Below, piece by piece: positions 1 to 64,000 of a stretch of 64,000 nucleotides of DNA (position 1 is the first letter of the stretch; every line of letters begins with the position of its first letter). Both the position numbers and the translations under genes were made by a program. The notes below the pieces were generated by a model that saw only the letters and a list, made by a program, of their open reading frames with translations, was not told the DNA's origin and ran no database searches. Origin of the DNA: Psychrobacter sp. P11G3 (GTDB lineage Bacteria; Pseudomonadota; Gammaproteobacteria; Pseudomonadales; Moraxellaceae); the NCBI RefSeq assembly GCF_001435845.1, contig NZ_CM003596.1, positions 2,339,198 through 2,403,197 of the forward strand, in the 5' to 3' direction.

Positions 1-584
1 GCTGCCATACAAAACGCAAATGGCACAACCATGCCCACATAGCCCATGTAAAGCATCGGCGGATGAATAATCAAACCAAAATCTTGCAATACAGGGTTTA
101 GATCCGCGCCATCGACAGGTAGATTGGGCAATGTACGATCAAACGGCGATGAAGTAAAGATAAGCATCGCTAGCATCATCATCTGCACGCCTGCCAATAT
201 CACCAGTACTCGCGCACGCATAGACAACGGCAACCCACGACTGAAGTAAGAAACCAGCGCGCACCAAGTGGCCATGATGGTCATCCACAGTAGCAGTGAA
301 CCTTCATGACCGCCCCATGTCGCCGACAGCTTGTAGTACCAAGGCAGCAATGTATTGGAATGCTGAGTGACGTAGACGAGACTAAAGTCGTTGTAATAAA
401 AACCTGCCATCAATGCTGCAAATGAGGTAATCATTGCCGCAAATTGCGCCCATGCAAGACTTGGCGCCAAACGCTGCCAAGCGACGTGGTCACGCATGAC
501 GCCAATGGTTGGTAGTACCACCTGCAAAATCGCCAATATAAAAGCGGCCAGCAAGGCAAAATAACCCAATTCTGTGATTAACAT
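1..584 (-). CDS. ccmF: Cytochrome c-type biogenesis protein CcmF (partial, N-terminal 194 aa)
   Basis: CcmF is the membrane subunit of the heme lyase that attaches heme to apocytochrome c in the System I maturation pathway. Reading the minus strand from the ATG at 584-582 gives MLITELGYFALLAAF, typical of CcmF starts, and the hallmark WGGHEGSLLLW lies near residue 95, followed by several hydrophobic membrane segments. The WWD domain and the C-terminus lie beyond the left edge, so only the first part is visible. There is no ccmE directly upstream; the preceding gene on the same strand is a DUF445 protein 280 bp away. Recognition is by family motif and is secure; the start is supported by homology, not by a strong ribosome binding site. 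Confidence 0.9.
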   Translation of the reverse strand, partial: MLITELGYFALLAAFILAILQVVLPTIGVMRDHVAWQRLAPSLAWAQFAAMITSFAALMAGFYYNDFSLVYVTQHSNTLLPWYYKLSATWGGHEGSLLLWMTIMATWCALVSYFSRGLPLSMRARVLVILAGVQMMMLAMLIFTSSPFDRTLPNLPVDGADLNPVLQDFGLIIHPPMLYMGYVGMVVPFAFCMA

Positions 585-864
585 ACGGTCTAACCTTGTT
601 TACCTTGGATACAATTAAGGGTTCACCGATGGCATTGCTAGCCACTGGCAAACGCTAATAGTCCTTTATACGGTCATAGTTTACGGTTAAAAACTGAGGT
701 TTCAATTGCTGTAGAAGCACATAAAACCCGCTACTATCATTGTGACGTATCAATATGAATGATTGATACAAAATGCTTATCTGTTATTAATTTTACATTT
801 TTTAGTTATTCAAAGCTTATTCAATAATGTCGTTCATGACTAATTAAAAATACTTATTAATGCA

Positions 865-2199
865 TTACTGCATCGAGGGGAAAAATACTAACACTAAATG
901 CAACCAACCTGCTAGAAAACCAGTCAAACCGCCCAAAACAATCAACGTCATCTCATCTTCACGAAAAGCTGGACGCAATAGGTTCTGAAACTCGTTTGGC
1001 GTTAGCGCACGTATTCTATCGCGAAACAGACCAAATATCTTACTGGCTCGGCTTTCATTTAGCTCAGGATCTCGCAATGGCACCATCGTTGCGACAATAG
1101 ACTTGTCGATAATGGTATTTTTGAGTTGTCCATAATCACGGCGCCCTAACCCCACACGTAATGTCGTGCTAATCACTGGTGACTCAAGTACCGTATATAG
1201 ATGCGATTTCATCAAATCACGCGTTTGCGCTGCGCGGTCACCATACATCATCTCATTCATGATGTTTTCTAAAGTGACTAAATCCTTTACCACAATCTCA
1301 GCAAAAACCTCAGAAACCTCCTCTTGACGCTTCATGAAGCCACCTTGTAAGCGATACTTTGCGATATGCGGTATAACGGGTTTGATAAATGGAAAGCGAC
1401 TCTGCACCGTAAACAGCTTCAAATAAGGGATAAAGTGTGGCTCTACTGGGTTAAACACCATCCAAATGGCAATCCAATTGGTGAGAAAACCCCAAATCGC
1501 GGCAAAGAACGGTACGGTCCAATGCTGCGGCACCACCAAAAATATAAACATCTGGATAATACCAAATACCAGACCAATCAAAGCACTGATGTGCCAGATA
1601 AAATCGATCTCTTTTTGCCCAACCTTTAGAAACATATTGACCATTAAGCGACGATCGTTTTCCATGGTGTTGACAATCATTTTGCGCATATCGACCAAGT
1701 CTTCGACATGATAAGTCAAATCTGTCACAAGCGACTGCATAATACTAGGTAGCTCTTTGTGGGCTTGCGCATAGACACGGCGCTTTAGGGCGTAAGGCAA
1801 ATTGCCCCACAATGCTGGCGAGTGATCCAGCATAATCTCATCAATCAATGGCTCAAGATTTTTGTCCACCGTATCAGTGACAAATATCGCCATTTGCTCA
1901 GGCTCCATCGCCTTAAAAAACTCATCAAGCGACCCGAGTTTTGAGAGCGTCTGGTCAACGATAACCCCTGATATCTTGCCCGCTTTGCGCGGAACGATAC
2001 CTTGCCAACCAATACCTGGCAACCCAAAAAACGGGAAATTTGGAATACGAATACCCCAGAACTTGACCGGATAGAACAGCATCTTGAGCGCCATCCACAC
2101 ATGTACCCAAGTGACGAATGCCGTCACTGGTGGAATGGTCAGCATGGCAAAGAACTCTGGGTGTTCAGCTATCGTCTGCCATAATGAATTTACGTCCAT
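865..2199 (-). CDS. DUF445 family membrane protein
   Basis: A 444-residue protein of the DUF445 (YheB-like) family, whose biochemical role is unknown. It begins with a hydrophobic segment around residues 18-45, has a second membrane region around residues 205-255 (rich in Trp, Phe and Ile, containing NWIAIWMVFNP), and ends with a glycine-rich hydrophobic stretch (LGGLTGFLAGWLHLVLVFF). Charged helical segments lie between. This pattern of terminal and central membrane anchors is usual for the family. It stands alone, 280 bp upstream of ccmF on the same strand, and I see no partner gene. Family assignment is from sequence pattern; function is not inferred. Confidence 0.75.
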   Translation of the reverse strand: MDVNSLWQTIAEHPEFFAMLTIPPVTAFVTWVHVWMALKMLFYPVKFWGIRIPNFPFFGLPGIGWQGIVPRKAGKISGVIVDQTLSKLGSLDEFFKAMEPEQMAIFVTDTVDKNLEPLIDEIMLDHSPALWGNLPYALKRRVYAQAHKELPSIMQSLVTDLTYHVEDLVDMRKMIVNTMENDRRLMVNMFLKVGQKEIDFIWHISALIGLVFGIIQMFIFLVVPQHWTVPFFAAIWGFLTNWIAIWMVFNPVEPHFIPYLKLFTVQSRFPFIKPVIPHIAKYRLQGGFMKRQEEVSEVFAEIVVKDLVTLENIMNEMMYGDRAAQTRDLMKSHLYTVLESPVISTTLRVGLGRRDYGQLKNTIIDKSIVATMVPLRDPELNESRASKIFGLFRDRIRALTPNEFQNLLRPAFREDEMTLIVLGGLTGFLAGWLHLVLVFFPSMQ

Positions 2200-2692
2200 G
2201 ACTTATCTAGTCCCTGACAGGTTGATTGTCGTTGCTAATATTGTCGCTACTGATAATGAGACTTTAGCAAAATGAGAACGTTTCAAAAGACGCTCCGCCC
2301 ATAATAACTACTATAAAATAAATCGCCTGATTTTAGCATACTTGCCATTTATTAGCACATATAGACCAGCGGCAATTTGTGACTAAAGATGACATGGTTC
2401 ATATCGTCTGCTACCCAACAAAAACCTAAATATAAGCCAGTTATTGGTCAGTAGATAATCAAGACAAAATATATGACTGAGTACTGCGCCTGCTCATTTG
2501 TTCTGTTATAATTTGTAGTGCAATAACAAAGACTACCTGCGTATAAATGACTGCATGACGATTTCACCCCATACCCTTCTATGTGATTGAAACCATTTGC
2601 ATTATCTTTTAGACTCACCGCACTTTGGTTAACCAACCTGCCCTCTTATTTTTCTTTTATTGACTCACTGACCGTTTGGGCTCTGATCTTCT
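2200..2692. other. Intergenic region upstream of mrdA
   Basis: About 490 bp between the divergently transcribed DUF445 gene and mrdA. I see no convincing gene. The short reading frame at 2448-2636 on the minus strand has no recognisable family and poor composition. The only clear signal is an extended -10 element at 2504-2512. Confidence 0.5.
2504..2512 (+). promoter_or_regulatory. Extended -10 promoter element, probable mrdA promoter
   Basis: TGTTATAAT combines the TGn extension with a consensus TATAAT, about 180 bp upstream of mrdA. No good -35 hexamer is seen at 17 bp, which is usual for extended -10 promoters. Confidence 0.4.
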
Positions 2693-4678
2693 ATGAATAA
2701 ACCGATAACTCCCAATACCGAACAGGTCAACAGTACCTTTACCAATCGTATTATCATCTTTGGGATTATAATATTGATTGGTTTGGGCGGTTTGATAACA
2801 CGTTATGGGTATTTGCAAGTCTACGCTCATGATCAGTACACCACGCAAGCTGATAACAACCGTATCAAACTGATATCTGCGCCGCCTAGTCGTGGGTATA
2901 TCTATGATCGTAACGGGGTAATACTGGCAGACAATCAGCCTGTATTTACAGCGATGCTCAGTCCTGATGAGGTCGAAAACCCTGAGCGTACATTGCATCT
3001 GCTTGCGCCGATTTTTGATTTAACCGATACAGATATCACTGACATCTTGGCGCGTCTAAGTAAAAATAAAAATGACCCTGTAACGATTAAGATTGATTTA
3101 ACAGAAGCACAGTTGGCTCAGTTTAGTGAACGTAAGCCATTCTTCCGCGGGGTATCTATCCAAAGCAAGCTTACGCGCTCTTATCCTTATGATGAGCTGT
3201 TTGCTCATGTCATCGGCTATGTCGGACGTATCAATGACAAAGAGTCAAAGCGCATTGATAAAGACCGTTACGCTGGTACTGACTTGATTGGTAAGATTGG
3301 TATCGAAGACTACTACGAAGATATTTTGCTTGGGCAACCGGGTTATCAATCGGTAGAGACAGACGCACATGGCAATATCTTGCGCCAGCTGGATACCAAG
3401 CCGCCGATAGCGGGTAACGATATTACGTTGAGCTTGGATTATGGTTTGCAAACCATCGCCCAGCAGCAACTTGATGGACGCCGCGGTGCAATCGTTGCGA
3501 TAGACCCAAAAAACGGTGACGTCTTGGCATTTGTTAGTAATCCAAGCTACGACCCTAACCCTTTTATATCGGGTATTTCTTTCAAAGACTACGACGATCT
3601 GCGTGAAGATTTGGATCAGCCACTGTATAACCGTGCACTCCAAGGTACCTACCCACCTGGCTCCACTATCAAGCCATTTGAAGGTTTGGGCGGTATTCAT
3701 TATGGTCTACGCGATTGGAACAGCACTATCTATGACCCTGGTTATTTTAGCTTACCTGGAGACACGCATCGATTCCGCGACTGGAAACGTGGCGGTCATG
3801 GCACGGTAGATCTGAAAAAATCCATCGCGATGTCGGTCGATACTTATTATTATAAGTTAGCTTACGAGATGGGCATTCAACGTTTGCACGATTGGATGGT
3901 ACGCTTTGGTTTTGGTGAAGATACTGGTATTGATTTACCTAACGAAAAATCAGGCATCATGCCATCGCCAAAATGGAAAAAAGACACTTACGATAAAGAC
4001 TGGCTACCGGGCGAAACGATCTCGGTCAGTATTGGACAAGGGTATTTCTTGGCAACGCCGCTACAGATTGCCAACGCTACAGCCATGACAGCCAGTAAAG
4101 GTCAGCATATTACCCCGCATTTATTAAAGAGCAGTGACGGTGCCGCGGACGTCAAAATCATCACTAAGCCAGATGGTAAAATCGACTATAACGGTAAGCC
4201 GTCTGACTGGTTGCGTATGCATGATGCGATGGAAAGCGTGGTAGAAAATGGTACAGGACGCGGTATCTATACCCCGCGCTATCGTATCGCTGGTAAAACA
4301 GGTACTGCACAGGTGAAATCAATCGCTCAAGGCAAACGCTATGACAAGTCAGCCATTGATAAGCGCCACTGGGATCACGCTTGGTTTAATGGTTTTGCCC
4401 CAGTAGAAGACCCGCAGATTGCTCTTGCAGTATTGGTTGAAAATGGCGGCGGTGGTAGTGCTGTTGCAGCGCCTATTGGCCGTGCTCTATTTGATTACTG
4501 GGTATTACAGCGCAAGACAGATCCTGTGCTGCCACCTTCTGCTGATGAGCTAAAAGTCATTAAACGCCAAAAGGCTTTTGAAAAAGCGATGCGTGATGCC
4601 ATTCGTGATAAAGAAGCAAAAGCATTGGAAGAGAAAGAAGCCGAGGAAGCCGAAGCGGCAGCAGCGACATCTGAGTAA
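2693..4678 (+). CDS. mrdA: Penicillin-binding protein 2 (peptidoglycan DD-transpeptidase)
   Basis: PBP2 cross-links peptidoglycan during cell elongation together with RodA and the MreBCD complex. The 661-residue product has one N-terminal membrane anchor (about residues 18-40), a PBP dimerisation domain, and a transpeptidase domain with the three active-site motifs: STIK with nucleophile Ser324, SVD at 381-383 in place of SxN (as usual in PBP2), and KTG at 535-537. The extreme C-terminus (about residues 620-661) is a charged Lys/Glu/Ala-rich tail, probably not part of the catalytic fold. Length is close to the usual 620-670. rodA is not adjacent; the next gene is rsmD, 69 bp downstream on the same strand. 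Confidence 0.95.
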   Translation: MNKPITPNTEQVNSTFTNRIIIFGIIILIGLGGLITRYGYLQVYAHDQYTTQADNNRIKLISAPPSRGYIYDRNGVILADNQPVFTAMLSPDEVENPERTLHLLAPIFDLTDTDITDILARLSKNKNDPVTIKIDLTEAQLAQFSERKPFFRGVSIQSKLTRSYPYDELFAHVIGYVGRINDKESKRIDKDRYAGTDLIGKIGIEDYYEDILLGQPGYQSVETDAHGNILRQLDTKPPIAGNDITLSLDYGLQTIAQQQLDGRRGAIVAIDPKNGDVLAFVSNPSYDPNPFISGISFKDYDDLREDLDQPLYNRALQGTYPPGSTIKPFEGLGGIHYGLRDWNSTIYDPGYFSLPGDTHRFRDWKRGGHGTVDLKKSIAMSVDTYYYKLAYEMGIQRLHDWMVRFGFGEDTGIDLPNEKSGIMPSPKWKKDTYDKDWLPGETISVSIGQGYFLATPLQIANATAMTASKGQHITPHLLKSSDGAADVKIITKPDGKIDYNGKPSDWLRMHDAMESVVENGTGRGIYTPRYRIAGKTGTAQVKSIAQGKRYDKSAIDKRHWDHAWFNGFAPVEDPQIALAVLVENGGGGSAVAAPIGRALFDYWVLQRKTDPVLPPSADELKVIKRQKAFEKAMRDAIRDKEAKALEEKEAEEAEAAAATSE

Positions 4679-4747
4679 CTAGACGTTTAAGTAGTTAACA
4701 GTATAAAAAGCAAAACCTAGCAAAGAATTGGTAAGCGAGACACAATA

Positions 4748-5434
4748 ATGAAAAAAGCCTCAAATGGACGTGCACCAAAGAACAACCGTAAGGCTAAAAG
4801 TGCGGCAGCGGGTGATGTGCGCATCATTGGTGGACAGTTTAAGCGCCGTATTGTAAGTTTCATCGATGCAGATGGCCTGCGTCCGACCCCAGATCGCCTG
4901 CGAGAAACTTTATTTAACTGGCTACTCGCTGACATTCATGACGCCCATGTACTCGATAGCTGCGCTGGCAGTGGCGTACTAGGATTTGAAGCGCTATCTC
5001 GCGGCGCTGCCCGCACGACATTTATCGAAATCAATCCAGCACAAAGCAACATGCTACGTCAGAGTGCTGAGCAATTGCGCATTGAGGCTGCTGCTTATCA
5101 AATTATCACTGGCACTGCTGAGCAAGTATTGCGTCAAAAGCATCTGACTGCGCGCCCCTTTGACATTGTATTTATCGATCCGCCTTATGCTCAGGATTTA
5201 TGGCAGCCTATTTTGACTGCGCTTATTACCAATACCTTAATAAATACTGAAACACTGATTTATTTAGAAGCTGATAAAGATTTGTCAGCACAGCTTAAGC
5301 AATTGGAAGCGTCGCTAAATGAGAATCTAGACCTCCAATCGAGCGTTACTCAGCAATCAATCGCTTTTGAATGTCTGAAACAAACCAAAGTCGGACAAGT
5401 TGTCGCTGGACTTTATCGTCTATCATCGTCATAA
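4748..5434 (+). CDS. rsmD: 16S rRNA (guanine(966)-N(2))-methyltransferase RsmD
   Basis: Methylates N2 of G966 in 16S rRNA using S-adenosylmethionine. The 228-residue protein has a basic N-terminal lead, the conserved VRIIGGQFKRR start of the domain, RPTPDRLRETLFNWL for RNA contact, the SAM-binding motif I DSCAGSGVLGFEALSRGA, and the catalytic motif IV DPPY (in VFIDPPYAQDLW). The C-terminal part from about residue 165 is a little longer than in E. coli and is enriched in Gln and Leu. It may share a transcript with mrdA (69-bp gap). Assignment is secure from motifs. Confidence 0.93.
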   Translation: MKKASNGRAPKNNRKAKSAAAGDVRIIGGQFKRRIVSFIDADGLRPTPDRLRETLFNWLLADIHDAHVLDSCAGSGVLGFEALSRGAARTTFIEINPAQSNMLRQSAEQLRIEAAAYQIITGTAEQVLRQKHLTARPFDIVFIDPPYAQDLWQPILTALITNTLINTETLIYLEADKDLSAQLKQLEASLNENLDLQSSVTQQSIAFECLKQTKVGQVVAGLYRLSSS

Positions 5435-5545
5435 TTGTCGGGTTAATGAAAGCCGTTAACGTATTTTACAAATGTTTAGAACCGCTAAAAACTGGCCGAC
5501 GCTGCAGTTTAATGTATATAAGGCGAAAATAAACCCCAATGCAGC

Positions 5546-5574
5546 TTGCAAGCGTAGGCGCTACTGCTTATAAT
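5546..5574 (+). promoter_or_regulatory. Promoter of rplM-rpsI
   Basis: -35 TTGCAA at 5546-5551, a 17-bp spacer, and a perfect -10 TATAAT at 5569-5574. Transcription would start near 5581, giving a leader of about 64 nt before rplM. Confidence 0.75.
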
Positions 5575-5644
5575 GTGCAGTCTGTTTTTTGAGAGCCCCG
5601 TTCCCAGCTAAACTCTCAACGAATTCTAATTTTAAGGTTTTATC

Positions 5645-6073
5645 ATGAAAACACTTAGTGCAAAACCAGCTGAAGTGACCCATGACTGGTATGTCGTAGA
5701 TGCTGACGGCAAAACCCTTGGTCGCTTAGCCACTCAAATCGCAACTCGCTTACGTGGCAAGCACAAGCCTTCTTTTACTCCGCACGTTGATACTGGTGAC
5801 TTTATTGTTGTCATCAATGCTGACAAAATCACGGTAACGGGTAAAAAAGCACAAGACAAAAAGTACTATCGTCACAGTGGCTACCCAGGTGGTATTAAAG
5901 AAACCAACTTCAATAAGTTGCTTGCACATAAGCCTGAAGATGTTCTACACAAAGCAGTTAAGGGTATGCTTCCAAAGGGCCCTCTTGGCTATGCGATGAT
6001 CAAGAAGCTGAAACTTTATGCGGGTACTGATCATCCACATACTGCACAGCAACCTAAAGAACTAGACATCTAA
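5645..6073 (+). CDS. rplM: 50S ribosomal protein L13
   Basis: L13 is an early-assembly protein of the large ribosomal subunit. The 142-residue product matches the family length exactly and shows its conserved segments: [33 protein letters not shown], the [11 protein letters not shown] motif and the C-terminal [13 protein letters not shown]. Ten bases separate it from rpsI, the usual operon partner, and a strong promoter lies upstream. The ATG follows an AAGG-like ribosome binding site. Confidence 0.98.
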
Positions 6074-6083
6074 GGATATACTT

Positions 6084-6470
6084 ATGGAACGCAATTACGG
6101 AACTGGTCGCCGCAAGACGTCTACTGCTCGTGTATTTTTATCAAAAGGTACTGGTAGTATCGTTGTTAACGGTAAGCCACTTGACGAATACTTCAGCCGT
6201 GAAACTTCACGCATGGTTGTACGTCAGCCATTAGAACTACTAGACTCTGCTAACGCATATGACCTATATGTAACTGTTGCAGGCGGTGGTATTAGTGGTC
6301 AAGCTGGCGCAATCCGCCACGGCATCACACGTGCATTAATCGAAGCTGACGAAACTTTAAAACCTGCTCTAAAAGCAGCTGGTTTTGTTACTCGTGATTC
6401 ACGTCAAGTTGAACGTAAGAAACTGGGTCTACGTAAAGCACGTAAACGTCCACAGTTCTCAAAACGTTAA
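6084..6470 (+). CDS. rpsI: 30S ribosomal protein S9
   Basis: S9 is a small-subunit protein whose C-terminal tail reaches the P-site tRNA. The 128-residue protein has the N-terminal [14 protein letters not shown] motif, the central [17 protein letters not shown] segment and the invariant basic tail ending RKRPQFSKR. It is translated from the rplM transcript, which ends at the strong hairpin about 85 bp downstream. Confidence 0.98.
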
Positions 6471-6553
6471 TCAAAACTATCTCTTATATTTTTGCTGCTG
6501 TTGTCTTTTTCTCAGAGCTTCAGTAGTAAAGTTAAATAAGAGTCTGGTTTTGC

Positions 6554-6592
6554 AAAACCTTATAAGCTGGTCACAGCTTATAAGGTTTTTTT
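6554..6592 (+). terminator. Rho-independent terminator of rplM-rpsI
   Basis: A perfect 16-bp stem (6554-6569 with 6574-6589), GTCA loop, followed by a T-run. The T-run overlaps the end of the stem. Confidence 0.9.
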
Positions 6593-6802
6593 ATGCCTAC
6601 TGATAGCGTGTTGATTATCTGATTGTCTTCATCAAACAAGTTTCGTTTTACGGCAATAACTAACATGAGCACCTTGTTTCGACACTACAAAATAGAGCGT
6701 CTGTAGAAATTCTAACTTGCAAAGCATTAAACACTACCCCATCATATCAGTAACTTTTTATTATTAGCCATGATGCCTCAAACCGTGCCGCAGAAGGATA
6801 TT

Positions 6803-7891
6803 ATGAAAGCGCCAGAACAATTCGACCCTAGCAAGCCATCTGCCAATAGCAGCGTGCCGCCTAGTATGAAACAGTCGGCTAAGTCGCCTGCGATACCGGC
6901 TGGCACACCGACAATTACCCAAAATCATAAGCGTACAGCGCAAGCAGAGCACAAACCATTTCAGTGGCAGTTTTTATCACCAAAGAATTGGGGCATTTGG
7001 TTATTATTCTTAATAATGCTACCGATGATATATCTGCCGTTACGTTGGCAGTTTTGGCTAGGTCGTAAGCTTGGTATATTGATTTATAAAGTTGCTGGCT
7101 CACGTAGACGCGATACGCTAATCAACCTGAAGTTGGCATTTCCAGAGAAGCCCGAAGCTGAACGTGAATTAATGGCCAAGCAAGTATTTGTCAATCAAGG
7201 CATTGGTGTGTTTGAAACGTTATGCGCTTGGTTCCGGCCCAATATATTTACTAGAACTGTATCCATCTCAGGGTTACAGCATATTGTTAATGCGCAAAAT
7301 GAGCAGCGGCCAGTTATCTTGCTCGGTGCGCATTATACGATGCTAGATTTGGGTGGCCTATTATGTGCGCAGTTTTTCCCAGTAGATTGTATGTATCGTA
7401 CGCAAAACAACCCTTTATTAGACTGGTTTATTTATAATGGCCGTACCAATATTTTTGGTAAGCAAATCTCTAGTCGTGATATGCGTAGCTTAGTTACCTC
7501 TATCAAAGCAGGACACGTCATCTGGTATTCTCCTGACCAAGACTATGGCCTCAAGCAAGGGGTCATGGCGCCATTCTTCGGTGTGCCAGCCGCGACTATC
7601 ACTGCATCACGTCGCATGGCAAAACTAGGTAGCAAAGCACTGCCACCAGCTGTCATGGCACTGCATACTTATCGGCAGACGCCTGACAACTTGCCGCGTG
7701 GTAAACGTCCCCATTATCATTTAACAATTACGCCAGAATTAGACAACTACCCAAGTAAAGATGAAGTCGCTGATGCTACTCGGGTCAATGAAGTTTTAGA
7801 AGGACTCATTCGTATTGATCCCACTCAGTGGATGTGGTTTCATCGCCGCTTCAAACATGGGCCAAACGGTCGTACTGATATCTATAAGTAA
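6803..7891 (+). CDS. LpxL/HtrB-family lipid A lauroyl/myristoyl acyltransferase
   Basis: Members of this family add secondary acyl chains to lipid A at the inner membrane using acyl-ACP. The protein has a hydrophilic Pro/Ser-rich N-terminus of about 50 residues, one membrane segment (WGIWLLFLIMLPMIYLPL), the catalytic HX4D motif in GAHYTMLDLGG, and conserved YRTQNNPLLDWFI and WYSPDQDYG segments. I chose the ATG at 6803, which follows AGAAGGA; an in-frame ATG at 6770 lacks any ribosome binding site and would add 11 residues. Which acyl chain is added (LpxL or LpxM role) cannot be told from sequence. It appears monocistronic. Confidence 0.85.
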   Translation: MKAPEQFDPSKPSANSSVPPSMKQSAKSPAIPAGTPTITQNHKRTAQAEHKPFQWQFLSPKNWGIWLLFLIMLPMIYLPLRWQFWLGRKLGILIYKVAGSRRRDTLINLKLAFPEKPEAERELMAKQVFVNQGIGVFETLCAWFRPNIFTRTVSISGLQHIVNAQNEQRPVILLGAHYTMLDLGGLLCAQFFPVDCMYRTQNNPLLDWFIYNGRTNIFGKQISSRDMRSLVTSIKAGHVIWYSPDQDYGLKQGVMAPFFGVPAATITASRRMAKLGSKALPPAVMALHTYRQTPDNLPRGKRPHYHLTITPELDNYPSKDEVADATRVNEVLEGLIRIDPTQWMWFHRRFKHGPNGRTDIYK

Positions 7892-7921
7892 GCCTTTATT
7901 CCCAAAAATACTGGTGAAGTT

Positions 7922-7930
7922 TGCTATACT
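7922..7930 (+). promoter_or_regulatory. Extended -10 element upstream of trpS
   Basis: TGCTATACT has the TGn extension and a near-consensus -10, 70 bp before the trpS start. No clear -35. Confidence 0.4.
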
Positions 7931-7999
7931 TTGCGGCTAATAATTTGCATTTTAACTATGCACTGATAATAATTTGATAAACAAAATAACGGATTTTCC

Positions 8000-9085
8000 A
8001 TGAGCAATAACAGTACTCCTGACAATCAAGCTTCTGATACTTTAACTGAAGCCAAGCGCATCCTGACTGGTATTAAACCGACTGGTATTCCGCACTTAGG
8101 TAATTATGTTGGCGCGATTCGTCCAGCGATTGAGTCTATTCAAAATAGTGATCATGAAGCGTTTTTCTTTTTAGCAGACTACCATGGCATCATCGGCTGC
8201 TATGACCCTGCTATCATTCACGAATCGACGAGAGCCATTGCCGCTACGTGGATTGCTTGTGGTCTAGACCCTGAGCGTGTCACGTTCTACCGTCAGTCAG
8301 ACGTGCCTGAAATTCCAGAGCTTGCTTGGATTTTGAACTGCTCATGTGCCAAAGGTTTGATGAACCGCGCCCATGCCTACAAAGCAGCCGTTGATATCAA
8401 TACAGAAAAAGCTGATGTCGATCCTGATCAAGGTGTCACCATGGGTCTGTTTGGTTATCCCGTGCTAATGGCGGCTGATATCTTGATGTTCAATGCTACC
8501 CATGTGCCAGTAGGTCGCGATCAAGTGCAGCATATCGAGATGGCGCGTGATATCGCAGGTACTTTTAATCATCGTTATAAGTCTCTTTTTACGCTACCGT
8601 CGGCAGTCGTTGATAACGATATACCGCTGCTTACTGGGCTTGATGGCCGCAAGATGAGTAAGAGCTATAGCAATACTATTCCCCTATTTGGTGAGCCAAA
8701 CCCGCAAGTCAGTCCTGAAAAACAGATGCATAAAGCCATCATGAAGATCGTGACTAACTCACAGCTACCTGATGAGCCAAAAGATCCTGATGATTCAGCT
8801 ATCTTTGAGATTTATAAAGCATTTGCGACCGCTGAAGAGATTGCTGATATGCGTGCTCGTTATGCCGTTGGTATTGGCTGGGGTGACGCTAAACAAGCGC
8901 TGTTTGATAAGATTAATGACGAAATCGCGCCATTCCGTGCACGTTACGAAGAGCTGATGGCCAATCCAAAAGAGTTAGAAGAAATCTTGCAGATGGGTGC
9001 GAATAAAGCCCGTCGTCATAGTCGCAAGCAATTAGATAAAGCTCGCCGTGCTATCGGTATCCGTCCGCTTGCTAAGCTTAAATAA
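8000..9085 (+). CDS. trpS: Tryptophan--tRNA ligase
   Basis: Class Ic aminoacyl-tRNA synthetase that charges tRNA-Trp. The 361-residue protein has the HIGH-type signature in [11 protein letters not shown] (His32) and the KMSKS loop at about residue 218 ([12 protein letters not shown]). The Rossmann core, including [14 protein letters not shown] and [11 protein letters not shown], is complete. An N-terminal extension of about 20 hydrophilic residues precedes the catalytic core. The start ATG is not preceded by a strong Shine-Dalgarno, but the frame and length agree with the family. It is followed 48 bp later by scpA and may be co-transcribed. Confidence 0.96.
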
Positions 9086-9133
9086 TCGTTGCTGGAATAG
9101 TCGTTTCACTGACGCAACTTATTATCAAAGCGG

Positions 9134-10087
9134 GTGCTAAACGTGCAAACTGAACCGAACACCAAACAGGCGGCTTTATCTAAAGCCGCCTTATCTGCTA
9201 TGGCTGATTCAATCTCTGAGCCTGTAGACAATCAGAGCGAGCTTGATAAATCAGTCAACCATGATATGTCGCTACGTATCTATCAGACGCCTGTGCAGCA
9301 TTTGCCAGAAGATCTATATGTACCACCGCAAGCCTTTGCTATTTGGTTAGAACAATTTGCTGGTCCATTAGATTTCCTGTTGTATTTGGTCAAAAAAAAC
9401 AACGTCGATTTGACCCAAATGCCTATTCTGCCTATCACTGAACAGTACTTAGCTTATATCGGTGAATTGGATACCGAACACTTTGAGTTAGCAGGTGATT
9501 ATCTGCTAATGGCATCAACGCTCATCGCTATCAAAACCGAGTTGCTATTACCTACCCCTGATACCCCAACCGATGAGCGTGACCCAAAAGCAGAGTTGAT
9601 TGAGCGCCTCGAAGAGTACGCGCAAATCAAAGTGGTCAGTCAGCGCCTAGACAATCTAGTACGTCTAGAGCGCGATGTGTTTTTGGCAATGGTTAGTATG
9701 CCTGGTCAAGACGTTATGAATGCGGAACTGCCAAGCTACTCACCTAATTTGCTGATTGATAGCTTATTTAAAATGCAGCTACAGCCTGACTATCAAATGC
9801 ACACGATCAAAGTTGATGCAGTACCCCTTGCCGATCGTATTGCCAGTATTAGCAGGCAATTAAGTACAGATGGGACGCGCTCCTTTTATGAGCTACTGGA
9901 TAAGGCACAAGGTAAAATAGGCGTGGTTGTAAGTTTCGTCGCCGTACTTGAGCTTATAAAGCGGCAGTTGGTTGGTGTGGTCAATACTGAGACAGATAGC
10001 GGTATCGTCAAATCTGTTTCCAATAATTCTGATCAGACTAATATGAATAATGAATCCACAAATCTCACATTACAGTGGTTAGCCTAG
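9134..10087 (+). CDS. scpA: Segregation and condensation protein A
   Basis: ScpA is the kleisin of the bacterial Smc-ScpAB condensin-like complex, bridging Smc heads. The family signature FAGPLDFLLYLVKKNNVDL lies around residues 76-94, with ITEQYLAYI and LLMASTLIAIKTELLLP after it, and a winged-helix C-terminus (FYELLDKAQGKIGVVVSFVAVLELIKR). The first 60 residues are poorly conserved. The reading frame opens at a GTG at 9134; another GTG at 9143 and later ATGs are possible, so the start is uncertain. scpB follows 70 bp downstream, the usual pairing. Confidence 0.92.
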   Translation: MLNVQTEPNTKQAALSKAALSAMADSISEPVDNQSELDKSVNHDMSLRIYQTPVQHLPEDLYVPPQAFAIWLEQFAGPLDFLLYLVKKNNVDLTQMPILPITEQYLAYIGELDTEHFELAGDYLLMASTLIAIKTELLLPTPDTPTDERDPKAELIERLEEYAQIKVVSQRLDNLVRLERDVFLAMVSMPGQDVMNAELPSYSPNLLIDSLFKMQLQPDYQMHTIKVDAVPLADRIASISRQLSTDGTRSFYELLDKAQGKIGVVVSFVAVLELIKRQLVGVVNTETDSGIVKSVSNNSDQTNMNNESTNLTLQWLA

Positions 10088-10157
10088 TAGGCTCTAAGAC
10101 TGTCTCCTAGCCCATTCTCTATTAAAATCACAATATTGAAATAAGAGCATACTTTAG

Positions 10158-10772
10158 ATGGTAGATATTGAAGACCCAAAGCAACATGACGAGACCCAAA
10201 AACCAATAACTATGACTACATATCCATCGGTTGAGGCACAGCATGATTCTTTGGAAAAATTGAGTAAACGTATCGAGGTGCTGTTGCATGCGTCAGAGGC
10301 ACCGCTGACCGCTCACGCATTAAAAAAACATTTGTCATTATCTACTAAAGAATTAAATCAAACCCTGCAAGTGCTGCAACAACGCTTAGATACAGGTGTG
10401 CTTAGGCTACATGAGACCGCCAGCGGTTATCGCTTACAGATATCTGATGACTACAGCAGTCTAATCCAGCGTACTTTTCCGCAGCGTCAGGAACGCCTTA
10501 GCCAAGCCTTACTTGAAACCCTAAGTGTCATTGCATACAAGCAACCTGTGACACGCAGTGATATCGAGCATGTGCGCGGAGTGACATTATCGAGCAATAT
10601 ACTGCGCCAGTTATTTGATAAAGGATGGATTGTAGAGAAAGGCTTTAAAGATACGCTAGGTCGTCCTGCATTGCTGCATACTACTGCGCAGTTTTTAGAT
10701 GCGTTTGGACTAAGCCATCTGGATGAACTACCACCTATGCCAGATATGGAAACCATACGATCCATGTCTTAA
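10158..10772 (+). CDS. scpB: SMC-Scp complex subunit ScpB
   Basis: ScpB is the winged-helix partner that dimerises and binds ScpA in the Smc complex. The 204-residue protein has two winged-helix modules: the first around LSKRIEVLLHASEAPLTAHAL and the second around ETLSVIAYKQPVTRSDIEHVRGV, the strongest family signature, then KGWIVEKGFKDTLGRPALLHTT. The first 25 residues are variable, and an internal ATG near 10212 could also be the start. The gene ends at a strong terminator shared with lolA. Confidence 0.93.
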   Translation: MVDIEDPKQHDETQKPITMTTYPSVEAQHDSLEKLSKRIEVLLHASEAPLTAHALKKHLSLSTKELNQTLQVLQQRLDTGVLRLHETASGYRLQISDDYSSLIQRTFPQRQERLSQALLETLSVIAYKQPVTRSDIEHVRGVTLSSNILRQLFDKGWIVEKGFKDTLGRPALLHTTAQFLDAFGLSHLDELPPMPDMETIRSMS

Positions 10773-10806
10773 ACTTTCTGCTGAACAAACTATAGTTACT
10801 CACATA

Positions 10807-10843
10807 AAAAAGGACAGACCACATAGGGTCTGTCCTTTTTATT
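10807..10843. terminator. Bidirectional terminator between scpB and lolA
   Basis: Perfect 14-bp stem (10807-10820 with 10827-10840), 6-nt loop, with an A-tract on one side and a T-tract on the other. It can end transcripts of scpB and of the converging lolA. Confidence 0.88.
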
Positions 10844-10892
10844 ACGTTGCTGATTTTGAACTGATATCAAAACCTAGCAACATATCGGTTAA

Positions 10893-11579
10893 TTACTGAT
10901 TAATTACGTCAACACCCTTCGGTGGTGTAAATTTAAACTGACTGCTACCAATACTTGGGTTCATCTTGATACCGCTAAACTTAATAGAGGTTGTCTGTCC
11001 CAAAGTATCATTTAATACCATCATGACAGGTTTGCCACCACTAAAGCTTATTGAAAGACTTTTGAAGCTTGCGCTGTCTGACTTCGGATAGAGCACATAG
11101 TAGTTTTTGTTGTCATATGGCTGAGTGATTTTGAAGTTTTGATCAATCTTGCTTGGATCACCTGATAATAGCAAAGCTGGTGTATTACCTACTTGGCTAT
11201 CGACGTTTTGCTTAGTCGCTTGCTCTAAATCCTTGTCATAAACCCACATAGAGTTACCATTAGCAACGATCAGCTGCTCTGATGGTGACTTGGTTTCCCA
11301 ACGGAAGTTATTTGGACGTTGGACACTCATAGAGCCTTTAAACGTACCACTACTCGCGCCTTTAGTCGTTTGACTAAAATTAGCCGTCATACTCTTGGTA
11401 TTGGTCAGTAATTTGTTCAAACGTTTAGCAGCTGTTAGGTTGTCAGCAGGAGCTGCAGTAGCCGTTTGAGTCAATGCCATCATTGGCGCTGCGATACCTA
11501 GCGATGTCATCAACACACCTGCTAAAGCACCACTCATCATCTTTTGTTTGGTTGATTTTTTCGTAGATAAGTTCATCAT
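10893..11579 (-). CDS. lolA: Outer membrane lipoprotein carrier protein LolA
   Basis: LolA ferries lipoproteins across the periplasm from LolCDE to LolB. The 228-residue precursor has a basic N-terminus and a long hydrophobic signal (GALAGVLMTSLGIAAPMMAL) ending at a likely cleavage site near ATAA-PADN. The mature part has the family pattern: MTANFSQTTKGASSGTFKGSM, RPNNFRWETKSPSEQLIVANG, MWVYDKDLEQATKQ, then beta strands lining a hydrophobic cavity. Pairing with a strong bidirectional terminator suggests a single-gene transcript on the minus strand. Confidence 0.92.
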   Translation of the reverse strand: MMNLSTKKSTKQKMMSGALAGVLMTSLGIAAPMMALTQTATAAPADNLTAAKRLNKLLTNTKSMTANFSQTTKGASSGTFKGSMSVQRPNNFRWETKSPSEQLIVANGNSMWVYDKDLEQATKQNVDSQVGNTPALLLSGDPSKIDQNFKITQPYDNKNYYVLYPKSDSASFKSLSISFSGGKPVMMVLNDTLGQTTSIKFSGIKMNPSIGSSQFKFTPPKGVDVINQ

Positions 11580-11903
11580 AAATCCTCTCTAAAAAAGCAT
11601 AATCGCTTTAAAGTTGTCGCTAAAAATAAAATGTTCTATTGAAATTTTTGTTTTCTATAAATACTGTTTTTACCAAGCTAAAGCTGGTAACCATTAGCAA
11701 TGGCAACAGTGTGCCAGTTTTTTTATTACGCGCCTAGTCATGATTTGCAATCTTTACTACGGCTGCCATACACGCTTGTAACCAATACAGTTACACGGTA
11801 AAAGTTTACATTTAGAATTCTTAGCTACAGTAGTTATGCTAGTAGTAAGTTTAAAAATATCGCTTAAAATAGTTCTTATTAATTTATATCACCCTACAAA
11901 CGT
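11580..11903. other. Intergenic region between lolA and rpmA
   Basis: About 320 AT-rich bases upstream of lolA (minus strand). It must contain the lolA promoter. I see no gene and no RNA that I can name. Confidence 0.5.
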
Positions 11904-11943
11904 AAAAAACCCCTACTACCATAAGGCAGTAAGGGCTTTTTTA
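11904..11943 (-). terminator. Terminator of rplU-rpmA
   Basis: On the minus strand an 11-bp stem with two G-T wobbles (arms reading CCCTTACTGCC and GGTAGTAGGGG) is followed by a T-run; the other flank is also a T-run, so it could act both ways. Confidence 0.8.
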
Positions 11944-11990
11944 ATTATCTGATCATTCTATTCAAAGAATAAAACGACCTAAATAGATAA

Positions 11991-12248
11991 TTATGCGTTT
12001 TCAACCGTAACATAACGACGGTTAAATTTACCTTTGGTCGCAAACTTTACAACACCGTCATTCAGTGCAAATAAAGTATGGTCACGACCCATGCCAACGC
12101 CTTCGCCTGCGTGGAATTCTGTACCACGTTGACGAACGATGATGTTACCAGCTGTGATAGCTTGGCCACCAAAGATTTTTACGCCTAGCATTTTTGGGTT
12201 TGAATCACGACCGTTACGGCTCGAACCGGCAGCTTTTTTATGTGCCAT
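11991..12248 (-). CDS. rpmA: 50S ribosomal protein L27
   Basis: L27 lies by the peptidyl-transferase centre of the large subunit. The 85-residue protein begins [18 protein letters not shown] and contains [21 protein letters not shown] and [16 protein letters not shown], all diagnostic. There is no cleavable N-terminal extension of the Bacillota type. It follows rplU by 91 bp on the same transcript and is preceded by a good AAGGAG site. Confidence 0.98.
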
Positions 12249-12339
12249 GAGAAAATCTCCTTGTTAATTTGACTTATCGCTGATGCGATAACTCTTAAGC
12301 ATTTAGTGCGCTATTTAGCAATAATTGCTAAATGGATAA

Positions 12340-12651
12340 TTAGGCATTAATCGCTTTGATTTTTAACAAGGTGTACCATTGGCGGTGACCTTGTTCTTTG
12401 TGATAATGCTTACGACGGTTGTGCTTGATGATACGGATTTTTTCGCCGCGACCATGCTCAACAACTTCAACTTCTACGCTAGCGCCGTCAACAACAGGCT
12501 GACCGATTTTGACGTTATCGCCGTCAACAACCATCAACACGTCTTCAAATTTGATTGTTTCGCCTTTTTCTGCTTTTAGTAGTTCAACTTTAAGCAATTC
12601 ATCGACGACTACACGGTGCTGTTTACCACCAGTTTTGATTACTGCGTACAT
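12340..12651 (-). CDS. rplU: 50S ribosomal protein L21
   Basis: L21 binds 23S rRNA in the large subunit. The 103-residue product begins [14 protein letters not shown] and ends with the [18 protein letters not shown] region, both typical. It is the first gene of rplU-rpmA, has a long upstream leader on the minus strand and is divergent from ispB. Confidence 0.98.
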
Positions 12652-13220
12652 TGTATGACTCCGTTTAACCCGTGTGCCGTGGCTGATGTTATACCAACGC
12701 TTTTACGACGAACACGACAGGGAAAAATTAAAGGCAAGATTTTACGGCTTTTTGCTCATAAAAGCAAGCCGCGCCTCTTGTTTTTGCAAGGTGGTTACAC
12801 TAATGACCATCTCTCATTTGGCTATAACGGCTGCTCATCAAGGAAAGTCGATAGATGACAATACGGATATAAACATGAGAAATAGTAGTGATAAGTGATA
12901 GATTAAGCCCAACAGCGGCCATTATAACTTATGCAATCAGTTACTTACAGCCTTTTATGAATCATTTATGTGACCAATAAGCTTAAGATGCTTTAGAGGA
13001 TATATCTGTAAAACATAAGACATTTCTTATCGTTTTTATTCTACTCAATAGGCATAGTAAGCCCCACATATCATACGCCTGACCTACTTGTGCTATATAC
13101 TTTAACCAACAATTTAAGCAGATAGCTATGCTATCATAAGCGAAATAATACCTTACCTATAGATAGATAAAGTCAAGGTTATACCAACTCTCTTTACTCT
13201 TATTAATATGACTATTTATT
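12652..13220. other. Divergent regulatory region between rplU and ispB
   Basis: A 569-bp region without a credible gene; reading frames at 12616-12898 overlap rplU or have no family features. On the minus strand a perfect TATAAT at 12921-12926 is the best rplU -10, leaving a leader of roughly 260 nt. The leader contains a hairpin around 12740-12766 (CGGCTT and AAAAGCCG arms). Near ispB there is a small perfect palindrome GATAGCTATGCTATC at 13121-13135. Confidence 0.5.
12921..12926 (-). promoter_or_regulatory. -10 hexamer, probable rplU promoter
   Basis: Perfect TATAAT on the minus strand; the -35 at 17-18 bp is weak. It implies a roughly 260-nt leader before rplU. Confidence 0.45.
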
Positions 13221-14246
13221 ATGACTAGTACCTCTTTAAATAATACCGTGCCTGCCTCTCAATCGACGCCTAGCTATGCTGATATTCAAAGTATCGTGGC
13301 CAATGATTTTGAGGTGATGGACAAGCAAGTATTTGGCAGTTTGAACTCAAAAGTACAACTCGTCATGAGCGTCTCGCAACACGTGATCAATGCTGGCGGC
13401 AAACGTATGCGTCCGCTGATTACCTTGCTTTGCGCACGTATGTTTGATGACAATCCATCAGAAAAAGCCATGCATCTAGCAGCTATCACGGAAATGCTAC
13501 ATACCGCTACCCTAGTCCATGACGATGTCATCGATGAGTCAGGGCAGCGCCGTGGAAAGCCAACGGCAAATGCGACGTGGGACAATGCCACCGCTGTATT
13601 GGTCGGTGACTATCTGATTGCCCGTGCTTTTAATCTTTTGGTTGGTTTTCAGAGCTTGCCATTGTTACAAGTGTTCTCTGATGGGACCTGTGATATTGCT
13701 GAAGGCGAAGTATTACAGTTACAGCACCAGCATAACCCTGCCGCAACAGAGGAAGATTACTTACGTATTATCGATGGCAAAACATCACGCCTGTTCATGA
13801 TGGCGACCCAAGGTGCTGCTATCTTGCAAGACAAGACAGAATATATGACGGCATTGGGCGATTTCGGACAGCATTTTGGTAATGCGTTCCAAATTATCGA
13901 TGATGTGCTCGACTATAGTGGCGACAGTGAAGTGATGGGCAAAAACTTAGGCGATGATCTTGCTGAAGGCAAACCTACCCTACCGACTATCAAAGCACTC
14001 GAGCTACTCAAAGACAGCGACACTGAAGGCTATGAGCAGTTACGTGTTGCCGTTCAGACAGGTAAAACACCAAATGCTGAGCAACTGATTGAGTTAGTAC
14101 GTAGCTCAGGCTCATTAGATTATTGCAAGCAACGCGCGTTGGAAGAAACTAGGCTCGCACAACAAGCCCTCAGCACACTGCCTGACAACCGTTATCGTCA
14201 AGGTCTGTACCAGCTGACTGAGCTTGCTAGCGCACGATTGGTATAA
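13221..14246 (+). CDS. ispB: Polyprenyl (octaprenyl-type) diphosphate synthase
   Basis: A trans-prenyltransferase that extends farnesyl diphosphate with isopentenyl diphosphate to make the ubiquinone side chain. The 341-residue protein has the first Asp-rich motif in LVHDDVIDES, the second in IIDDVLDYSG, the GGKRMRP substrate-binding motif and GEVLQLQ. Chain length (octaprenyl or nonaprenyl) is not readable from the sequence. In Gammaproteobacteria ispB typically diverges from rplU-rpmA, as here. Confidence 0.94.
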   Translation: MTSTSLNNTVPASQSTPSYADIQSIVANDFEVMDKQVFGSLNSKVQLVMSVSQHVINAGGKRMRPLITLLCARMFDDNPSEKAMHLAAITEMLHTATLVHDDVIDESGQRRGKPTANATWDNATAVLVGDYLIARAFNLLVGFQSLPLLQVFSDGTCDIAEGEVLQLQHQHNPAATEEDYLRIIDGKTSRLFMMATQGAAILQDKTEYMTALGDFGQHFGNAFQIIDDVLDYSGDSEVMGKNLGDDLAEGKPTLPTIKALELLKDSDTEGYEQLRVAVQTGKTPNAEQLIELVRSSGSLDYCKQRALEETRLAQQALSTLPDNRYRQGLYQLTELASARLV

Positions 14247-14254
14247 TTAAATAT

Positions 14255-14297
14255 GAGTCGTCTGTGTTATTAACTAATTAAGACGGCTCTTTTTTTT
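14255..14297 (+). terminator. Terminator of ispB
   Basis: 9-bp stem GAGTCGTCT/AGACGGCTC (one G-T pair) with a 17-nt loop, followed by eight T. Confidence 0.8.
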
Positions 14298-14761
14298 GAC
14301 AGAATTTTTTAGCATGGCTTTTTAGCAAACTTCCTCAGCAATTGATAAATAAGAGCTCATAAATTAAGAAGTACCTTCTCAAAAACTAGCATGTCAGCCA
14401 AATCGTTACCTTTCTTTAAGTTTCATACATCCTTGCAGTACTATAATCGTATAAGGCTTTTTGGACAGTCGGTCAAAGTTTGATGACGTTTGTTAGAGAG
14501 ATACTGATAGTTATTTTTTATGACTGTAATTAGGGGTTGCTAAAATTGTCATTTTGTTGACAAAGTCGATTTTCTATCGTTAAAAAACCTTAGTTACTAT
14601 AGGGTTTTAGATTTATAACAAAAGTTTACAATATATTTTGATACTAGGTTGTGCATGGTTCTATTAGCTGTTAATAGAGACGACGCTTACTATGACGGTA
14701 ATCTATTAATTCGTAAACTGTAATATTACCGCTTTTCGATCCAGCTCGTATTGCAAACTAC
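14298..14761. other. Gene-free region upstream of the efflux operon
   Basis: AT-rich sequence in which I see no gene, no regulator remnant and no recognisable RNA. No TetR-type repressor gene of the kind that often sits beside acrAB is present. Confidence 0.5.
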
Positions 14762-14793
14762 TTGACTGTGGGGTTACCCCAATAGTTTATAAT
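14762..14793 (+). promoter_or_regulatory. Promoter with MerR-type architecture upstream of the RND efflux operon
   Basis: -35 TTGACT at 14762-14767 and -10 TATAAT at 14788-14793 are 20 bp apart, too far for ordinary sigma70 spacing. The spacer carries the dyad TGGGGTTACCCCA (14769-14781). Long spacers with a central dyad are the signature of promoters remodelled by MerR-family activators. It points towards the adaptor gene 283 bp downstream. No merR gene is adjacent, so the regulator is unknown. Confidence 0.55.
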
Positions 14794-15075
14794 GACTCAT
14801 TAAATTTATTAATCCATTCTGTGGTTTGCTTAAACAATTAATGCTAAATAATCCTTTCGATACTTAATCCATATCGATGTCAGATTTCCTATTAGTTATA
14901 TTTCACTAACAGAATAATCTGAAACTGGAATAAATAATGCTAGCTTAGGCTATTTATTCTCTTTATTCAGCATTAGCAAGTTATTTAGTATTAGCAAGAC
15001 CCTTATATTCAGTACGCCAAACTTATTGATCGATTTTTATACTGTCACTATTTATATATATTGCCGAGGACATTG

Positions 15076-16479
15076 ATGAAGCACTCTTATCTTGCGCTTG
15101 TAATAGCATCTGTACTATCTGGAGCTGTACTGGTTGGCTGTGACAATAACGAGGACGCCGCTGGTGAGCAAGCCGCACAGCAGCAAATGCCGCCTGCGGT
15201 TGTCAACGTTCAGACAGTCACTCTCGATACCGTCCCTCAAGTACAAACTTTTTCTGGTCGTACTGCAGCTTATCAAACTGCTGACGTCCGCCCACAGGTC
15301 AACGGTGTGATTGACGAAGTACTATTCCGTGAAGGAAGTAACGTCAAAAAAGGTCAGCCGCTGTATCGCATCAATACTGACAACTACGCTTCATCGGTAA
15401 GCAGTGGTCAAGCAGCCGTGCAGCAATCACAAGCCAACTATCAGACAGCTTTGGCAAACAATGCAAACGCAAAAGCTGAGTTAGTCAGTCGTCAAGCGTC
15501 ATTAGCACAAGCGCAAAACGACTTACAACGTCTGCAGGGTCTGGTCAGTATCAACGCCATCTCACAGCAGCAATATGAGCAAGCACAGACGGCTGTACGT
15601 ACCGCACAGGCCGCGGTACAAAGCGCCGCTGCTGCTGTTGGTCAGACACAAGCCGGTATCGAAAGCGCAAAAGCAGGCATTCAGACCGCAAAAGCTGGTC
15701 TTGATGCTAGCACATTGGATCTGAACCGTACTATCGTGCGTGCGCCTCTCACCGGTCGTACGGATCGCTCAAGCGTAACTGCTGGTACGCTGGTTAGCGC
15801 CGGTCAAGCCGATCCATTGGTGACTATTTCACGCTTAGACCCTATCTACGTCGATATCAGCCAGTCTTCTTCTGAGTTGCTCAAGCTTCGTCAGCAGATT
15901 GCAGATGGTACTGCTCAGCCAGGTATGAACTCAGTTGAATTGGTGCTAGAAGACGGTTCTGTTTACCCAGTACGCGGTAAGCTTGCACTGTCTGAAGCCA
16001 AAGTTGATGAGTCAACAGGCGCTGTCACCTTACGTGCTATTTTTCCAAACAGCAATAACATCCTGCTACCAGGTATGTATGTCACGGCACGTTTGACACA
16101 GAGTGTTATTACCAACGCAGCCCTTGTCCCGCAAAGTGCAGTCACTCGTACGCCGAAGAGTGAGACGCAAGTCTATATCGTTGACGAAAATAATAAAATC
16201 CAAGTACGTCCGGTCACCATTAATGGTACTTACGATGGACAATGGGTCGTCACTGAAGGCTTGAAAGCAGGTGACAAAGTGGTTGTGATTGGTGGTGCTA
16301 AGGTCAAGCCTGACCAAGAAGTGGTCGCCAAACCACTAGAAAGTGCAAATCCAGCACCAGCTGCTGCAAAAAATGCGCCTAATACCAAAACGCCGCAGCA
16401 AGCCGCAAAAACGATGGATAAAAAGCCAGCTGGCGATGAGACTTCTAGTGAAAAATCAACAGAAGCCGCTGCCAACTAA
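15076..16479 (+). CDS. RND efflux periplasmic adaptor (AcrA/MexA family lipoprotein)
   Basis: The adaptor joins the inner-membrane RND pump to the outer-membrane channel. I chose the ATG at 15076, preceded by GAGGA; a TTG at 15061 would add five residues. The 467-residue precursor has a lipoprotein signal with lipobox LVGC (Cys22), so it is probably lipid-anchored. Then come a lipoyl half-motif (VRPQVNGVIDEVLFREGSNV), a long Ala/Gln-rich coiled-coil hairpin (about residues 105-215), the second lipoyl half, beta-barrel and membrane-proximal domains. The last 50 residues are a low-complexity Ala/Pro/Lys tail. First gene of a three-gene operon; 34 bp before the pump gene. Confidence 0.93.
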   Translation: MKHSYLALVIASVLSGAVLVGCDNNEDAAGEQAAQQQMPPAVVNVQTVTLDTVPQVQTFSGRTAAYQTADVRPQVNGVIDEVLFREGSNVKKGQPLYRINTDNYASSVSSGQAAVQQSQANYQTALANNANAKAELVSRQASLAQAQNDLQRLQGLVSINAISQQQYEQAQTAVRTAQAAVQSAAAAVGQTQAGIESAKAGIQTAKAGLDASTLDLNRTIVRAPLTGRTDRSSVTAGTLVSAGQADPLVTISRLDPIYVDISQSSSELLKLRQQIADGTAQPGMNSVELVLEDGSVYPVRGKLALSEAKVDESTGAVTLRAIFPNSNNILLPGMYVTARLTQSVITNAALVPQSAVTRTPKSETQVYIVDENNKIQVRPVTINGTYDGQWVVTEGLKAGDKVVVIGGAKVKPDQEVVAKPLESANPAPAAAKNAPNTKTPQQAAKTMDKKPAGDETSSEKSTEAAAN

Positions 16480-16513
16480 TTCCATTCAAGACAGGAAGAC
16501 TTAGGGATACACT

Positions 16514-19500
16514 ATGTCACGTTTTTTTATTAATCGCCCTATTTTTGCATGGGTGCTGGCTGTTTTGGTCATGCTCATCGGGGTAATATCCGTTCTTAAT
16601 CTACCGATTGAACAATATCCACGTATCGCACCACCAACGATTTCAGTCAGTGCAAGCTATCCTGGTGCCAATGCGCAAACCGTAGAAAACTCAGTAGTAC
16701 AGATCATTGAGCAGCGTATGAAAGGTCTAGATGGCCTGATGTATATGTCATCATCGAGCTCGTCAAATGGTAGTGCGTCTGTGACGCTAACCTTTGAAAA
16801 CGGCACAGATCCTGACACAGCTCAAGTACAAGTACAGAACAAACTGCAAGCAGCGATGAGCTCCTTGCCTGAGTCTGTTCAGCGTCAAGGTGTCAACGTC
16901 AATAAATCGTCTAGCAGCTTTTTGATGGTGCAAGCATTTATTTCTGAAGATGGCACCATGGATCGGGCAGATATTGCCGATTATATTAACTCTAATGTCG
17001 TCGATTCGATCAGTCGTGTAGAGGGTGTGGGTGAAGTTCAAGTCTTTGGCTCTACCTATGCGATGCGTGTTTGGTTAGACCCATCACGCCTACGTAGCTA
17101 CAACATGATACCTTCAGATGTCGTCAATGCGATACGAGCACAGAATGCTCAGGTATCTGCTGGTCAATTGGGTCAAGCACCTGCCGACACAGACAAACAA
17201 GTTATCAACGCCACTGTTACTGTACAAAGCTATCTTCAAACGCCTGAAGAATTTAAAAACATTCTACTAAAAACAGATACCTCAGGCGCACAAGTGCGCT
17301 TAGGCGATGTGGCAGATGTCGAGATTGGCAGTGAAAACTATAGCGTTGTGTCTTTATACAATGGTCAAGAAGCAGCCGGTTTAGGTATTTCACTTGCTGG
17401 TGGCGCAAACGCCCTTGAGACTCGTGAAGCCGTCGGCGCACGTATGGCTGAGCTGGAAAAAAACTTCCCAATTGGTCTAGCCTCAGTCGTTCCGTATGAC
17501 ACCACACCCTTTGTACGCTTGTCTATCGAACAAGTCGTTATGACCCTCATTGAAGCGATTGTGTTGGTATTTATCGTTATGTTCATTTTCTTACAGAACT
17601 GGCGTGCAACCATTATCCCGACCCTTGCCGTACCTGTCGTACTCTTGGGTACCTTTGCAGTGTTGTATATTGCAGGCTTTAGTATCAACGTGTTGACCAT
17701 GTTTGCCATGGTATTGTCCATCGGTCTACTGGTCGATGATGCGATCGTCGTCGTAGAGAACGTCGAGCGAATACTAGAAGAAGATCCTCACATCTCTATC
17801 AAAGATGCAACTATCCAGTCAATGGGTGAAATCAGTAAAATCGTTATTGGTATTGCGCTTATCTTATCCGCAGTATTCGTACCGATGGCCTTCTTTGGTG
17901 GCTCAACAGGTGTGATTTATCGTCAGTTCTCTATTACGCTGATTACCAGCATGGTGCTTTCTGCCATGGTCGCGCTTGTATTCACCCCTGCCCTATGTGT
18001 GACCTTGCTAAAACGTGGCAAAAGTCATGAAAAAGGCAGTACCGAAAAGCAAAAAGGCTTCTTCGGTTGGTTCAACCGCGGCTTCTTCAAACTTAGCCGT
18101 TCGTACGAAAACTTTGTCGGCAAAAGTATTCGTTTTAAATGGTTATACATGATTGGTTATGCAGCCATCATCGGTATTATGGCGGTCGTGTTCTTACGTA
18201 TTCCAGGCTCGTTTTTACCAGAAGAAGATCAAGGTATTATGTTTACCTTGGTTCAGCTTCCGGCTGGCTCTACATTAGATGAAACACAAGACGTATTGGA
18301 TAAAGTTAGAAACTATTACGATACCCAAGAAACCGATAATATCGCTTCGGTCTTTACCATTGCAGGCTTTAGTTTTGCGGGTCAAGGTCAGAATATGGGT
18401 CTGGCGTTTGTGCGCTTATCAGACTGGGAGGAACGCTCGGGCGATGAAAACACCGCTCAAGCTGTCGCTGGTCGGGCGATGGGGTATTTCTTTACGCAGC
18501 TAAACGAAGCACAAGTATTTGCCATCGTACCACCAGCAATTACCGAGCTTGGTAATGCCAGTGGTTTTGACTTAATGATTCAGGACAGTGGTAACCTCGG
18601 ACATGATGGGCTACTTGAAGCCCGAAATATGCTCTTAGGTATGGCCGCACAGAACGATCAAGTGGCTGGCGTACGTCCTAACGGTCAAGAAGATTCGCCA
18701 CAACTTAAAGTAAATATCAATCAAGAACAAGCGGCGGCTTATGGCCTGTCACTAAGCAATATCAATAGCGTCATCTCAACAGCGTGGGGCTCAAGCTACG
18801 TTAACGACTTCATCGATCGTGGCCGTATCAAACGCGTCTATGTACAAGGTGAAGCCAGCAGCCGTACCAACCCCGATGATATTGGTAAATGGTATGTACG
18901 AAATGACATGAACGATATGATTTCGTTCGATGCATTCTCTAGTAGTGAGTGGCAGTCAGGCTCACCGCGTCTTACTCGTTACAACAGCCTACCGTCCATG
19001 AACATCCAAGGTAGCGCCGCACCAGGACTAAGTACTGGTGAAGCAATGAGCTCGATGGAAGCGATGATAGACAAGCTACCTGAAGGTATCAGTTATGAGT
19101 GGACAGGCATGTCATTGGAAGAGCAAAAATCAGGTGCCCAAGCGCCGATGCTTTATGCGCTTTCAATTCTAGTTGTCTTCTTATGTTTGGCGGCTTTGTA
19201 CGAAAGCTGGTCTATTCCTGTCTCTGTACTACTAGTGATTCCACTTGGGGTATTGGGTGCAGTGATATTTACCTGGCTACGTGGTTTTGCCAATGATATC
19301 TACCTGCAAGTTGGTCTACTGACTGTCGTTGGTTTGTCCGCCAAAAACGCCATTTTGATTATTGAATTTGCAAAAGAACACCAAGAGGAAGGTTACAGTC
19401 TCACAGAAGCCGTCATGACCGCAGCACGCCAGCGTTTGCGTCCGATTATCATGACCTCGCTTGCCTTTGGACTGGGTGTTGTGCCATTATTCTTGGCCAA

Positions 19501-19744
19501 TGGGCCAGGTTCAGGCAGTCAAAACGCTATTGGTACTAGCGTTGTTGGTGGGGTAATTACAGCAACCCTCTTAGGTATCTTCTTTATCCCAATGTTCTAT
19601 ATCTGGGTGCGTAGTGCGTTCCCGCATAAATATGAGAACAACACACCCAATGATAAAGATGGTGGCAATGGTACGCCTAACTCGCATAACCCAACACCTT
19701 CTGAGAGTTATCAGCCTGCAAGTCTTGGAGACAATACACAATGA
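16514..19744 (+). CDS. Efflux RND transporter permease (AcrB/MexB, HAE1 family)
   Basis: Proton-driven trimeric inner-membrane pump that exports hydrophobic and amphiphilic compounds. The 1,076-residue protein starts MSRFFINRPIFAWVLAV, as in HAE1 pumps, has twelve membrane segments in two halves and large periplasmic loops. The proton-relay pair Asp408-Asp409 lies in GLLVDDAIVVVENVER, and the matching TM10 lysine in GLSAKNAILIIEFAKEH. A 35-residue hydrophilic tail follows TM12. The stop overlaps the start of the channel gene (ATGA), so translation is coupled. Substrates cannot be predicted from the sequence alone. Confidence 0.96.
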   Translation: MSRFFINRPIFAWVLAVLVMLIGVISVLNLPIEQYPRIAPPTISVSASYPGANAQTVENSVVQIIEQRMKGLDGLMYMSSSSSSNGSASVTLTFENGTDPDTAQVQVQNKLQAAMSSLPESVQRQGVNVNKSSSSFLMVQAFISEDGTMDRADIADYINSNVVDSISRVEGVGEVQVFGSTYAMRVWLDPSRLRSYNMIPSDVVNAIRAQNAQVSAGQLGQAPADTDKQVINATVTVQSYLQTPEEFKNILLKTDTSGAQVRLGDVADVEIGSENYSVVSLYNGQEAAGLGISLAGGANALETREAVGARMAELEKNFPIGLASVVPYDTTPFVRLSIEQVVMTLIEAIVLVFIVMFIFLQNWRATIIPTLAVPVVLLGTFAVLYIAGFSINVLTMFAMVLSIGLLVDDAIVVVENVERILEEDPHISIKDATIQSMGEISKIVIGIALILSAVFVPMAFFGGSTGVIYRQFSITLITSMVLSAMVALVFTPALCVTLLKRGKSHEKGSTEKQKGFFGWFNRGFFKLSRSYENFVGKSIRFKWLYMIGYAAIIGIMAVVFLRIPGSFLPEEDQGIMFTLVQLPAGSTLDETQDVLDKVRNYYDTQETDNIASVFTIAGFSFAGQGQNMGLAFVRLSDWEERSGDENTAQAVAGRAMGYFFTQLNEAQVFAIVPPAITELGNASGFDLMIQDSGNLGHDGLLEARNMLLGMAAQNDQVAGVRPNGQEDSPQLKVNINQEQAAAYGLSLSNINSVISTAWGSSYVNDFIDRGRIKRVYVQGEASSRTNPDDIGKWYVRNDMNDMISFDAFSSSEWQSGSPRLTRYNSLPSMNIQGSAAPGLSTGEAMSSMEAMIDKLPEGISYEWTGMSLEEQKSGAQAPMLYALSILVVFLCLAALYESWSIPVSVLLVIPLGVLGAVIFTWLRGFANDIYLQVGLLTVVGLSAKNAILIIEFAKEHQEEGYSLTEAVMTAARQRLRPIIMTSLAFGLGVVPLFLANGPGSGSQNAIGTSVVGGVITATLLGIFFIPMFYIWVRSAFPHKYENNTPNDKDGGNGTPNSHNPTPSESYQPASLGDNTQ

Positions 19745-21555
19745 GTGCTCAAAAAACATCTATCACTAACTCATCATCGGTAGCTATTACAGCTATCGAT
19801 GCGCAGCCAGCGCTATCTCGTTTGCGCAAAAAAAGTGGTCGCCTGTTAGGTTTGACTGCATTGGCAATCAGCATGGCCGCTTGTAACACCATTCCAAAAG
19901 CCGATATGCGTCCTGTGCTAGCAGAGCCAAATATTCCTATGCAGCAATCTTATGGTGCATTTGATAAAGAGACTGTCAGTAGTGCTGATCAAGCAAGCAT
20001 TGCCAGTCAGCGCTGGCAGAATTTTTATAGCGATGAGCGCCTAAAAGGTCTGATTGCTCTCGGTCTTGAAAAAAACAAAGACTTTGAGAGTGCGCGCCTA
20101 GCCATTGAAAAAGCTCGTGCACAGTATCAGATTACTGACATTAATGACTTGCCAGCTATCAACGGCAGTGCTGGTTATACTCGCTCAGCACAAAATCGTA
20201 CTGATCGAAACGCTAGTAGTAGCTACAGTGTCAACTTGGGTCTTGCCAATTATGAGCTCGATTTTTGGGGTAAAATCTCAAGCTTAAAAGATCAAGCATT
20301 GCAGAATTTCTTGGCGACCACAGCAGCTAAAGATGCGACCCAAATCAGCTTGATTAGTAATATCGCACAAAGCTACGCCAACCTAAGCTACAGCTTGGCG
20401 CAATTAAAACTGGCTGAAGCTACAGTTGAGAGTCGTGAGCGTTCGCTATTTATCGCGGATAAACGTTTTGAAGCAGGTATTGACGCAAAACTGCCTTCAT
20501 TACAGGCTGCTGCTTCTCTTGAAAGTGCCAAACTTGCCGTATTACGTGCCCAGACCAGTGTTCTTCAATCACGCAATGCATTGCAGTACTTAGTTGGTGG
20601 CGCTATTCCAAATGAGCTTATCCCAACACCTGCTGTTAGTAATATTACTAGCCAGCAGATATTTAATGCTGGTCTACCAAGTGAATTACTACGTTATCGT
20701 CCTGACGTCCTACAAGCAGAATACAACCTAAAAGCTGCTGGTGCGAATATCGAAGTGGCCCGTGCCTCTTACTTCCCATCTATTAGCTTGACCAGTAGTG
20801 TGGGCGTCAGTAGCGGCAGCTTAAATGACTTGTTTAAAAATGGTGCCGTTGGTTGGTCATTTGGACCTAGCGTAAGCGTCCCTATCTTTGATGCAGGCCG
20901 TTTAGATGCCAATTATGATGTGGCTCAAATCGAACGTGAGCAAACGCTTGCTAGTTATGAGAGCTCTATTCAAACGGCATTCCGCGAAGTATCAGATGTA
21001 CTTGCCACACGTGCAACACTCGGTGAGCAGTTAGAGGCGCAGTATCGTCTGCAAGATAATTTTGAACAGACATATCAGATAGCAGATGCGCGCTTTAAAG
21101 CTGGTCTGGACAATTACTTAGACGTACTTGATGCGCAGCGTTCACTGTTCTCTACTCAGCAAGGTATCCTAGATTTAGAGCTACAGAAAATCGTTAGCCA
21201 GATTGAGTTGTACCAAGCGCTTGGTGGCGGTGCGAATCTTGATGTACCGACCGTCATTCCGGTACCGCAGCATACTAACTTGGCGCAGATTGTTACTGGA
21301 ACTGCGACTAGTGCAAAAACCAAAGCGACAAATGCCATCGAAGCAGCTGGTTCAGCGCGTGTGACTACGCCGCAAGAAGCGGTCGCCATTAAGCAGTCGC
21401 AAGCGGTAGAAACGACTACTTTTGAGCCTACTGCTATCGTCGATGTGAATGATGATGGCCAGAAGGATGCCGCTGTCGGCGTGATCACTGAAGAGACTCG
21501 CTTCAATAACAATAGTGTTGAGCAAGTTCCTGTGACCCAGATTGTTGAGCCTTAA
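19741..21555 (+). CDS. Outer membrane efflux channel lipoprotein (OprM/NodT family) with C-terminal extension
   Basis: Trimeric outer-membrane exit duct of the efflux system. The 604-residue precursor has an unusually long N-terminal region before the lipobox SMAAC (Cys48), then two TolC-type repeats: RWQNFYSDERLKGLIALGL to about residue 290, and LLRYRPDVLQAEYNLKAAGANIEVARASYFP to about residue 500. OprM-type channels are usually 470-500 residues; here roughly 105 extra residues follow the fold. The extension is rich in Ala, Thr and Val and carries DVNDDGQKD, a Ca-binding-loop pattern (DxNxDGxxD). The start codon overlaps the pump stop; the operon ends at the terminator 21619-21650. Confidence 0.92.
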   Translation: MSAQKTSITNSSSVAITAIDAQPALSRLRKKSGRLLGLTALAISMAACNTIPKADMRPVLAEPNIPMQQSYGAFDKETVSSADQASIASQRWQNFYSDERLKGLIALGLEKNKDFESARLAIEKARAQYQITDINDLPAINGSAGYTRSAQNRTDRNASSSYSVNLGLANYELDFWGKISSLKDQALQNFLATTAAKDATQISLISNIAQSYANLSYSLAQLKLAEATVESRERSLFIADKRFEAGIDAKLPSLQAAASLESAKLAVLRAQTSVLQSRNALQYLVGGAIPNELIPTPAVSNITSQQIFNAGLPSELLRYRPDVLQAEYNLKAAGANIEVARASYFPSISLTSSVGVSSGSLNDLFKNGAVGWSFGPSVSVPIFDAGRLDANYDVAQIEREQTLASYESSIQTAFREVSDVLATRATLGEQLEAQYRLQDNFEQTYQIADARFKAGLDNYLDVLDAQRSLFSTQQGILDLELQKIVSQIELYQALGGGANLDVPTVIPVPQHTNLAQIVTGTATSAKTKATNAIEAAGSARVTTPQEAVAIKQSQAVETTTFEPTAIVDVNDDGQKDAAVGVITEETRFNNNSVEQVPVTQIVEP

Positions 21556-21618
21556 ATGACCCAACCTTAATCTGATGACGCAGCTCTATCATCCTATTAA
21601 CAGTCGATAAGTACTATC

Positions 21619-21650
21619 AGCCCTACCGACTTAACGTGGTGGGGCTTTTT
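21619..21650 (+). terminator. Terminator of the RND efflux operon
   Basis: 9-bp stem AGCCCTACC/GGTGGGGCT with one wobble pair, then a T-run. Confidence 0.85.
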
Positions 21651-21795
21651 GCTTTTATGGACGTCTTTTAGTTATAGTAGGCTCACTTTATGCAAGTTCT
21701 CTTTATACAAGCTGTCTTTATATACGGCCACTTATAATGCACAGATTTTGATAAGCTAATTCTATAAAATACCGCTTATAGCGATATTATTTTAA

Positions 21796-22845
<1,050 letters not shown>

Positions 22846-22872
22846 TAGTCATTGTACTACCTTTTATAATGT

Positions 22873-22910
22873 AAAAGCCCCAGCTACCTATTAGTAGCTG
22901 GGGCTTTTTT
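22873..22910. terminator. Bidirectional terminator between hemB and the hydroquinone reductase gene
   Basis: Perfect 15-bp stem (22873-22887 with 22894-22908), loop CTATTA, T-tract after and A-tract before it. Confidence 0.92.
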
Positions 22911-22935
22911 ATGCGGTTACTCTATTAAAATAAAA

Positions 22936-23913
22936 CTATAGACGTGCACGGTCATGTGGTTCATTAAAATCAATCACTGGGCCAGCAGGAACAATACGAG
23001 TAGGATTAATATTGGCATGACTGGTGTAATAATGCTGCTTGATATGATTCATATTTACCGTCTCTGCAATACCAGGTACTTGATATAAATCACGTAGATA
23101 GCCCCAAAGGTTTGGATAGTCAACGATACGGCGCAGATTGCATTTAAAGTGCCCAACATAGACAGCATCAAAACGAACCAACGTCGTAAACAGTCGCCAA
23201 TCGGCCTCAGTTATAGTGCTACCTGTTAGATAACGCTGATGTGCTAAGCGCGTCTCAAGTGTATCTAATGCCGCAAACAGCTCAATCACGGCCTCTTCGT
23301 AAGCCTCTTGTGTGGTAGAAAATCCTGTCTTATACACGCCATTGTTGATAGTAGAATAGACAAAGGTATTGATATCATCAATTTCTTGCAATAACTCTGA
23401 AGGCACAAAATTACCTGCTAGTGCCCCAACCTCATCAAAGGCAGAGTTAAACATACGAATAATCTCAGATGACTCATTACTCACGATTTTGTTTGTTTTT
23501 TTATCCCACAAGATAGGTACGGTGACACGGCCTGTATAGTCTGGTTTGGCCTTAGTATAAAGCTCATAGGCATAGTCTGCATTGATAACTGGGTCAGCAA
23601 CGACGCCTGCACCTTCTGCAAACGTCCAACCATACTCACCCATATATGGATGTACTACAGATAGCGGAATGATGTCTTCTAAGCCTTTAAGCTTGCGATA
23701 GATAAGGGTACGGTGTGCCCAAGGACAAGCTAGCGACACGTATAAATGATAGCGGTCAGGTTCCGCTTTAAAGCCCTCAATACCTGTGGGCCCTGCGCTA
23801 CCATCTACCGTTACCCAGTTTCTAAAACCAGCATCTTCACGCTGAAAGCGGCCACCACTCTCTTTTGTCTCATACCACTTGTCTTGCCACTGCCCGTCTA
23901 CCAAGAGACCCAT
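22936..23913 (-). CDS. yqjG: Glutathionyl-hydroquinone reductase (Xi-class glutathione transferase, YqjG/ECM4 family)
   Basis: Enzymes of this family reduce glutathionyl-hydroquinones to hydroquinones and recycle GSH conjugates. The catalytic CPWA motif is in SLACPWAHRTLIYRKLKGLED near residue 60, followed by the family features EYGWTFAEG, VPILWDKKTNKIVSNESSEIIRMFN and a C-terminal helical domain with TEADWRLFTTLVRFD. I chose the ATG at 23913, which follows TTGGAG; the upstream TTG at 23925 would add MENN and consumes that site. The product is 325 residues, normal for the family. It stands alone. Confidence 0.9.
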   Translation of the reverse strand: MGLLVDGQWQDKWYETKESGGRFQREDAGFRNWVTVDGSAGPTGIEGFKAEPDRYHLYVSLACPWAHRTLIYRKLKGLEDIIPLSVVHPYMGEYGWTFAEGAGVVADPVINADYAYELYTKAKPDYTGRVTVPILWDKKTNKIVSNESSEIIRMFNSAFDEVGALAGNFVPSELLQEIDDINTFVYSTINNGVYKTGFSTTQEAYEEAVIELFAALDTLETRLAHQRYLTGSTITEADWRLFTTLVRFDAVYVGHFKCNLRRIVDYPNLWGYLRDLYQVPGIAETVNMNHIKQHYYTSHANINPTRIVPAGPVIDFNEPHDRARL

Positions 23914-24182
23914 GTTATTCTCCAACTATTTTTAATATTTGTTTAACGCTTACTCAGCATGACTGACTTTAAGTCATTATTATCATGACGATTACGTTGT
24001 TTAGAGAGATATCATACCAGTTATAAGAGTTTAATCATTAGCGTCACCAACTTATTAACAATAAAAACTAAACCACTTAAAATTAATGTTTAGTAAATAT
24101 ACACAAAAATATATCTAAATAACTAATATAAGCCTGAATAGCAGATATTATGATAATAAAAGAGGTTTATGCTAAAAAAGAC
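23914..24182. other. Intergenic region upstream of tRNA-Val
   Basis: AT-rich 270 bp that separates the divergent reductase gene from tRNA-Val. I see no gene. Confidence 0.5.
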
Positions 24183-24210
24183 TTGCAAAGTCTGGAAAAC
24201 TTGCTAAAAT
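24183..24210 (+). promoter_or_regulatory. Promoter of tRNA-Val
   Basis: -35 TTGCAA at 24183-24188, 16-bp spacer, extended -10 TGCTAAAAT ending at 24210, 14 bp before the mature tRNA. Confidence 0.6.
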
Positions 24211-24223
24211 GCTCAACCTAAAT

Positions 24224-24300
<77 letters not shown>

Positions 24301-24302
24301 GA

Positions 24303-24369
24303 TTCGAAAAGCCCCAATCTTAAGATTGGGGCTTTTTTTTGTCCGTAAAATATGGGCTGTAGCGGAAAA
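24303..24369 (+). repeat. Terminator-like dispersed repeat, copy R1 (tRNA-Val terminator)
   Basis: Hairpin AAAAGCCCCAATCT/AGATTGGGGCTTTT (24307-24336) with a T-run terminates tRNA-Val. The hairpin is followed by GTCCGT and GGGCTGTAGCGGAAAA. The same arrangement recurs at 43821-43887 and 53399-53459, so the conserved block is longer than a terminator needs to be. Confidence 0.8.
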
Positions 24370-24541
24370 GGAAACTATACGTCGATTCAAATTATCTCTT
24401 TTCTCACCTTTAGCAAACATCATCAAAAAACGTGTGTGCCCAAATTGTGCCTAAGTTGCGCCTGCTATCTATTTCGCCTTTCTTTCAGAGTAGTACTTTC
24501 GACCTCCACCCTAAATTAACTAAAACACTTTCAATATTTAT

Positions 24542-24727
24542 TTACTTCTCTTTATCTAGCGAGTCGTTAGGTACATAAGTAAATAAATCACCTACCTCAA
24601 TATCTAATGCCTCACAAATTTTATCAATTAGATCTTAGACACTACGACTTAATAATTTCTGTTATTCTTTATTTATACTTATATTTTTTAAAGTAAACCA
24701 TGCCATAAATATCTTCTAAGTTATTAC
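24542..24727 (-). pseudogene. Remnant of a small XRE-type HTH regulator (C-terminal part)
   Basis: Read on the minus strand, 24542-24634 encodes DLIDKICEALDIEVGDLF and then TYVPNDSLDKEK and a stop, a close match in pattern to the C-terminal half of short Cro/C1-type HTH proteins. Directly upstream in the same frame are TAA codons where the recognition helix should be, and no intact start is seen. The neighbourhood is AT-rich. I infer a decayed transcription factor, perhaps left from a mobile element beside the tRNA gene. Confidence 0.5.
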
Positions 24728-24728
24728 T

Positions 24729-25157
24729 ATGTTTAACTTCGATTTTAGTCTAAATGTTCTGGTATATCATGCCTTTCAATTAGGTATTGCTTTCATATTG
24801 TCACTACCAATCGCGCTTAACCGTGAACTTGAAGATAATGGTGCAGGTTTAAGGACTTTTCCTTTAGTAACAATTGCTTCGTGTGCTTTTATGCTAGTGG
24901 GCATGGACATTTATCAAGACGCCGATGCTGAGGCTAGAATTATGTATGGCATAATCACTGGAATGGGTTTTATTGGCGGTGGCGCTATCTTTAAAAATGA
25001 AAGTGGCGCAAAGGGCACTGCTACTGCGGCTGGATTGTGGAATACAGCCGCCATTGGGATATCGGTGGCTTATGGTCGCTATGAGATTGCCATTATATTA
25101 TCAGTAGTTGGTTTTTTAATTCTACAATTCTCAAAACCTTTTAAACCAAAATCTTAA
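24729..25157 (+). CDS. MgtC/SapB family membrane protein (short form)
   Basis: The family includes MgtC, a membrane protein linked to survival in low magnesium and to modulation of ATP synthase, but many members are uncharacterised. The 142-residue protein has four or five hydrophobic segments and the family core: LSLPIALNRELEDNGAGLRTFPLV with the conserved RE and GLRT elements, and TGMGFIGGGAIFKN followed by GTATAAGLWNTAAIG. The C-terminal cytoplasmic domain of MgtC proper (about 80 residues) is absent, so this is the short membrane-only type. The upstream sequence is AT-rich with a poor ribosome binding site. It stands between an HTH remnant and the metal ATPase, which it faces. Confidence 0.85.
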   Translation: MFNFDFSLNVLVYHAFQLGIAFILSLPIALNRELEDNGAGLRTFPLVTIASCAFMLVGMDIYQDADAEARIMYGIITGMGFIGGGAIFKNESGAKGTATAAGLWNTAAIGISVAYGRYEIAIILSVVGFLILQFSKPFKPKS

Positions 25158-25219
25158 CGATGCCACTCTTAGTCATTAGAATAGAGAATCAAACCACCAT
25201 TTTAACAAGAACTTCATAC

Positions 25220-27427
25220 TTACTTTGCTTTGGACAAAATTGTTAGTGGTTGAGCTCCTTTGAACCTTAGCAAGCGTAAAGCATTGAGAGTCACTAGTAC
25301 CGTTGCACCAGTGTCCGCTATCACAGCAATCCATAGTCCGGTAATACCCAGTACAGTAGTGATTAGAAACACGGCCTTTAGTCCTAGAGCAAAAATTACA
25401 TTTTGATGTATGTTGGCCATGGTTGCACGCGATAAGGCAATGAGATGAGCAACATCTGTAACACGACTTTTTAATAATGCTATATCGGCTGTTTCAATAG
25501 CAACATCCGTACCGCCACCCATGGCGATGCCCACATCTGCTGTTGCTAATGCTGGCGCATCGTTAATACCATCACCAATCATCGCTATCTTGCTATTATC
25601 CTTCATCTCATTGAGCAAACGTAGCTTATCTTCGGGCAACAACTCAGCTTGCCATTCTATCTCTAAATGACTAGCAAGCGCCTGAGCGGTCAGATGGTTG
25701 TCACCCGTGAGCATCACAGAGCGCACACCCATCGCTTTGAGCTGAGCCACTCCTTCTTGAGCATCATCTCGCAACTCATCTCGTAATGCTATCAATCCAA
25801 GCACTTCACTACTTTGCTCATCATACAAAACTGAGACAGTCTTGCCTTCCTTTTGCAATACTTCAATGTCTGCCTGTTGGTCCATTGACAGCAAGCTTTT
25901 TTCAGTTGCATAGACTGGTGATCCAATGGCTAAAGGGCGATCAGCTACCGTTGCATGTACTGCTTTTCCCGCAGTAACATAAGCTTTGGAAGCCACTGGT
26001 ATGGATGTCTGGGCAGCTTTAGCATGATCGATAATAGCTTTTGCAAGTGGATGGCTAGAGGCGGATTCAACGCTGGCAAACAGCGCTAGTATCTCATTAT
26101 GACCTTCAGACCCTATGCTTTCTTGTACTGATAGCTTCTGTGTAAAGGCAATCACGTTGGTCACCTGTGGCTTACCTTCAGTCAACGTACCTGTCTTGTC
26201 AAAAGCCACGACATTTACGCGACCAATGATTTCTAAAGCGCTGCCCCCTTTGATAAGTAAGCCTCGGCGTGTACCGACAGCCAATCCTGATGCAATGGCA
26301 GCCGGAGTAGATAATACAAGTGCACAAGGACAGGCGATTAGCAACAGTGCAAAACCACGATATAGCCAAGTCGACCATTCACCTCCCATCGCTAGCGGCG
26401 GAACAATAATAACCAGTGCAGCGATAGCCATCACCGCTGGGGTGTAATAACGACTGAATTTTTCAATGAAGCGAGCCGTAGGGGCTTTAGAGGCTTGCGC
26501 CTGCTCTACCAGATTGATAATGCGTGCGATAGTGTTGTCAGCAGCTGTCTTTTGTACACGGATTTGCAGCGCTCCATCCATATTGATTGATCCTGCAAAT
26601 ACTGCATCGCCCATGTCTTTAGCAACGGGTATGGATTCGCCAGTGACAGGTGAGTCATCAAGACTAGAGCTACCTTGAACAATGACACCATCAGCAGATA
26701 CTTTATCGCCAGGACGTACCAATACCAGATCATCGATCTGCAACGAAGCTGCAGGAACGTCATGCTGTCCGCCTTGTGCATCAAGTAAAATCGCAGTCTT
26801 TGGAACCAATGATGCCAATGCTCTGATACCAGCACGGGCACGATCTGCTGCCACACCTTCTAACAATTCACCGACTGAGAACAAAAAGACAACCGCCGCC
26901 GCCTCTTCAGCTTCACCAATGATAAGTGCACCAATTGCCGCGATAGACATCAGCATTTCAATAGAAAACAGGGTGCCTGTCATTGCCAAGGTCATAGACT
27001 TTCGGGCAAAAGGGAAAACACCCACAATGACGGCAATAGCAAATGCCCACATGCCATAATCAGGGAAAAGTAATGCCAACGCGTAGGCGACACTCATCAA
27101 GACGCCGAGACCAACCACTTGCTTACCTTTTCTGGTTTGCCACCAACGCTGTGGCTGCGTATTTAATAGATTATCACTAATGCTGTCTGCTGCGTTTGCT
27201 TGATCAGTAGTGGCAGATATGCCAAAACCCAGACGCTTGATGGTCTTTTCAATATCGCTGCACTGAGTATCTGAATCAGGGGCAAGCGATAGCTCTAACT
27301 TTTCAGTCGCAAAATTAAGCTGTATGTCAGAAACACCGGGCATACGTGCTAATGCAGTTTCGATTTTTCTGACGCAACTGGCACAGTCCATACCTTCAAT
27401 ACGATATTGCATAATAAACTGCCTCAT
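25220..27427 (-). CDS. Heavy-metal translocating P1B-type ATPase (Zn/Cd/Pb exporter, ZntA/CadA type)
   Basis: Exports divalent soft metals at the cost of ATP. The 735-residue protein has an N-terminal HMA domain with GMDCASC, a membrane domain, the actuator TGES loop (DSPVTGESIPV), the ion-channel motif CPC in LIACPCALVLSTPAA, phosphorylation site DKTGTLTEGKP, the HP motif (SSHPLAKAI) and GDGINDAPALATADVGIAMG. The C-terminal membrane pair has the Asp in ADTGATVLVTLNALRLL typical of Zn/Cd/Pb pumps. An ATG at 27412 is an alternative start. The promoter and divergent MerR regulator (27601) point to metal induction. Confidence 0.94.
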   Translation of the reverse strand: MRQFIMQYRIEGMDCASCVRKIETALARMPGVSDIQLNFATEKLELSLAPDSDTQCSDIEKTIKRLGFGISATTDQANAADSISDNLLNTQPQRWWQTRKGKQVVGLGVLMSVAYALALLFPDYGMWAFAIAVIVGVFPFARKSMTLAMTGTLFSIEMLMSIAAIGALIIGEAEEAAAVVFLFSVGELLEGVAADRARAGIRALASLVPKTAILLDAQGGQHDVPAASLQIDDLVLVRPGDKVSADGVIVQGSSSLDDSPVTGESIPVAKDMGDAVFAGSINMDGALQIRVQKTAADNTIARIINLVEQAQASKAPTARFIEKFSRYYTPAVMAIAALVIIVPPLAMGGEWSTWLYRGFALLLIACPCALVLSTPAAIASGLAVGTRRGLLIKGGSALEIIGRVNVVAFDKTGTLTEGKPQVTNVIAFTQKLSVQESIGSEGHNEILALFASVESASSHPLAKAIIDHAKAAQTSIPVASKAYVTAGKAVHATVADRPLAIGSPVYATEKSLLSMDQQADIEVLQKEGKTVSVLYDEQSSEVLGLIALRDELRDDAQEGVAQLKAMGVRSVMLTGDNHLTAQALASHLEIEWQAELLPEDKLRLLNEMKDNSKIAMIGDGINDAPALATADVGIAMGGGTDVAIETADIALLKSRVTDVAHLIALSRATMANIHQNVIFALGLKAVFLITTVLGITGLWIAVIADTGATVLVTLNALRLLRFKGAQPLTILSKAK

Positions 27428-27451
27428 TATAAGAATTCATTTGATAACGCT

Positions 27452-27482
27452 ATTGTGAACCCTCTAGTGGCTTCAGAGTCAA
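27452..27482 (-). promoter_or_regulatory. MerR-type metal-responsive promoter/operator of the P-type ATPase gene
   Basis: On the minus strand -35 TTGACT (27482-27477) and -10 CACAAT (27457-27452) are separated by 19 bp. The spacer, with the end of the -35, forms the dyad ACTCTGAAG...CTAGAGGGT, close to the operators known for CadR/PbrR-type regulators. The regulator encoded just beyond is expected to activate this promoter by untwisting it when metal is bound. Confidence 0.8.
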
Positions 27483-27600
27483 GGCCGTTTATATGCAATT
27501 GTATAAACTTGATTTCCTTATGGCTAAACCTTATAGTTACTTTAATGTTTTCAGTTTTGAAATGACTTTGAAATAACTTCAAGAGAACTGTGAGGTAACT

Positions 27601-28032
27601 ATGCTAATAAAGATCGGCGAGCTTGCTAAGCGCACAGGCGCTACAGTAGAAACCATTCGCTATTATGAAAAAGAAAAGCTATTACCAGAACCTTCCCGTA
27701 GTGAGGGGAATTATCGCTTATATCGCGAAAGTCATATCGAGCGTCTACAGTTCGTTCTGCACTGTCGTACACTAGATATGACATTGGATGAAGTACGGAC
27801 CTTACTTAAGTACTGGGAAGAGCCTAGCAGAGATTGCGCTGATGTCGATACCTTGTTGGATGAACATATCCGCGCTGTAGAAACACGTATAGAAGAGCTA
27901 AAACAGTTGAAAAAACACTTAAGTGTTTTGCGACAGAAATGCGTCAGTAGCGCACCAGCGAAGTCATGTGGCATATTGAATGCACTTGCTGATCATTCTT
28001 GTCATGAAAATTCGCCATATGGCTCACATTAA
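27601..28032 (+). CDS. cadR: MerR-family metal-responsive regulator (CadR/PbrR type)
   Basis: A metal sensor that activates the divergent ATPase gene. The 143-residue protein has the MerR HTH (KIGELAKRTGATVETIRYYE), the coiled-coil dimerisation helix and, in the metal-binding region, Cys in RDCADVD, QKC and KSCGILNAL, the pattern seen in Cd/Pb sensors of the CadR/PbrR subgroup. The C-terminus is Cys/His-bearing (DHSCHENSPYGSH), another feature of CadR, where it forms an extra metal site. Divergent arrangement with a 19-bp spacer promoter between the genes fits classical MerR control. Confidence 0.9.
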   Translation: MLIKIGELAKRTGATVETIRYYEKEKLLPEPSRSEGNYRLYRESHIERLQFVLHCRTLDMTLDEVRTLLKYWEEPSRDCADVDTLLDEHIRAVETRIEELKQLKKHLSVLRQKCVSSAPAKSCGILNALADHSCHENSPYGSH

Positions 28033-28156
28033 ATACTATTCGAATAGATGCAAATAATTAATACTTATTCATCGCTATATATAACGCCTCTGCTGCTTGT
28101 TAATTACTATGCCACCATCGCACTTTATCCTATTTAAACTTATTCTAATGACTTGG

Positions 28157-28960
28157 CTAAACGGATTCTAACGATTTGGCCTCTTCGAAAAAGGCAAACC
28201 ATAGACGCCTACCCTCCTCATTAATACGTCGCACCGTCTCAAAATACTTTTGCCGTGCTTCCTCATCTACTAAGGGAGCAGGAAGCAGAGGGTCAAAAAC
28301 AACACTGCGAATACCTGCATCTCCAAGCATGAATATTTCTCGCAGCGCCACATGGGACGGTAAGTCGTCCAAAGCACTTAACCAGTCAGTGAGCTGCTTT
28401 GACTGCTCTTTATAATGCTTTTCAAGATGCATGTCTGACCAGAGCGCTCGTGCTTTTTTTTGCCTAACCTTATCGAAATCATTGGCTTTAAAAACCGCAG
28501 CTTCCTCTTCTAATCCCAAGTCCAATAGACGCTTACGGACGACATCAGTACCGCCTAATAAATTATTGGGGCGCAAATAAAGCCCCTTATCTAGTTCACG
28601 AAACCCCAATAATGATAAAGCACGAGCACGGGCACGCAGCGCTTTACGATCACTGCGAGGTAACCCACCGGTGGCTACTGCTATCCACGAACCATCAGAT
28701 TTTATCGTTCTTTTATCTGCTGTCTGCCATAAGGCCACATCGGCGCCCAATTTCTGAGCTTTGGGTCCAAGTTTGTAGGTAGCAGGACCAATCGACTCAG
28801 CAAGACCCGCTTGGATCAAACGAGCCAGCGTCACACGTATACTATTTTCTGTCATACCAAATACAGAGCCTGCCAGTACCGCTTCGGAAGCACTAAGTGT
28901 GTTTGCCTCTGCCACCATAAGTAAGCGTAAAAGCAATAAACGAGGCGTTGGTTTGTTCAT
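28157..28960 (-). CDS. PaaX-like family transcriptional regulator
   Basis: PaaX represses phenylacetate catabolism in E. coli and responds to phenylacetyl-CoA; this 267-residue protein has the same architecture. It carries an N-terminal winged helix (RLLLLRLLMVAEANTLSASEAV and TENSIRVTLARLIQAGLAE), a central domain (DGSWIAVATGGLPRSDRKALRARARALS, LGFRELDKGLYLRPNNL) and an alpha-helical C-terminus. No phenylacetate genes are in the window. It is divergent from an AidB-like acyl-CoA dehydrogenase gene with 107 bp between them, so that gene is its probable target and its ligand is probably an acyl-CoA. Confidence 0.8.
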   Translation of the reverse strand: MNKPTPRLLLLRLLMVAEANTLSASEAVLAGSVFGMTENSIRVTLARLIQAGLAESIGPATYKLGPKAQKLGADVALWQTADKRTIKSDGSWIAVATGGLPRSDRKALRARARALSLLGFRELDKGLYLRPNNLLGGTDVVRKRLLDLGLEEEAAVFKANDFDKVRQKKARALWSDMHLEKHYKEQSKQLTDWLSALDDLPSHVALREIFMLGDAGIRSVVFDPLLPAPLVDEEARQKYFETVRRINEEGRRLWFAFFEEAKSLESV

Positions 28961-28999
28961 ATTACACCTATTGACGTAATTATTTTTTATATGTAATAC
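28961..28999 (+). promoter_or_regulatory. Promoter and possible operator between the PaaX-like and AidB-like genes
   Basis: -35 TTGACG (28971-28976), 17-bp spacer, -10 TAATAC (28994-28999) directed at the acyl-CoA dehydrogenase gene. An inverted pair ATTAC/GTAAT (28961-28965, 28976-28980) overlaps the -35, with a further GTAAT at 28993. The overlap would suit repression by the PaaX-like protein. Confidence 0.45.
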
Positions 29000-29067
29000 T
29001 GATCGTGGGAATTACTAAACTACTGTAACTTAAGGAATGACATTCAAAATCAGGGAAGATAACAATC

Positions 29068-30726
29068 ATGTCAATTGTAAATCAATTCAAGACCCATGAG
29101 GTGCAGAATCAACCTTTTGCCTTAGCCAATTATAATGCATGGGAAACAGATACAGCGCTCAGAGAAGCGGTCGCAAGAGAAGGTGCTACTTGGGCAGCAA
29201 GTCACTTGAAAGAGTTTGGCGCACTGACTGGTGGAGATCTGATCACCAGTGGATTCTTAGCCAACGAAAACAAGCCTAAACTACGCAGCTTTGACAGCTA
29301 TGGTCGGCGTATAGATGAGGTAGAGTTTCATCCGGCTTACCATGATTTGATGCATGCAGGAATGAAATACGGCATGAGCAACTTTGCTTGGCGTAATGAA
29401 GATCGTGATAGTGCTCACGTGGCTCGGGCGGCAGTCATGTATCTCGGCTCACAGCCTGAGGCTGGGTTTGGTTGTCCTATGTCTATGAGCTATGCTGCTA
29501 TCCCTGCCCTACGTCATTCGCCAGTGCTAGCCGAAAAATGGCTGCCCAAGCTGTTATCCGAACACTATGATCCACGCAGCTTACCTATGGAAGAAAAACT
29601 AGGCTGTACGATGGGCATGGGCATGACAGAAAAACAAGGTGGATCAGACTTACGCCGCAATACGACTCGGGCTATACGACAAGAAGATGGCTCGTATGAA
29701 ATCATTGGGCATAAATGGTTTTTCTCAGCGCCAATGTGTGATGCTCATCTCGTCTTGGCTCAATCTGACAGTGGTCCTAGTTGCTTTTTAGTACCACGTT
29801 TCCGACCTGATGGGACACGCAATGCCGTACATATTCAACGCTTAAAAGACAAATTAGGAGACTGGGCAAACGCTTCCTCCGAGGTAGAGTTTCAAGGCGC
29901 ACTCGGTGAGCTAGTAGGCATTGAAGGTCGCGGTATTCCTACCATTATCGAGATGGTCGCCCTCACCCGACTTGACTGTATGATTGGCTCCTCAGCTCAA
30001 ATGCGCCAAGCGATCGTTCAAGCGATTCATCACACCAGTCAGCGCGAAGCCTTTGGTAAATTATTAGTCAACCAGCCTATTATGCGTAATGTATTGGCAG
30101 ACTTAGCCCTAGAGTCAGAAGCGGCTTTGGCCCTAACAATGCGAATTGCACGCGCAGTTGATAGTATAGAAACAGACCCTCATGAAGCCGCGCTCGCTCG
30201 TATTGCCACTGCGATTGGGAAGTATTGGATATGCAAACGCGCGCCCGTTTTTATCAATGAGGCACAAGAATGTTTGGGCGGTAATGGCTATGTCGAAGAG
30301 ACTATTATGCCGCGTCTGTACAGGCAAGCACCGCTAAACTCAATCTGGGAAGGCAGCGGCAATGTGCAATGTCTAGATGTGCTGCGTGCCTTAAAAAAAG
30401 AACCAGACACTCAGCAAGCTTTATTTGAGGAACTGCAGCAAGCAGCAGGGGAAAATGCTGATTATGATGCAGAATTAAACCTACTGATAGAGCGATTTGA
30501 AGACACTCAAACTTTGGAGTTCCGTAGTCGCTATGTGATTGAGCGCCTAGCATTGATGCTACAGGCTTCGATACTACTACAGACTGAGCAGACTAAGATC
30601 GCTCAGGCATTCTGTCGCTCTAGGATTGGGAATGAGCATGGACTGGCCTTTGGTACATTAAGTCCTGATGCTCCTGTGGATTTATTGATCGAACGGGCGG
30701 CTGGCGCGACCAAAGCAGTTCTGTAA
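29068..30726 (+). CDS. AidB-like acyl-CoA dehydrogenase family protein
   Basis: A flavoprotein of the AidB branch of acyl-CoA dehydrogenases. AidB of E. coli belongs to the adaptive response to alkylation and binds DNA; other members act on short or branched acyl-CoAs. The 552-residue length is AidB-like, longer than catabolic enzymes (about 390). The signature GMGMTEKQGGSDLRRNTT is present, with HKWFFSAPMCDAHLVLAQ, and a C-terminal segment with QECLGGNGYVEETIMPRLYR and SIWEGSGNVQCLDVLRAL. No ada or alkB gene is nearby; the divergent PaaX-like gene suggests a metabolic role instead. Which applies is unresolved. Confidence 0.85.
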   Translation: MSIVNQFKTHEVQNQPFALANYNAWETDTALREAVAREGATWAASHLKEFGALTGGDLITSGFLANENKPKLRSFDSYGRRIDEVEFHPAYHDLMHAGMKYGMSNFAWRNEDRDSAHVARAAVMYLGSQPEAGFGCPMSMSYAAIPALRHSPVLAEKWLPKLLSEHYDPRSLPMEEKLGCTMGMGMTEKQGGSDLRRNTTRAIRQEDGSYEIIGHKWFFSAPMCDAHLVLAQSDSGPSCFLVPRFRPDGTRNAVHIQRLKDKLGDWANASSEVEFQGALGELVGIEGRGIPTIIEMVALTRLDCMIGSSAQMRQAIVQAIHHTSQREAFGKLLVNQPIMRNVLADLALESEAALALTMRIARAVDSIETDPHEAALARIATAIGKYWICKRAPVFINEAQECLGGNGYVEETIMPRLYRQAPLNSIWEGSGNVQCLDVLRALKKEPDTQQALFEELQQAAGENADYDAELNLLIERFEDTQTLEFRSRYVIERLALMLQASILLQTEQTKIAQAFCRSRIGNEHGLAFGTLSPDAPVDLLIERAAGATKAVL

Positions 30727-30750
30727 ATACCTTTATATGTATCAAATAGT

Positions 30751-30786
30751 CCCCTGCTACTGATTGTTGACGTAGCAGAGGCTTTT
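30751..30786 (+). terminator. Probable terminator of the AidB-like gene
   Basis: 10-bp stem CCCCTGCTAC/GTAGCAGAGG with one mismatch, 11-nt loop, followed by a short T-run. Confidence 0.5.
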
Positions 30787-30850
30787 ATCCTTGATGTCAG
30801 TCACTTTCTTCTCAGCCATAACTCGCTAAAAAACGGTCACATGACATCCC

Positions 30851-30884
30851 AAAAAAAGGCCCTTCTGAATTATAGAAACGCCTT
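30851..30884 (-). terminator. Probable terminator of the map-like operon
   Basis: On the minus strand the arms AAGGC/GCCTT and TTTCT/AGAA form an imperfect hairpin followed by seven T, 30 bp after the aminopeptidase stop. Confidence 0.45.
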
Positions 30885-30913
30885 ACCGAATCGTCGTTCA
30901 AATGTTAAATCGT

Positions 30914-31687
30914 TTAAATAAGCTCATCGTTTCGCAGAGTAAGAACTTCATAGCCGTCAGAAGTAACCGCAATCGTATGTTCCCATTGAGCAGATAACTT
31001 TTTATCATTGGTGATTACGGTCCAGCCATCTTTTTTGACTTTAACTTTGGCTTTACCTTGATTGACCATCGGTTCAATGGTAAATGTCATACCTTCTTGT
31101 AGGACTAGACCTTTTCCTTGATGTCCGTAATGTAGCACTTGCGGTCCCTCGTGCATTTCGCGTCCAATACCATGGCCGCAATACTCTCGCACTATTGAAT
31201 AGCCTTGCTTCTCAGCGTAACTTTGGATGGCATGGCCAACATCGCCTAGCGTTGCTCCAGGTTTCACCACTCGTATTCCTTCCCACATGGCTTCATAGGT
31301 CTGATCAACCAAGCGTTTTGCAAGGGGCAACACCTCACCTATCAAATACATTTTGCTAGAATCAGCGATAAAACCCCCTTGTTCTAGGGTAATATCTACA
31401 TTCACAATATCACCTGATTTGAGTATTTGCTGCTCTGAAGGAATACCATGACAGACCACGTTATTCACTGAGGTATTCAATGCATATTGGTAACCATACT
31501 GACCCTTACTGGCTGGACGTGCACCTAACTGATCAATAATATAGTGCTCAGCAAGGTTATTGATGTCCATCGTAGAAGTACCGACTGTAATTTTCTCATC
31601 GAGATAATCAAAGACAGAGGCTAGAAGTCGCCCAGACTCGCGCATGATTTCCAATTCCACTGCATTTTTAAGTATGACCTTATCCAT
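30914..31687 (-). CDS. map: Type I methionine aminopeptidase, coupled to a ParD-like gene
   Basis: Removes the initiator methionine from new proteins. The 257-residue enzyme has all five metal ligands in order: Asp in VNVDITLEQGGFIADSS (both Asp), His in GHGIGREMHEGPQ, Glu in TFTIEPMVN, and Glu in SAQWEHTIAV. The housekeeping map gene normally lies beside rpsB; this copy instead follows a ParD-like antitoxin gene with an 8-bp overlap (31680-31687), so translation is coupled. The start ATG at 31687 has GAGGAA upstream. It looks fully active by residues; whether it is a second aminopeptidase in this genome cannot be seen here. Confidence 0.92.
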   Translation of the reverse strand: MDKVILKNAVELEIMRESGRLLASVFDYLDEKITVGTSTMDINNLAEHYIIDQLGARPASKGQYGYQYALNTSVNNVVCHGIPSEQQILKSGDIVNVDITLEQGGFIADSSKMYLIGEVLPLAKRLVDQTYEAMWEGIRVVKPGATLGDVGHAIQSYAEKQGYSIVREYCGHGIGREMHEGPQVLHYGHQGKGLVLQEGMTFTIEPMVNQGKAKVKVKKDGWTVITNDKKLSAQWEHTIAVTSDGYEVLTLRNDELI

Positions 31688-31886
31688 CTATAAGGTTCCT
31701 CACATTGACATCAGCTTGTCTCATTTGCTCATTGATAATTTGGTTGTAAGACATATTGGGGTTGGCTTCAGCAAGCATGCCTATCTTCATCCAATATTCA
31801 GCTTGAGCGTTGATGGAGCGCACCATGACGGCACTTGCTTTACGAATATCTTCATGCAGTTCATCATCAATTTTAACAATACCCAT
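31680..31886 (-). CDS. ParD-like ribbon-helix-helix antitoxin family protein
   Basis: A 68-residue protein of the ParD-like family. It starts with a short beta segment (MGIVKIDDELHEDIRKAS), then helices MVRSINAQAEYWMKIGMLAEANP and MSYNQIINEQMRQADVN, as expected for a ribbon-helix-helix DNA binder. The neighbour is not a ParE-type toxin but a methionine aminopeptidase whose start lies inside the end of this gene. Three 11-bp direct repeats lie over the promoter (31900-31932), the sort of array such proteins bind to repress themselves. Family assignment is from pattern; antitoxin activity is not shown. Confidence 0.75.
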   Translation of the reverse strand: MGIVKIDDELHEDIRKASAVMVRSINAQAEYWMKIGMLAEANPNMSYNQIINEQMRQADVNVRNLIDG

Positions 31887-31899
31887 AAAAACACCTTAA

Positions 31900-31946
31900 T
31901 ATATGAAACGTATATGAATCGTATATCTATTTTTGTATGGTTGCAA
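31900..31946 (-). promoter_or_regulatory. Promoter and 11-bp repeat array of the parD-like/map operon
   Basis: On the minus strand -35 TTGCAA (31946-31941), 17-bp spacer and -10 TACGAT (31923-31918). Direct repeats TATATGAAACG (31900-31910) and TATATGAATCG (31911-31921) with a partial third copy TATAT (31922-31926) overlap the -10 and start site. The 11-bp phasing places each copy on the same face of the helix, as expected of an operator. Confidence 0.6.
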
Positions 31947-32020
31947 GAAATTATGTATCGCTTGAACTCGATTTCCTTATATCGAAATTCTTTGAGCTAA
32001 ACTATAGCTTGATACTGATA

Positions 32021-32052
32021 GCAAAAAACCACCTATTAAGGTGGTTTTTTGC
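32021..32052 (-). terminator. Terminator of the arginine catabolic operon
   Basis: Perfect 14-bp inverted repeat (32021-32034 with 32039-32052) containing A- and T-tracts on both sides; it can act in both directions. Confidence 0.85.
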
Positions 32053-32096
32053 TCAGATGTGGTGACGTGGTGTAGCCAGCTTTTAGAAAGTTCTAT

Positions 32097-33500
32097 TTAA
32101 AAAATCATGTGAGCACACACCGCAATGATTGGTAATGAGATGATTGTTCTCAAGAGAAAAATGACTAATAACTGAAAAAAGCTCACTGGAATTTTTGTCC
32201 CTAAAATCAATCCGCCGACTTCTGACATATAGATCAATTGAGACACTGACAAGCAAGCGATGACAAATCGCGTTAACTCTGACTCTATTGAAGAGCCTAT
32301 GATCGCAGGCAAGAACATATCTGCAAAACCTACCATGATCGTTTTTGACATTTCTGCGGCAAAAGGTATGTTCAATAACTCTAAGAATGGAATAAACGGC
32401 ATACCTAAATAATCAAATACAGGTGTTTCTTCTGCAACGATTAACCCCATAGTGCCGATTGCCATAACGACAGGCAGTATCCCAATCCACATATCCAAAA
32501 TATTTTTTAGACCATCTCTTAAGAAAGTAAGAAAACTTGGACTCTTATCGGCTTTTTGGACAGCTTTATGTAAACTGTGGGTAAATAACGTTTTTCCCTC
32601 AGGAATGGTTTCATGATCTCTATCACTGTTTTCGATAGTATAAGTATCTTCAATTCTAGATAAAGGTAATAACCTTGGGACTATTAAAGCACAAACAATC
32701 CCGCATAAAGCAACGACCCCAATCATATTGATAAAGTAGCTCTCAAGCTTAACCTGAGAGATGACAACCAAACAGAATGTAATCGACACTGCTGAAAAAC
32801 TTGTAGCGATAATTGCCGCTTCTTTTTTGGTATAGAACCCACCTTCCAATTGTTTATCAGTCAATAATACGCCGATAGTGCCATCGCCCAACCATGACGT
32901 TAAACAATCTACAGATGACCTACCTGGTAAACCAAATAAAGGTCTCATCACTTTACTTAGTAGAACCCCAAAAAATTCTAATAAACCAAAATCAAGCAAT
33001 AACGGTAGCAGCAATCCAGCCAAGAAAAACACGATGAAAAGTATTGGCATTAACTCATATAATATTAAGCCGCCAATATTGTCTGAATATATTGCATCGA
33101 ACCCAAATTTAAAATAGGTCACGACAACGAAAAACGCACCAAGCATCCTAATGATAAGCCAAGGCGTTGTAACGTTTAATAAGTTATTTAAAAACGCATT
33201 CTTCAGAATAAATGCAGGTTTCATGATTTTAGTATATAACGTACAACACAAGGTAATCATGATTGAGGTGACAACCAATAACGGCAAAAGATCACCGATA
33301 TAACCCTGTATATAATCCTTCAATACAGATATAGGAATGGTAAATCCTTCTGCATAGGTGACAAACTTACCATCCACATAGGGAATTGGAAATACGAAAA
33401 GCATCAAACCTATAATAGAGGGGATAAAGAACTTCAAAAACTGTTTGATATTAATACCGCTAACATCTCGACTTGCAGCGCTGGCTTTAATAATGTCCAT
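32097..33500 (-). CDS. YjiH-family membrane protein with nucleoside-recognition (gate) domain
   Basis: A 467-residue membrane protein with about ten hydrophobic segments. The gate-domain part is visible at LTSWLGDGTIGVLLTDKQLEGGFYTKKEAAIIATSFSAVSI. The YjiH family has no established substrate. It is the last gene of a minus-strand group with arginase and ornithine cyclodeaminase: 96 bp from the arginase stop to its start, and a strong terminator after it. Its place in the operon makes a carrier for arginine, ornithine or a product such as urea or proline plausible, but this is inference from context only. Confidence 0.75.
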   Translation of the reverse strand: MDIIKASAASRDVSGINIKQFLKFFIPSIIGLMLFVFPIPYVDGKFVTYAEGFTIPISVLKDYIQGYIGDLLPLLVVTSIMITLCCTLYTKIMKPAFILKNAFLNNLLNVTTPWLIIRMLGAFFVVVTYFKFGFDAIYSDNIGGLILYELMPILFIVFFLAGLLLPLLLDFGLLEFFGVLLSKVMRPLFGLPGRSSVDCLTSWLGDGTIGVLLTDKQLEGGFYTKKEAAIIATSFSAVSITFCLVVISQVKLESYFINMIGVVALCGIVCALIVPRLLPLSRIEDTYTIENSDRDHETIPEGKTLFTHSLHKAVQKADKSPSFLTFLRDGLKNILDMWIGILPVVMAIGTMGLIVAEETPVFDYLGMPFIPFLELLNIPFAAEMSKTIMVGFADMFLPAIIGSSIESELTRFVIACLSVSQLIYMSEVGGLILGTKIPVSFFQLLVIFLLRTIISLPIIAVCAHMIF

Positions 33501-33596
33501 ATTATTTTTACTCGCAGTCCCTTTTTAACCAACCTAAAGAATGTTTTAACAAACCCCTTTAGGTTAGATTCTTTTACTCATTTTAAATATTCAATA

Positions 33597-34556
33597 CTAG
33601 TAATTGCTCAAAAGTGTGTGGGTCACTTTTTCTAAAATCTTAAATATTCTGGTCGAGTCATCTTTTGAGTTGTTGTACAAAGGATTTATCTCTGCCATTT
33701 CCCAGCAGCATACTTTCTTGTTCTTAATTAACTCTATGTTAAGTTGCATCGCTTGCTCGTATGACAGACCGTTCATTGCAGGTGTACCGGTTCCTGGCAC
33801 ATATAAAGGGTCGACACTATCAACATCGAACGAGACATAAATATGATCGCAATATTCTAGTTTTTTGAAGATCTCCTCTACAGTAGAACTGATGCCTTTT
33901 TGGGTTATCTCAGCCACGCTATATAAAGGGATTTTATGTCTTCTAATTAAATCCATCTCTTCTTCTTGATAGTCTCTAACCGCACAAAACACCACGTTTT
34001 CTGGCTTAATTGATGGCTCGCTCGATGCCATAAATTTCAACTCTTCCCAATACTCTTTTTCTTTTTCAGAAAGCTCGTTACGCTGACATTCCAAATTATC
34101 AATGGCACAAGCCATCGCCAAAGGCATACCATGCATATTTCCTGATCCGCTGGTATATGGTGAATGAAAATCAGCGTGAGCATCTATATAAACCACACCA
34201 ATTTCAGCATCAGGATGCGCCATTTTTAGACCATGCATGGTGCCTGCACAGCTAGAATGATCACCTGCGATAACAATCGGAAATTGATTCTCGTTTCTTA
34301 TATCTCTGATTTTATGCGCCAATTTAGAAATAACAGGTTCAATTACATCGGCGTATTTTGCATGCTTAAATGACGACTCTTCTTCATGTATATATTCATT
34401 TTTTATACTATCAAGTTGCAATTTTTCATAGTAGTCTGCATTCATCTCTTTTGATGACGCGCGCAATGCATCGATTCCTAGTGACGCGCCTTTTTTATGC
34501 CCTGCGACGTCTGAATAAACTTCTACTATTCGCACGTTTTTCATTAAATCATTCAT
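33597..34556 (-). CDS. rocF: Arginase
   Basis: Hydrolyses arginine to ornithine and urea with a dimanganese centre. Metal-binding motifs are all present: AGDHSS, DAHADFH and SFDVDSVDP, with GTGTPAMNGLSY after. I chose the ATG at 34556, preceded by AGAGG at proper spacing; the longer reading frame opens at a TTG at 34637 with no ribosome binding site. The product is 319 residues, normal for arginase. It lies 86 bp after ornithine cyclodeaminase on the same strand, making an arginine-to-proline route. No urease is in the window, so urea may be excreted or used elsewhere. Confidence 0.93.
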   Translation of the reverse strand: MNDLMKNVRIVEVYSDVAGHKKGASLGIDALRASSKEMNADYYEKLQLDSIKNEYIHEEESSFKHAKYADVIEPVISKLAHKIRDIRNENQFPIVIAGDHSSCAGTMHGLKMAHPDAEIGVVYIDAHADFHSPYTSGSGNMHGMPLAMACAIDNLECQRNELSEKEKEYWEELKFMASSEPSIKPENVVFCAVRDYQEEEMDLIRRHKIPLYSVAEITQKGISSTVEEIFKKLEYCDHIYVSFDVDSVDPLYVPGTGTPAMNGLSYEQAMQLNIELIKNKKVCCWEMAEINPLYNNSKDDSTRIFKILEKVTHTLLSNY

Positions 34557-34642
34557 TATTTTGCCTCTATTAAATAAAACAAGTTTTTCATCATTTGAGT
34601 CCAAATCTGGTATTGAACTCCTATTTTCTATATTCAAATTAC

Positions 34643-35737
34643 TTATGATGCGGCCATCGCTTCATCCGTCTCTAGGCTAAGATCTTTGCTATGAGCTTTG
34701 ACCACCGAATAGAGGTTTTTAGGGTCTTGTTGCTGAGGAATCAAGTCAAGCAGCTCATATGCATCCTGCTTTTTGATCAAATCACGCAAAAATACCAAAG
34801 CCGTAAAGTCTTCTGAGGCAAAACCAACACCATCAAATACAACCAAGTTATCTTCATTGGTGCGTACTGCTTTTTCACCGTTTACGATGCGGTGAAACTC
34901 TGTCACAGGGAAATCTTGAGAGAGCTGTTGAATGTCGCCTTCAATACGGGTTTGTGGTTCAAACTCTACAATCACATGATCGGCTCTTAACAAGATATTG
35001 GCATCCAGCTCCGTTTTGCCAGGACAGTCACCACCGATGGCATTGATATAAACGCCTTTTTTGACCATATCATCACGCAGAATCGTGGCATTTTTCTTAT
35101 CTGCGGTACAGGTAGTGATGATATCTGCACCTTCAACTGCTTCTTCTACCGTTTTGCAGATAATAATCTCTAGACCTGAATCGGCAAGGTTATGCGCTAC
35201 TTTTTCAGATGCGGCTGGGTCGACATCATACAAACGCACTTTTGAGATACCCACGACTGCCTTCATACCCATTGCTTGGAACTCACCCTGAGCACCATTA
35301 CCGATAAGCGCCAAAGTCTGGGCGTTTTTGGGTGCACAATGTTTGGCAACCAGTGCAGAAGTCGCTGCCGTACGTAAGGCAGTCAAGATACACATCTCTG
35401 TCAGTAGAATGGGATAGCCAGTATCGACATCAGACAATAAGCCAAAAGCGGCTACCGTCTGCAAATCGCGCTTGGTATTGATCGGATGACCATTGACATA
35501 TTTGCACGCAAACATTTCACCATCGCTGACAGGCATCAACTCTATGACACCGTCTTTGGAATGAGAAGCAAAACGACTGGATTTTTCAAAACTATCCCAA
35601 CGAGAAAAATCTTGTTCTAAAGCATCTACCAATTCTTTTATGGTCTGTTCTATACCATAATTACTAATGATCTCAGCCATCGCCTGTACGCTAACAAATG
35701 GCACACCTTGTTTTTGTGATACGATAAATTTAGACAT
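34643..35737 (-). CDS. ocd: Ornithine cyclodeaminase
   Basis: Converts ornithine to proline with loss of ammonia, with bound NAD. The 364-residue protein is of the OCD/mu-crystallin family, with the substrate region SKDGVIELMPVSDGEMFACKYVNGHP, the dinucleotide site ALIGNGAQGEFQAMG, and ITTCTADKKNATILRD and NAIGGDCPGKTELD. The last feature, a Gly-rich segment before PGKTELD, is characteristic of true OCD rather than alanine dehydrogenase-like relatives. First gene of the minus-strand catabolic group; divergent from an Lrp-type regulator, with two inverted repeats between. Confidence 0.92.
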   Translation of the reverse strand: MSKFIVSQKQGVPFVSVQAMAEIISNYGIEQTIKELVDALEQDFSRWDSFEKSSRFASHSKDGVIELMPVSDGEMFACKYVNGHPINTKRDLQTVAAFGLLSDVDTGYPILLTEMCILTALRTAATSALVAKHCAPKNAQTLALIGNGAQGEFQAMGMKAVVGISKVRLYDVDPAASEKVAHNLADSGLEIIICKTVEEAVEGADIITTCTADKKNATILRDDMVKKGVYINAIGGDCPGKTELDANILLRADHVIVEFEPQTRIEGDIQQLSQDFPVTEFHRIVNGEKAVRTNEDNLVVFDGVGFASEDFTALVFLRDLIKKQDAYELLDLIPQQQDPKNLYSVVKAHSKDLSLETDEAMAAS

Positions 35738-35775
35738 TAATTTTGCTCCATTCCATGAATATTATTTATTTAACC

Positions 35776-35844
35776 GACAATTAATATGCTACCAATTATA
35801 ATTGTCAGTTAAAATGTCAATAACTTACCAAATATGGACATTTT
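35776..35844. promoter_or_regulatory. Two inverted repeats between ocd and the Lrp-type gene (candidate Lrp operators)
   Basis: GACAATTA (35776-35783) with TAATTGTC (35799-35806), and AAAATGTC (35811-35818) with GACATTTT (35837-35844). Both pairs are perfect 8-bp arms. On the minus strand the region also holds TTGACA and TATAAT, though only 14 bp apart. Confidence 0.5.
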
Positions 35845-35845
35845 T

Positions 35846-35874
35846 TTGACACATTGTTAGGTGCTACTTAGCAT
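35846..35874 (+). promoter_or_regulatory. Promoter of the Lrp-type regulator gene
   Basis: Consensus -35 TTGACA (35846-35851), 17-bp spacer, -10 TAGCAT (35869-35874). The start codon lies 32 bp further on. Confidence 0.5.
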
Positions 35875-35905
35875 AATGTCAAAATCTAATGAAGGAAGCA
35901 TTTTT

Positions 35906-36337
35906 ATGGCGTATTACACTTATGACTCTTTAGATAGCGAACTGATATCTGAACTTCGACAAGATGGTCGAGCAACCATCTCAAACCTGGCTAAAAAACT
36001 CAAAGTCTCTCGTGCCACTGTCCAAAACAGATTGGATAGACTGATTCACAACGGTGCTATTTTAGGATTTACGATTCGAGTGCATGAAGCATTAGATAAA
36101 GAAACAGTTAAAGCGATGATGATGATTGAGGTAACAGGAAAATCTACTTCACAAGTGATTAGGAAACTGCGGGGTATCCCGCAATTGATTAAGCTACATA
36201 CGACCAATGGGGCATGGGACTTGGTAGGAGAGATACACACGACAAGCTTGAGAGAATTTGATGAAGTGCTGCGTCAAGTCAGAGAGATTGATGGCATTTT
36301 GAATAGTGAAACAAGTGTTCTGCTGTCGAGCTTGTAA
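35906..36337 (+). CDS. Lrp/AsnC-family transcriptional regulator
   Basis: A feast/famine regulator of 143 residues. The N-terminal HTH reads DSELISELRQDGRATISNLA and VSRATVQNRLDRLIHNGAI, then an RAM ligand-binding domain with AMMMIEVTGKSTSQVIRKLRGIPQL and GAWDLVGEIHTTSLREFDEVL. I chose the ATG at 35906, preceded by GAAGGAAG; the frame could start 15 codons earlier but without a ribosome binding site. It diverges from ocd-arginase-yjiH and is their likely regulator, with arginine, ornithine or proline as probable effectors (inference from context). Confidence 0.9.
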   Translation: MAYYTYDSLDSELISELRQDGRATISNLAKKLKVSRATVQNRLDRLIHNGAILGFTIRVHEALDKETVKAMMMIEVTGKSTSQVIRKLRGIPQLIKLHTTNGAWDLVGEIHTTSLREFDEVLRQVREIDGILNSETSVLLSSL

Positions 36338-36492
36338 TGTCATTAAACTCACAATCGCATAAGCGATGCTGTTTATCTGATAGATATTGACTTAGAGTGT
36401 TGTAATTAAGCCGCCTGAAGGTAAGCGTAAAAAGAATATATTGACGTTTTATAACCTAGATTTTTTAATCTTTATTTTACTGGTACAGTAAA

Positions 36493-36526
36493 ACTAAAGA
36501 ACGTATCTTTTACTACGTTCTTTAGT
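36493..36526. terminator. Hairpin between converging lrp-type and gntR-type genes
   Basis: Perfect 13-bp stem ACTAAAGAACGTA/TACGTTCTTTAGT with an 8-nt loop. There is no long T-run on either side, so termination is only probable. Confidence 0.45.
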
Positions 36527-36603
36527 ATGAGAACACGATGGTATTTTTAACTCAGACGATATCTTATCTTAAGACAAGAAATCTACTAATGGCTTACTAT
36601 TTA

Positions 36604-37329
36604 TTAAATAATATTAACTTCATAGCTGAACTTCTCCGCCATTCCATATGACTCTCTATATTCGATAGGCTCACCTTCTAGACTCTTAGCAATACGGCAT
36701 ACCTTCACTAGGTTCTCTTGCTCATTATTATCTAAATAAGGGTCTACGTGATTGGCTACAAAAAATAGTGTCTCTACGGCAGATGAGACAAACTGGCCAC
36801 ACTTAGTATAGTAGAACGGATATAGCAAATTCTCAAAATCTTCAGGCTCTAGATTTACAAAGGCCTGATAACGACTCTTAGGCAACCAAATTTTTTCACT
36901 CAGCGAAACTTTGCCCTCAATGATACGTACACGTTCTATATAAATGAGCGCTTTATTCTTACCAATATCTAGCTTTTCGTTAATCTCTTCAATACCCTCT
37001 ATTACCATGACTTTTTTGACCACGCCTGTCGGTGTCGCATAGCAAGCATCTTTATCACGAAATTTAAAAAACCGTAATAATGAGCTTTCAAAATCTGGAC
37101 GCTTTAGAAAGGTACCTCTGCCTTGATACTTGGTTAACACACCATCGTCGACCAGCTTTTCAACCGCTTTTCGAACGGTTCCGACTGATACTTGATACTT
37201 ATCTGCAAACTCTTGCTCAGTCGGTAAAGGTGTGTTTTCGTCCCATTTGCTTTCTGTCAATAAAGTCAAAATGTGCCATCGTACTTGCTCATACCGTGGT
37301 ATTTTAAATTTTTCTAAATTTTTTAGCAT
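36604..37329 (-). CDS. GntR-family regulator with UTRA domain (HutC subfamily)
   Basis: A 241-residue regulator with a winged-helix N-terminus (VRWHILTLLTESKWDENTPL, PTEQEFADKYQVSVGTVRKAVEKLVDDGVL, YQGRGTFL) and a C-terminal UTRA effector-binding domain (about residues 95-236). It diverges from a carboxylate-type permease gene, with a 337-bp spacer, and probably controls it. The effector is not predictable from the sequence. Confidence 0.9.
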   Translation of the reverse strand: MLKNLEKFKIPRYEQVRWHILTLLTESKWDENTPLPTEQEFADKYQVSVGTVRKAVEKLVDDGVLTKYQGRGTFLKRPDFESSLLRFFKFRDKDACYATPTGVVKKVMVIEGIEEINEKLDIGKNKALIYIERVRIIEGKVSLSEKIWLPKSRYQAFVNLEPEDFENLLYPFYYTKCGQFVSSAVETLFFVANHVDPYLDNNEQENLVKVCRIAKSLEGEPIEYRESYGMAEKFSYEVNII

Positions 37330-37624
37330 TATTTCACCACAATTTAAAGGGTTTATGAATTTTTTTACTGTTTTTAAGCATTGTTATCATTCTGGAGATT
37401 GGGTTATAACGGAGTACTCTATCTTAAGCGCTAAGAAAACCTTATATATCATTGCAATACTAACGACTGTCTGGCACTTTGTGGGCAATCTTATCTAATT
37501 CATATTACTTTTTTTGCTATTATTCCACTTATTTATACGTGCATTTCAGGCTTATACGATTCTGTAATCTAGAAAGTTGTTTGTCAATATTCTCGTAATG
37601 CTCTTTACCTATAGAAGTCAATAC
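37330..37624. other. Divergent region between the GntR gene and the permease gene
   Basis: AT-rich; short reading frames (for example 37232-37498) overlap the regulator and have no family features. It must carry both promoters. Confidence 0.45.
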
Positions 37625-37640
37625 AATTCTCTATAGAATT
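37625..37640 (+). promoter_or_regulatory. Palindrome, candidate GntR operator upstream of the permease
   Basis: AATTCTCTATAGAATT has 6-bp arms around CTAT, 27 bp before the permease start codon. A nearby CTATAGAAG repeats part of it. Confidence 0.35.
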
Positions 37641-37666
37641 CATGTAGTTAAGCTCAAGGGGCAGTC

Positions 37667-38956
37667 GTGACTCTTTATATTCTAGCCGCAATAGTAATAT
37701 GTATTATTTTGGGCTATACCACCAAGATCAATATTGGTCTATTTGCTATTGCATTCTCATACCTCATTGGCTGTTTCGGTATGGGAATGAGCGCTTATGA
37801 AATTGTTGAGCTGTGGCCTCTCAAAATTTTCTTTGTTATTTTTGCCGTCACTCTCTTCTATAATTTTCCTTTAGCGAATGGCGCTTTAGAAAAACTATCG
37901 AATCATTTGATCTATAGATGTCGTCATTTTCCCGAGTTTTTACCATTGGTTATTTTCTTTGCCGCTACGGTCGTTGCTGGCTTAGGGGCTGGTTATTACA
38001 CCGTCTTAGCCACGATGGCACCTATGATTTTGTTATTGTCTAAACGTACTAATTTGAATCTTGTCATTGCTACCTTATCTGTTAACTATGGTGCATTGGC
38101 TGGTGCTAATTTTATCACCTCACAAAGTGGGGTTATCTTTCGAGAGCTGATGCGCGGGGCTGGCGTCGCAAATGATAATACCTTTACTTATGTTTTAGGT
38201 GTCTTTGCGGTTACCTTTCTCATGCCAGTGATCGTCCTAGGTATATATTGCTTTTTTAATGCTAAAAATAGCAAAATTGCGATTCAAACGATAGTACCAG
38301 AGCCTTTCGATAATAAGCAAAAACAATCTATTATGCTGATTTTTATCATGATGGCTATCGTGCTTATTGTACCCATCTTAAATCTCCTAATGCCTAACAT
38401 AGAAGCAATTCAGTTTTTAAACGCTCGGATTGACATTGGTTTTATCGCCATTATTTTTGCCTTAATCAGTTTATTACTGAAATTAGGTGACGAAAAAACA
38501 GTAATTGCCTTAATCCCCTGGAATACACTTATTATGATTTGTGGGGTCGGTATGCTGATCGGCCTTGGCGTCGAGATCGGTGTTATTTACGAGCTAACAG
38601 AATGGCTAAGTACCAACGTTCCTATCTGGATGATACCAATTTTGGTCTTCGTTATTAGCGCCATCATGTCAATCTTTGCTAGTACACTTGGTGTAGTCGC
38701 TCCTACTCTATTTCCTATGGTGCTGCCTTTAGCCGTCGCCTCTGGACTTAACCCTCTATTGTTATTTACCTGTATTGTGGTGGGAGCACAAAGCTCATCC
38801 CTCTCTCCTTTCTCATCAGGAGGTAGTCTAATGTTGGGCGCTTCTCAAGTAGTTATAGAAAAAAACAAGCTGTTTAATGCGCTACTATTTAAAGCGGTAC
38901 CCTTAGATATTGGTATTGGTATATTAGCAATTTTCATTATCCAGCTGCTGTTTTAG
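37667..38956 (+). CDS. Ion-transporter superfamily permease (dicarboxylate carrier-like, MatC/SLC13 type)
   Basis: A 429-residue protein with about eleven membrane segments, of the ion-transporter superfamily that includes dicarboxylate carriers and arsenite/citrate permeases. Hydrophobic segments run from residue 2; the motif-like turn regions VSAIMSIFASTLGVVAPTLFPMVLPLAVASG and VGAQSSSLSPFSSGGSLMLGA match the paired Ser/Thr-Gly-rich substrate loops of this superfamily. It starts with GTG at 37667 after AAGGGG. No other gene shares the transcript. Substrate is probably a small carboxylate; this is a family-level call only. Confidence 0.7.
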   Translation: MTLYILAAIVICIILGYTTKINIGLFAIAFSYLIGCFGMGMSAYEIVELWPLKIFFVIFAVTLFYNFPLANGALEKLSNHLIYRCRHFPEFLPLVIFFAATVVAGLGAGYYTVLATMAPMILLLSKRTNLNLVIATLSVNYGALAGANFITSQSGVIFRELMRGAGVANDNTFTYVLGVFAVTFLMPVIVLGIYCFFNAKNSKIAIQTIVPEPFDNKQKQSIMLIFIMMAIVLIVPILNLLMPNIEAIQFLNARIDIGFIAIIFALISLLLKLGDEKTVIALIPWNTLIMICGVGMLIGLGVEIGVIYELTEWLSTNVPIWMIPILVFVISAIMSIFASTLGVVAPTLFPMVLPLAVASGLNPLLLFTCIVVGAQSSSLSPFSSGGSLMLGASQVVIEKNKLFNALLFKAVPLDIGIGILAIFIIQLLF

Positions 38957-39534
38957 CTAGTATGTGTTCCTATGTTGAGAATGGGAACACGCCCTACCCT
39001 TAAGCAAATCCCTTCCAAAAGACAGTTTTGATGCAGCTGTCTTTTGACTGATATATACAACCAAACTTCTTAAATACCTAATGAATTGCCCGTCATGGCG
39101 CTTAGTCTCATCTCACTGACTTCATCTACCGAGTTAGCTCTTTTCCTTATCCAAAAAAACATGCCCTAGCACATTTTCAATATCGCTCTCATAGTTATCA
39201 ATACCTGTAAATCATTGTACTAATTACTTTTTATCGACACCACCATCCTTTATCCTGAAGATTCTTCTGTCTTTTATTTTCCTTGATATTGAGACGATAA
39301 ATAATTTGTTATCAGTCATTGTGATAGTACCTTAAAATAAAATTCATGTATACATACATATGTTTCTTGTTATTTTTATAATATTCTGTTACTTTTGCAA
39401 AACGCTAAAAACTCTACTTTTATGAAGTTTAGTAGTTATTGTCAGGATGATCTGAACTTCATCTGTCATTACTTTATTATTTTGCTCAGAATTCTATTGA
39501 GCTATTCATTAAAAATACACACAAGGAGTGTCGT
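38957..39534. other. Intergenic region upstream of tctC
   Basis: A 578-bp region. Its first part has a hairpin with arms GTGTTCC/GGAACAC just after the permease stop and a stronger one at 39016-39046. The rest is AT-rich and must hold the tctCBA promoter. I see no gene. Confidence 0.5.
39016..39046 (+). terminator. Hairpin downstream of the permease gene
   Basis: Perfect 10-bp stem CAAAAGACAG/CTGTCTTTTG, 11-nt loop; T-run only within the stem. Confidence 0.45.
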
Positions 39535-40548
39535 GTGAAAAAACTATCCTATTTGGCTCTTGGCCTTTCTGTACTCACCCTTACCGCATGTAATAAATCT
39601 GATACGGCAGCATCTGATGCCAGTTATGACGCCCCTTCACGTCCAGAATGTATCGCCCCAGCAAAACCAGGCGGTGGCTTTGACTTGACTTGTAAGCTTG
39701 CTCAAGCTGGCTTAAGAGATACCGGCCTATTAGAAGATCCGATGCGAGTCACTTATATGCCAGGCGGTGTGGGTGCTGTTGCTTATAACAAAATCGTTGC
39801 CAATGACCGTGCTAACAACGATGCAATCATTGCTTTCTCTACTGGCTCTATCCTAAATCTATCGCAAGGTAAGTTTGGTAAATTCACCGAAAAAGACGTG
39901 AAATGGCTAGCAGCCGTCGGTACTGATTATGGTGCTATCGCTGTCAATGCAGACTCACCTATTAAAGACTTAGCAGGATTGGTTGCTGAGCTTAAGTCAA
40001 ATCCAAAAGCAATCAGTTTCGCCGCTGGTGGTAGTGTTGGTGGTCAGGACTGGATGCAGACAGCTATTTTGGCTAAAGCGGTTGGTGTTGATCCTAGCGA
40101 TATGACTTATGTTGCGATGGAAGGTGGCGGTGAGGCTATTACAGCGGTCATGGGTAACCATGTGACTGTCGTAAGTGCTGGTATCGCTGAGATCATGCCA
40201 CAAGCCACTGCTGGCAAATTACGTGTATTGGCCGTATTTGCAGATGAAAGATTGGGCGGCACTATGGCCGATATTCCTACTGCTGTAGAGCAAGGCTATG
40301 ACGTTACTTGGCCAGTCATGCGTGGTTATTACATGGGTCCAGATGTCAGCCCTGCCGCTTATGACTGGTGGAAAGCAAGCTTTGATAACATGCTTGCGGA
40401 TCCAAAATTCGCTGAATTACGCGAGCAGCAAGAGCTACTACCATTCTCTATGACTGGTGATGAGCTAGAAGCATACGTTTATAAACGTACAGGTGAGCTA
40501 CGTGAGTTGTCTGCTGAGTACGGTCTTGTTGATGCTGCAGCTAAGTAG
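39535..40548 (+). CDS. tctC: Tripartite tricarboxylate transporter substrate-binding protein TctC
   Basis: The periplasmic Bug-type receptor of a TTT transporter. The 337-residue precursor starts with GTG and a lipoprotein-like signal (MKKLSYLALGLSVLTLTAC; Cys19), then the family pattern: PSRPECIAPAKPGGGFDLTC at the ligand-binding first loop, GGVGAVAYNKI, and AGGSVGGQDWMQTAI. Bug receptors usually bind carboxylates between two beta-alpha lobes. First gene of tctCBA; a strong hairpin follows it before tctB. The Cys right after the signal suggests lipid attachment, unusual but known in this family. Confidence 0.9.
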   Translation: MKKLSYLALGLSVLTLTACNKSDTAASDASYDAPSRPECIAPAKPGGGFDLTCKLAQAGLRDTGLLEDPMRVTYMPGGVGAVAYNKIVANDRANNDAIIAFSTGSILNLSQGKFGKFTEKDVKWLAAVGTDYGAIAVNADSPIKDLAGLVAELKSNPKAISFAAGGSVGGQDWMQTAILAKAVGVDPSDMTYVAMEGGGEAITAVMGNHVTVVSAGIAEIMPQATAGKLRVLAVFADERLGGTMADIPTAVEQGYDVTWPVMRGYYMGPDVSPAAYDWWKASFDNMLADPKFAELREQQELLPFSMTGDELEAYVYKRTGELRELSAEYGLVDAAAK

Positions 40549-40604
40549 CATGACTCAGATCATATCCCCTTAATGATTGAATACTGATTTTTATAGTATT
40601 TATC

Positions 40605-40637
40605 GAAGGTTGACAGATGAGACATCTCTCAACCTTC
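40605..40637 (+). promoter_or_regulatory. Intercistronic hairpin between tctC and tctB
   Basis: Arms GAAGGTTGA and TCAACCTTC, then AGATG/CATCT after one mismatch, loop AGA: a 14-bp imperfect stem. No T-run follows directly, so it more likely protects the tctC message 3' end or attenuates than terminates. Confidence 0.55.
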
Positions 40638-40664
40638 TTATTTTGGAATTTAAGGAATACTTCT

Positions 40665-41120
40665 ATGACAATGGAACGTGCATTTTCTGGATTAATGGGG
40701 CTGTTTAGCTTATTTCTGGTCTATTTAGCTATTGGTTACGTTGCTCCTATTGCCTATGATCCTATCGGCCCTAGACCCTATCCTATTTTGATTTTCTCGC
40801 TTACGGCACTTTTGACCTTGGTTATTGCTTTTCGTCCAGCACGATTTACGAAAGTCATCAATTTAGGATATAACAACGTCGTACTTAGAAATCTTGTGCT
40901 GTGTGTCAGCGCATTATTGATTTATAGCTTAATTTTTGAGCCTTTAGGTTTTGTGATTGCTACCACACTGATGTGTTTTGCGGTTGGTTTACTATTTGCC
41001 GGGAATCCTATTAAAAGCCTTATCTTTTCAGTTGTGATCAGTATCGCCCTGTATGTCTTATTTGACATGGCTTTGGATGTGATTCTGCCACTTGGAGTAT
41101 TATCAGGAATAATGGGATAG
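40665..41120 (+). CDS. tctB: Tripartite tricarboxylate transporter small membrane subunit TctB
   Basis: The small membrane component of the TTT carrier. The ATG at 40665 is preceded by AAGGAA; the frame opens earlier at 40617 but inside the hairpin. The 151-residue protein has four hydrophobic segments (LMGLFSLFLVYLAIGYVAP; YPILIFSLTALLTLVIAF; VLRNLVLCVSALLIYSLIF; then a double segment around LIFSVVISIALYVLFDMALD), typical of TctB. It sits between tctC and tctA. Confidence 0.9.
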   Translation: MTMERAFSGLMGLFSLFLVYLAIGYVAPIAYDPIGPRPYPILIFSLTALLTLVIAFRPARFTKVINLGYNNVVLRNLVLCVSALLIYSLIFEPLGFVIATTLMCFAVGLLFAGNPIKSLIFSVVISIALYVLFDMALDVILPLGVLSGIMG

Positions 41121-41125
41121 CTATT

Positions 41126-42631
41126 ATGGAAACTTTTGACTTTTTAATGCAAGGTTTTGGCGTAGCGATGTTGCCCAAAAACTTACTGATTGCACTCATT
41201 GGCGCTTTTATTGGTACAGTTGTAGGCATGTTGCCTGGCCTTGGCCCTATTAATGGTGTGGCAATTCTATTGCCTTTTGCCTTTGCCCTTGGTCTACCAC
41301 CCGAGAGTGCACTTATCTTACTAGCGGCTGTTTATCTTGGTTGCGAATATGGCGGTCGTATTTCTGCCATTCTACTTAACGTGCCGGGATCTGCCGCGGC
41401 GGTTATGACCTCATTGGATGGTAACCCGCTAGCGGTTCAAGGCAAGGCTGGCATCGCCTTGTCCATCTCTGCGGTTGCTTCATTTATCGGTTCTACGATT
41501 GCGACCATTGGTGTGGTCTTGTTCGCACCTCTATTGGCTAAATGGGCAGTGTCTTTTGGACCTGCTGAATACTTCGTATTAATGGTATTCGCGATTTGCT
41601 GTTTGAGTGGTTTGGTTGGTGATCAACCTATCAAGACAGCAGTGTCAGCGTTAATCGGCTTGGGTCTGGCCACTGTCGGCGTCGATGCGGTCACAGGTAT
41701 CTATCGCTATACCTTTGATTCAGTCAACTTATCTGATGGTATTCAGTTCACAACGATCGTTATTGGCTTTTTCAGTGTCAGTGAAATTCTGATTTTGCTC
41801 GAAAGAACCAGTACTGGTGGGAAAATTATTGCGCAAGGTAAACGTAGCTTATTTAACCTAAAAGAATTTCTCTTTAGCGTTGGTGCCATGGTGCGTAGTG
41901 GCATAATGGGCTTCTTCGTTGGAATTTTGCCGGGCGCTGGTGCGACTATCGCGAGTGCGATGACCTATGCTAGTGAACGCAAAATTGCTGGAGACAATGG
42001 CAAATTTGGTGAAGGCGATCTTCGTGGTTTAGCCTCTCCAGAGGCGGCTAACAACGCATCAGCATGTGGTTCATTTGTACCGATGTTGACCTTGGGTGTC
42101 CCTGGTTCTGGTACGACAGCGGTCATGATGGGTGCATTGACTTTGTACAACATCACGCCAGGTCCGCAGCTATTTACCGAACAGCCAGACATCGTTTGGG
42201 GTCTTATCGCTTCATTATTCATCTGTAACGTTATCTTGTTAGTAATGAATATTCCTTTGGTTGGTGTGTTTTCTAAGCTACTTAATGTACCAAACTATAT
42301 CTTGATACCATCTATTGCTGCTATCAGTTTCGTTGGTGTTTACTCTATCAACAGCACGACCTTTGATATGGTATTCATGGTAGGACTTGGGATATTTGGT
42401 TACTTCTTACGCAAGCTACATTTCCCTCTATCAGCCCTTATTCTAGGTTATGTACTGGGAGAGCTAATGGAGTCTAACCTCAGACGTGCCTTGTCTATTT
42501 CTCAAGGTGAGATGTCTATTCTATGGAGTAGCCCAATCACCGTATCACTATGGGGTCTGGTAGTTGTCATGATATTCATGCCAATCATTCGTAAAATGTA
42601 TCGTAAGCGCTTTAAGAAGACTGCTGCATAA
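41126..42631 (+). CDS. tctA: Tripartite tricarboxylate transporter large permease TctA
   Basis: The large permease subunit of the TTT system, moving substrate with sodium or protons. The 501-residue protein has about eleven membrane segments and the family signatures GMLPGLGPINGVAILLPFAFAL near the N-terminus, LNVPGSAAAVMTSLDG, and GFFVGILPGAGATIASAMTYASE with SPEAANNASACGSFVPMLTLGVPGSGT. It starts 5 bp after tctB. The operon ends at the hairpin 42666-42701. Confidence 0.95.
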   Translation: METFDFLMQGFGVAMLPKNLLIALIGAFIGTVVGMLPGLGPINGVAILLPFAFALGLPPESALILLAAVYLGCEYGGRISAILLNVPGSAAAVMTSLDGNPLAVQGKAGIALSISAVASFIGSTIATIGVVLFAPLLAKWAVSFGPAEYFVLMVFAICCLSGLVGDQPIKTAVSALIGLGLATVGVDAVTGIYRYTFDSVNLSDGIQFTTIVIGFFSVSEILILLERTSTGGKIIAQGKRSLFNLKEFLFSVGAMVRSGIMGFFVGILPGAGATIASAMTYASERKIAGDNGKFGEGDLRGLASPEAANNASACGSFVPMLTLGVPGSGTTAVMMGALTLYNITPGPQLFTEQPDIVWGLIASLFICNVILLVMNIPLVGVFSKLLNVPNYILIPSIAAISFVGVYSINSTTFDMVFMVGLGIFGYFLRKLHFPLSALILGYVLGELMESNLRRALSISQGEMSILWSSPITVSLWGLVVVMIFMPIIRKMYRKRFKKTAA

Positions 42632-42665
42632 GTTCTTGCTAGTTCGTCTCTAAATGTCTCTCCGG

Positions 42666-42701
42666 CGGTGGTTATACTCTATGTATGGCCACCGTTTTTT
42701 T
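42666..42701 (+). terminator. Terminator of tctCBA
   Basis: Stem CGGTGG/CCACCG with an inner ATAC/GTAT pairing, followed by seven T. Confidence 0.8.
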
Positions 42702-42816
42702 AGAGATACTTTCACCCTACTTGCAACAGTTATTTAATACTCCTAACTCTTTTGTCAGCTGTCCAAAATTAGCAAAACATCACTACTTGATGTCACTTAT
42801 GAAATAGGATTTTATA

Positions 42817-43590
42817 GTGCTCTTTGTTTTAGATTTATTGCAAACCATTCCAACTTGGCATTTAGTAGGTTTGTTCATCGCTGGCATGGTCGCTTTTATT
42901 ATCTCCACTATATCTGGTGGTGGCGGCGCTATGTTGCTGATACCAGTTACCTCTTCGTTGGTAGGGACAGCGATTGCACCACCTGTGATCAACGTGGCTA
43001 CCTTTCTGAGTAATGCCTCGCGACTTTATCTATTTTGGCATGATATTGATTGGTCATTGACCAAATATTATGTCCCAAGCGCTATCGTAGGTGCATGGCT
43101 AGCCGCATTGGTGTTTAGTCGTTTGGACGCAGGCTGGATTCAGTTATTGGTTGGCGCATTTTTAGTCTCGACTATTTTCCAATACAAGTTTGGTAAAGTA
43201 AGTAAAACATTTGATATGCCAAAAGTAGGTTTTGTGCCTGTGGGCTTTGTCATTGCCTTTATGAGCACTTTGGTGGGTGGCCTCGGCCCTATTCTTAACC
43301 CTTTTTATATGAATGCTGGACTAGAAAAAGAAAGCCTTATTGCGACCAAAACAGCTAATTCTTTCTTTGTAGGTATTGTACAAATCATCAGCTACACCTT
43401 TTTTGGGATACTCACCGTCAAGATATGCGCGTATGGTCTTGTATTAGGACTGGGCGCCGTGATTGGTAATATTATTGGCAAACGCTTTTTGGCAGGTATT
43501 AGTATTAGCCAGTTTAGAATTATGCTGCTGATACTAATGGTCATCAGTGGCCTAATAATGATAATAAGAAATATTGATGTGCTGTTCTAG
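42817..43590 (+). CDS. TauE/SafE family anion permease
   Basis: A 257-residue membrane protein of the TauE/SafE family, members of which export sulfite, sulfoacetate or other small anions. About eight hydrophobic segments are visible. The family glycine motif is in ISTISGGGGAMLLIPVTSS and repeated in GGLGPILNPFYMNAGLEKE. It starts with GTG, with TAGGAT upstream. It lies 186 bp after tctA, beyond a terminator, so it has its own promoter. Closeness to the TTT operon hints at a shared or related substrate, for example a sulfonate, but there is nothing in the sequence to decide it. Confidence 0.88.
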   Translation: MLFVLDLLQTIPTWHLVGLFIAGMVAFIISTISGGGGAMLLIPVTSSLVGTAIAPPVINVATFLSNASRLYLFWHDIDWSLTKYYVPSAIVGAWLAALVFSRLDAGWIQLLVGAFLVSTIFQYKFGKVSKTFDMPKVGFVPVGFVIAFMSTLVGGLGPILNPFYMNAGLEKESLIATKTANSFFVGIVQIISYTFFGILTVKICAYGLVLGLGAVIGNIIGKRFLAGISISQFRIMLLILMVISGLIMIIRNIDVLF

Positions 43591-43820
43591 AGACTCTTCC
43601 ACTCTATGCCATGACCACTAATAGTCTATTCCGATAAGTAAGCATAATTCTTTAACTTCATATATTTACCGATTGAACATCTATACATAGTATCTTTGTA
43701 GGCTAACCTGAGCAATGCTATTGAAACTAACATAGAAAGCTTTAATCTAACGGACTGAAGATATCAGTAAATAGAATTTTCCTTAGTGTTTTTCCGAGTC
43801 TGCTTATACATTCCCAGATG
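43591..43820. other. Intergenic region downstream of the TauE/SafE gene
   Basis: AT-rich, no gene seen; ends at repeat copy R2, which probably terminates transcription from both sides. Confidence 0.45.
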
Positions 43821-43887
43821 TAGAAAACCCCAATCGTAAGGATTGGGGCTGTTTTTATGCCTGCAATAAAAGAGCTGTAGCGGAAAA
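43821..43887 (+). repeat. Terminator-like dispersed repeat, copy R2
   Basis: Hairpin CCCCAATC/GATTGGGG with T-run, then GAGCTGTAGCGGAAAA, as in copy R1 at 24303. It lies between the TauE/SafE gene and rutE, both of which run towards it, and marks the left edge of the rut cluster. Confidence 0.75.
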
Positions 43888-43998
43888 CCTTTAGTTTCAG
43901 AGCTTTGTAATCAAAAATGGTTATTAAGCGTCATCATGACTCACTTAATAACCCAGTCCAAAGCAGCTACCCTTTCACATGGATGAATCGCTTATTCC

Positions 43999-44595
43999 TT
44001 ATAATATCTGACAAGCCTCATCAAAGTCTAGTCTTGGGAGACGGCTGTATAATTGATCTTCTTGACCATAGCCTATATTAATGAGTAGGTTTGAAGTCCA
44101 TTTACTATCTTTAAGAAAGGTTTTATCTACCAGTTCATTATTGAATCCAGACATTGGGCCTGTGTCTAAACCCAAGGCTCTACAAGCCAAAATCAGATAG
44201 GCCGCTTGCATAGAACTGTTTCTAAACGCCGTCTCTTCTATGAGCTCAGGGCTAGAGTTAAACCATGATCTGGCATCCGTATGTGGGAATAATTTGGGAA
44301 GTTGTTCATAAAACTCATTATCATAAGCGACAATCACTGTGATAGGTGCTGTCATTGTTTTTTCGATATTACCTGATGACAGTGCTGGCTCTAATTTCGC
44401 TTTAGCGTCATCAGATTTAAGAAACACAAACCGCGCCGGTGAACAGTTGGCCGAGGTAGGTGCCATTTTAACTAAATGATAGATCTCTTCAAGTAGTGCA
44501 TCTGGTACGTCTTTTTTTTGCCAAGCGTTAAAGGATCTGGCCTTACCAAATAGTTGATCTAGATCTTCTGAAGATAACGATAGGGAGTCAGTCAT
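43999..44595 (-). CDS. rutE: Malonic semialdehyde reductase RutE (nitroreductase family)
   Basis: RutE reduces toxic malonic semialdehyde to 3-hydroxypropionate at the end of the Rut pathway. The 198-residue flavoprotein has the nitroreductase pattern: [41 protein letters not shown] and, at the C-terminal side, [21 protein letters not shown] and LLINIGYG. Last gene of the cluster, 18 bp after rutD. The cluster also has mmsA, which would oxidise the same substrate. Confidence 0.92.
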
Positions 44596-44613
44596 AGTAC
44601 GTCCTAATTGATA

Positions 44614-45390
44614 TTAATTTTTGGATAAGAATTGAAGGATTTTGCTATTGGTTGAGCAGGTTTCTGTGATTGTACTGGCATGTCCGCCCGTCACCATTAA
44701 CTCAAATTGGGCATTTTGCATATTTTCAGCTAAAGCCAAACCGCGTTGCCATGGCACCAAAACATCATCGAGGTTGCTTAAAACTAGCGTTTTATTTTTG
44801 ATATGCTTGGCATTTATCAGGGGCTGATAAGCCTGCAAGGCTTTTAGTCTCGTTGAGACGTTCTCGACTGGCGCAAAGTGAGCGATGGCTTTATTTTCTT
44901 TGTGCGTGAGTGCGTCTATGTTGTCTGAGATCCAGATCGGTGGGTACAAAAATATCGCTTGAGCGCGTACAAATGCCTCTATACCTGTATCTTGTAGCAA
45001 ACTGGTTCGCATACGAAAACATTTAATAGTATGAGGGTCAAGGCTTTCCCATCCATTTAAGATGACCAGTTTATCTAACAATTCTGGCGCTTTATAAGCG
45101 ACTTCCATACCAATAAACCCGCCAAGTGCGTGACCGACGAAATGACAATTAGACAGCCCTTCTTGTTTTAAAATTTCAATTAATTGTTCTGCTAAATCTT
45201 GCATAGAATAGTCATCGGATAAGAGATCGCTATCAGGCGATACCCCCTCTTGTTCATAGCAAATCACATTGTAATGCTCGGTAAAACACTCAATTTGAGG
45301 TAACCAAAAATCAGCATGCCCGCCTAAACCTGAACTAAATACGACCGTTTCTGACGTGTCGTTCTTACAAGGATATTTTTTAACTAACAT
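44614..45390 (-). CDS. rutD: Aminoacrylate hydrolase-like protein RutD (alpha/beta hydrolase fold)
   Basis: RutD speeds the breakdown of 3-aminoacrylate to malonic semialdehyde in the uracil pathway. The 258-residue protein has the alpha/beta-hydrolase fold with the oxyanion strand VVFSSGLGGHADFW and, where a nucleophile elbow would be, VGHALGGFIG, with Ala instead of Ser. The same replacement occurs in known RutD proteins, so it supports this assignment. It sits 18 bp before rutE but 82 bp after ribB. Confidence 0.9.
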   Translation of the reverse strand: MLVKKYPCKNDTSETVVFSSGLGGHADFWLPQIECFTEHYNVICYEQEGVSPDSDLLSDDYSMQDLAEQLIEILKQEGLSNCHFVGHALGGFIGMEVAYKAPELLDKLVILNGWESLDPHTIKCFRMRTSLLQDTGIEAFVRAQAIFLYPPIWISDNIDALTHKENKAIAHFAPVENVSTRLKALQAYQPLINAKHIKNKTLVLSNLDDVLVPWQRGLALAENMQNAQFELMVTGGHASTITETCSTNSKILQFLSKN

Positions 45391-45471
45391 AGGGTTTCAT
45401 CCAATTTTAGTAAATTTCAAATTGCGGTAAAAGTATCTAATAGCTTATAAAACCAAGTCAAATTAAGCTGA

Positions 45472-46185
45472 CTAAATCAATTCAATGGTACGCTCATCGC
45501 TTTCATCATATTCGTACGCTACGGTTTCTTCGAAATTTTCGACTTCGCTTTCATTTTTACTTTTATTTTTAACAGCCTCTTGAGACTTAATATATTTGAT
45601 TAACGCGTCTATAGTGCCGACCTTTAGATTATGAATATCGGCGAATTTCATCAGATCATTTCTACGAGCCATTTCACCATCTTGGTTGATAATCTCTACA
45701 ATAACCGCAGCAGGCTCTAAACCAGCCAGTCTCGTTAGGTCACAACCTGCTTCGGTATGCCCAGCCCGCTCTAAGACACCGCCTTCTTTAGCCACTAATG
45801 GAAAAATATGACCTGGGGTTACGACGTCATCAAAGGTGACGTCTTGAGACACGGCAGTTCTGATAGTCTGAGCTCTGTCTGCCGTTGATATTCCGGTACT
45901 TACGCCTTTTGCTGCATCAATGGAAACAGTGAAATTTGTACTATAAGGTGCTTGGTTGTCTTTGCACATGAGAGGTAGTTTTAATTTTTTGCAACGCTCG
46001 GAGGTCAAGGTCAAACAAACCAAACCTCTGGCATGGGTGATCATAAAATTGATATCATCAGGTTTGGCTAAAGTGGCGGCCATAATCAGATCACCTTCAT
46101 TTTCCCGATCCTCATCATCCATGATTATGACCATCTTGCCTGCTTTAATATCTTCAATGATTTCTGGTATTGTATTGATATTCAT
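45472..46185 (-). CDS. ribB: 3,4-dihydroxy-2-butanone-4-phosphate synthase RibB within the rut operon
   Basis: Makes the four-carbon precursor of riboflavin from ribulose 5-phosphate. Active-site motifs are intact: [47 protein letters not shown] then [14 protein letters not shown] chose the ATG at 46185, preceded by GGTGGA; the frame opens at 46203. The 237-residue product is a little longer than E. coli RibB, with an acidic low-complexity tail of about 35 residues ([20 protein letters not shown]), and lacks the GTP cyclohydrolase II half of RibBA. It lies between mmsA and rutD. RutA and RutF need FMN, so it probably raises flavin supply when the pathway is on. Confidence 0.92.
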
Positions 46186-46293
46186 AAAATCCACCATTTG
46201 CATTTAAATTTGCTTTTGTATGTTGTTATGTAGAGCCTATTATCAATCGATCACGTGCTCTACATAACGTCCTACGTTTGCTAGGCCGTACAG

Positions 46294-47793
46294 CTACTTC
46301 ATAGAGATAGTGGTATTTACGCCTTCACTAGCATCTTCATCAAACCAACGTGATATCACGGTTTTAGTCTGTGTATAAAACTGCACCGCTTGCTTGCCAT
46401 AAGGACCCAAATCTCCTAATTTACTGGCTCTAGACCCTGTAAACGAAAACATTGGTAGCGGTACTGGAATTGGTAAATTAATACCAACTTGTCCAACATC
46501 GATATCTTGTTGGAACTTGTGTGCATGGGCGCCAGACTGGGTGAAAATTGCGGTGCCATTACCATTTGGATTGGTATTGATAATCTTAATGGCTTCCTCA
46601 AGCGTGTCGGCATACATAATGCACAGGACAGGACCAAAGATCTCTTCGGTATAGCAGCTCATATCAGTGGTTACATTGTCTAAAATGGTCGGACCAACAA
46701 AGTTACCATTTTCATAACCTGCTACCTGACAACCACGGCCATCTAGTCTGAGGGTTGCGCCTTCATCGACTCCCGCTTGGATTAAGCGCTCAACACGGGC
46801 TTTGGCTGGCTTAGATATTAGCGGACCTAAATCTTTATCATCCTTGCCAGCAGACACTACCAGCTGTGCTGATTTTTCTACAATTTCATCAACCCACTGT
46901 TTAGATTCTCCAACCAATACCACAACAGACAGTGCCATGCATCGCTGCCCTGCTGCACCAAATGCGGCTCCTGCCAACTGATTCAGACTTTGTTCTTTAT
47001 TGGCATCAGGCATGATAACGGCATGGTTTTTTGCACCCATCATACATTGCACACGTTTGCCAGCTTGACCGGCTCGATCATACACATGCTTGCCCACCGC
47101 AGTTGAACCAACAAAAGATATCGCTTTTATATCTGGGTGATCGCACAGCGCATCCACCGTGTCTTTGCCTCCATGAACCACATTTAATACCCCTTTTGGT
47201 ATACCCGCTTCAAGCGCCAGCTCAACCAACCTCATGGTAACGATTGGGTTTTGTTCAGAAGGCTTTAAGATGAACGTGTTGCCTGTGGCGATGGCCATTG
47301 GAAACATCCATAGCGGTATCATGGCAGGAAAGTTAAAGGGGGTAATACCTGCACAGACACCTATTGGTTGCTGCACGGTATACATATCAACACTACTGGC
47401 GACATTTTCAATGTAGCCCCCTTGCTGCAAGTTACCGATACCTGATGCGTGCTCTACGACCTCAAGACCTCTAAATACATCACCTCTAGCATCTGCCAGT
47501 GTCTTACCTTGTTCTTCAGTCAGTAGCGCTGCCAGCTCATCCATATTTTCACGTATCAGTTGTTGATACTTTAAGAAAATACGAGCTCGTTTACTGATAG
47601 GTGTGATACGCCAGCTCTTAAAAGCCTCAGATGCCATTTTGATGGCTTGATCGATTTCCTCAGGTGTTGATTGTGGTACCTTGGCGATAACTTCTTGAGT
47701 GGCTGGATTGGTGATATCAATCCATTCTGTGGTAGTCGATTCAGTAAATTCGCCGTTTATCAATTGTTGTACGTTGCGTAGTTCTGCAGTCAT
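46294..47793 (-). CDS. mmsA: CoA-acylating (methyl)malonate-semialdehyde dehydrogenase
   Basis: Oxidises malonic or methylmalonic semialdehyde with NAD and CoA to acetyl-CoA or propionyl-CoA plus CO2. The 499-residue protein has the aldehyde dehydrogenase pattern: [37 protein letters not shown], the catalytic Cys in [12 protein letters not shown] and, diagnostic for Mms[21 protein letters not shown] and QTKTVISRW. No valine-degradation genes are nearby; the place in the rut operon makes the malonic semialdehyde from uracil its natural substrate. It is followed by ribB (108 bp) and preceded by rutG (40 bp). Confidence 0.94.
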
Positions 47794-47833
47794 GACACGA
47801 TTCCTTAAGGTAATATCAAATAGGTGTTTAAAT

Positions 47834-49192
47834 TTATGGATTGAGCTTTAAGAGCGGCTCTGATGTAGCAATTTCTCTCTCAGTGGTCACGCTCACCTCT
47901 TTTTGTTTGTTTTTAAAATTGAAAACGAGATTCATAAGAATGGCTAAAAAAGTAGCGGTACCGATACCACCTAAATCAAAACCGGCAATGTTTAGTGAAT
48001 AGTTGCCAGTACCTAAGATTACTGGGACGGCGGCTACCAACATATTGCCATTCTTACTGAAATCAATTTTTGCATTCATCCAGATACGCGCACCAGCGAT
48101 CGTAATCAAACCAAAGACAACGATTGAAGCACCGGTCAAAATAGGCACTGGGATGGTGCTGACTAAAGTTCCAAACTTAGGAGATAAGCCCAATAAGATT
48201 GCAAAGACACCTGCTATGACAAAGACGACTGTAGAGTAGATTTTGGTCGCGGCCATCACGCCGATGTTTTCTGCATAAGTCGTCATACCAGTACCGCCTA
48301 CCGAGGCTGAAAGCGTGGTACAAAGGCCGTCAGCGAAGAATGCTCTACCCATATAAGGCGAGATACTTTTGCCAGTCATGGCTTCTACTGCTTTGAAATG
48401 ACCAAGGTTTTCAGCGATTAAGATGATAAAGACAGGTGCAATGACTAATATGGCACTGGTCTCAAAGACAGGAGAATAAAGGGTTGGAATGCCGAACCAA
48501 GCGGCATTTGCAATTGGACTAAAATCAATAGGCGTGCCCATACCCATCACATTGGTTAATAGGAAATAAATAAAATATGCAGCGACCAATCCGATTAACA
48601 GTAACAGGCGCCTGACCATACCTTTGGTGAATACAGCGACTGAACAAATACATAATACGGTGACTAACGCCATCCAAGAGTCAAAGCTACTGCCGATGAC
48701 GCTTTGTATGGTGACAGGCGCTAAGTTCAACCCGATAATCATGACAATGGACCCAGTGACCACAGGTGGCATCAAGTTCTCAATCCACTCTGTCCCTGTT
48801 TTCATTACCAGCAGACCCATCAATGCATATAAAATCCCGCAGACAACGGTACCCCCAAGGGCAATACCAATATTTGGATTGATACCAGTACCGCTATACC
48901 CTGTCACTGCTGCGACCGCTCCGATAAATGCGAAGCTAGAGCCCAAATAACTTGGTACGTGACCGCCAGTAATCAGAAAGAAAAGTATCGTGCCTATACC
49001 AGTGATAAGCATGGTTAAGCTAGGATCAAAGCCCATCAGTAAGGGAGCTAAGATTGTCGCACCAAACATTGCGAATGAGTGCTGTGCGCCTAACACCACA
49101 CTTTTACCCATTGGTAAGTATTCATTGATACCTACCGGTGTCGTTTCTAGGTTCCCGGTGTAGGGACGCCATTTCACAAACCATTTATCCAT
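47834..49192 (-). CDS. rutG: Uracil/pyrimidine permease RutG (NCS2 family)
   Basis: Proton symporter for uracil (and perhaps thymine) uptake. I chose the ATG at 49192 ([17 protein letters not shown]), preceded by AAGGA; the frame opens at 49249 inside rutF and has no ribosome binding site there. The 452-residue protein has about fourteen hydrophobic segments, with [22 protein letters not shown] near TM1, [15 protein letters not shown], and the substrate-site Glu in [18 protein letters not shown]. It follows rutF by 44 bp, as in E. coli. Confidence 0.94.
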
Positions 49193-49236
49193 TTTGAATA
49201 TCCTTAAAAAAAGTAGAGGTGTGATACTTAGTACAC

Positions 49237-49818
49237 TTAATTCGTGCACTTACTCAATTGATGGTAGTCTCGATTGAAATAGATGAGACTTTCACAATCA
49301 GGCTTGTGTTTGATATCCAATACTTCACAAATAAGAATATCGTGGGTCCCCACCGAGCTGATGAGTTTGATTTTGCAATCAAAAGAAATGCTGGCATCCT
49401 CTAATACAGGCGATCCGGTTGACAGCGTGGACCAGTTGCCTTGCTCAAATCTTTCTTCCAGCGCCTTTTTACCACCGAACACACCGCTCAAATCTTTATG
49501 TTCAAGACCAAGTGTGTTGACGCATAGCACCATATTTTCTTTAAAAAATTTGTATACAGAAGCGCTTCGGTTTAGACACACTAATAGGGTTGGCGGTTCG
49601 TCAGTGACACTGCACACCGCTGAGGCTGTAAATCCTGCGCGCCCTGCTGGACCCTCAGTGGTAATAATGTTCACGGCAGCCGCCAACTTGCTCATCGCAT
49701 CTCTAAAAGACTGCTGCATGTCGGTTAAGTTTCCTGCCGTAGAGGTGAATGATTCTTTAGACTTATGTTTCATTAATGAGGATTGCGTTACTTGGCTTTC
49801 TTTAATTACTGTATTCAT
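49237..49818 (-). CDS. rutF: NADH:flavin (FMN) reductase RutF
   Basis: Provides reduced FMN to RutA. The 193-residue protein has the flavin reductase-like domain: [43 protein letters not shown] and [21 protein letters not shown]. The first 35 residues are a hydrophilic extension not usual in RutF. The start at 49818 has AAGGA upstream. It lies 132 bp after rutC. Confidence 0.93.
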
Positions 49819-49950
49819 CTGTCATTTCCTTTTAAACAATATTCCGCCACATGTGTAGTCAACTAAAGCGCCCTACTACAGTCCAATGCTAGGCGGTTCA
49901 ATGTCAGGTAACTTTAAATTCACTAACTGCAGTTATTTTTAAGCAGGTTT

Positions 49951-50334
49951 TTATCCAATGTGCGCTATGGACGCGATTTCGACCAAAGCGTCTGGTTTAA
50001 CCAGCCCGCATTGGATACAAAATCTTGCTGGCTTTTCATTGGGAAAAAATTCTGCATAGACTTGATTGACCGCGTCATAATCTGCCCAATCTTTTACAAA
50101 GATTGAATTAAAGGTCACATCATCCATATCGCCGCCAGCGGTTTGAATAACGTTTTGAATCGTTGTTAACACATGGCGAGTTTGAGCAGCGGCATCACCC
50201 ACATGTACGACATCGTTGTTTTCATCGAAAGGCAAAGTGCCCGAGACATAAACGATGTTGTCGGCCTTAGTCGCTGGCACATAAGGGGCTAATGGTTTGC
50301 TGGTACCTTCAGGGATAATCACTTGTTTAGACAT
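49951..50334 (-). CDS. rutC: 3-aminoacrylate deaminase RutC (RidA family)
   Basis: A RidA/YjgF-type protein that hydrolyses the toxic enamine 3-aminoacrylate. The 127-residue protein has [26 protein letters not shown]-like helix [13 protein letters not shown], and the conserved Arg in [24 protein letters not shown]. Length and pattern fit RutC closely. It sits between rutB (74 bp) and rutF. Confidence 0.94.
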
Positions 50335-50408
50335 ATCTACATTCCTATTGTGGTTAGATTAAGTATGAAGCGCTTGGTTTAGATGCTAAAAACTGGCTAA
50401 GTAAAACG

Positions 50409-51128
50409 TTAGCTATCTGAAAAACACTGCTGCATGCTGGCAACATCAGATACCCAACCAAAAAAGGTTTTTACGTTATATAGTGTGGCGTCATGAGCTT
50501 CTACTGGCCCTGCCTGATAACAAGCGTCATCTAATAACACCCCAAAATACTCAAGGAAAAATCCATCTCGAAGCGTAGATTCAACGCAGACGTTGGTCGC
50601 GATACCAGTGAGTAATAGATTACGTATGCCTCGTGACCGCAATACGCTATCGAAGTTGGTGTTCGCAAAGCCGCTATATCGAGGTTTATCTATAACGATG
50701 TCTTGAGGCGCAGGGCTAAGCTCGTCGACCAACTCATAATCCCAGCCCCCTTTTGCCAATAATGTTCCCTCAAGCTCGGGATTCTTACGCATGGTTTTTA
50801 GGGCATTTGATTTGTGATAATTAGGCGACCCGCTACCACCCGCTTCTACATACTTGTTGTCCCAGCCATTTCTAAAGTAGATAACTTGTATGCCAGATTG
50901 ATGCGCAATATTCACGGCCTGCTTTATCTTATCGATGACGGGTTTGGTCGCTGTGACATCGAACCCAGCCAAATCTAGATAACCACCTTGGCTGGCATAC
51001 GCGTTTTGCATGTCCACGACGATCAGCGCCGTTTGGGAGGGATCTAACTTGATAGGTTCAGGCAACGACTCTAAAACAGGAGAGGATTCCTTGGTAAAGT
51101 CTGCACAAATTGTATTAACCGAATTCAT
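50409..51128 (-). CDS. rutB: Ureidoacrylate amidohydrolase (peroxyureidoacrylate/ureidoacrylate) RutB
   Basis: Isochorismatase-fold amidohydrolase that releases carbamate from ureidoacrylate or its peroxide. The 239-residue protein has the Asp of the triad in [22 protein letters not shown], the Lys in [12 protein letters not shown] and the Cys in [20 protein letters not shown]. The start at 51128 has AAGGAG. It follows rutA by 14 bp, and the two are likely coupled. Confidence 0.95.
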
Positions 51129-51142
51129 ATCTGCTCCTTTTA

Positions 51143-52246
51143 TTAGGCTTCGCTGACAGCTTGGCTGGCAACTGGTGTATCAACATTGATGCGGCTCTGC
51201 ATCAGCGGTTGAATTCTGCTACCAAAATCTTCCACGCCTTGCACGAAATCATCAAAGGTCAGTAGAACGCCATCCGTACCTTGTACTTCAGCGACTTCGT
51301 CTAACATACTGGCGACATTTTCAAAAGAGCCGACAAGCGTACCCATATTGATATTGACTGGTGAAACGCTTGAGGCCATATGGCGAACGTTGGTATCTTT
51401 GCCTGATGTTTTGTCCTTACCGCCTTGCGACTGCAACCAATCAATGGCTTCGAAATCCGCACCATCATTGTATGATTGCCACTTTGCTTGGGCTTTTTCA
51501 TCGGTCTCATCTGCAATGACCATAAAGAGGACATAGGTCGGAACGTTACGACCCGTCTTATCCGTGTGTACCTTTAAGCGATCATTGATACCGGCATAGG
51601 CAGTTGGCGTGTTCAGACCTTTACCGAAGACAAAGTTGTAATCAGCGTATTTTGCAGAGAACGCCAAGCCTGTATCTGATTGGCCCGCACAGATAATCTT
51701 CATATCCGCTTTTGGAATAGGCTTCACCTGACAGTCATTCATCTGAAAGAACTCACCCTTCAAATCAGATTGGCCTGTTGCCCAAAGATCTCTTAAAATT
51801 TGTACATATTCAGATAGGTAGTCATAGCGCTTACCAAAATAATCATCACCTGGCCACATGCCCATCTGTCCATATTCTGCTTCTTGCCAGCCAGTCACGA
51901 CATTCAATCCAAAACGCCCGTTTGAGATGCTATCAAGCGTTGATGCCATTCTCGCTACGATCGCAGGTGGCATGACCAACGTTGCTGATGTGGCATAGAT
52001 TTTTATTTTGGACGTTACTGCCGCGAGTCCTGCCATCAGAGTAAAACTCTCGAGGTTATAATCCCAAAACTCAGTTTCCCCGCCAAAACCGCGCAGTTTG
52101 ATCATCGAGAGCGCAAAATCAAAACCATAGTGCTCAGCCCGTTGCACAATTTGTTTATTTAGCTCAAATGTTGGCTTGTATTGCGGCGCGTTTTTTGAAA
52201 TTAACCAGCCATTGTTACCAATCGGACAAAAAATACCTATTTCCAT
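51143..52246 (-). CDS. rutA: Pyrimidine monooxygenase RutA (LLM class flavin-dependent)
   Basis: Opens the uracil ring between N3 and C4 with FMN and oxygen, giving (peroxy)ureidoacrylate. I chose the ATG at 52246, preceded by AGGTGA; the reading frame opens at 52321 with a hydrophobic lead that is not part of the family. The 367-residue protein starts [18 protein letters not shown], and has [38 protein letters not shown] and [18 protein letters not shown], all typical of RutA. First gene of the operon, with an elaborate control region upstream. Confidence 0.96.
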
Positions 52247-52316
52247 GATTTCACCTATACGTTTGAGGAAGAAAAGAGCGATAAAAGAAATAAAGATTAT
52301 TTCATGTTTTTTATGT

Positions 52317-52332
52317 AGCATAATTTATGCCA
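52317..52332 (-). promoter_or_regulatory. Sigma54-like -24/-12 promoter for the rut operon
   Basis: On the minus strand TGGCATAAATTATGCT matches the TGGCAC-N5-TTGC pattern with GG and GC 10 bp apart. It would start transcription roughly 60 nt before rutA. In E. coli the rut operon is under NtrC control, so this is coherent. Confidence 0.5.
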
Positions 52333-52385
52333 AATAAATTAATTTTTATTTATCAATAACTTATATATTTTTTTCACAAAAATTA

Positions 52386-52403
52386 TTAAACCATATGGTC
52401 TAA
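52386..52403. promoter_or_regulatory. RutR-like operator
   Basis: TTAAACCATATGGTCTAA contains the core ACCATATGGT, close to the known RutR consensus (TTGACCA-N2-TGGTCAA). It lies between rutA and rutR, 140 bp from the rutA start. Confidence 0.7.
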
Positions 52404-52420
52404 AAATATGCAGAAAAATA

Positions 52421-52480
52421 GTGCGGGCTGTTATAAATTGGTGCAAAATGTTATAAAATAGTGCACAAATGTATAAATTA
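52421..52480. repeat. Three tandem 20-bp direct repeats in the rutA-rutR control region
   Basis: Units start at 52421, 52441 and 52461. Each begins GTGC, then four variable bases, then TGTTATAAA or close to it. Copies one and two share TGTTATAAA exactly; the third is ATGTATAAA. The 20-bp period puts the copies on one face of the helix. They lie 90-165 bp upstream of the sigma54-like element, where enhancer-binding proteins act. Confidence 0.75.
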
Positions 52481-52718
52481 TTTATAAGTACATTTTGATG
52501 GTGGTTTGGATGAAGATAAGGTGGAATGAGCAGCAGAAAAGATGGGGTAACAGCGGGTTGCTTTAGTCTGTAAACCTGTAAACCGATATGGTATTGCTCG
52601 CTGTTGGAGTAGTTGGCATACCCGTTTTGATCAACCAGTAGCATCTGCCTTTGGTTACTTCGACCCTTTTTTAAATTGAATCAACTATCATTTAAAATTA
52701 GGTTCATATGGCTTTACG

Positions 52719-53369
52719 ATGAGGGAAAATATAGTGAAAGAATACGCACTAAAAGAAGAGACAGAGACGAGTGCAAAGATATTAAAAAAGAAAGAACATA
52801 TCATTAATGCTGCATTGATCGTATTTTCCCAAGAGGGATTGAATGGCGCGCGCATGGAGCAAATTGCCGACGAAGCTGACATATCTAAATCGAATATATT
52901 TTATTACTTTCAAAGTAAAGAAGTTCTGTATGTTGCTGTTTTAGAAAAGGTGCTGAGTAAGTGGTTATCGCCTTTGAGTGAGATTAACGCTAACCAAGAT
53001 CCAAGGGTTGCCCTTAAGACCTATATTGAAGAAAAGTATAAAATCTCAAAAAAATCACCGGCAGCGTCAAGACTATATGCGTTAGAGATTATACAAGGGG
53101 CACCTCATTTGATGGCCGTATTAAAAGGCCCTTTGAAATCTTTGGTTCGTGAAAAGGTGGCAGTGATTGATGGCTGGATTGCAGATAACAAGATTAAGTC
53201 CGTGTCTGCCATCCATTTGATTTTTCATATTTGGGCAGTCACTCAGCACTACTCTGATTTTTCTACGCAAACTGAAGCGGTATGTAATCATAGCTTGAGA
53301 AATAAAAAGTTCGCTAATGAGGCATTAAACACTAGCATTCAACTTCTGGTAGATAGTTTGATTCCGTGA
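52719..53369 (+). CDS. rutR: TetR-family regulator RutR
   Basis: RutR senses uracil and thymine, and in E. coli represses rut genes. The 216-residue protein has a TetR-type HTH (KKEHIINAALIVFSQEGLNGARMEQIADEADISKSNIFYYF) near residues 25-65 and the C-terminal RutR-type domain (YALEIIQGAPHLMAVLKGPL, AIHLIFHIWAVTQHYSDF). The WAVTQHYSDF segment is characteristic of RutR. It is divergent from rutA, with the operator between. It is followed by repeat copy R3, a likely terminator. Confidence 0.93.
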   Translation: MRENIVKEYALKEETETSAKILKKKEHIINAALIVFSQEGLNGARMEQIADEADISKSNIFYYFQSKEVLYVAVLEKVLSKWLSPLSEINANQDPRVALKTYIEEKYKISKKSPAASRLYALEIIQGAPHLMAVLKGPLKSLVREKVAVIDGWIADNKIKSVSAIHLIFHIWAVTQHYSDFSTQTEAVCNHSLRNKKFANEALNTSIQLLVDSLIP

Positions 53370-53398
53370 TTTGATATGAGTAAAGTAAGTTCCCCAAT

Positions 53399-53459
53399 TC
53401 GAAAAGCCCCAATCTAAAGATTGAGGCTTTTTTTATGTCCGTCATTTAAGGGCTGTAGT
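53399..53459 (+). repeat. Terminator-like dispersed repeat, copy R3 (rutR terminator)
   Basis: CGAAAAGCCCCAATCT, hairpin closing with AGATTGAGGC and T-run, then ATGTCCGT and GGGCTGTAG, as in copies R1 and R2. It marks the right edge of the rut cluster. Confidence 0.78.
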
Positions 53460-53641
53460 TTAAATAAAGACTGTAGTTTAAATAAAACACTACATGGCTA
53501 AAACTTCTTTTCTCCAACCCCTATAGTCACGATTGTATAAGGATGACTTGGGAGAACTCAGCACCTACAAGTGAGGTTAGCAACCAAAGTAAGTAGTGAT
53601 ATAATGTCCTGATAATTGATATTTCATGAAAGGGTTACATT

Positions 53642-53920
53642 ATGGCTCGTACCGCTAGCGCATTGCACATTTTAGTAAAACATAAAGAACAAGCTGAGGA
53701 CATTATTGCCAAGCTTAAAAAAGGCGCTAAGTTTGACGTACTGGCCAAGCGATACTCAACCTGCCCATCAGGTAAAAAAGGTGGCAGCTTAGGCGAGTTT
53801 GGCAAAGGTGATATGGTAGGGCCATTCGATAAGGTTTGCTTTACCGGCGAACTATTTACCCCGCATTTAGTAAAGACCAAATTTGGCTGGCATGTCGTAA
53901 AAGTCATTTATAGAACTTAA
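53642..53920 (+). CDS. ppiC: Parvulin-type peptidylprolyl isomerase (PpiC)
   Basis: A small cytoplasmic cis-trans prolyl isomerase. The 92-residue product is a single rotamase domain with the whole family pattern: ASALHILVKHKEQAEDII, FDVLAKRYSTCPSGKKGGSLGEFGKG, VGPFDKVCFTG and KTKFGWHVVKVIYR. Length is exactly that of E. coli PpiC. No signal peptide is present. It starts at the ATG at 53642, following AAGGGT. Confidence 0.95.
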   Translation: MARTASALHILVKHKEQAEDIIAKLKKGAKFDVLAKRYSTCPSGKKGGSLGEFGKGDMVGPFDKVCFTGELFTPHLVKTKFGWHVVKVIYRT

Positions 53921-53968
53921 GCGTTGAAGCTCTGATTGTAAGCCACCTGAGCTATATCTCAAATATCG

Positions 53969-54018
53969 TCCTGATTCGCATATGCTTTAATATCGTGGTA
54001 ATTATGTGCGAATCAGGA
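53969..54018. repeat. Inverted repeat between ppiC and the pirin pseudogene
   Basis: Perfect 12-bp arms TCCTGATTCGCA (53969-53980) and TGCGAATCAGGA (54007-54018) with a 26-nt loop. It may end the converging transcripts, though the T-run is weak. Confidence 0.5.
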
Positions 54019-54131
54019 TTTGATGTTTGGTCGACCTACCCCTTCTAATCCTTACGTCAAACTCCCCTTATTTTACTTAAGCAGTTTTCTACGAGTTAAG
54101 GTCAAATAGTGAGGGGCGAGATAAGTTGTAA

Positions 54132-55070
54132 TCAACCTTTCAAACCTTTAGGTAATTCAGGCGCGGGCAAGCGCTTCATATCAGAGTCAACATTACCGAA
54201 ACGCTCATGACCATTATTCCAATCAACAATAGATTGCTCAATCTCAGCTTTGTTATCAGCTACGAAGTTCCACCACATTAGTACTTGGTTATTCAGCGGT
54301 TCGCCGCCGATGAACATGATACGTGTGCCCTTTTTAGCAGCCAACTTAATACTTTTGTTATTAGCAATATCGCTATTATGAAAACGGAATAACTGGTCTT
54401 GCTTGCAAATATTGCCTTCGGACTCTACTTCCCCTTCTGAAACCAAAATACCGTACTCAAAGTCTGGCTCTAAATTCAATGTCGCTTCGCCATCTTGCTT
54501 GAAGTACACATCTATACCGACCAGTTTAGAATACTGAATGGTAGGCGCTTCAAATGTCTCACCTGATGTATTGGTATAACTGCCTGTCGTCAGTATCATC
54601 TCTACGTTGCCCTCGCTCCATGTCGGTAGCTTAGGATAATGATGAAAACTGAGTTCGATTTTCTGAGCGGTGGGAAGCGCAATCCATAGCTGCACCATAC
54701 TGATACCACGTGCGGCATTTTCTGAACCACCCGTATCTGGAAAGACACTTTGCTCTGTATGACTGATACCTTGGTGCAGACCTGTACCTGCGGTCATGAC
54801 ATTGACTTGGTTTTTGGTAATAACCTGTTCATTACCTAAACTGTCTTTATGCAGCCCTTCACCATTTAGCATCCAGCTGAAAGTCTGCAAATTAGTATGC
54901 GGATGGCGACCCACTTGCATCCCTGCATCATCCTGACCAAAATTAGCAGGACCTGCTTGATCTAAAAAGCATCACGCACCGATAGGTTTTTTGCCTTTGT
55001 TAGGTAGTAAACGTGCGATTGGAATACCGCCGACATCAGCCAGCTTTGGCTCTAATGTTTGAATACTCAT
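54132..55070 (-). pseudogene. Pirin family protein, interrupted by in-frame TGA at codon 33
   Basis: Pirins are cupin-fold iron proteins, some with quercetinase activity. The full frame starts at the ATG at 55070 (after GGAG) with MSIQTLEPKLADVGGIPIAR and runs through two cupin domains (VGRHPHTNLQTFSWMLNG; MTAGTGLHQGISHTE) to 54132, 312 codons. Codon 33 is TGA (54974-54972), where pirins have Trp in the conserved GAWCFLDQAG. A single G-to-A change explains it. Downstream of the stop the frame is intact, and the next ATG is codon 51 (54920), which would lack the first strands of the N-terminal cupin. Hence most likely inactive, unless read through or a sequencing error. Confidence 0.85.
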
Positions 55071-55338
55071 GAAATTACTCCTTTCTTGATACTCTATATA
55101 TTACAAATAATGAGCGTAGAAAAGTGTTGAATGGTTGTTGGTACTTCCATGCTCAATACATCGGCAGCTGACGTCTTATCATTTAGCGTTTTACCATTTA
55201 TATTAACGCTGCTGCTAATGGCAAAGATATAAATAACGGTGCGGTAGTTTTACTGCTTATTTTCTCTGCAGTACTATCTAAATTTATTATGCCACTACAG
55301 GTACAATAAAAAGGATATATAATTGACGCATCTAAAAT

Positions 55339-56112
55339 ATGAGCAATGAAAACATGGATATCGAAGGCAATACTGCTGATCAAATAGAAATTATCTATGA
55401 AGATGAGTATATAGTAGCGATTAATAAAGAAGCTGGTTTGTTGGTGCATCGCAGCTGGCTGAACAAAGGTGAGACACGCTTTGCCATGCAGCTCACCCGA
55501 GATGCGGTAGGCTGCCATGTGTTTCCAGTGCATAGGTTAGACAAACCCACATCAGGTGTATTGTTATTTGCCAAGAGTTCAGCCGTGGCACGCAGCCTTA
55601 CCGAAGCATTTACTGAACGCAAAGTAAACAAGCAATATTTGGCCGTGGTGCGTGGGTTTATGTCTGAGCAAGGTACTGTTGATTACGCGTTGAGCTTTAA
55701 GCCTGACGCCATTGCCGATAAATTTGCCAACTTAGATAAACCTGCTCAAGAAGCGGTGACTCACTGGCAGAGTTTGGCACAAGTTGAGCTGCCATTTGCA
55801 GTATCAAAAAAGCATGCCACTAGCCGCTACAGTCTGGTGCGCTTAACGCCTGAAACTGGACGCAAACATCAGTTGCGTCGGCATATGAGACATGTATTCC
55901 ATCATATCGTGGGTGATACCAGTCACGGCGATATACGTCACACACGATTTTTTCGTACTCACTATGATTGCACGCGTATGTTGTTGCATGCACAGACTTT
56001 GGCACTCAGCCACCCCGTCACTGGTGAGCCACTAGTACTAACAGCAGGATTAGACGATCAATGGATGCGTATCTTAGAAGAGTTCTCTTGGGTAGATAGT
56101 GTTGAGGTTTAA
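55339..56112 (+). CDS. truC: tRNA pseudouridine(65) synthase TruC
   Basis: Isomerises uridine 65 of tRNA to pseudouridine. The 257-residue protein belongs to the RsuA/RluA superfamily, with the catalytic Asp in VHRLDKPTSGVLLFAKSS, EDEYIVAINKEAGLLVHRS, and TPETGRKHQLRRHMRH; the stretch HHIVGDTSHGDIRHTRFFR is typical of TruC. There is no S4 domain, as in other TruC proteins. An in-frame ATG six codons in (MDIEGN) is another possible start. It is convergent with the lipoprotein gene and ends at a shared hairpin. Confidence 0.93.
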   Translation: MSNENMDIEGNTADQIEIIYEDEYIVAINKEAGLLVHRSWLNKGETRFAMQLTRDAVGCHVFPVHRLDKPTSGVLLFAKSSAVARSLTEAFTERKVNKQYLAVVRGFMSEQGTVDYALSFKPDAIADKFANLDKPAQEAVTHWQSLAQVELPFAVSKKHATSRYSLVRLTPETGRKHQLRRHMRHVFHHIVGDTSHGDIRHTRFFRTHYDCTRMLLHAQTLALSHPVTGEPLVLTAGLDDQWMRILEEFSWVDSVEV

Positions 56113-56297
56113 GTTCCTAGTGGGGACTTGAAAAGACAATCTCTTATACTACGCTCCAAAATCTCAAATTTTTCAAAATACCTTTTTATTAACTTATCAG
56201 TATCTTGTAGCACTATGCATATAGTTCACTTCATCATAGTTAGCAGTTATTTAATAGTCATGTTGCTATAATAATCATCTAGCAAACTACTTATCAT

Positions 56298-56335
56298 AAA
56301 AAAGAGCAAGACACTTAATGTCTTGCTCTTTTTTT
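56298..56335. terminator. Bidirectional terminator between truC and the BamE/OmlA-like lipoprotein gene
   Basis: Perfect 16-bp stem (56298-56313 with 56319-56334), 5-nt loop, with A-tract and T-tract on the two sides. Confidence 0.92.
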
Positions 56336-56357
56336 ATATTATTGATAGCGACTAATA

Positions 56358-56816
56358 TTAGAACTGTGAATATTTGGCACAAGATGCTGGCTGCCAGTAG
56401 AACTCAGTGGCAAAAAATTCATCATCGCGCAATCTACCCTCGTAGCTATCATCGAAGATAATCTTATACTGGCAAGACTCTACATTGTTATTGGCATCAT
56501 AAAACTTGAGGATATAATCCCATTCACGAGCATTGAACCCTTCACTGAAATGAGGTGTACCGATTATTTTATAAATCTGATCTTTAGTAGTACCTACTTG
56601 TATTTTGGCGATATCATTATGATTGACGATAGTGCCACCCTTCTGCCATGCCTTTTCTGGATCTGGAAATACTAAATCGTTAGCATCAACAGCTCCATGC
56701 TGGGCACCAGGTGTTAAATGCCAAGTTGGCATGATGTTTTTTTGAGCACAACCAGTGACTGTGAATAGTAAAGCAGACGTAGCCAACAAGCCGTAACGAT
56801 AAAAAGATTTTTTCAT
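56358..56816 (-). CDS. SmpA/OmlA (BamE-like) domain lipoprotein beside a trimeric autotransporter
   Basis: A 152-residue lipoprotein with signal LLATSALLFTVTGC (lipobox VTGC, Cys23), a linker, and a BamE/OmlA-like domain: IAKIQVGTTKDQIYKIIGTPHF, REWDYILKFYDANNNVESCQYKIIFDD. In true BamE the domain supports the beta-barrel assembly machine. Here the gene lies 82 bp after the trimeric adhesin stop on the same strand, after no evident terminator, so it is probably co-transcribed and may help its export or anchoring (inference). A single Cys at the end (SCAKYSQF) and a second one inside could form a disulfide. Confidence 0.78.
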   Translation of the reverse strand: MKKSFYRYGLLATSALLFTVTGCAQKNIMPTWHLTPGAQHGAVDANDLVFPDPEKAWQKGGTIVNHNDIAKIQVGTTKDQIYKIIGTPHFSEGFNAREWDYILKFYDANNNVESCQYKIIFDDSYEGRLRDDEFFATEFYWQPASCAKYSQF

Positions 56817-56898
56817 TATTTATCCCTTAATATGTTTTATGAGTAATTTGACAGCGCTTGTATTCAAGCAAACGCTGTCAAACAGTGATGTGGCTATA

Positions 56899-59800
56899 TT
56901 AGAAATGGAAGCCTGCACCAATTGCGCCGCCTGCATTTCCTTGAGTGTCCGCTGTACCATTGATCTTCATTACCCAACGTCCATTGTCTGAGACTTTAGA
57001 TAAACCAATAGCAACTGCACTTTCACCGTTGTATGTTGCGACACCACCACCAATCATTGATTTACCAGGGATATAAGCTTGCGGTAGTGAAGACATTGCC
57101 ATGGCAGCAGAGATACCAGCATTAGCATCGTCTTCTACTTCATTGATCTTATAACCCAACTCGTTAACGCTGTTGCTTAGCTTGCCATCTAGAGCGCTCA
57201 ACTGTCCAAAATTCACAGCATCAGTAGGATTGATACCATCAGCAACACCTGTGATGGTGTTGCCACCGTTGTCTAAGCCAGTACCGCTTAGGACAACTGA
57301 CTCATTGGGACCGTTAGCTATCGTGACGCCGTTTGTATTAACTGTAGTATTACCAGTAGTAACTGTACCTGCAGTAACATTGTCTACGTTGATGTTGCCA
57401 CTCAAATCAAACTTGATACCGCTATCAGTGGTTGTCGTCGTGATATTATCACTGCCTTCAAACTTAAGTGCAGTGCTATTACCAACTGATTTATTAACAT
57501 CATTACCACTGTCTGCACTGAAGCTCAAACCAGTATCAAGTCTATCAGTATTGGCCTGAATATCTTCGTTGGCCTGAGCATTACCATTGTTTACAGCAGC
57601 AATCGCATCATTAAGATTACTTGCTCCTGTACCACCGATATTAGTGGCTGTTAAGTTGCCTTCATCATCAATCGCTGCGTCACCACCGATAATGCCAGCC
57701 ACATCGTTTCCTAGATTGTATAGCTGACCGCCGTTGATAGCGTCAGTACTTCCTGCATTGATAGCACCGCCATTGACGTTGGTTATAGTAGTACCAGCAG
57801 CACCGCCACCCAATGTAATGCTGCCTTTGTTGACAGTATCGTCTGGGTTTGTATCGTACTGAACCGCAGCATTGCTAAGCGCTTCATTACTACTTTCTAA
57901 TGCATCGCTGACTGATTTTAACTGTGAGACGTTGACTGCATCAGAGTCTGCTGTACCAGCGGCCACACCTGTAACTTGACGATATACACCGTTGGCTGCA
58001 TCGCCCACTGCAACTGCACCAGTTGTGCTAGTCGTTGCTGTAATAGCAGCATTGCCAGTTGAGAGGTAACCTGCAATACCAGCACCTGTCGTAGCTGCAG
58101 AGCCAAGACCTAGTACTACCGAGCCATTTTGGTTTGCTGTGATACCGTTACCAAGTACAAAAGTATCATCACTATTAATAGTGTTGTTATTACCAACTGA
58201 GTAGCTGTTGTTGCCATTGATAGTGCTTGGATCACCAAAGGCACCGGAGTTATCGCCGTTGACGATATTACCTGTACCAATAGCAATAGACTGATTACCT
58301 AGCGCTTGAGCACCATCACCAATAGCGACTGATGACTGACCTGCTACCTGTGAACCGTTACCAATCACAACTGAGTTTGTCGCATCTGCAGTTGCTCTGG
58401 TGTTAAGTCCTAATGCAACGGTATTGTTTGCACCAGCTTCTACAATTGCATTTACACCAATTGCAGTTGAATTATCACCACCAGCACTTGAGTCATTAGT
58501 CACGCCTATATCACCTTCAGTACTAACTGCATTGGTATGAGCAAACTTCACACCCTCAGTATTCATTTTCTGTACTGTTTCACCGATAGTCAGACGATCA
58601 GTAACTTCTTGACCATTAACATCATATGTTAAGAATTGCGAATCCATATTATTGTTATCAATATTATTATTCACAACTTGATCCGTCACATTGACCGTAA
58701 CGGTATTACCATCTTGATCCTCAACTTCGACGTTGGTAACGTTTTGAGCGATCAAGGTATCCAACTGCCCTTTATTCACAGCGTCATCAGCATTCACGCC
58801 GTTTGCCACATTAGACAATGTTGTACCACCACTCGCTACAAAGTCGTTGCCTTCATCGTCTTGATCAATCACTGCAGGTGTACCTGCCAAGGTCACTTGA
58901 TCATAATTGATGATACTGTTGTCATTAGGATCTCGATCATACTGCACAGCACCTGCAGTCAAGTCAGTTAAACCATCAGATACTGCATCCACTTGTCCTT
59001 TGGTTGCTGCATCATTTGCATTCACACCATCAGCTAGATTACTTACTGTCTGACCACCAGCATCAATACCACCAGCAGTAATACTTGGACCTATCGGTGC
59101 GCCACCTGCATCAATAAAGCTAATACCGCCTTGATTGATTGAGATACCATTGTTACCAGCAGCATCAGTTGCGGTAAAGCCTTCTGCGCCATAGTTACTG
59201 GTGTTGCCAGCAGCATCTTCAACAGTAGTACCAGCGGCTGTTGTATTAGTAGTGTTACCTAAGCCATCACTTAGGCTTGAGCTAGCTGCTGTGTAGTCCG
59301 CTTCATTACCAGCGGCATCTACTACGTTAGTACCTTCTGTGGTAATGGTGGTTGCATTACCTAAACCATCATCAATAGCAACGCCTGCGTTGTTGACCAC
59401 TGTATCACCCGTGGTGACGCTGCCCTCTTCGCCTAGGTCAATGGCTTCTGCCAGTTGAATGCTTAGGCCGTCGGTACCATTGGCTACTACGCCGATATTA
59501 CCAGTGGTTAAGTTGGCAGGATTTGCACCACCTGTTACGTTTAGCGTGTCACCAAGATTACGATCAATAATGGTGTTATCATCGCCAACAAAGTTTAGGC
59601 CTGCATCCGCTAAACCTGTGACGGCAGCATTCACGTCTCCTGCATTAACTGCATTATTGGCGTTAGCAGTATCGGTGATGTCACCTGCACTTGCTACGCC
59701 TGTTAGCTGACGATCACCATCTGTACCGGTGAAGCTTACGCTGTTACCGCCTGTCTGTGCACCAACAGTGATAGCACCAGTACCAGCATCCTGACGAACA

Positions 59801-62800
59801 ATACCAGTACGACCAGCATTGATGTCATCAATGTCACTTGTATTGGCTGTGGTACGGCCATCTAGGTTCTCAAGTGCACCTCCTACATTATTGAAGTTAG
59901 TCGTAGCACCTGTATTGGTACCATCATCTAAAACATAGCTTGGCGCAGTATAAGTATCTGTGGCTGCATCATAACTACCACCTAACGCTGTCATGTTGCC
60001 TGTAGCGATATTATTGGTATCAGTCAGCTGACCAAACGTCGCAACGTCACCAGCATCTGTACCTTCACCCACATTAGTAATCTTATTAGTGCCTGCATCA
60101 ATACCTGTTGCGGTAATGCTCGGTGTGTTCGCCAATGGGTCACCATTGGTATCAAGGAAAGTTAAGCCTTCAGCACCATAGTTGCTGGTGTTGTTTCCGT
60201 CAGTGACAGTGGTACCTGCTGTAGTGATGGTGGTTGCATTACCTAAACCATCATCAATAGCAACACCTGCGTTGTTGACCACTGTGTCACCAGCGGTGAC
60301 GCTGCCATCTTCGCCTAGGTCAATGGCTTCTGCCAGTTGAATGCTTAGGCCGTCGGTACCATTGGCTACTACGCCGATATTACCAGTGGTTAAGTTGGCA
60401 GGATTTGCACCACCTGTTACGTTTAGCGTGTCACCAAGATTACGATCAATAATGGTGTTATCATCGCCAACAAAGTTTAGGCCTGCATCCGCTAAACCTG
60501 TGACGGCAGCATTCACGTCTCCTGCATTAACTGCATTATTGGCGTTAGCAGTATCGGTGATGTCACCTGCACTTGCTACGCCTGTTAGCTGACGATCACC
60601 ATCTGTACCGGTGAAGCTTACGCTGTTACCGCCTGTCTGTGCACCAACAGTGATAGCACCAGTACCAGCATCCTGACGAACAATACCAGTACGACCAGCA
60701 TTGATGTCATCAATGTCACTTGTATTGGCTGTGGTACGGCCATCTAGGTTCTCAAGTGCACCTCCTACATTATTGAAGTTAGTCGTAGCACCCGTATTGG
60801 TACCTGTATCTAGTGTGTAAGTCGGAGCATTTACACTACCATCTGCTGCGTTGTAAGCGGCACCACCACCTAGGTTGGTTGCGGTATTGCTACCTAACGT
60901 GTCTACTTTGTCATCAACAGCTGTGACTTGTCCAAAGGTTGCTGCATCATCTGCTGCTATACCATCGGCTACATTAATAACTCTGTTATCACCATTATTA
61001 AGACCGTTTTTGCTAAGTAATACAGTATCGTTATCGCCCCCTGTTACAGTAATACCAGCATTACTCGTTATAGTATTCCCAACTCTGACACTACCAGCTT
61101 CACCAAGGTCAATAGCTTCTGCTAAATCATAGTTAATACCGTTGTCTGAGACCGTGGCAACCAAATTGGTGTCTGTGTTGGTGAAGTTAACGGTTTCACC
61201 TAACTGGACGTTGTCATCTGCACCGTTGTCCGCACCGATGTTGAAGCCTAGGTTCGCTTGCTGTTGAATGTCAGCAATGTCACCAGTGTTGGTTGTGGTA
61301 CGTGTGTCAAGATTGCCAAGTGCAGCGCCTACGTTAGTAAACGGCGCAGCGCTAGTACCTGTGTTGGTGCCGTCATCAAGCACGTAGTTCGGTGAGGTGA
61401 CTGTTCCTGTCGCAGGGTCAAAGATTGAGTCGCCGCCCAAGGTGGTTGCGATAGAGTCCGCTGCGGTGTTCAACTGGCTGCCGTTAATAGCGTCGGTTGA
61501 ACCGTCAGCCAGACTGCCGGCAGCAATGTTGGTAATAGTGTTGCCACCATTATCAAGGCCAGTATTGGTCAACGATACAGGACCGTTAGGGCCATTCGAG
61601 ACAGTGAGACCATCGTTGTTCAAGAGGCTGTCACCAGCTGTGACGCTATCAACGGTGATGGTGTCCGCTAAATCATAGTTAATACCGTTGTCTGAGACCG
61701 TGGCAACCAAATTGGTGTCTGTGTTGGTGAAGTTAACGGTTTCACCTAACTGGACGTTGTCATCTGCACCGTTGTCCGCACCGATGTTGAAGCCTAGGTT
61801 CGCTTGCTGTTGAATGTCAGCAATGTCACCAGTGTTGGTTGTGGTACGTGTGTCAAGATTGCCAAGTGCAGCGCCTACGTTAGTAAACGGCGCAGCGCTA
61901 GTACCTGTGTTGGTGCCGTCATCAAGCACGTAGTTCGGTGAGGTGACTGTTCCTGTCGCAGGGTCAAAGATTGAGTCGCCGCCCAAGGTGGTTGCGATAG
62001 AGTCCGCTGCGGTGTTCAACTGGCTGCCGTTAATAGCGTCGGTTGAACCGTCAGCCAGACTGCCGGCAGCAATGTTGGTAATAGTGTTGCCACCATTATC
62101 AAGGCCAGTATTGGTCAACGATACAGGACCGTTAGGGCCATTCGAGACAGTGAGACCATCGTTGTTCAAGAGGCTGTCACCAGCTGTGACGCTATCAACG
62201 GTGATGGTGTCCGCTAAATCATAGTTAATACCGTTGTCTGAGACCGTGGCAACCAAATTGGTGTCTGTGTTGGTGAAGTTAACGGTTTCACCTAACTGGA
62301 CGTTGTCATCTGCACCGTTGTCCGCACCGATGTTGAAGCCTAGGTTCGCTTGCTGTTGAATGTCAGCAATGTCACCAGTGTTGGTTGTGGTACGTGTGTC
62401 AAGATTGCCAAGTGCAGCGCCTACGTTAGTAAACGGCGCAGCGCTAGTACCTGTGTTGGTGCCGTCATCAAGCACGTAGTTCGGTGAGGTGACTGTTCCT
62501 GTCGCAGGGTCAAAGATTGAGTCGCCGCCCAAGGTGGTTGCGATAGAGTCCGCTGCGGTGTTCAACTGGCTGCCGTTAATAGCGTCGGTTGAACCGTCAG
62601 CCAGACTGCCGGCAGCAATGTTGGTAATAGTGTTGCCACCATTATCAAGGCCAGTATTGGTCAACGATACAGGACCGTTAGGGCCATTCGAGACAGTGAG
62701 ACCATCGTTGTTCAAGAGGCTGTCACCAGCTGTGACGCTATCAACGGTGATGGTGTCCGCTAAATCATAGTTAATACCGTTGTCTGAGACCGTGGCAACC

Positions 62801-64000
62801 AAATTGGTGTCTGTGTTGGTGAAGTTAACGGTTTCACCTAACTGGACGTTGTCATCTGCACCGTTGTCCGCACCGATGTTGAAGCCTAGGTTCGCTTGCT
62901 GTTGAATGTCAGCAATGTCACCAGTGTTGGTTGTGGTACGTGTGTCAAGATTGCCAAGTGCAGCGCCTACGTTAGTAAACGGCGCAGCGCTAGTACCTGT
63001 GTTGGTGCCGTCATCAAGCACGTAGTTCGGTGAGGTGACTGTTCCTGTCGCAGGGTCAAAGATTGAGTCGCCGCCCAAGGTGGTTGCGATAGAGTCCGCT
63101 GCGGTGTTCAACTGGCTGCCGTTAATAGCGTCGGTTGAACCGTCAGCCAGACTGCCGGCAGCAATGTTGGTAATAGTGTTGCCACCATTATCAAGGCCAG
63201 TATTGGTCAACGATACAGGACCGTTAGGGCCATTCGAGACAGTGAGACCATCGTTGTTCAAGAGGCTGTCACCAGCTGTGACGCTATCAACGGTGATGGT
63301 GTCCGCTAAATCATAGTTAATACCGTTGTCTGAGACCGTGGCAACCAAATTGGTGTCTGTGTTGGTGAAGTTAACGGTTTCACCTAACTGGACGTTGTCA
63401 TCTGCACCGTTGTCCGCACCGATGTTGAAGCCTAGGTTCGCTTGCTGTTGAATGTCAGCAATGTCACCAGTGTTGGTTGTGGTACGTGTGTCAAGATTGC
63501 CAAGTGCAGCGCCTACGTTAGTAAACGGCGCAGCGCTAGTACCTGTGTTGGTGCCGTCATCAAGCACGTAGTTCGGTGAGGTGACTGTTCCTGTCGCAGG
63601 GTCAAAGATTGAGTCGCCGCCCAAGGTGGTTGCGATAGAGTCCGCTGCGGTGTTCAACTGGCTGCCGTTAATAGCGTCGGTTGAACCGTCAGCCAGACTG
63701 CCGGCAGCAATGTTGGTAATAGTGTTGCCACCATTATCAAGGCCAGTATTGGTCAACGATACAGGACCGTTAGGGCCATTCGAGACAGTGAGACCATCGT
63801 TGTTCAAGAGGCTGTCACCAGCTGTGACGCTATCAACGGTGATGGTGTCCGCTAAATCATAGTTAATACCGTTGTCTGAGACCGTGGCAACCAAATTGGT
63901 GTCTGTGTTGGTGAAGTTAACGGTTTCACCTAACTGGACGTTGTCATCTGCACCGTTGTCCGCACCGATGTTGAAGCCTAGGTTCGCTTGCTGTTGAATG
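56899..64000 (-). CDS. Trimeric autotransporter adhesin, YadA family (partial, C-terminal 2,367 aa)
   Basis: A giant surface adhesin; the coding frame is open to the right edge, so its start, signal and N-terminal head lie outside. From the C-terminus backwards: YadA membrane anchor ending GGAIGAGFHF with FxF-type end; coiled-coil stalk before it; a head region (about 58060-58480) with repeated SVAIGDGAQALGNQSIAIG-like motifs; necks and connectors of the type DAVNVSQLKSV or DAINGGQLYNL, repeated many times. Further up, long stalk modules are duplicated: two about 580-bp modules offset by 882 bp and at least five identical 546-bp units. Composition is rich in Asp, Asn, Thr, Gly and Ala with few Cys or Lys. 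Such proteins bind surfaces or host matrix and promote biofilm. Confidence 0.93.
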   Translation of the reverse strand, partial: IQQQANLGFNIGADNGADDNVQLGETVNFTNTDTNLVATVSDNGINYDLADTITVDSVTAGDSLLNNDGLTVSNGPNGPVSLTNTGLDNGGNTITNIAAGSLADGSTDAINGSQLNTAADSIATTLGGDSIFDPATGTVTSPNYVLDDGTNTGTSAAPFTNVGAALGNLDTRTTTNTGDIADIQQQANLGFNIGADNGADDNVQLGETVNFTNTDTNLVATVSDNGINYDLADTITVDSVTAGDSLLNNDGLTVSNGPNGPVSLTNTGLDNGGNTITNIAAGSLADGSTDAINGSQLNTAADSIATTLGGDSIFDPATGTVTSPNYVLDDGTNTGTSAAPFTNVGAALGNLDTRTTTNTGDIADIQQQANLGFNIGADNGADDNVQLGETVNFTNTDTNLVATVSDNGINYDLADTITVDSVTAGDSLLNNDGLTVSNGPNGPVSLTNTGLDNGGNTITNIAAGSLADGSTDAINGSQLNTAADSIATTLGGDSIFDPATGTVTSPNYVLDDGTNTGTSAAPFTNVGAALGNLDTRTTTNTGDIADIQQQANLGFNIGADNGADDNVQLGETVNFTNTDTNLVATVSDNGINYDLADTITVDSVTAGDSLLNNDGLTVSNGPNGPVSLTNTGLDNGGNTITNIAAGSLADGSTDAINGSQLNTAADSIATTLGGDSIFDPATGTVTSPNYVLDDGTNTGTSAAPFTNVGAALGNLDTRTTTNTGDIADIQQQANLGFNIGADNGADDNVQLGETVNFTNTDTNLVATVSDNGINYDLADTITVDSVTAGDSLLNNDGLTVSNGPNGPVSLTNTGLDNGGNTITNIAAGSLADGSTDAINGSQLNTAADSIATTLGGDSIFDPATGTVTSPNYVLDDGTNTGTSAAPFTNVGAALGNLDTRTTTNTGDIADIQQQANLGFNIGADNGADDNVQLGETVNFTNTDTNLVATVSDNGINYDLAEAIDLGEAGSVRVGNTITSNAGITVTGGDNDTVLLSKNGLNNGDNRVINVADGIAADDAATFGQVTAVDDKVDTLGSNTATNLGGGAAYNAADGSVNAPTYTLDTGTNTGATTNFNNVGGALENLDGRTTANTSDIDDINAGRTGIVRQDAGTGAITVGAQTGGNSVSFTGTDGDRQLTGVASAGDITDTANANNAVNAGDVNAAVTGLADAGLNFVGDDNTIIDRNLGDTLNVTGGANPANLTTGNIGVVANGTDGLSIQLAEAIDLGEDGSVTAGDTVVNNAGVAIDDGLGNATTITTAGTTVTDGNNTSNYGAEGLTFLDTNGDPLANTPSITATGIDAGTNKITNVGEGTDAGDVATFGQLTDTNNIATGNMTALGGSYDAATDTYTAPSYVLDDGTNTGATTNFNNVGGALENLDGRTTANTSDIDDINAGRTGIVRQDAGTGAITVGAQTGGNSVSFTGTDGDRQLTGVASAGDITDTANANNAVNAGDVNAAVTGLADAGLNFVGDDNTIIDRNLGDTLNVTGGANPANLTTGNIGVVANGTDGLSIQLAEAIDLGEEGSVTTGDTVVNNAGVAIDDGLGNATTITTEGTNVVDAAGNEADYTAASSSLSDGLGNTTNTTAAGTTVEDAAGNTSNYGAEGFTATDAAGNNGISINQGGISFIDAGGAPIGPSITAGGIDAGGQTVSNLADGVNANDAATKGQVDAVSDGLTDLTAGAVQYDRDPNDNSIINYDQVTLAGTPAVIDQDDEGNDFVASGGTTLSNVANGVNADDAVNKGQLDTLIAQNVTNVEVEDQDGNTVTVNVTDQVVNNNIDNNNMDSQFLTYDVNGQEVTDRLTIGETVQKMNTEGVKFAHTNAVSTEGDIGVTNDSSAGGDNSTAIGVNAIVEAGANNTVALGLNTRATADATNSVVIGNGSQVAGQSSVAIGDGAQALGNQSIAIGTGNIVNGDNSGAFGDPSTINGNNSYSVGNNNTINSDDTFVLGNGITANQNGSVVLGLGSAATTGAGIAGYLSTGNAAITATTSTTGAVAVGDAANGVYRQVTGVAAGTADSDAVNVSQLKSVSDALESSNEALSNAAVQYDTNPDDTVNKGSITLGGGAAGTTITNVNGGAINAGSTDAINGGQLYNLGNDVAGIIGGDAAIDDEGNLTATNIGGTGASNLNDAIAAVNNGNAQANEDIQANTDRLDTGLSFSADSGNDVNKSVGNSTALKFEGSDNITTTTTDSGIKFDLSGNINVDNVTAGTVTTGNTTVNTNGVTIANGPNESVVLSGTGLDNGGNTITGVADGINPTDAVNFGQLSALDGKLSNSVNELGYKINEVEDDANAGISAAMAMSSLPQAYIPGKSMIGGGVATYNGESAVAIGLSKVSDNGRWVMKINGTADTQGNAGGAIGAGFHF
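59347..59925 (-). repeat. Stalk module, copy A of an 882-bp-spaced duplication
   Basis: Almost identical at DNA level to 60229-60807. Both encode AVTGLADAGLNFVGDDNTII and SVSFTGTDGDRQLTGVASAG with the same frame and differ only at a few bases. Confidence 0.85.
60229..60807 (-). repeat. Stalk module, copy B of an 882-bp-spaced duplication
   Basis: Partner of 59347-59925; an 82-residue stretch encoded on the opposite strand is identical in both, which follows from DNA identity. Small differences at the edges show divergence. Confidence 0.85.
61124..64000 (-). repeat. Identical 546-bp (182-aa) tandem repeats in the adhesin, five full copies and part of a sixth
   Basis: The same 546-bp unit recurs with a constant period (61124, 61670, 62216, 62762, 63308 and on to the edge). 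No base difference was seen between copies by eye. Each encodes a stalk module with neck DAINGSQLNTAADSIATTL, a beta region VLDDGTNTGTSAAPFTN, and a coiled-coil part TNTGDIADIQQQANLGFN. The number of copies beyond the window is unknown. Confidence 0.92.

Follow-up and report, generated by a model that had tools for sequence, protein, structure and literature searches.

A gene for a ParD-like protein of family PF11903 and a gene for a type I methionine aminopeptidase (MAP) form one conserved unit that reaches beyond the single stretch of DNA in which we encountered it, 64,000 nucleotides from Psychrobacter sp. P11G3 (hereafter the window). We consider it probable that this unit is an accessory, autorepressed MAP cassette with an apparent origin in a toxin-antitoxin (TA) operon; this estimate covers the cassette without the sensing step discussed below. 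No description of the gene pair was found among the matches listed in literature searches, which cover mostly non-subscription papers; the available text of one paper reports a fosmid with MAP and TA genes, not as a pair (PMC3948609), and that of another names map on plasmids (PMC6796979).

The gene pair and its operator

The locus comprises the following features:

30914..31687, minus strand: type I methionine aminopeptidase gene (map), 257 aa, intact catalytic residues, an extra copy
31680..31687, minus strand: 8-bp start/stop overlap, ATGGATAA, which suggests translational coupling
31680..31886, minus strand: gene for a ParD-like (PF11903) protein, 68 aa, start MGIVKIDDELHED, a predicted ribbon-helix-helix autorepressor
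31892..31897, minus strand: likely ribosome-binding site AAGGTG, 5 nt 5' of the ATG (by eye)
31899..31926, minus strand: putative operator of three RTATAY units at 11-bp spacing (ATATAC GATTC ATATAC GTTTC ATATAT), from conservation
31918..31923, minus strand: likely -10 hexamer TACGAT (by eye), which shares bases with the first operator unit
31941..31946, minus strand: likely -35 hexamer TTGCAA, 17 bp from the -10 (by eye)
32020..32053, no strand assigned: 15-bp perfect inverted repeat with a T-run, a likely terminator

The small protein matches the Pfam profile PF11903 (ParD_like) at 83.3 bits (cut-off 23), its gene is the only PF11903 gene in the host genome (3.28 Mb, five contigs), and its nearest named relatives among the best 80 of 255 are from Psychrobacter. 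The initial annotation had placed a complete methionine aminopeptidase in the position of the toxin, and the 257-aa product does match TIGR00500 at 301.8 bits (cut-off 171.35); the reported 8-bp overlap of the two genes was likewise confirmed at 31680-31687. The inverted repeat, which the terminator scan does not list, lies between the gene pair and the next gene. Elsewhere in the window (25220-28032), a heavy-metal type P-type ATPase gene and a divergent MerR-like regulator gene were recognized by eye from the translations.

The 11-bp direct repeats noted earlier over the promoter are real, with copies at 31900-31910 and 31911-31921, and are better described as three RTATAY hexamers. This triple, itself free of mismatches, is the sole match in the window at up to two mismatches (0.14 expected), and its exact form occurs once in the 3.28-Mb genome. 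When one or two mismatches are allowed, eight sites are found genome-wide, no more than the 11 given by the reversed pattern used as control, which leaves the exact triple as the only site above chance. The whole-genome regulon search accordingly revealed no second operator target, the exact triple occurring once. An AT-rich tract (G000:C3:6853-6904; L170, L173-L175) contains overlapping operator near-matches with one or two mismatches, and the near-match count that includes it falls within the reversed-pattern control. The promoter itself, with eight of 12 consensus bases, is not listed in the generic promoter scan, which requires nine.

Conservation across loci is a better test of the operator than counts in a single genome. 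In a count of hexamers that lie within 110 bp upstream, exactly 11 bp apart and each with no more than one mismatch, at least three units were found in 94 of 112 upstream regions (0.4 in shuffles) and an exact adjacent pair of units in 88 of 112 (0.3 in shuffles); the 112 include near-copies, the orphan locus L117, and L062 with its truncated MAP. The loci with at least three units represent 81 distinct upstream sequences, with the consensus ATATATGATTCGTATACGTTTCGTATA. In a set of loci collected without reference to the protein N-terminus (described below), at least three units precede 37 of 48 genes and at least two precede 43 of 48. Three units were found upstream of none of 24 weaker PF11903 relatives, and two units with mismatches upstream of three of the 24, a control set in which six members (L122, L126, L130, L134, L136, L137) have no toxin-like open reading frame (ORF) listed downstream. 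The core promoter is also recurrent: TTG[AC]NN-N16-18-TANNNT is present in 66 of 111 upstream regions, including TTGCAA-N17-TACGAT in 15 and TTGCAA-N17-TATGAT in 10. The operator, kept across alpha- and gammaproteobacteria, is real and specific to MAP-type loci, and its conservation suggests that it is bound by a protein.

Pairing across genomes and two MAP lineages

A scan of species genomes with six seeds, one of them the N-terminus MGIVKIDD, returned 255 relatives of the small protein. In all 80 loci retained as the best of these 255, MAP sequence lies directly downstream, including one locus that ends at a contig end (L057) and one with a frameshift near the end (L052). In Aliidiomarina celeris (L062:4001-4207), an intact repressor gene precedes a MAP that matches only over residues 163-255. 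The 8-bp overlap recurs in 69 of 89 loci with a script-assigned map start (drawn from 95 loci with both genes, the window being counted twice), while 15 have a 1-nt gap, one has a 9-nt gap, and four have an implausibly early start.

Since this set of seeds included the N-terminus, a profile restricted to residue 8 onward was also used. It matched at E 1e-12 or better in 48 of 398 Pseudomonadota genomes, and MAP is the next gene downstream in all 48 loci, seven of which were already known (the window, L110, L112, L113, L115, L118, and the G050 locus). All 48 members of alignment A2 match PF11903 at E 0.001. A class-wide search of 369 genomes gave 53 with any match at E 0.001 and 10 with a strong match (at least 67 bits); nine of these 10 adjoin a MAP by coordinates. 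The tenth, L117:1480-1692, is a MAP-type PF11903 gene that stands as an orphan: it has two exact operator units, no MAP adjoins it, and its genome gave one MAP match in all. The 36 genomes of the window's genus divide into 11 that hold both an extra MAP and a MAP-type PF11903 gene, one of them carrying the latter gene twice, and 25 that hold neither. In one genome of this genus, G033 (L009, L024, L028), two MAP-type pairs that differ from each other occur together with a further PF11903 gene, which belongs to the ParE-type branch, that is, to the relatives paired with ParE-like toxins.

Counting map genes, as the initial annotation had suggested, gives two in the host genome, whose products are 48% identical. 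At E 1e-30, 46 of the other 47 pair-bearing genomes encode exactly two MAPs and the remaining one encodes three, and all 36 genomes of the window's genus hold a MAP at 47–51% identity. The objection that the paired gene could be the only essential copy therefore does not apply, since a second MAP is present in each pair-bearing genome checked. All 82 of 82 rows of clade A, and clade B as well (both defined below), are invariant at seven ligand and catalytic positions, so that, judged by these residues, the paired MAP resembles an ordinary active enzyme.

The linked MAPs fall into two clades in a tree of 85 MAPs: A (49 rows, support 100/100) and B (14 rows, 100/98), with unlinked MAPs branching between them. 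These 85 rows combine 22 hand-picked linked rows of a first tree with all 22 unlinked rows and new loci, and one gene was entered twice among the 49 rows of clade A (L013 = L194). In the first tree, of 105 rows, 82 of the 83 linked MAPs had grouped together, the exception being L118, a member of B; this tree omits identical rows, L057 (contig end), L052 (frameshift), L001 and L109 (both duplicates of the window), L113 and L142 (wrong script-assigned start), and, as loci in which no start was found, L062, L088, L095, L100, L106, L108, and L149. This topology is most simply explained if MAP was recruited twice to a place beside one kind of repressor; loss of linkage in the intermediate MAPs is a possible but less simple alternative. 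That two MAP lineages stand beside the same type of repressor suggests a link with MAP activity as such.

The two clades differ in the positions that correspond to Tyr62, Cys70, and Phe177 of E. coli MAP, which we take to be S1 pocket positions. These are Gln, Asn, and Met in clade A (49 of 49), whereas in clade B Tyr occupies positions 62 and 177 in 14 of 14 and Cys occupies position 70 in 11 of 14; the clade A pocket is also present in three unlinked sister MAPs. A changed substrate pocket was considered as the purpose of the cassette, and this idea is weakened because clade B differs and the three unlinked sisters share the pocket. Compared with housekeeping type I MAPs (E. coli PDB 1mat; PDB 4juq and 4fo7), which belong to the same family and have all seven catalytic and ligand positions in common with it, the window MAP is an additional copy with its own repressor, and the substrate pocket of its clade A is changed.

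It is conceivable that the two genes are chance neighbors or hitchhikers, an inherited gene order without function. We found nothing in favor of this view. The nearest large ORFs in 71 loci fall into 48 groups upstream and 48 groups downstream, so the flanks vary on either side while the pair persists; the existence of two MAP lineages and the retention of the operator across alpha- and gammaproteobacteria also speak against this explanation, which we regard as very improbable.

Toxin-antitoxin kinship and a possible sensing role

The initial annotation had likened the layout to a self-repressing TA operon whose toxin position is taken by MAP, and the 8-bp overlap, the promoter repeats, and the real pairing bear this out. 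An antitoxin-family gene comes first, its partner overlaps it, and repeats lie over the promoter, as in type II TA systems. The partner, however, is a MAP by Pfam and NCBIfam and does not belong to a known toxin family. Among the weaker PF11903 relatives, three tested partners match the ParE-like toxin family PF15781 (112.6, 123.2, and 127.1 bits), and similar short proteins, recognized by eye, follow many weaker PF11903 matches. For the 17 ParE-type proteins compared below, the partner was assigned by Pfam in three cases, by eye from downstream ORFs in eleven, and by similarity alone in L020, L021, and L025. PF11903/PF15781 type II TA loci resemble the MAP-type loci in having a small protein of the same Pfam family, encoded by the first gene, with a partner directly downstream; MAP-type loci differ in that the partner is MAP rather than a ParE-like toxin, in the Arg at residue 23 of the small protein, and in the absence of a [YF]xF tail, and the PF11903/PF15781-type loci have a different operator, with three RTATAY units in 0 of 24. 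Apparently, the cassette goes back to a TA operon whose toxin gene gave way to map, the direction of the exchange being presumed.

The conserved Arg at residue 23 is found in 89 of 89 MAP-type proteins versus 0 of 17 ParE-type proteins, and the C-terminal [YF]xF motif in 0 of 89 versus 11 of 17. This motif, a weak criterion, may bind the toxin in the ParE-type relatives. Among 44 MAP-type proteins (at most 80% alike), mean conservation falls from 0.80 in columns 1-46 to 0.40 in the remaining columns; the corresponding values for the 17 ParE-type proteins are 0.65 and 0.51. On these profiles, the part retained in MAP-type proteins is the predicted DNA-binding part. The initial annotation had suggested that the ParD-like protein could regulate or inhibit the enzyme. 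Its putative regulation of map is well supported by sequence conservation; a role as antitoxin or inhibitor of MAP is not supported, given the missing [YF]xF motif and the variable tail, though the two proteins may still bind each other.

These differences bear on a reading in which the pair is a type II TA system with MAP as the toxin, excess MAP activity being harmful and the PF11903 protein binding and neutralizing it. Gene order, the 8-bp overlap, the operator over the promoter, the pairing of weaker PF11903 relatives with ParE-like toxins, and carriage on plasmids (see below) all favor it, as does the finding that, among 57 relatives, the 14 MAPs of the window's clade adjoin the 14 MAP-type PF11903 genes, such that this clade never occurs without the repressor (14 of 14). 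However, the catalytic positions are the same as in the housekeeping enzyme, the ParE-type C-terminal motif is missing from 89 of 89 proteins with a variable tail, and MAP is routinely overproduced in E. coli protein expression, which counts against its being a toxin; to our knowledge, MAP is not known as one. The repressor with a truncated MAP (L062) and the orphan repressor (L117) fit TA and non-TA views alike. On balance we think it unlikely that MAP acts as a toxin here, and we return to the accessory, autorepressed MAP cassette.

All 48 proteins from the N-terminus-free search begin with Met-Gly, their starts having been set at the codon nearest a fixed distance from the conserved Arg. 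Each of the 89 distinct proteins has Gly2, for which all four Gly codons are used; the conservation set of 111 comprises the 112 rows minus the orphan L117. For the operator-survey starts of L110-L118 and L176-L184, the search pattern itself required Gly at residue 2; L110-L118 were also recovered without this requirement, and for L176-L184 six annotated starts agree while L180, L181, and L184 rest on a tblastn match from residue 1.

A structure model of the small protein (pLDDT 85.5) has helices at residues 8-21, 25-41, and 47-57 and no strand in the monomer. Its structural matches have weak scores, and many of the leading ones are known ribbon-helix-helix proteins; its best sequence match in the PDB has E 1.4, which leaves it with no sequence relatives there. 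ParD_like is listed within the Met_repress clan in the available part of one source (PMC7354421). The model aligns without gaps over approximately 40 residues, placing Met1 on residue 4 of CopG, 9 of Arc, and 5 of PutA, proteins whose beta-alpha-alpha fold it may share and whose operators likewise consist of short repeated units. In Arc, Gln9, Asn11, and Arg13 contact bases, according to the portion of the source available (PMC12645479). Unlike Arc, the small protein would begin its chain at the position aligned with Arc's first base-contact residue, so the initiator Met itself would face the DNA.

We propose that the PF11903 protein is a ribbon-helix-helix repressor that would bind the RTATAY units, repeated every 11 bp, at its own promoter, as sequence conservation suggests, and that its binding would keep the repressor and the extra MAP low. 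The extra MAP would supplement the housekeeping MAP and not replace it. The cue that we favor is the state of N-terminal methionine removal. A Met-Gly start is well trimmed by MAP. Given this start and the placement of Met1 at Arc's first base-contact position, a shortage of MAP would alter the repressor: Met would be retained on it, its reading of DNA would change, and map expression might rise. The repressor could then be a gauge of MAP activity, with removal of the Met at its base-contact position setting the repression of the reserve MAP gene; we put this forward tentatively. DNA binding, Met removal, and sensing are all properties that we infer for the small protein.

A plain autoregulated backup MAP, possibly stress-tolerant and kept low, would do without the sensing role of the Met-Gly start, its relief depending on another cue such as metal state, oxidation, or proteolysis of the repressor. 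This is the proposal above minus the sensor step, and the two overlap; the conservation data apply equally to it, and the pocket changes of clade A, by which Cys70 is lost in 49 of 49 rows, favor it. By itself, however, it leaves unexplained the invariant Gly2 with its N-terminal register and the recruitment of two MAP lineages, and clade B lacks the clade A pocket while three unlinked sister MAPs have it, which makes the pocket unlikely as the purpose. Its chances appear to us real but well short of even.

The removal of methionine is an essential step, and a large fraction of bacterial proteins undergoes it. A widespread operon that combines an extra MAP with a repressor that is probably a MAP substrate offers a way to ask whether feedback controls this process. 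If the sensor hypothesis is correct, N-terminal methionine excision would be under feedback by a transcription factor edited by the very enzyme concerned. The cassette also suggests a route from a TA operon to a control circuit for a normal enzyme. Drug development against MAP may be affected as well, since cells could turn on a reserve MAP in response to inhibition.

Possible spread on mobile elements

The gene pair appears to move between genomes. The small protein matches 162 plasmid records; map is the next gene in the six annotated records that were opened, which list a 'ParD-like family protein' beside a 'type I methionyl aminopeptidase' with no stated link, and three further opened records have no annotation at the locus. 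A megablast search of 20,395 E. coli records returned no near match to the copy on a Salmonella plasmid. A phage origin was considered and rejected, because a search for the small protein at E 1e-5 returned no phage record. MAP genes occur in 40 phage-collection records (H41-H50 listed), all less than 60% identical to the window MAP. As for a link to defence, neither the small protein nor MAP has a PADLOC match at E 0.01. A recombinase family gene adjoins map in L176 (Psychrobacter urativorans plasmid 3) and in L179 (Acinetobacter seifertii pAs1069_a). In pAs1069_a, map adjoins the ParD-like gene, and a class D beta-lactamase and an insertion sequence lie near the gene pair.
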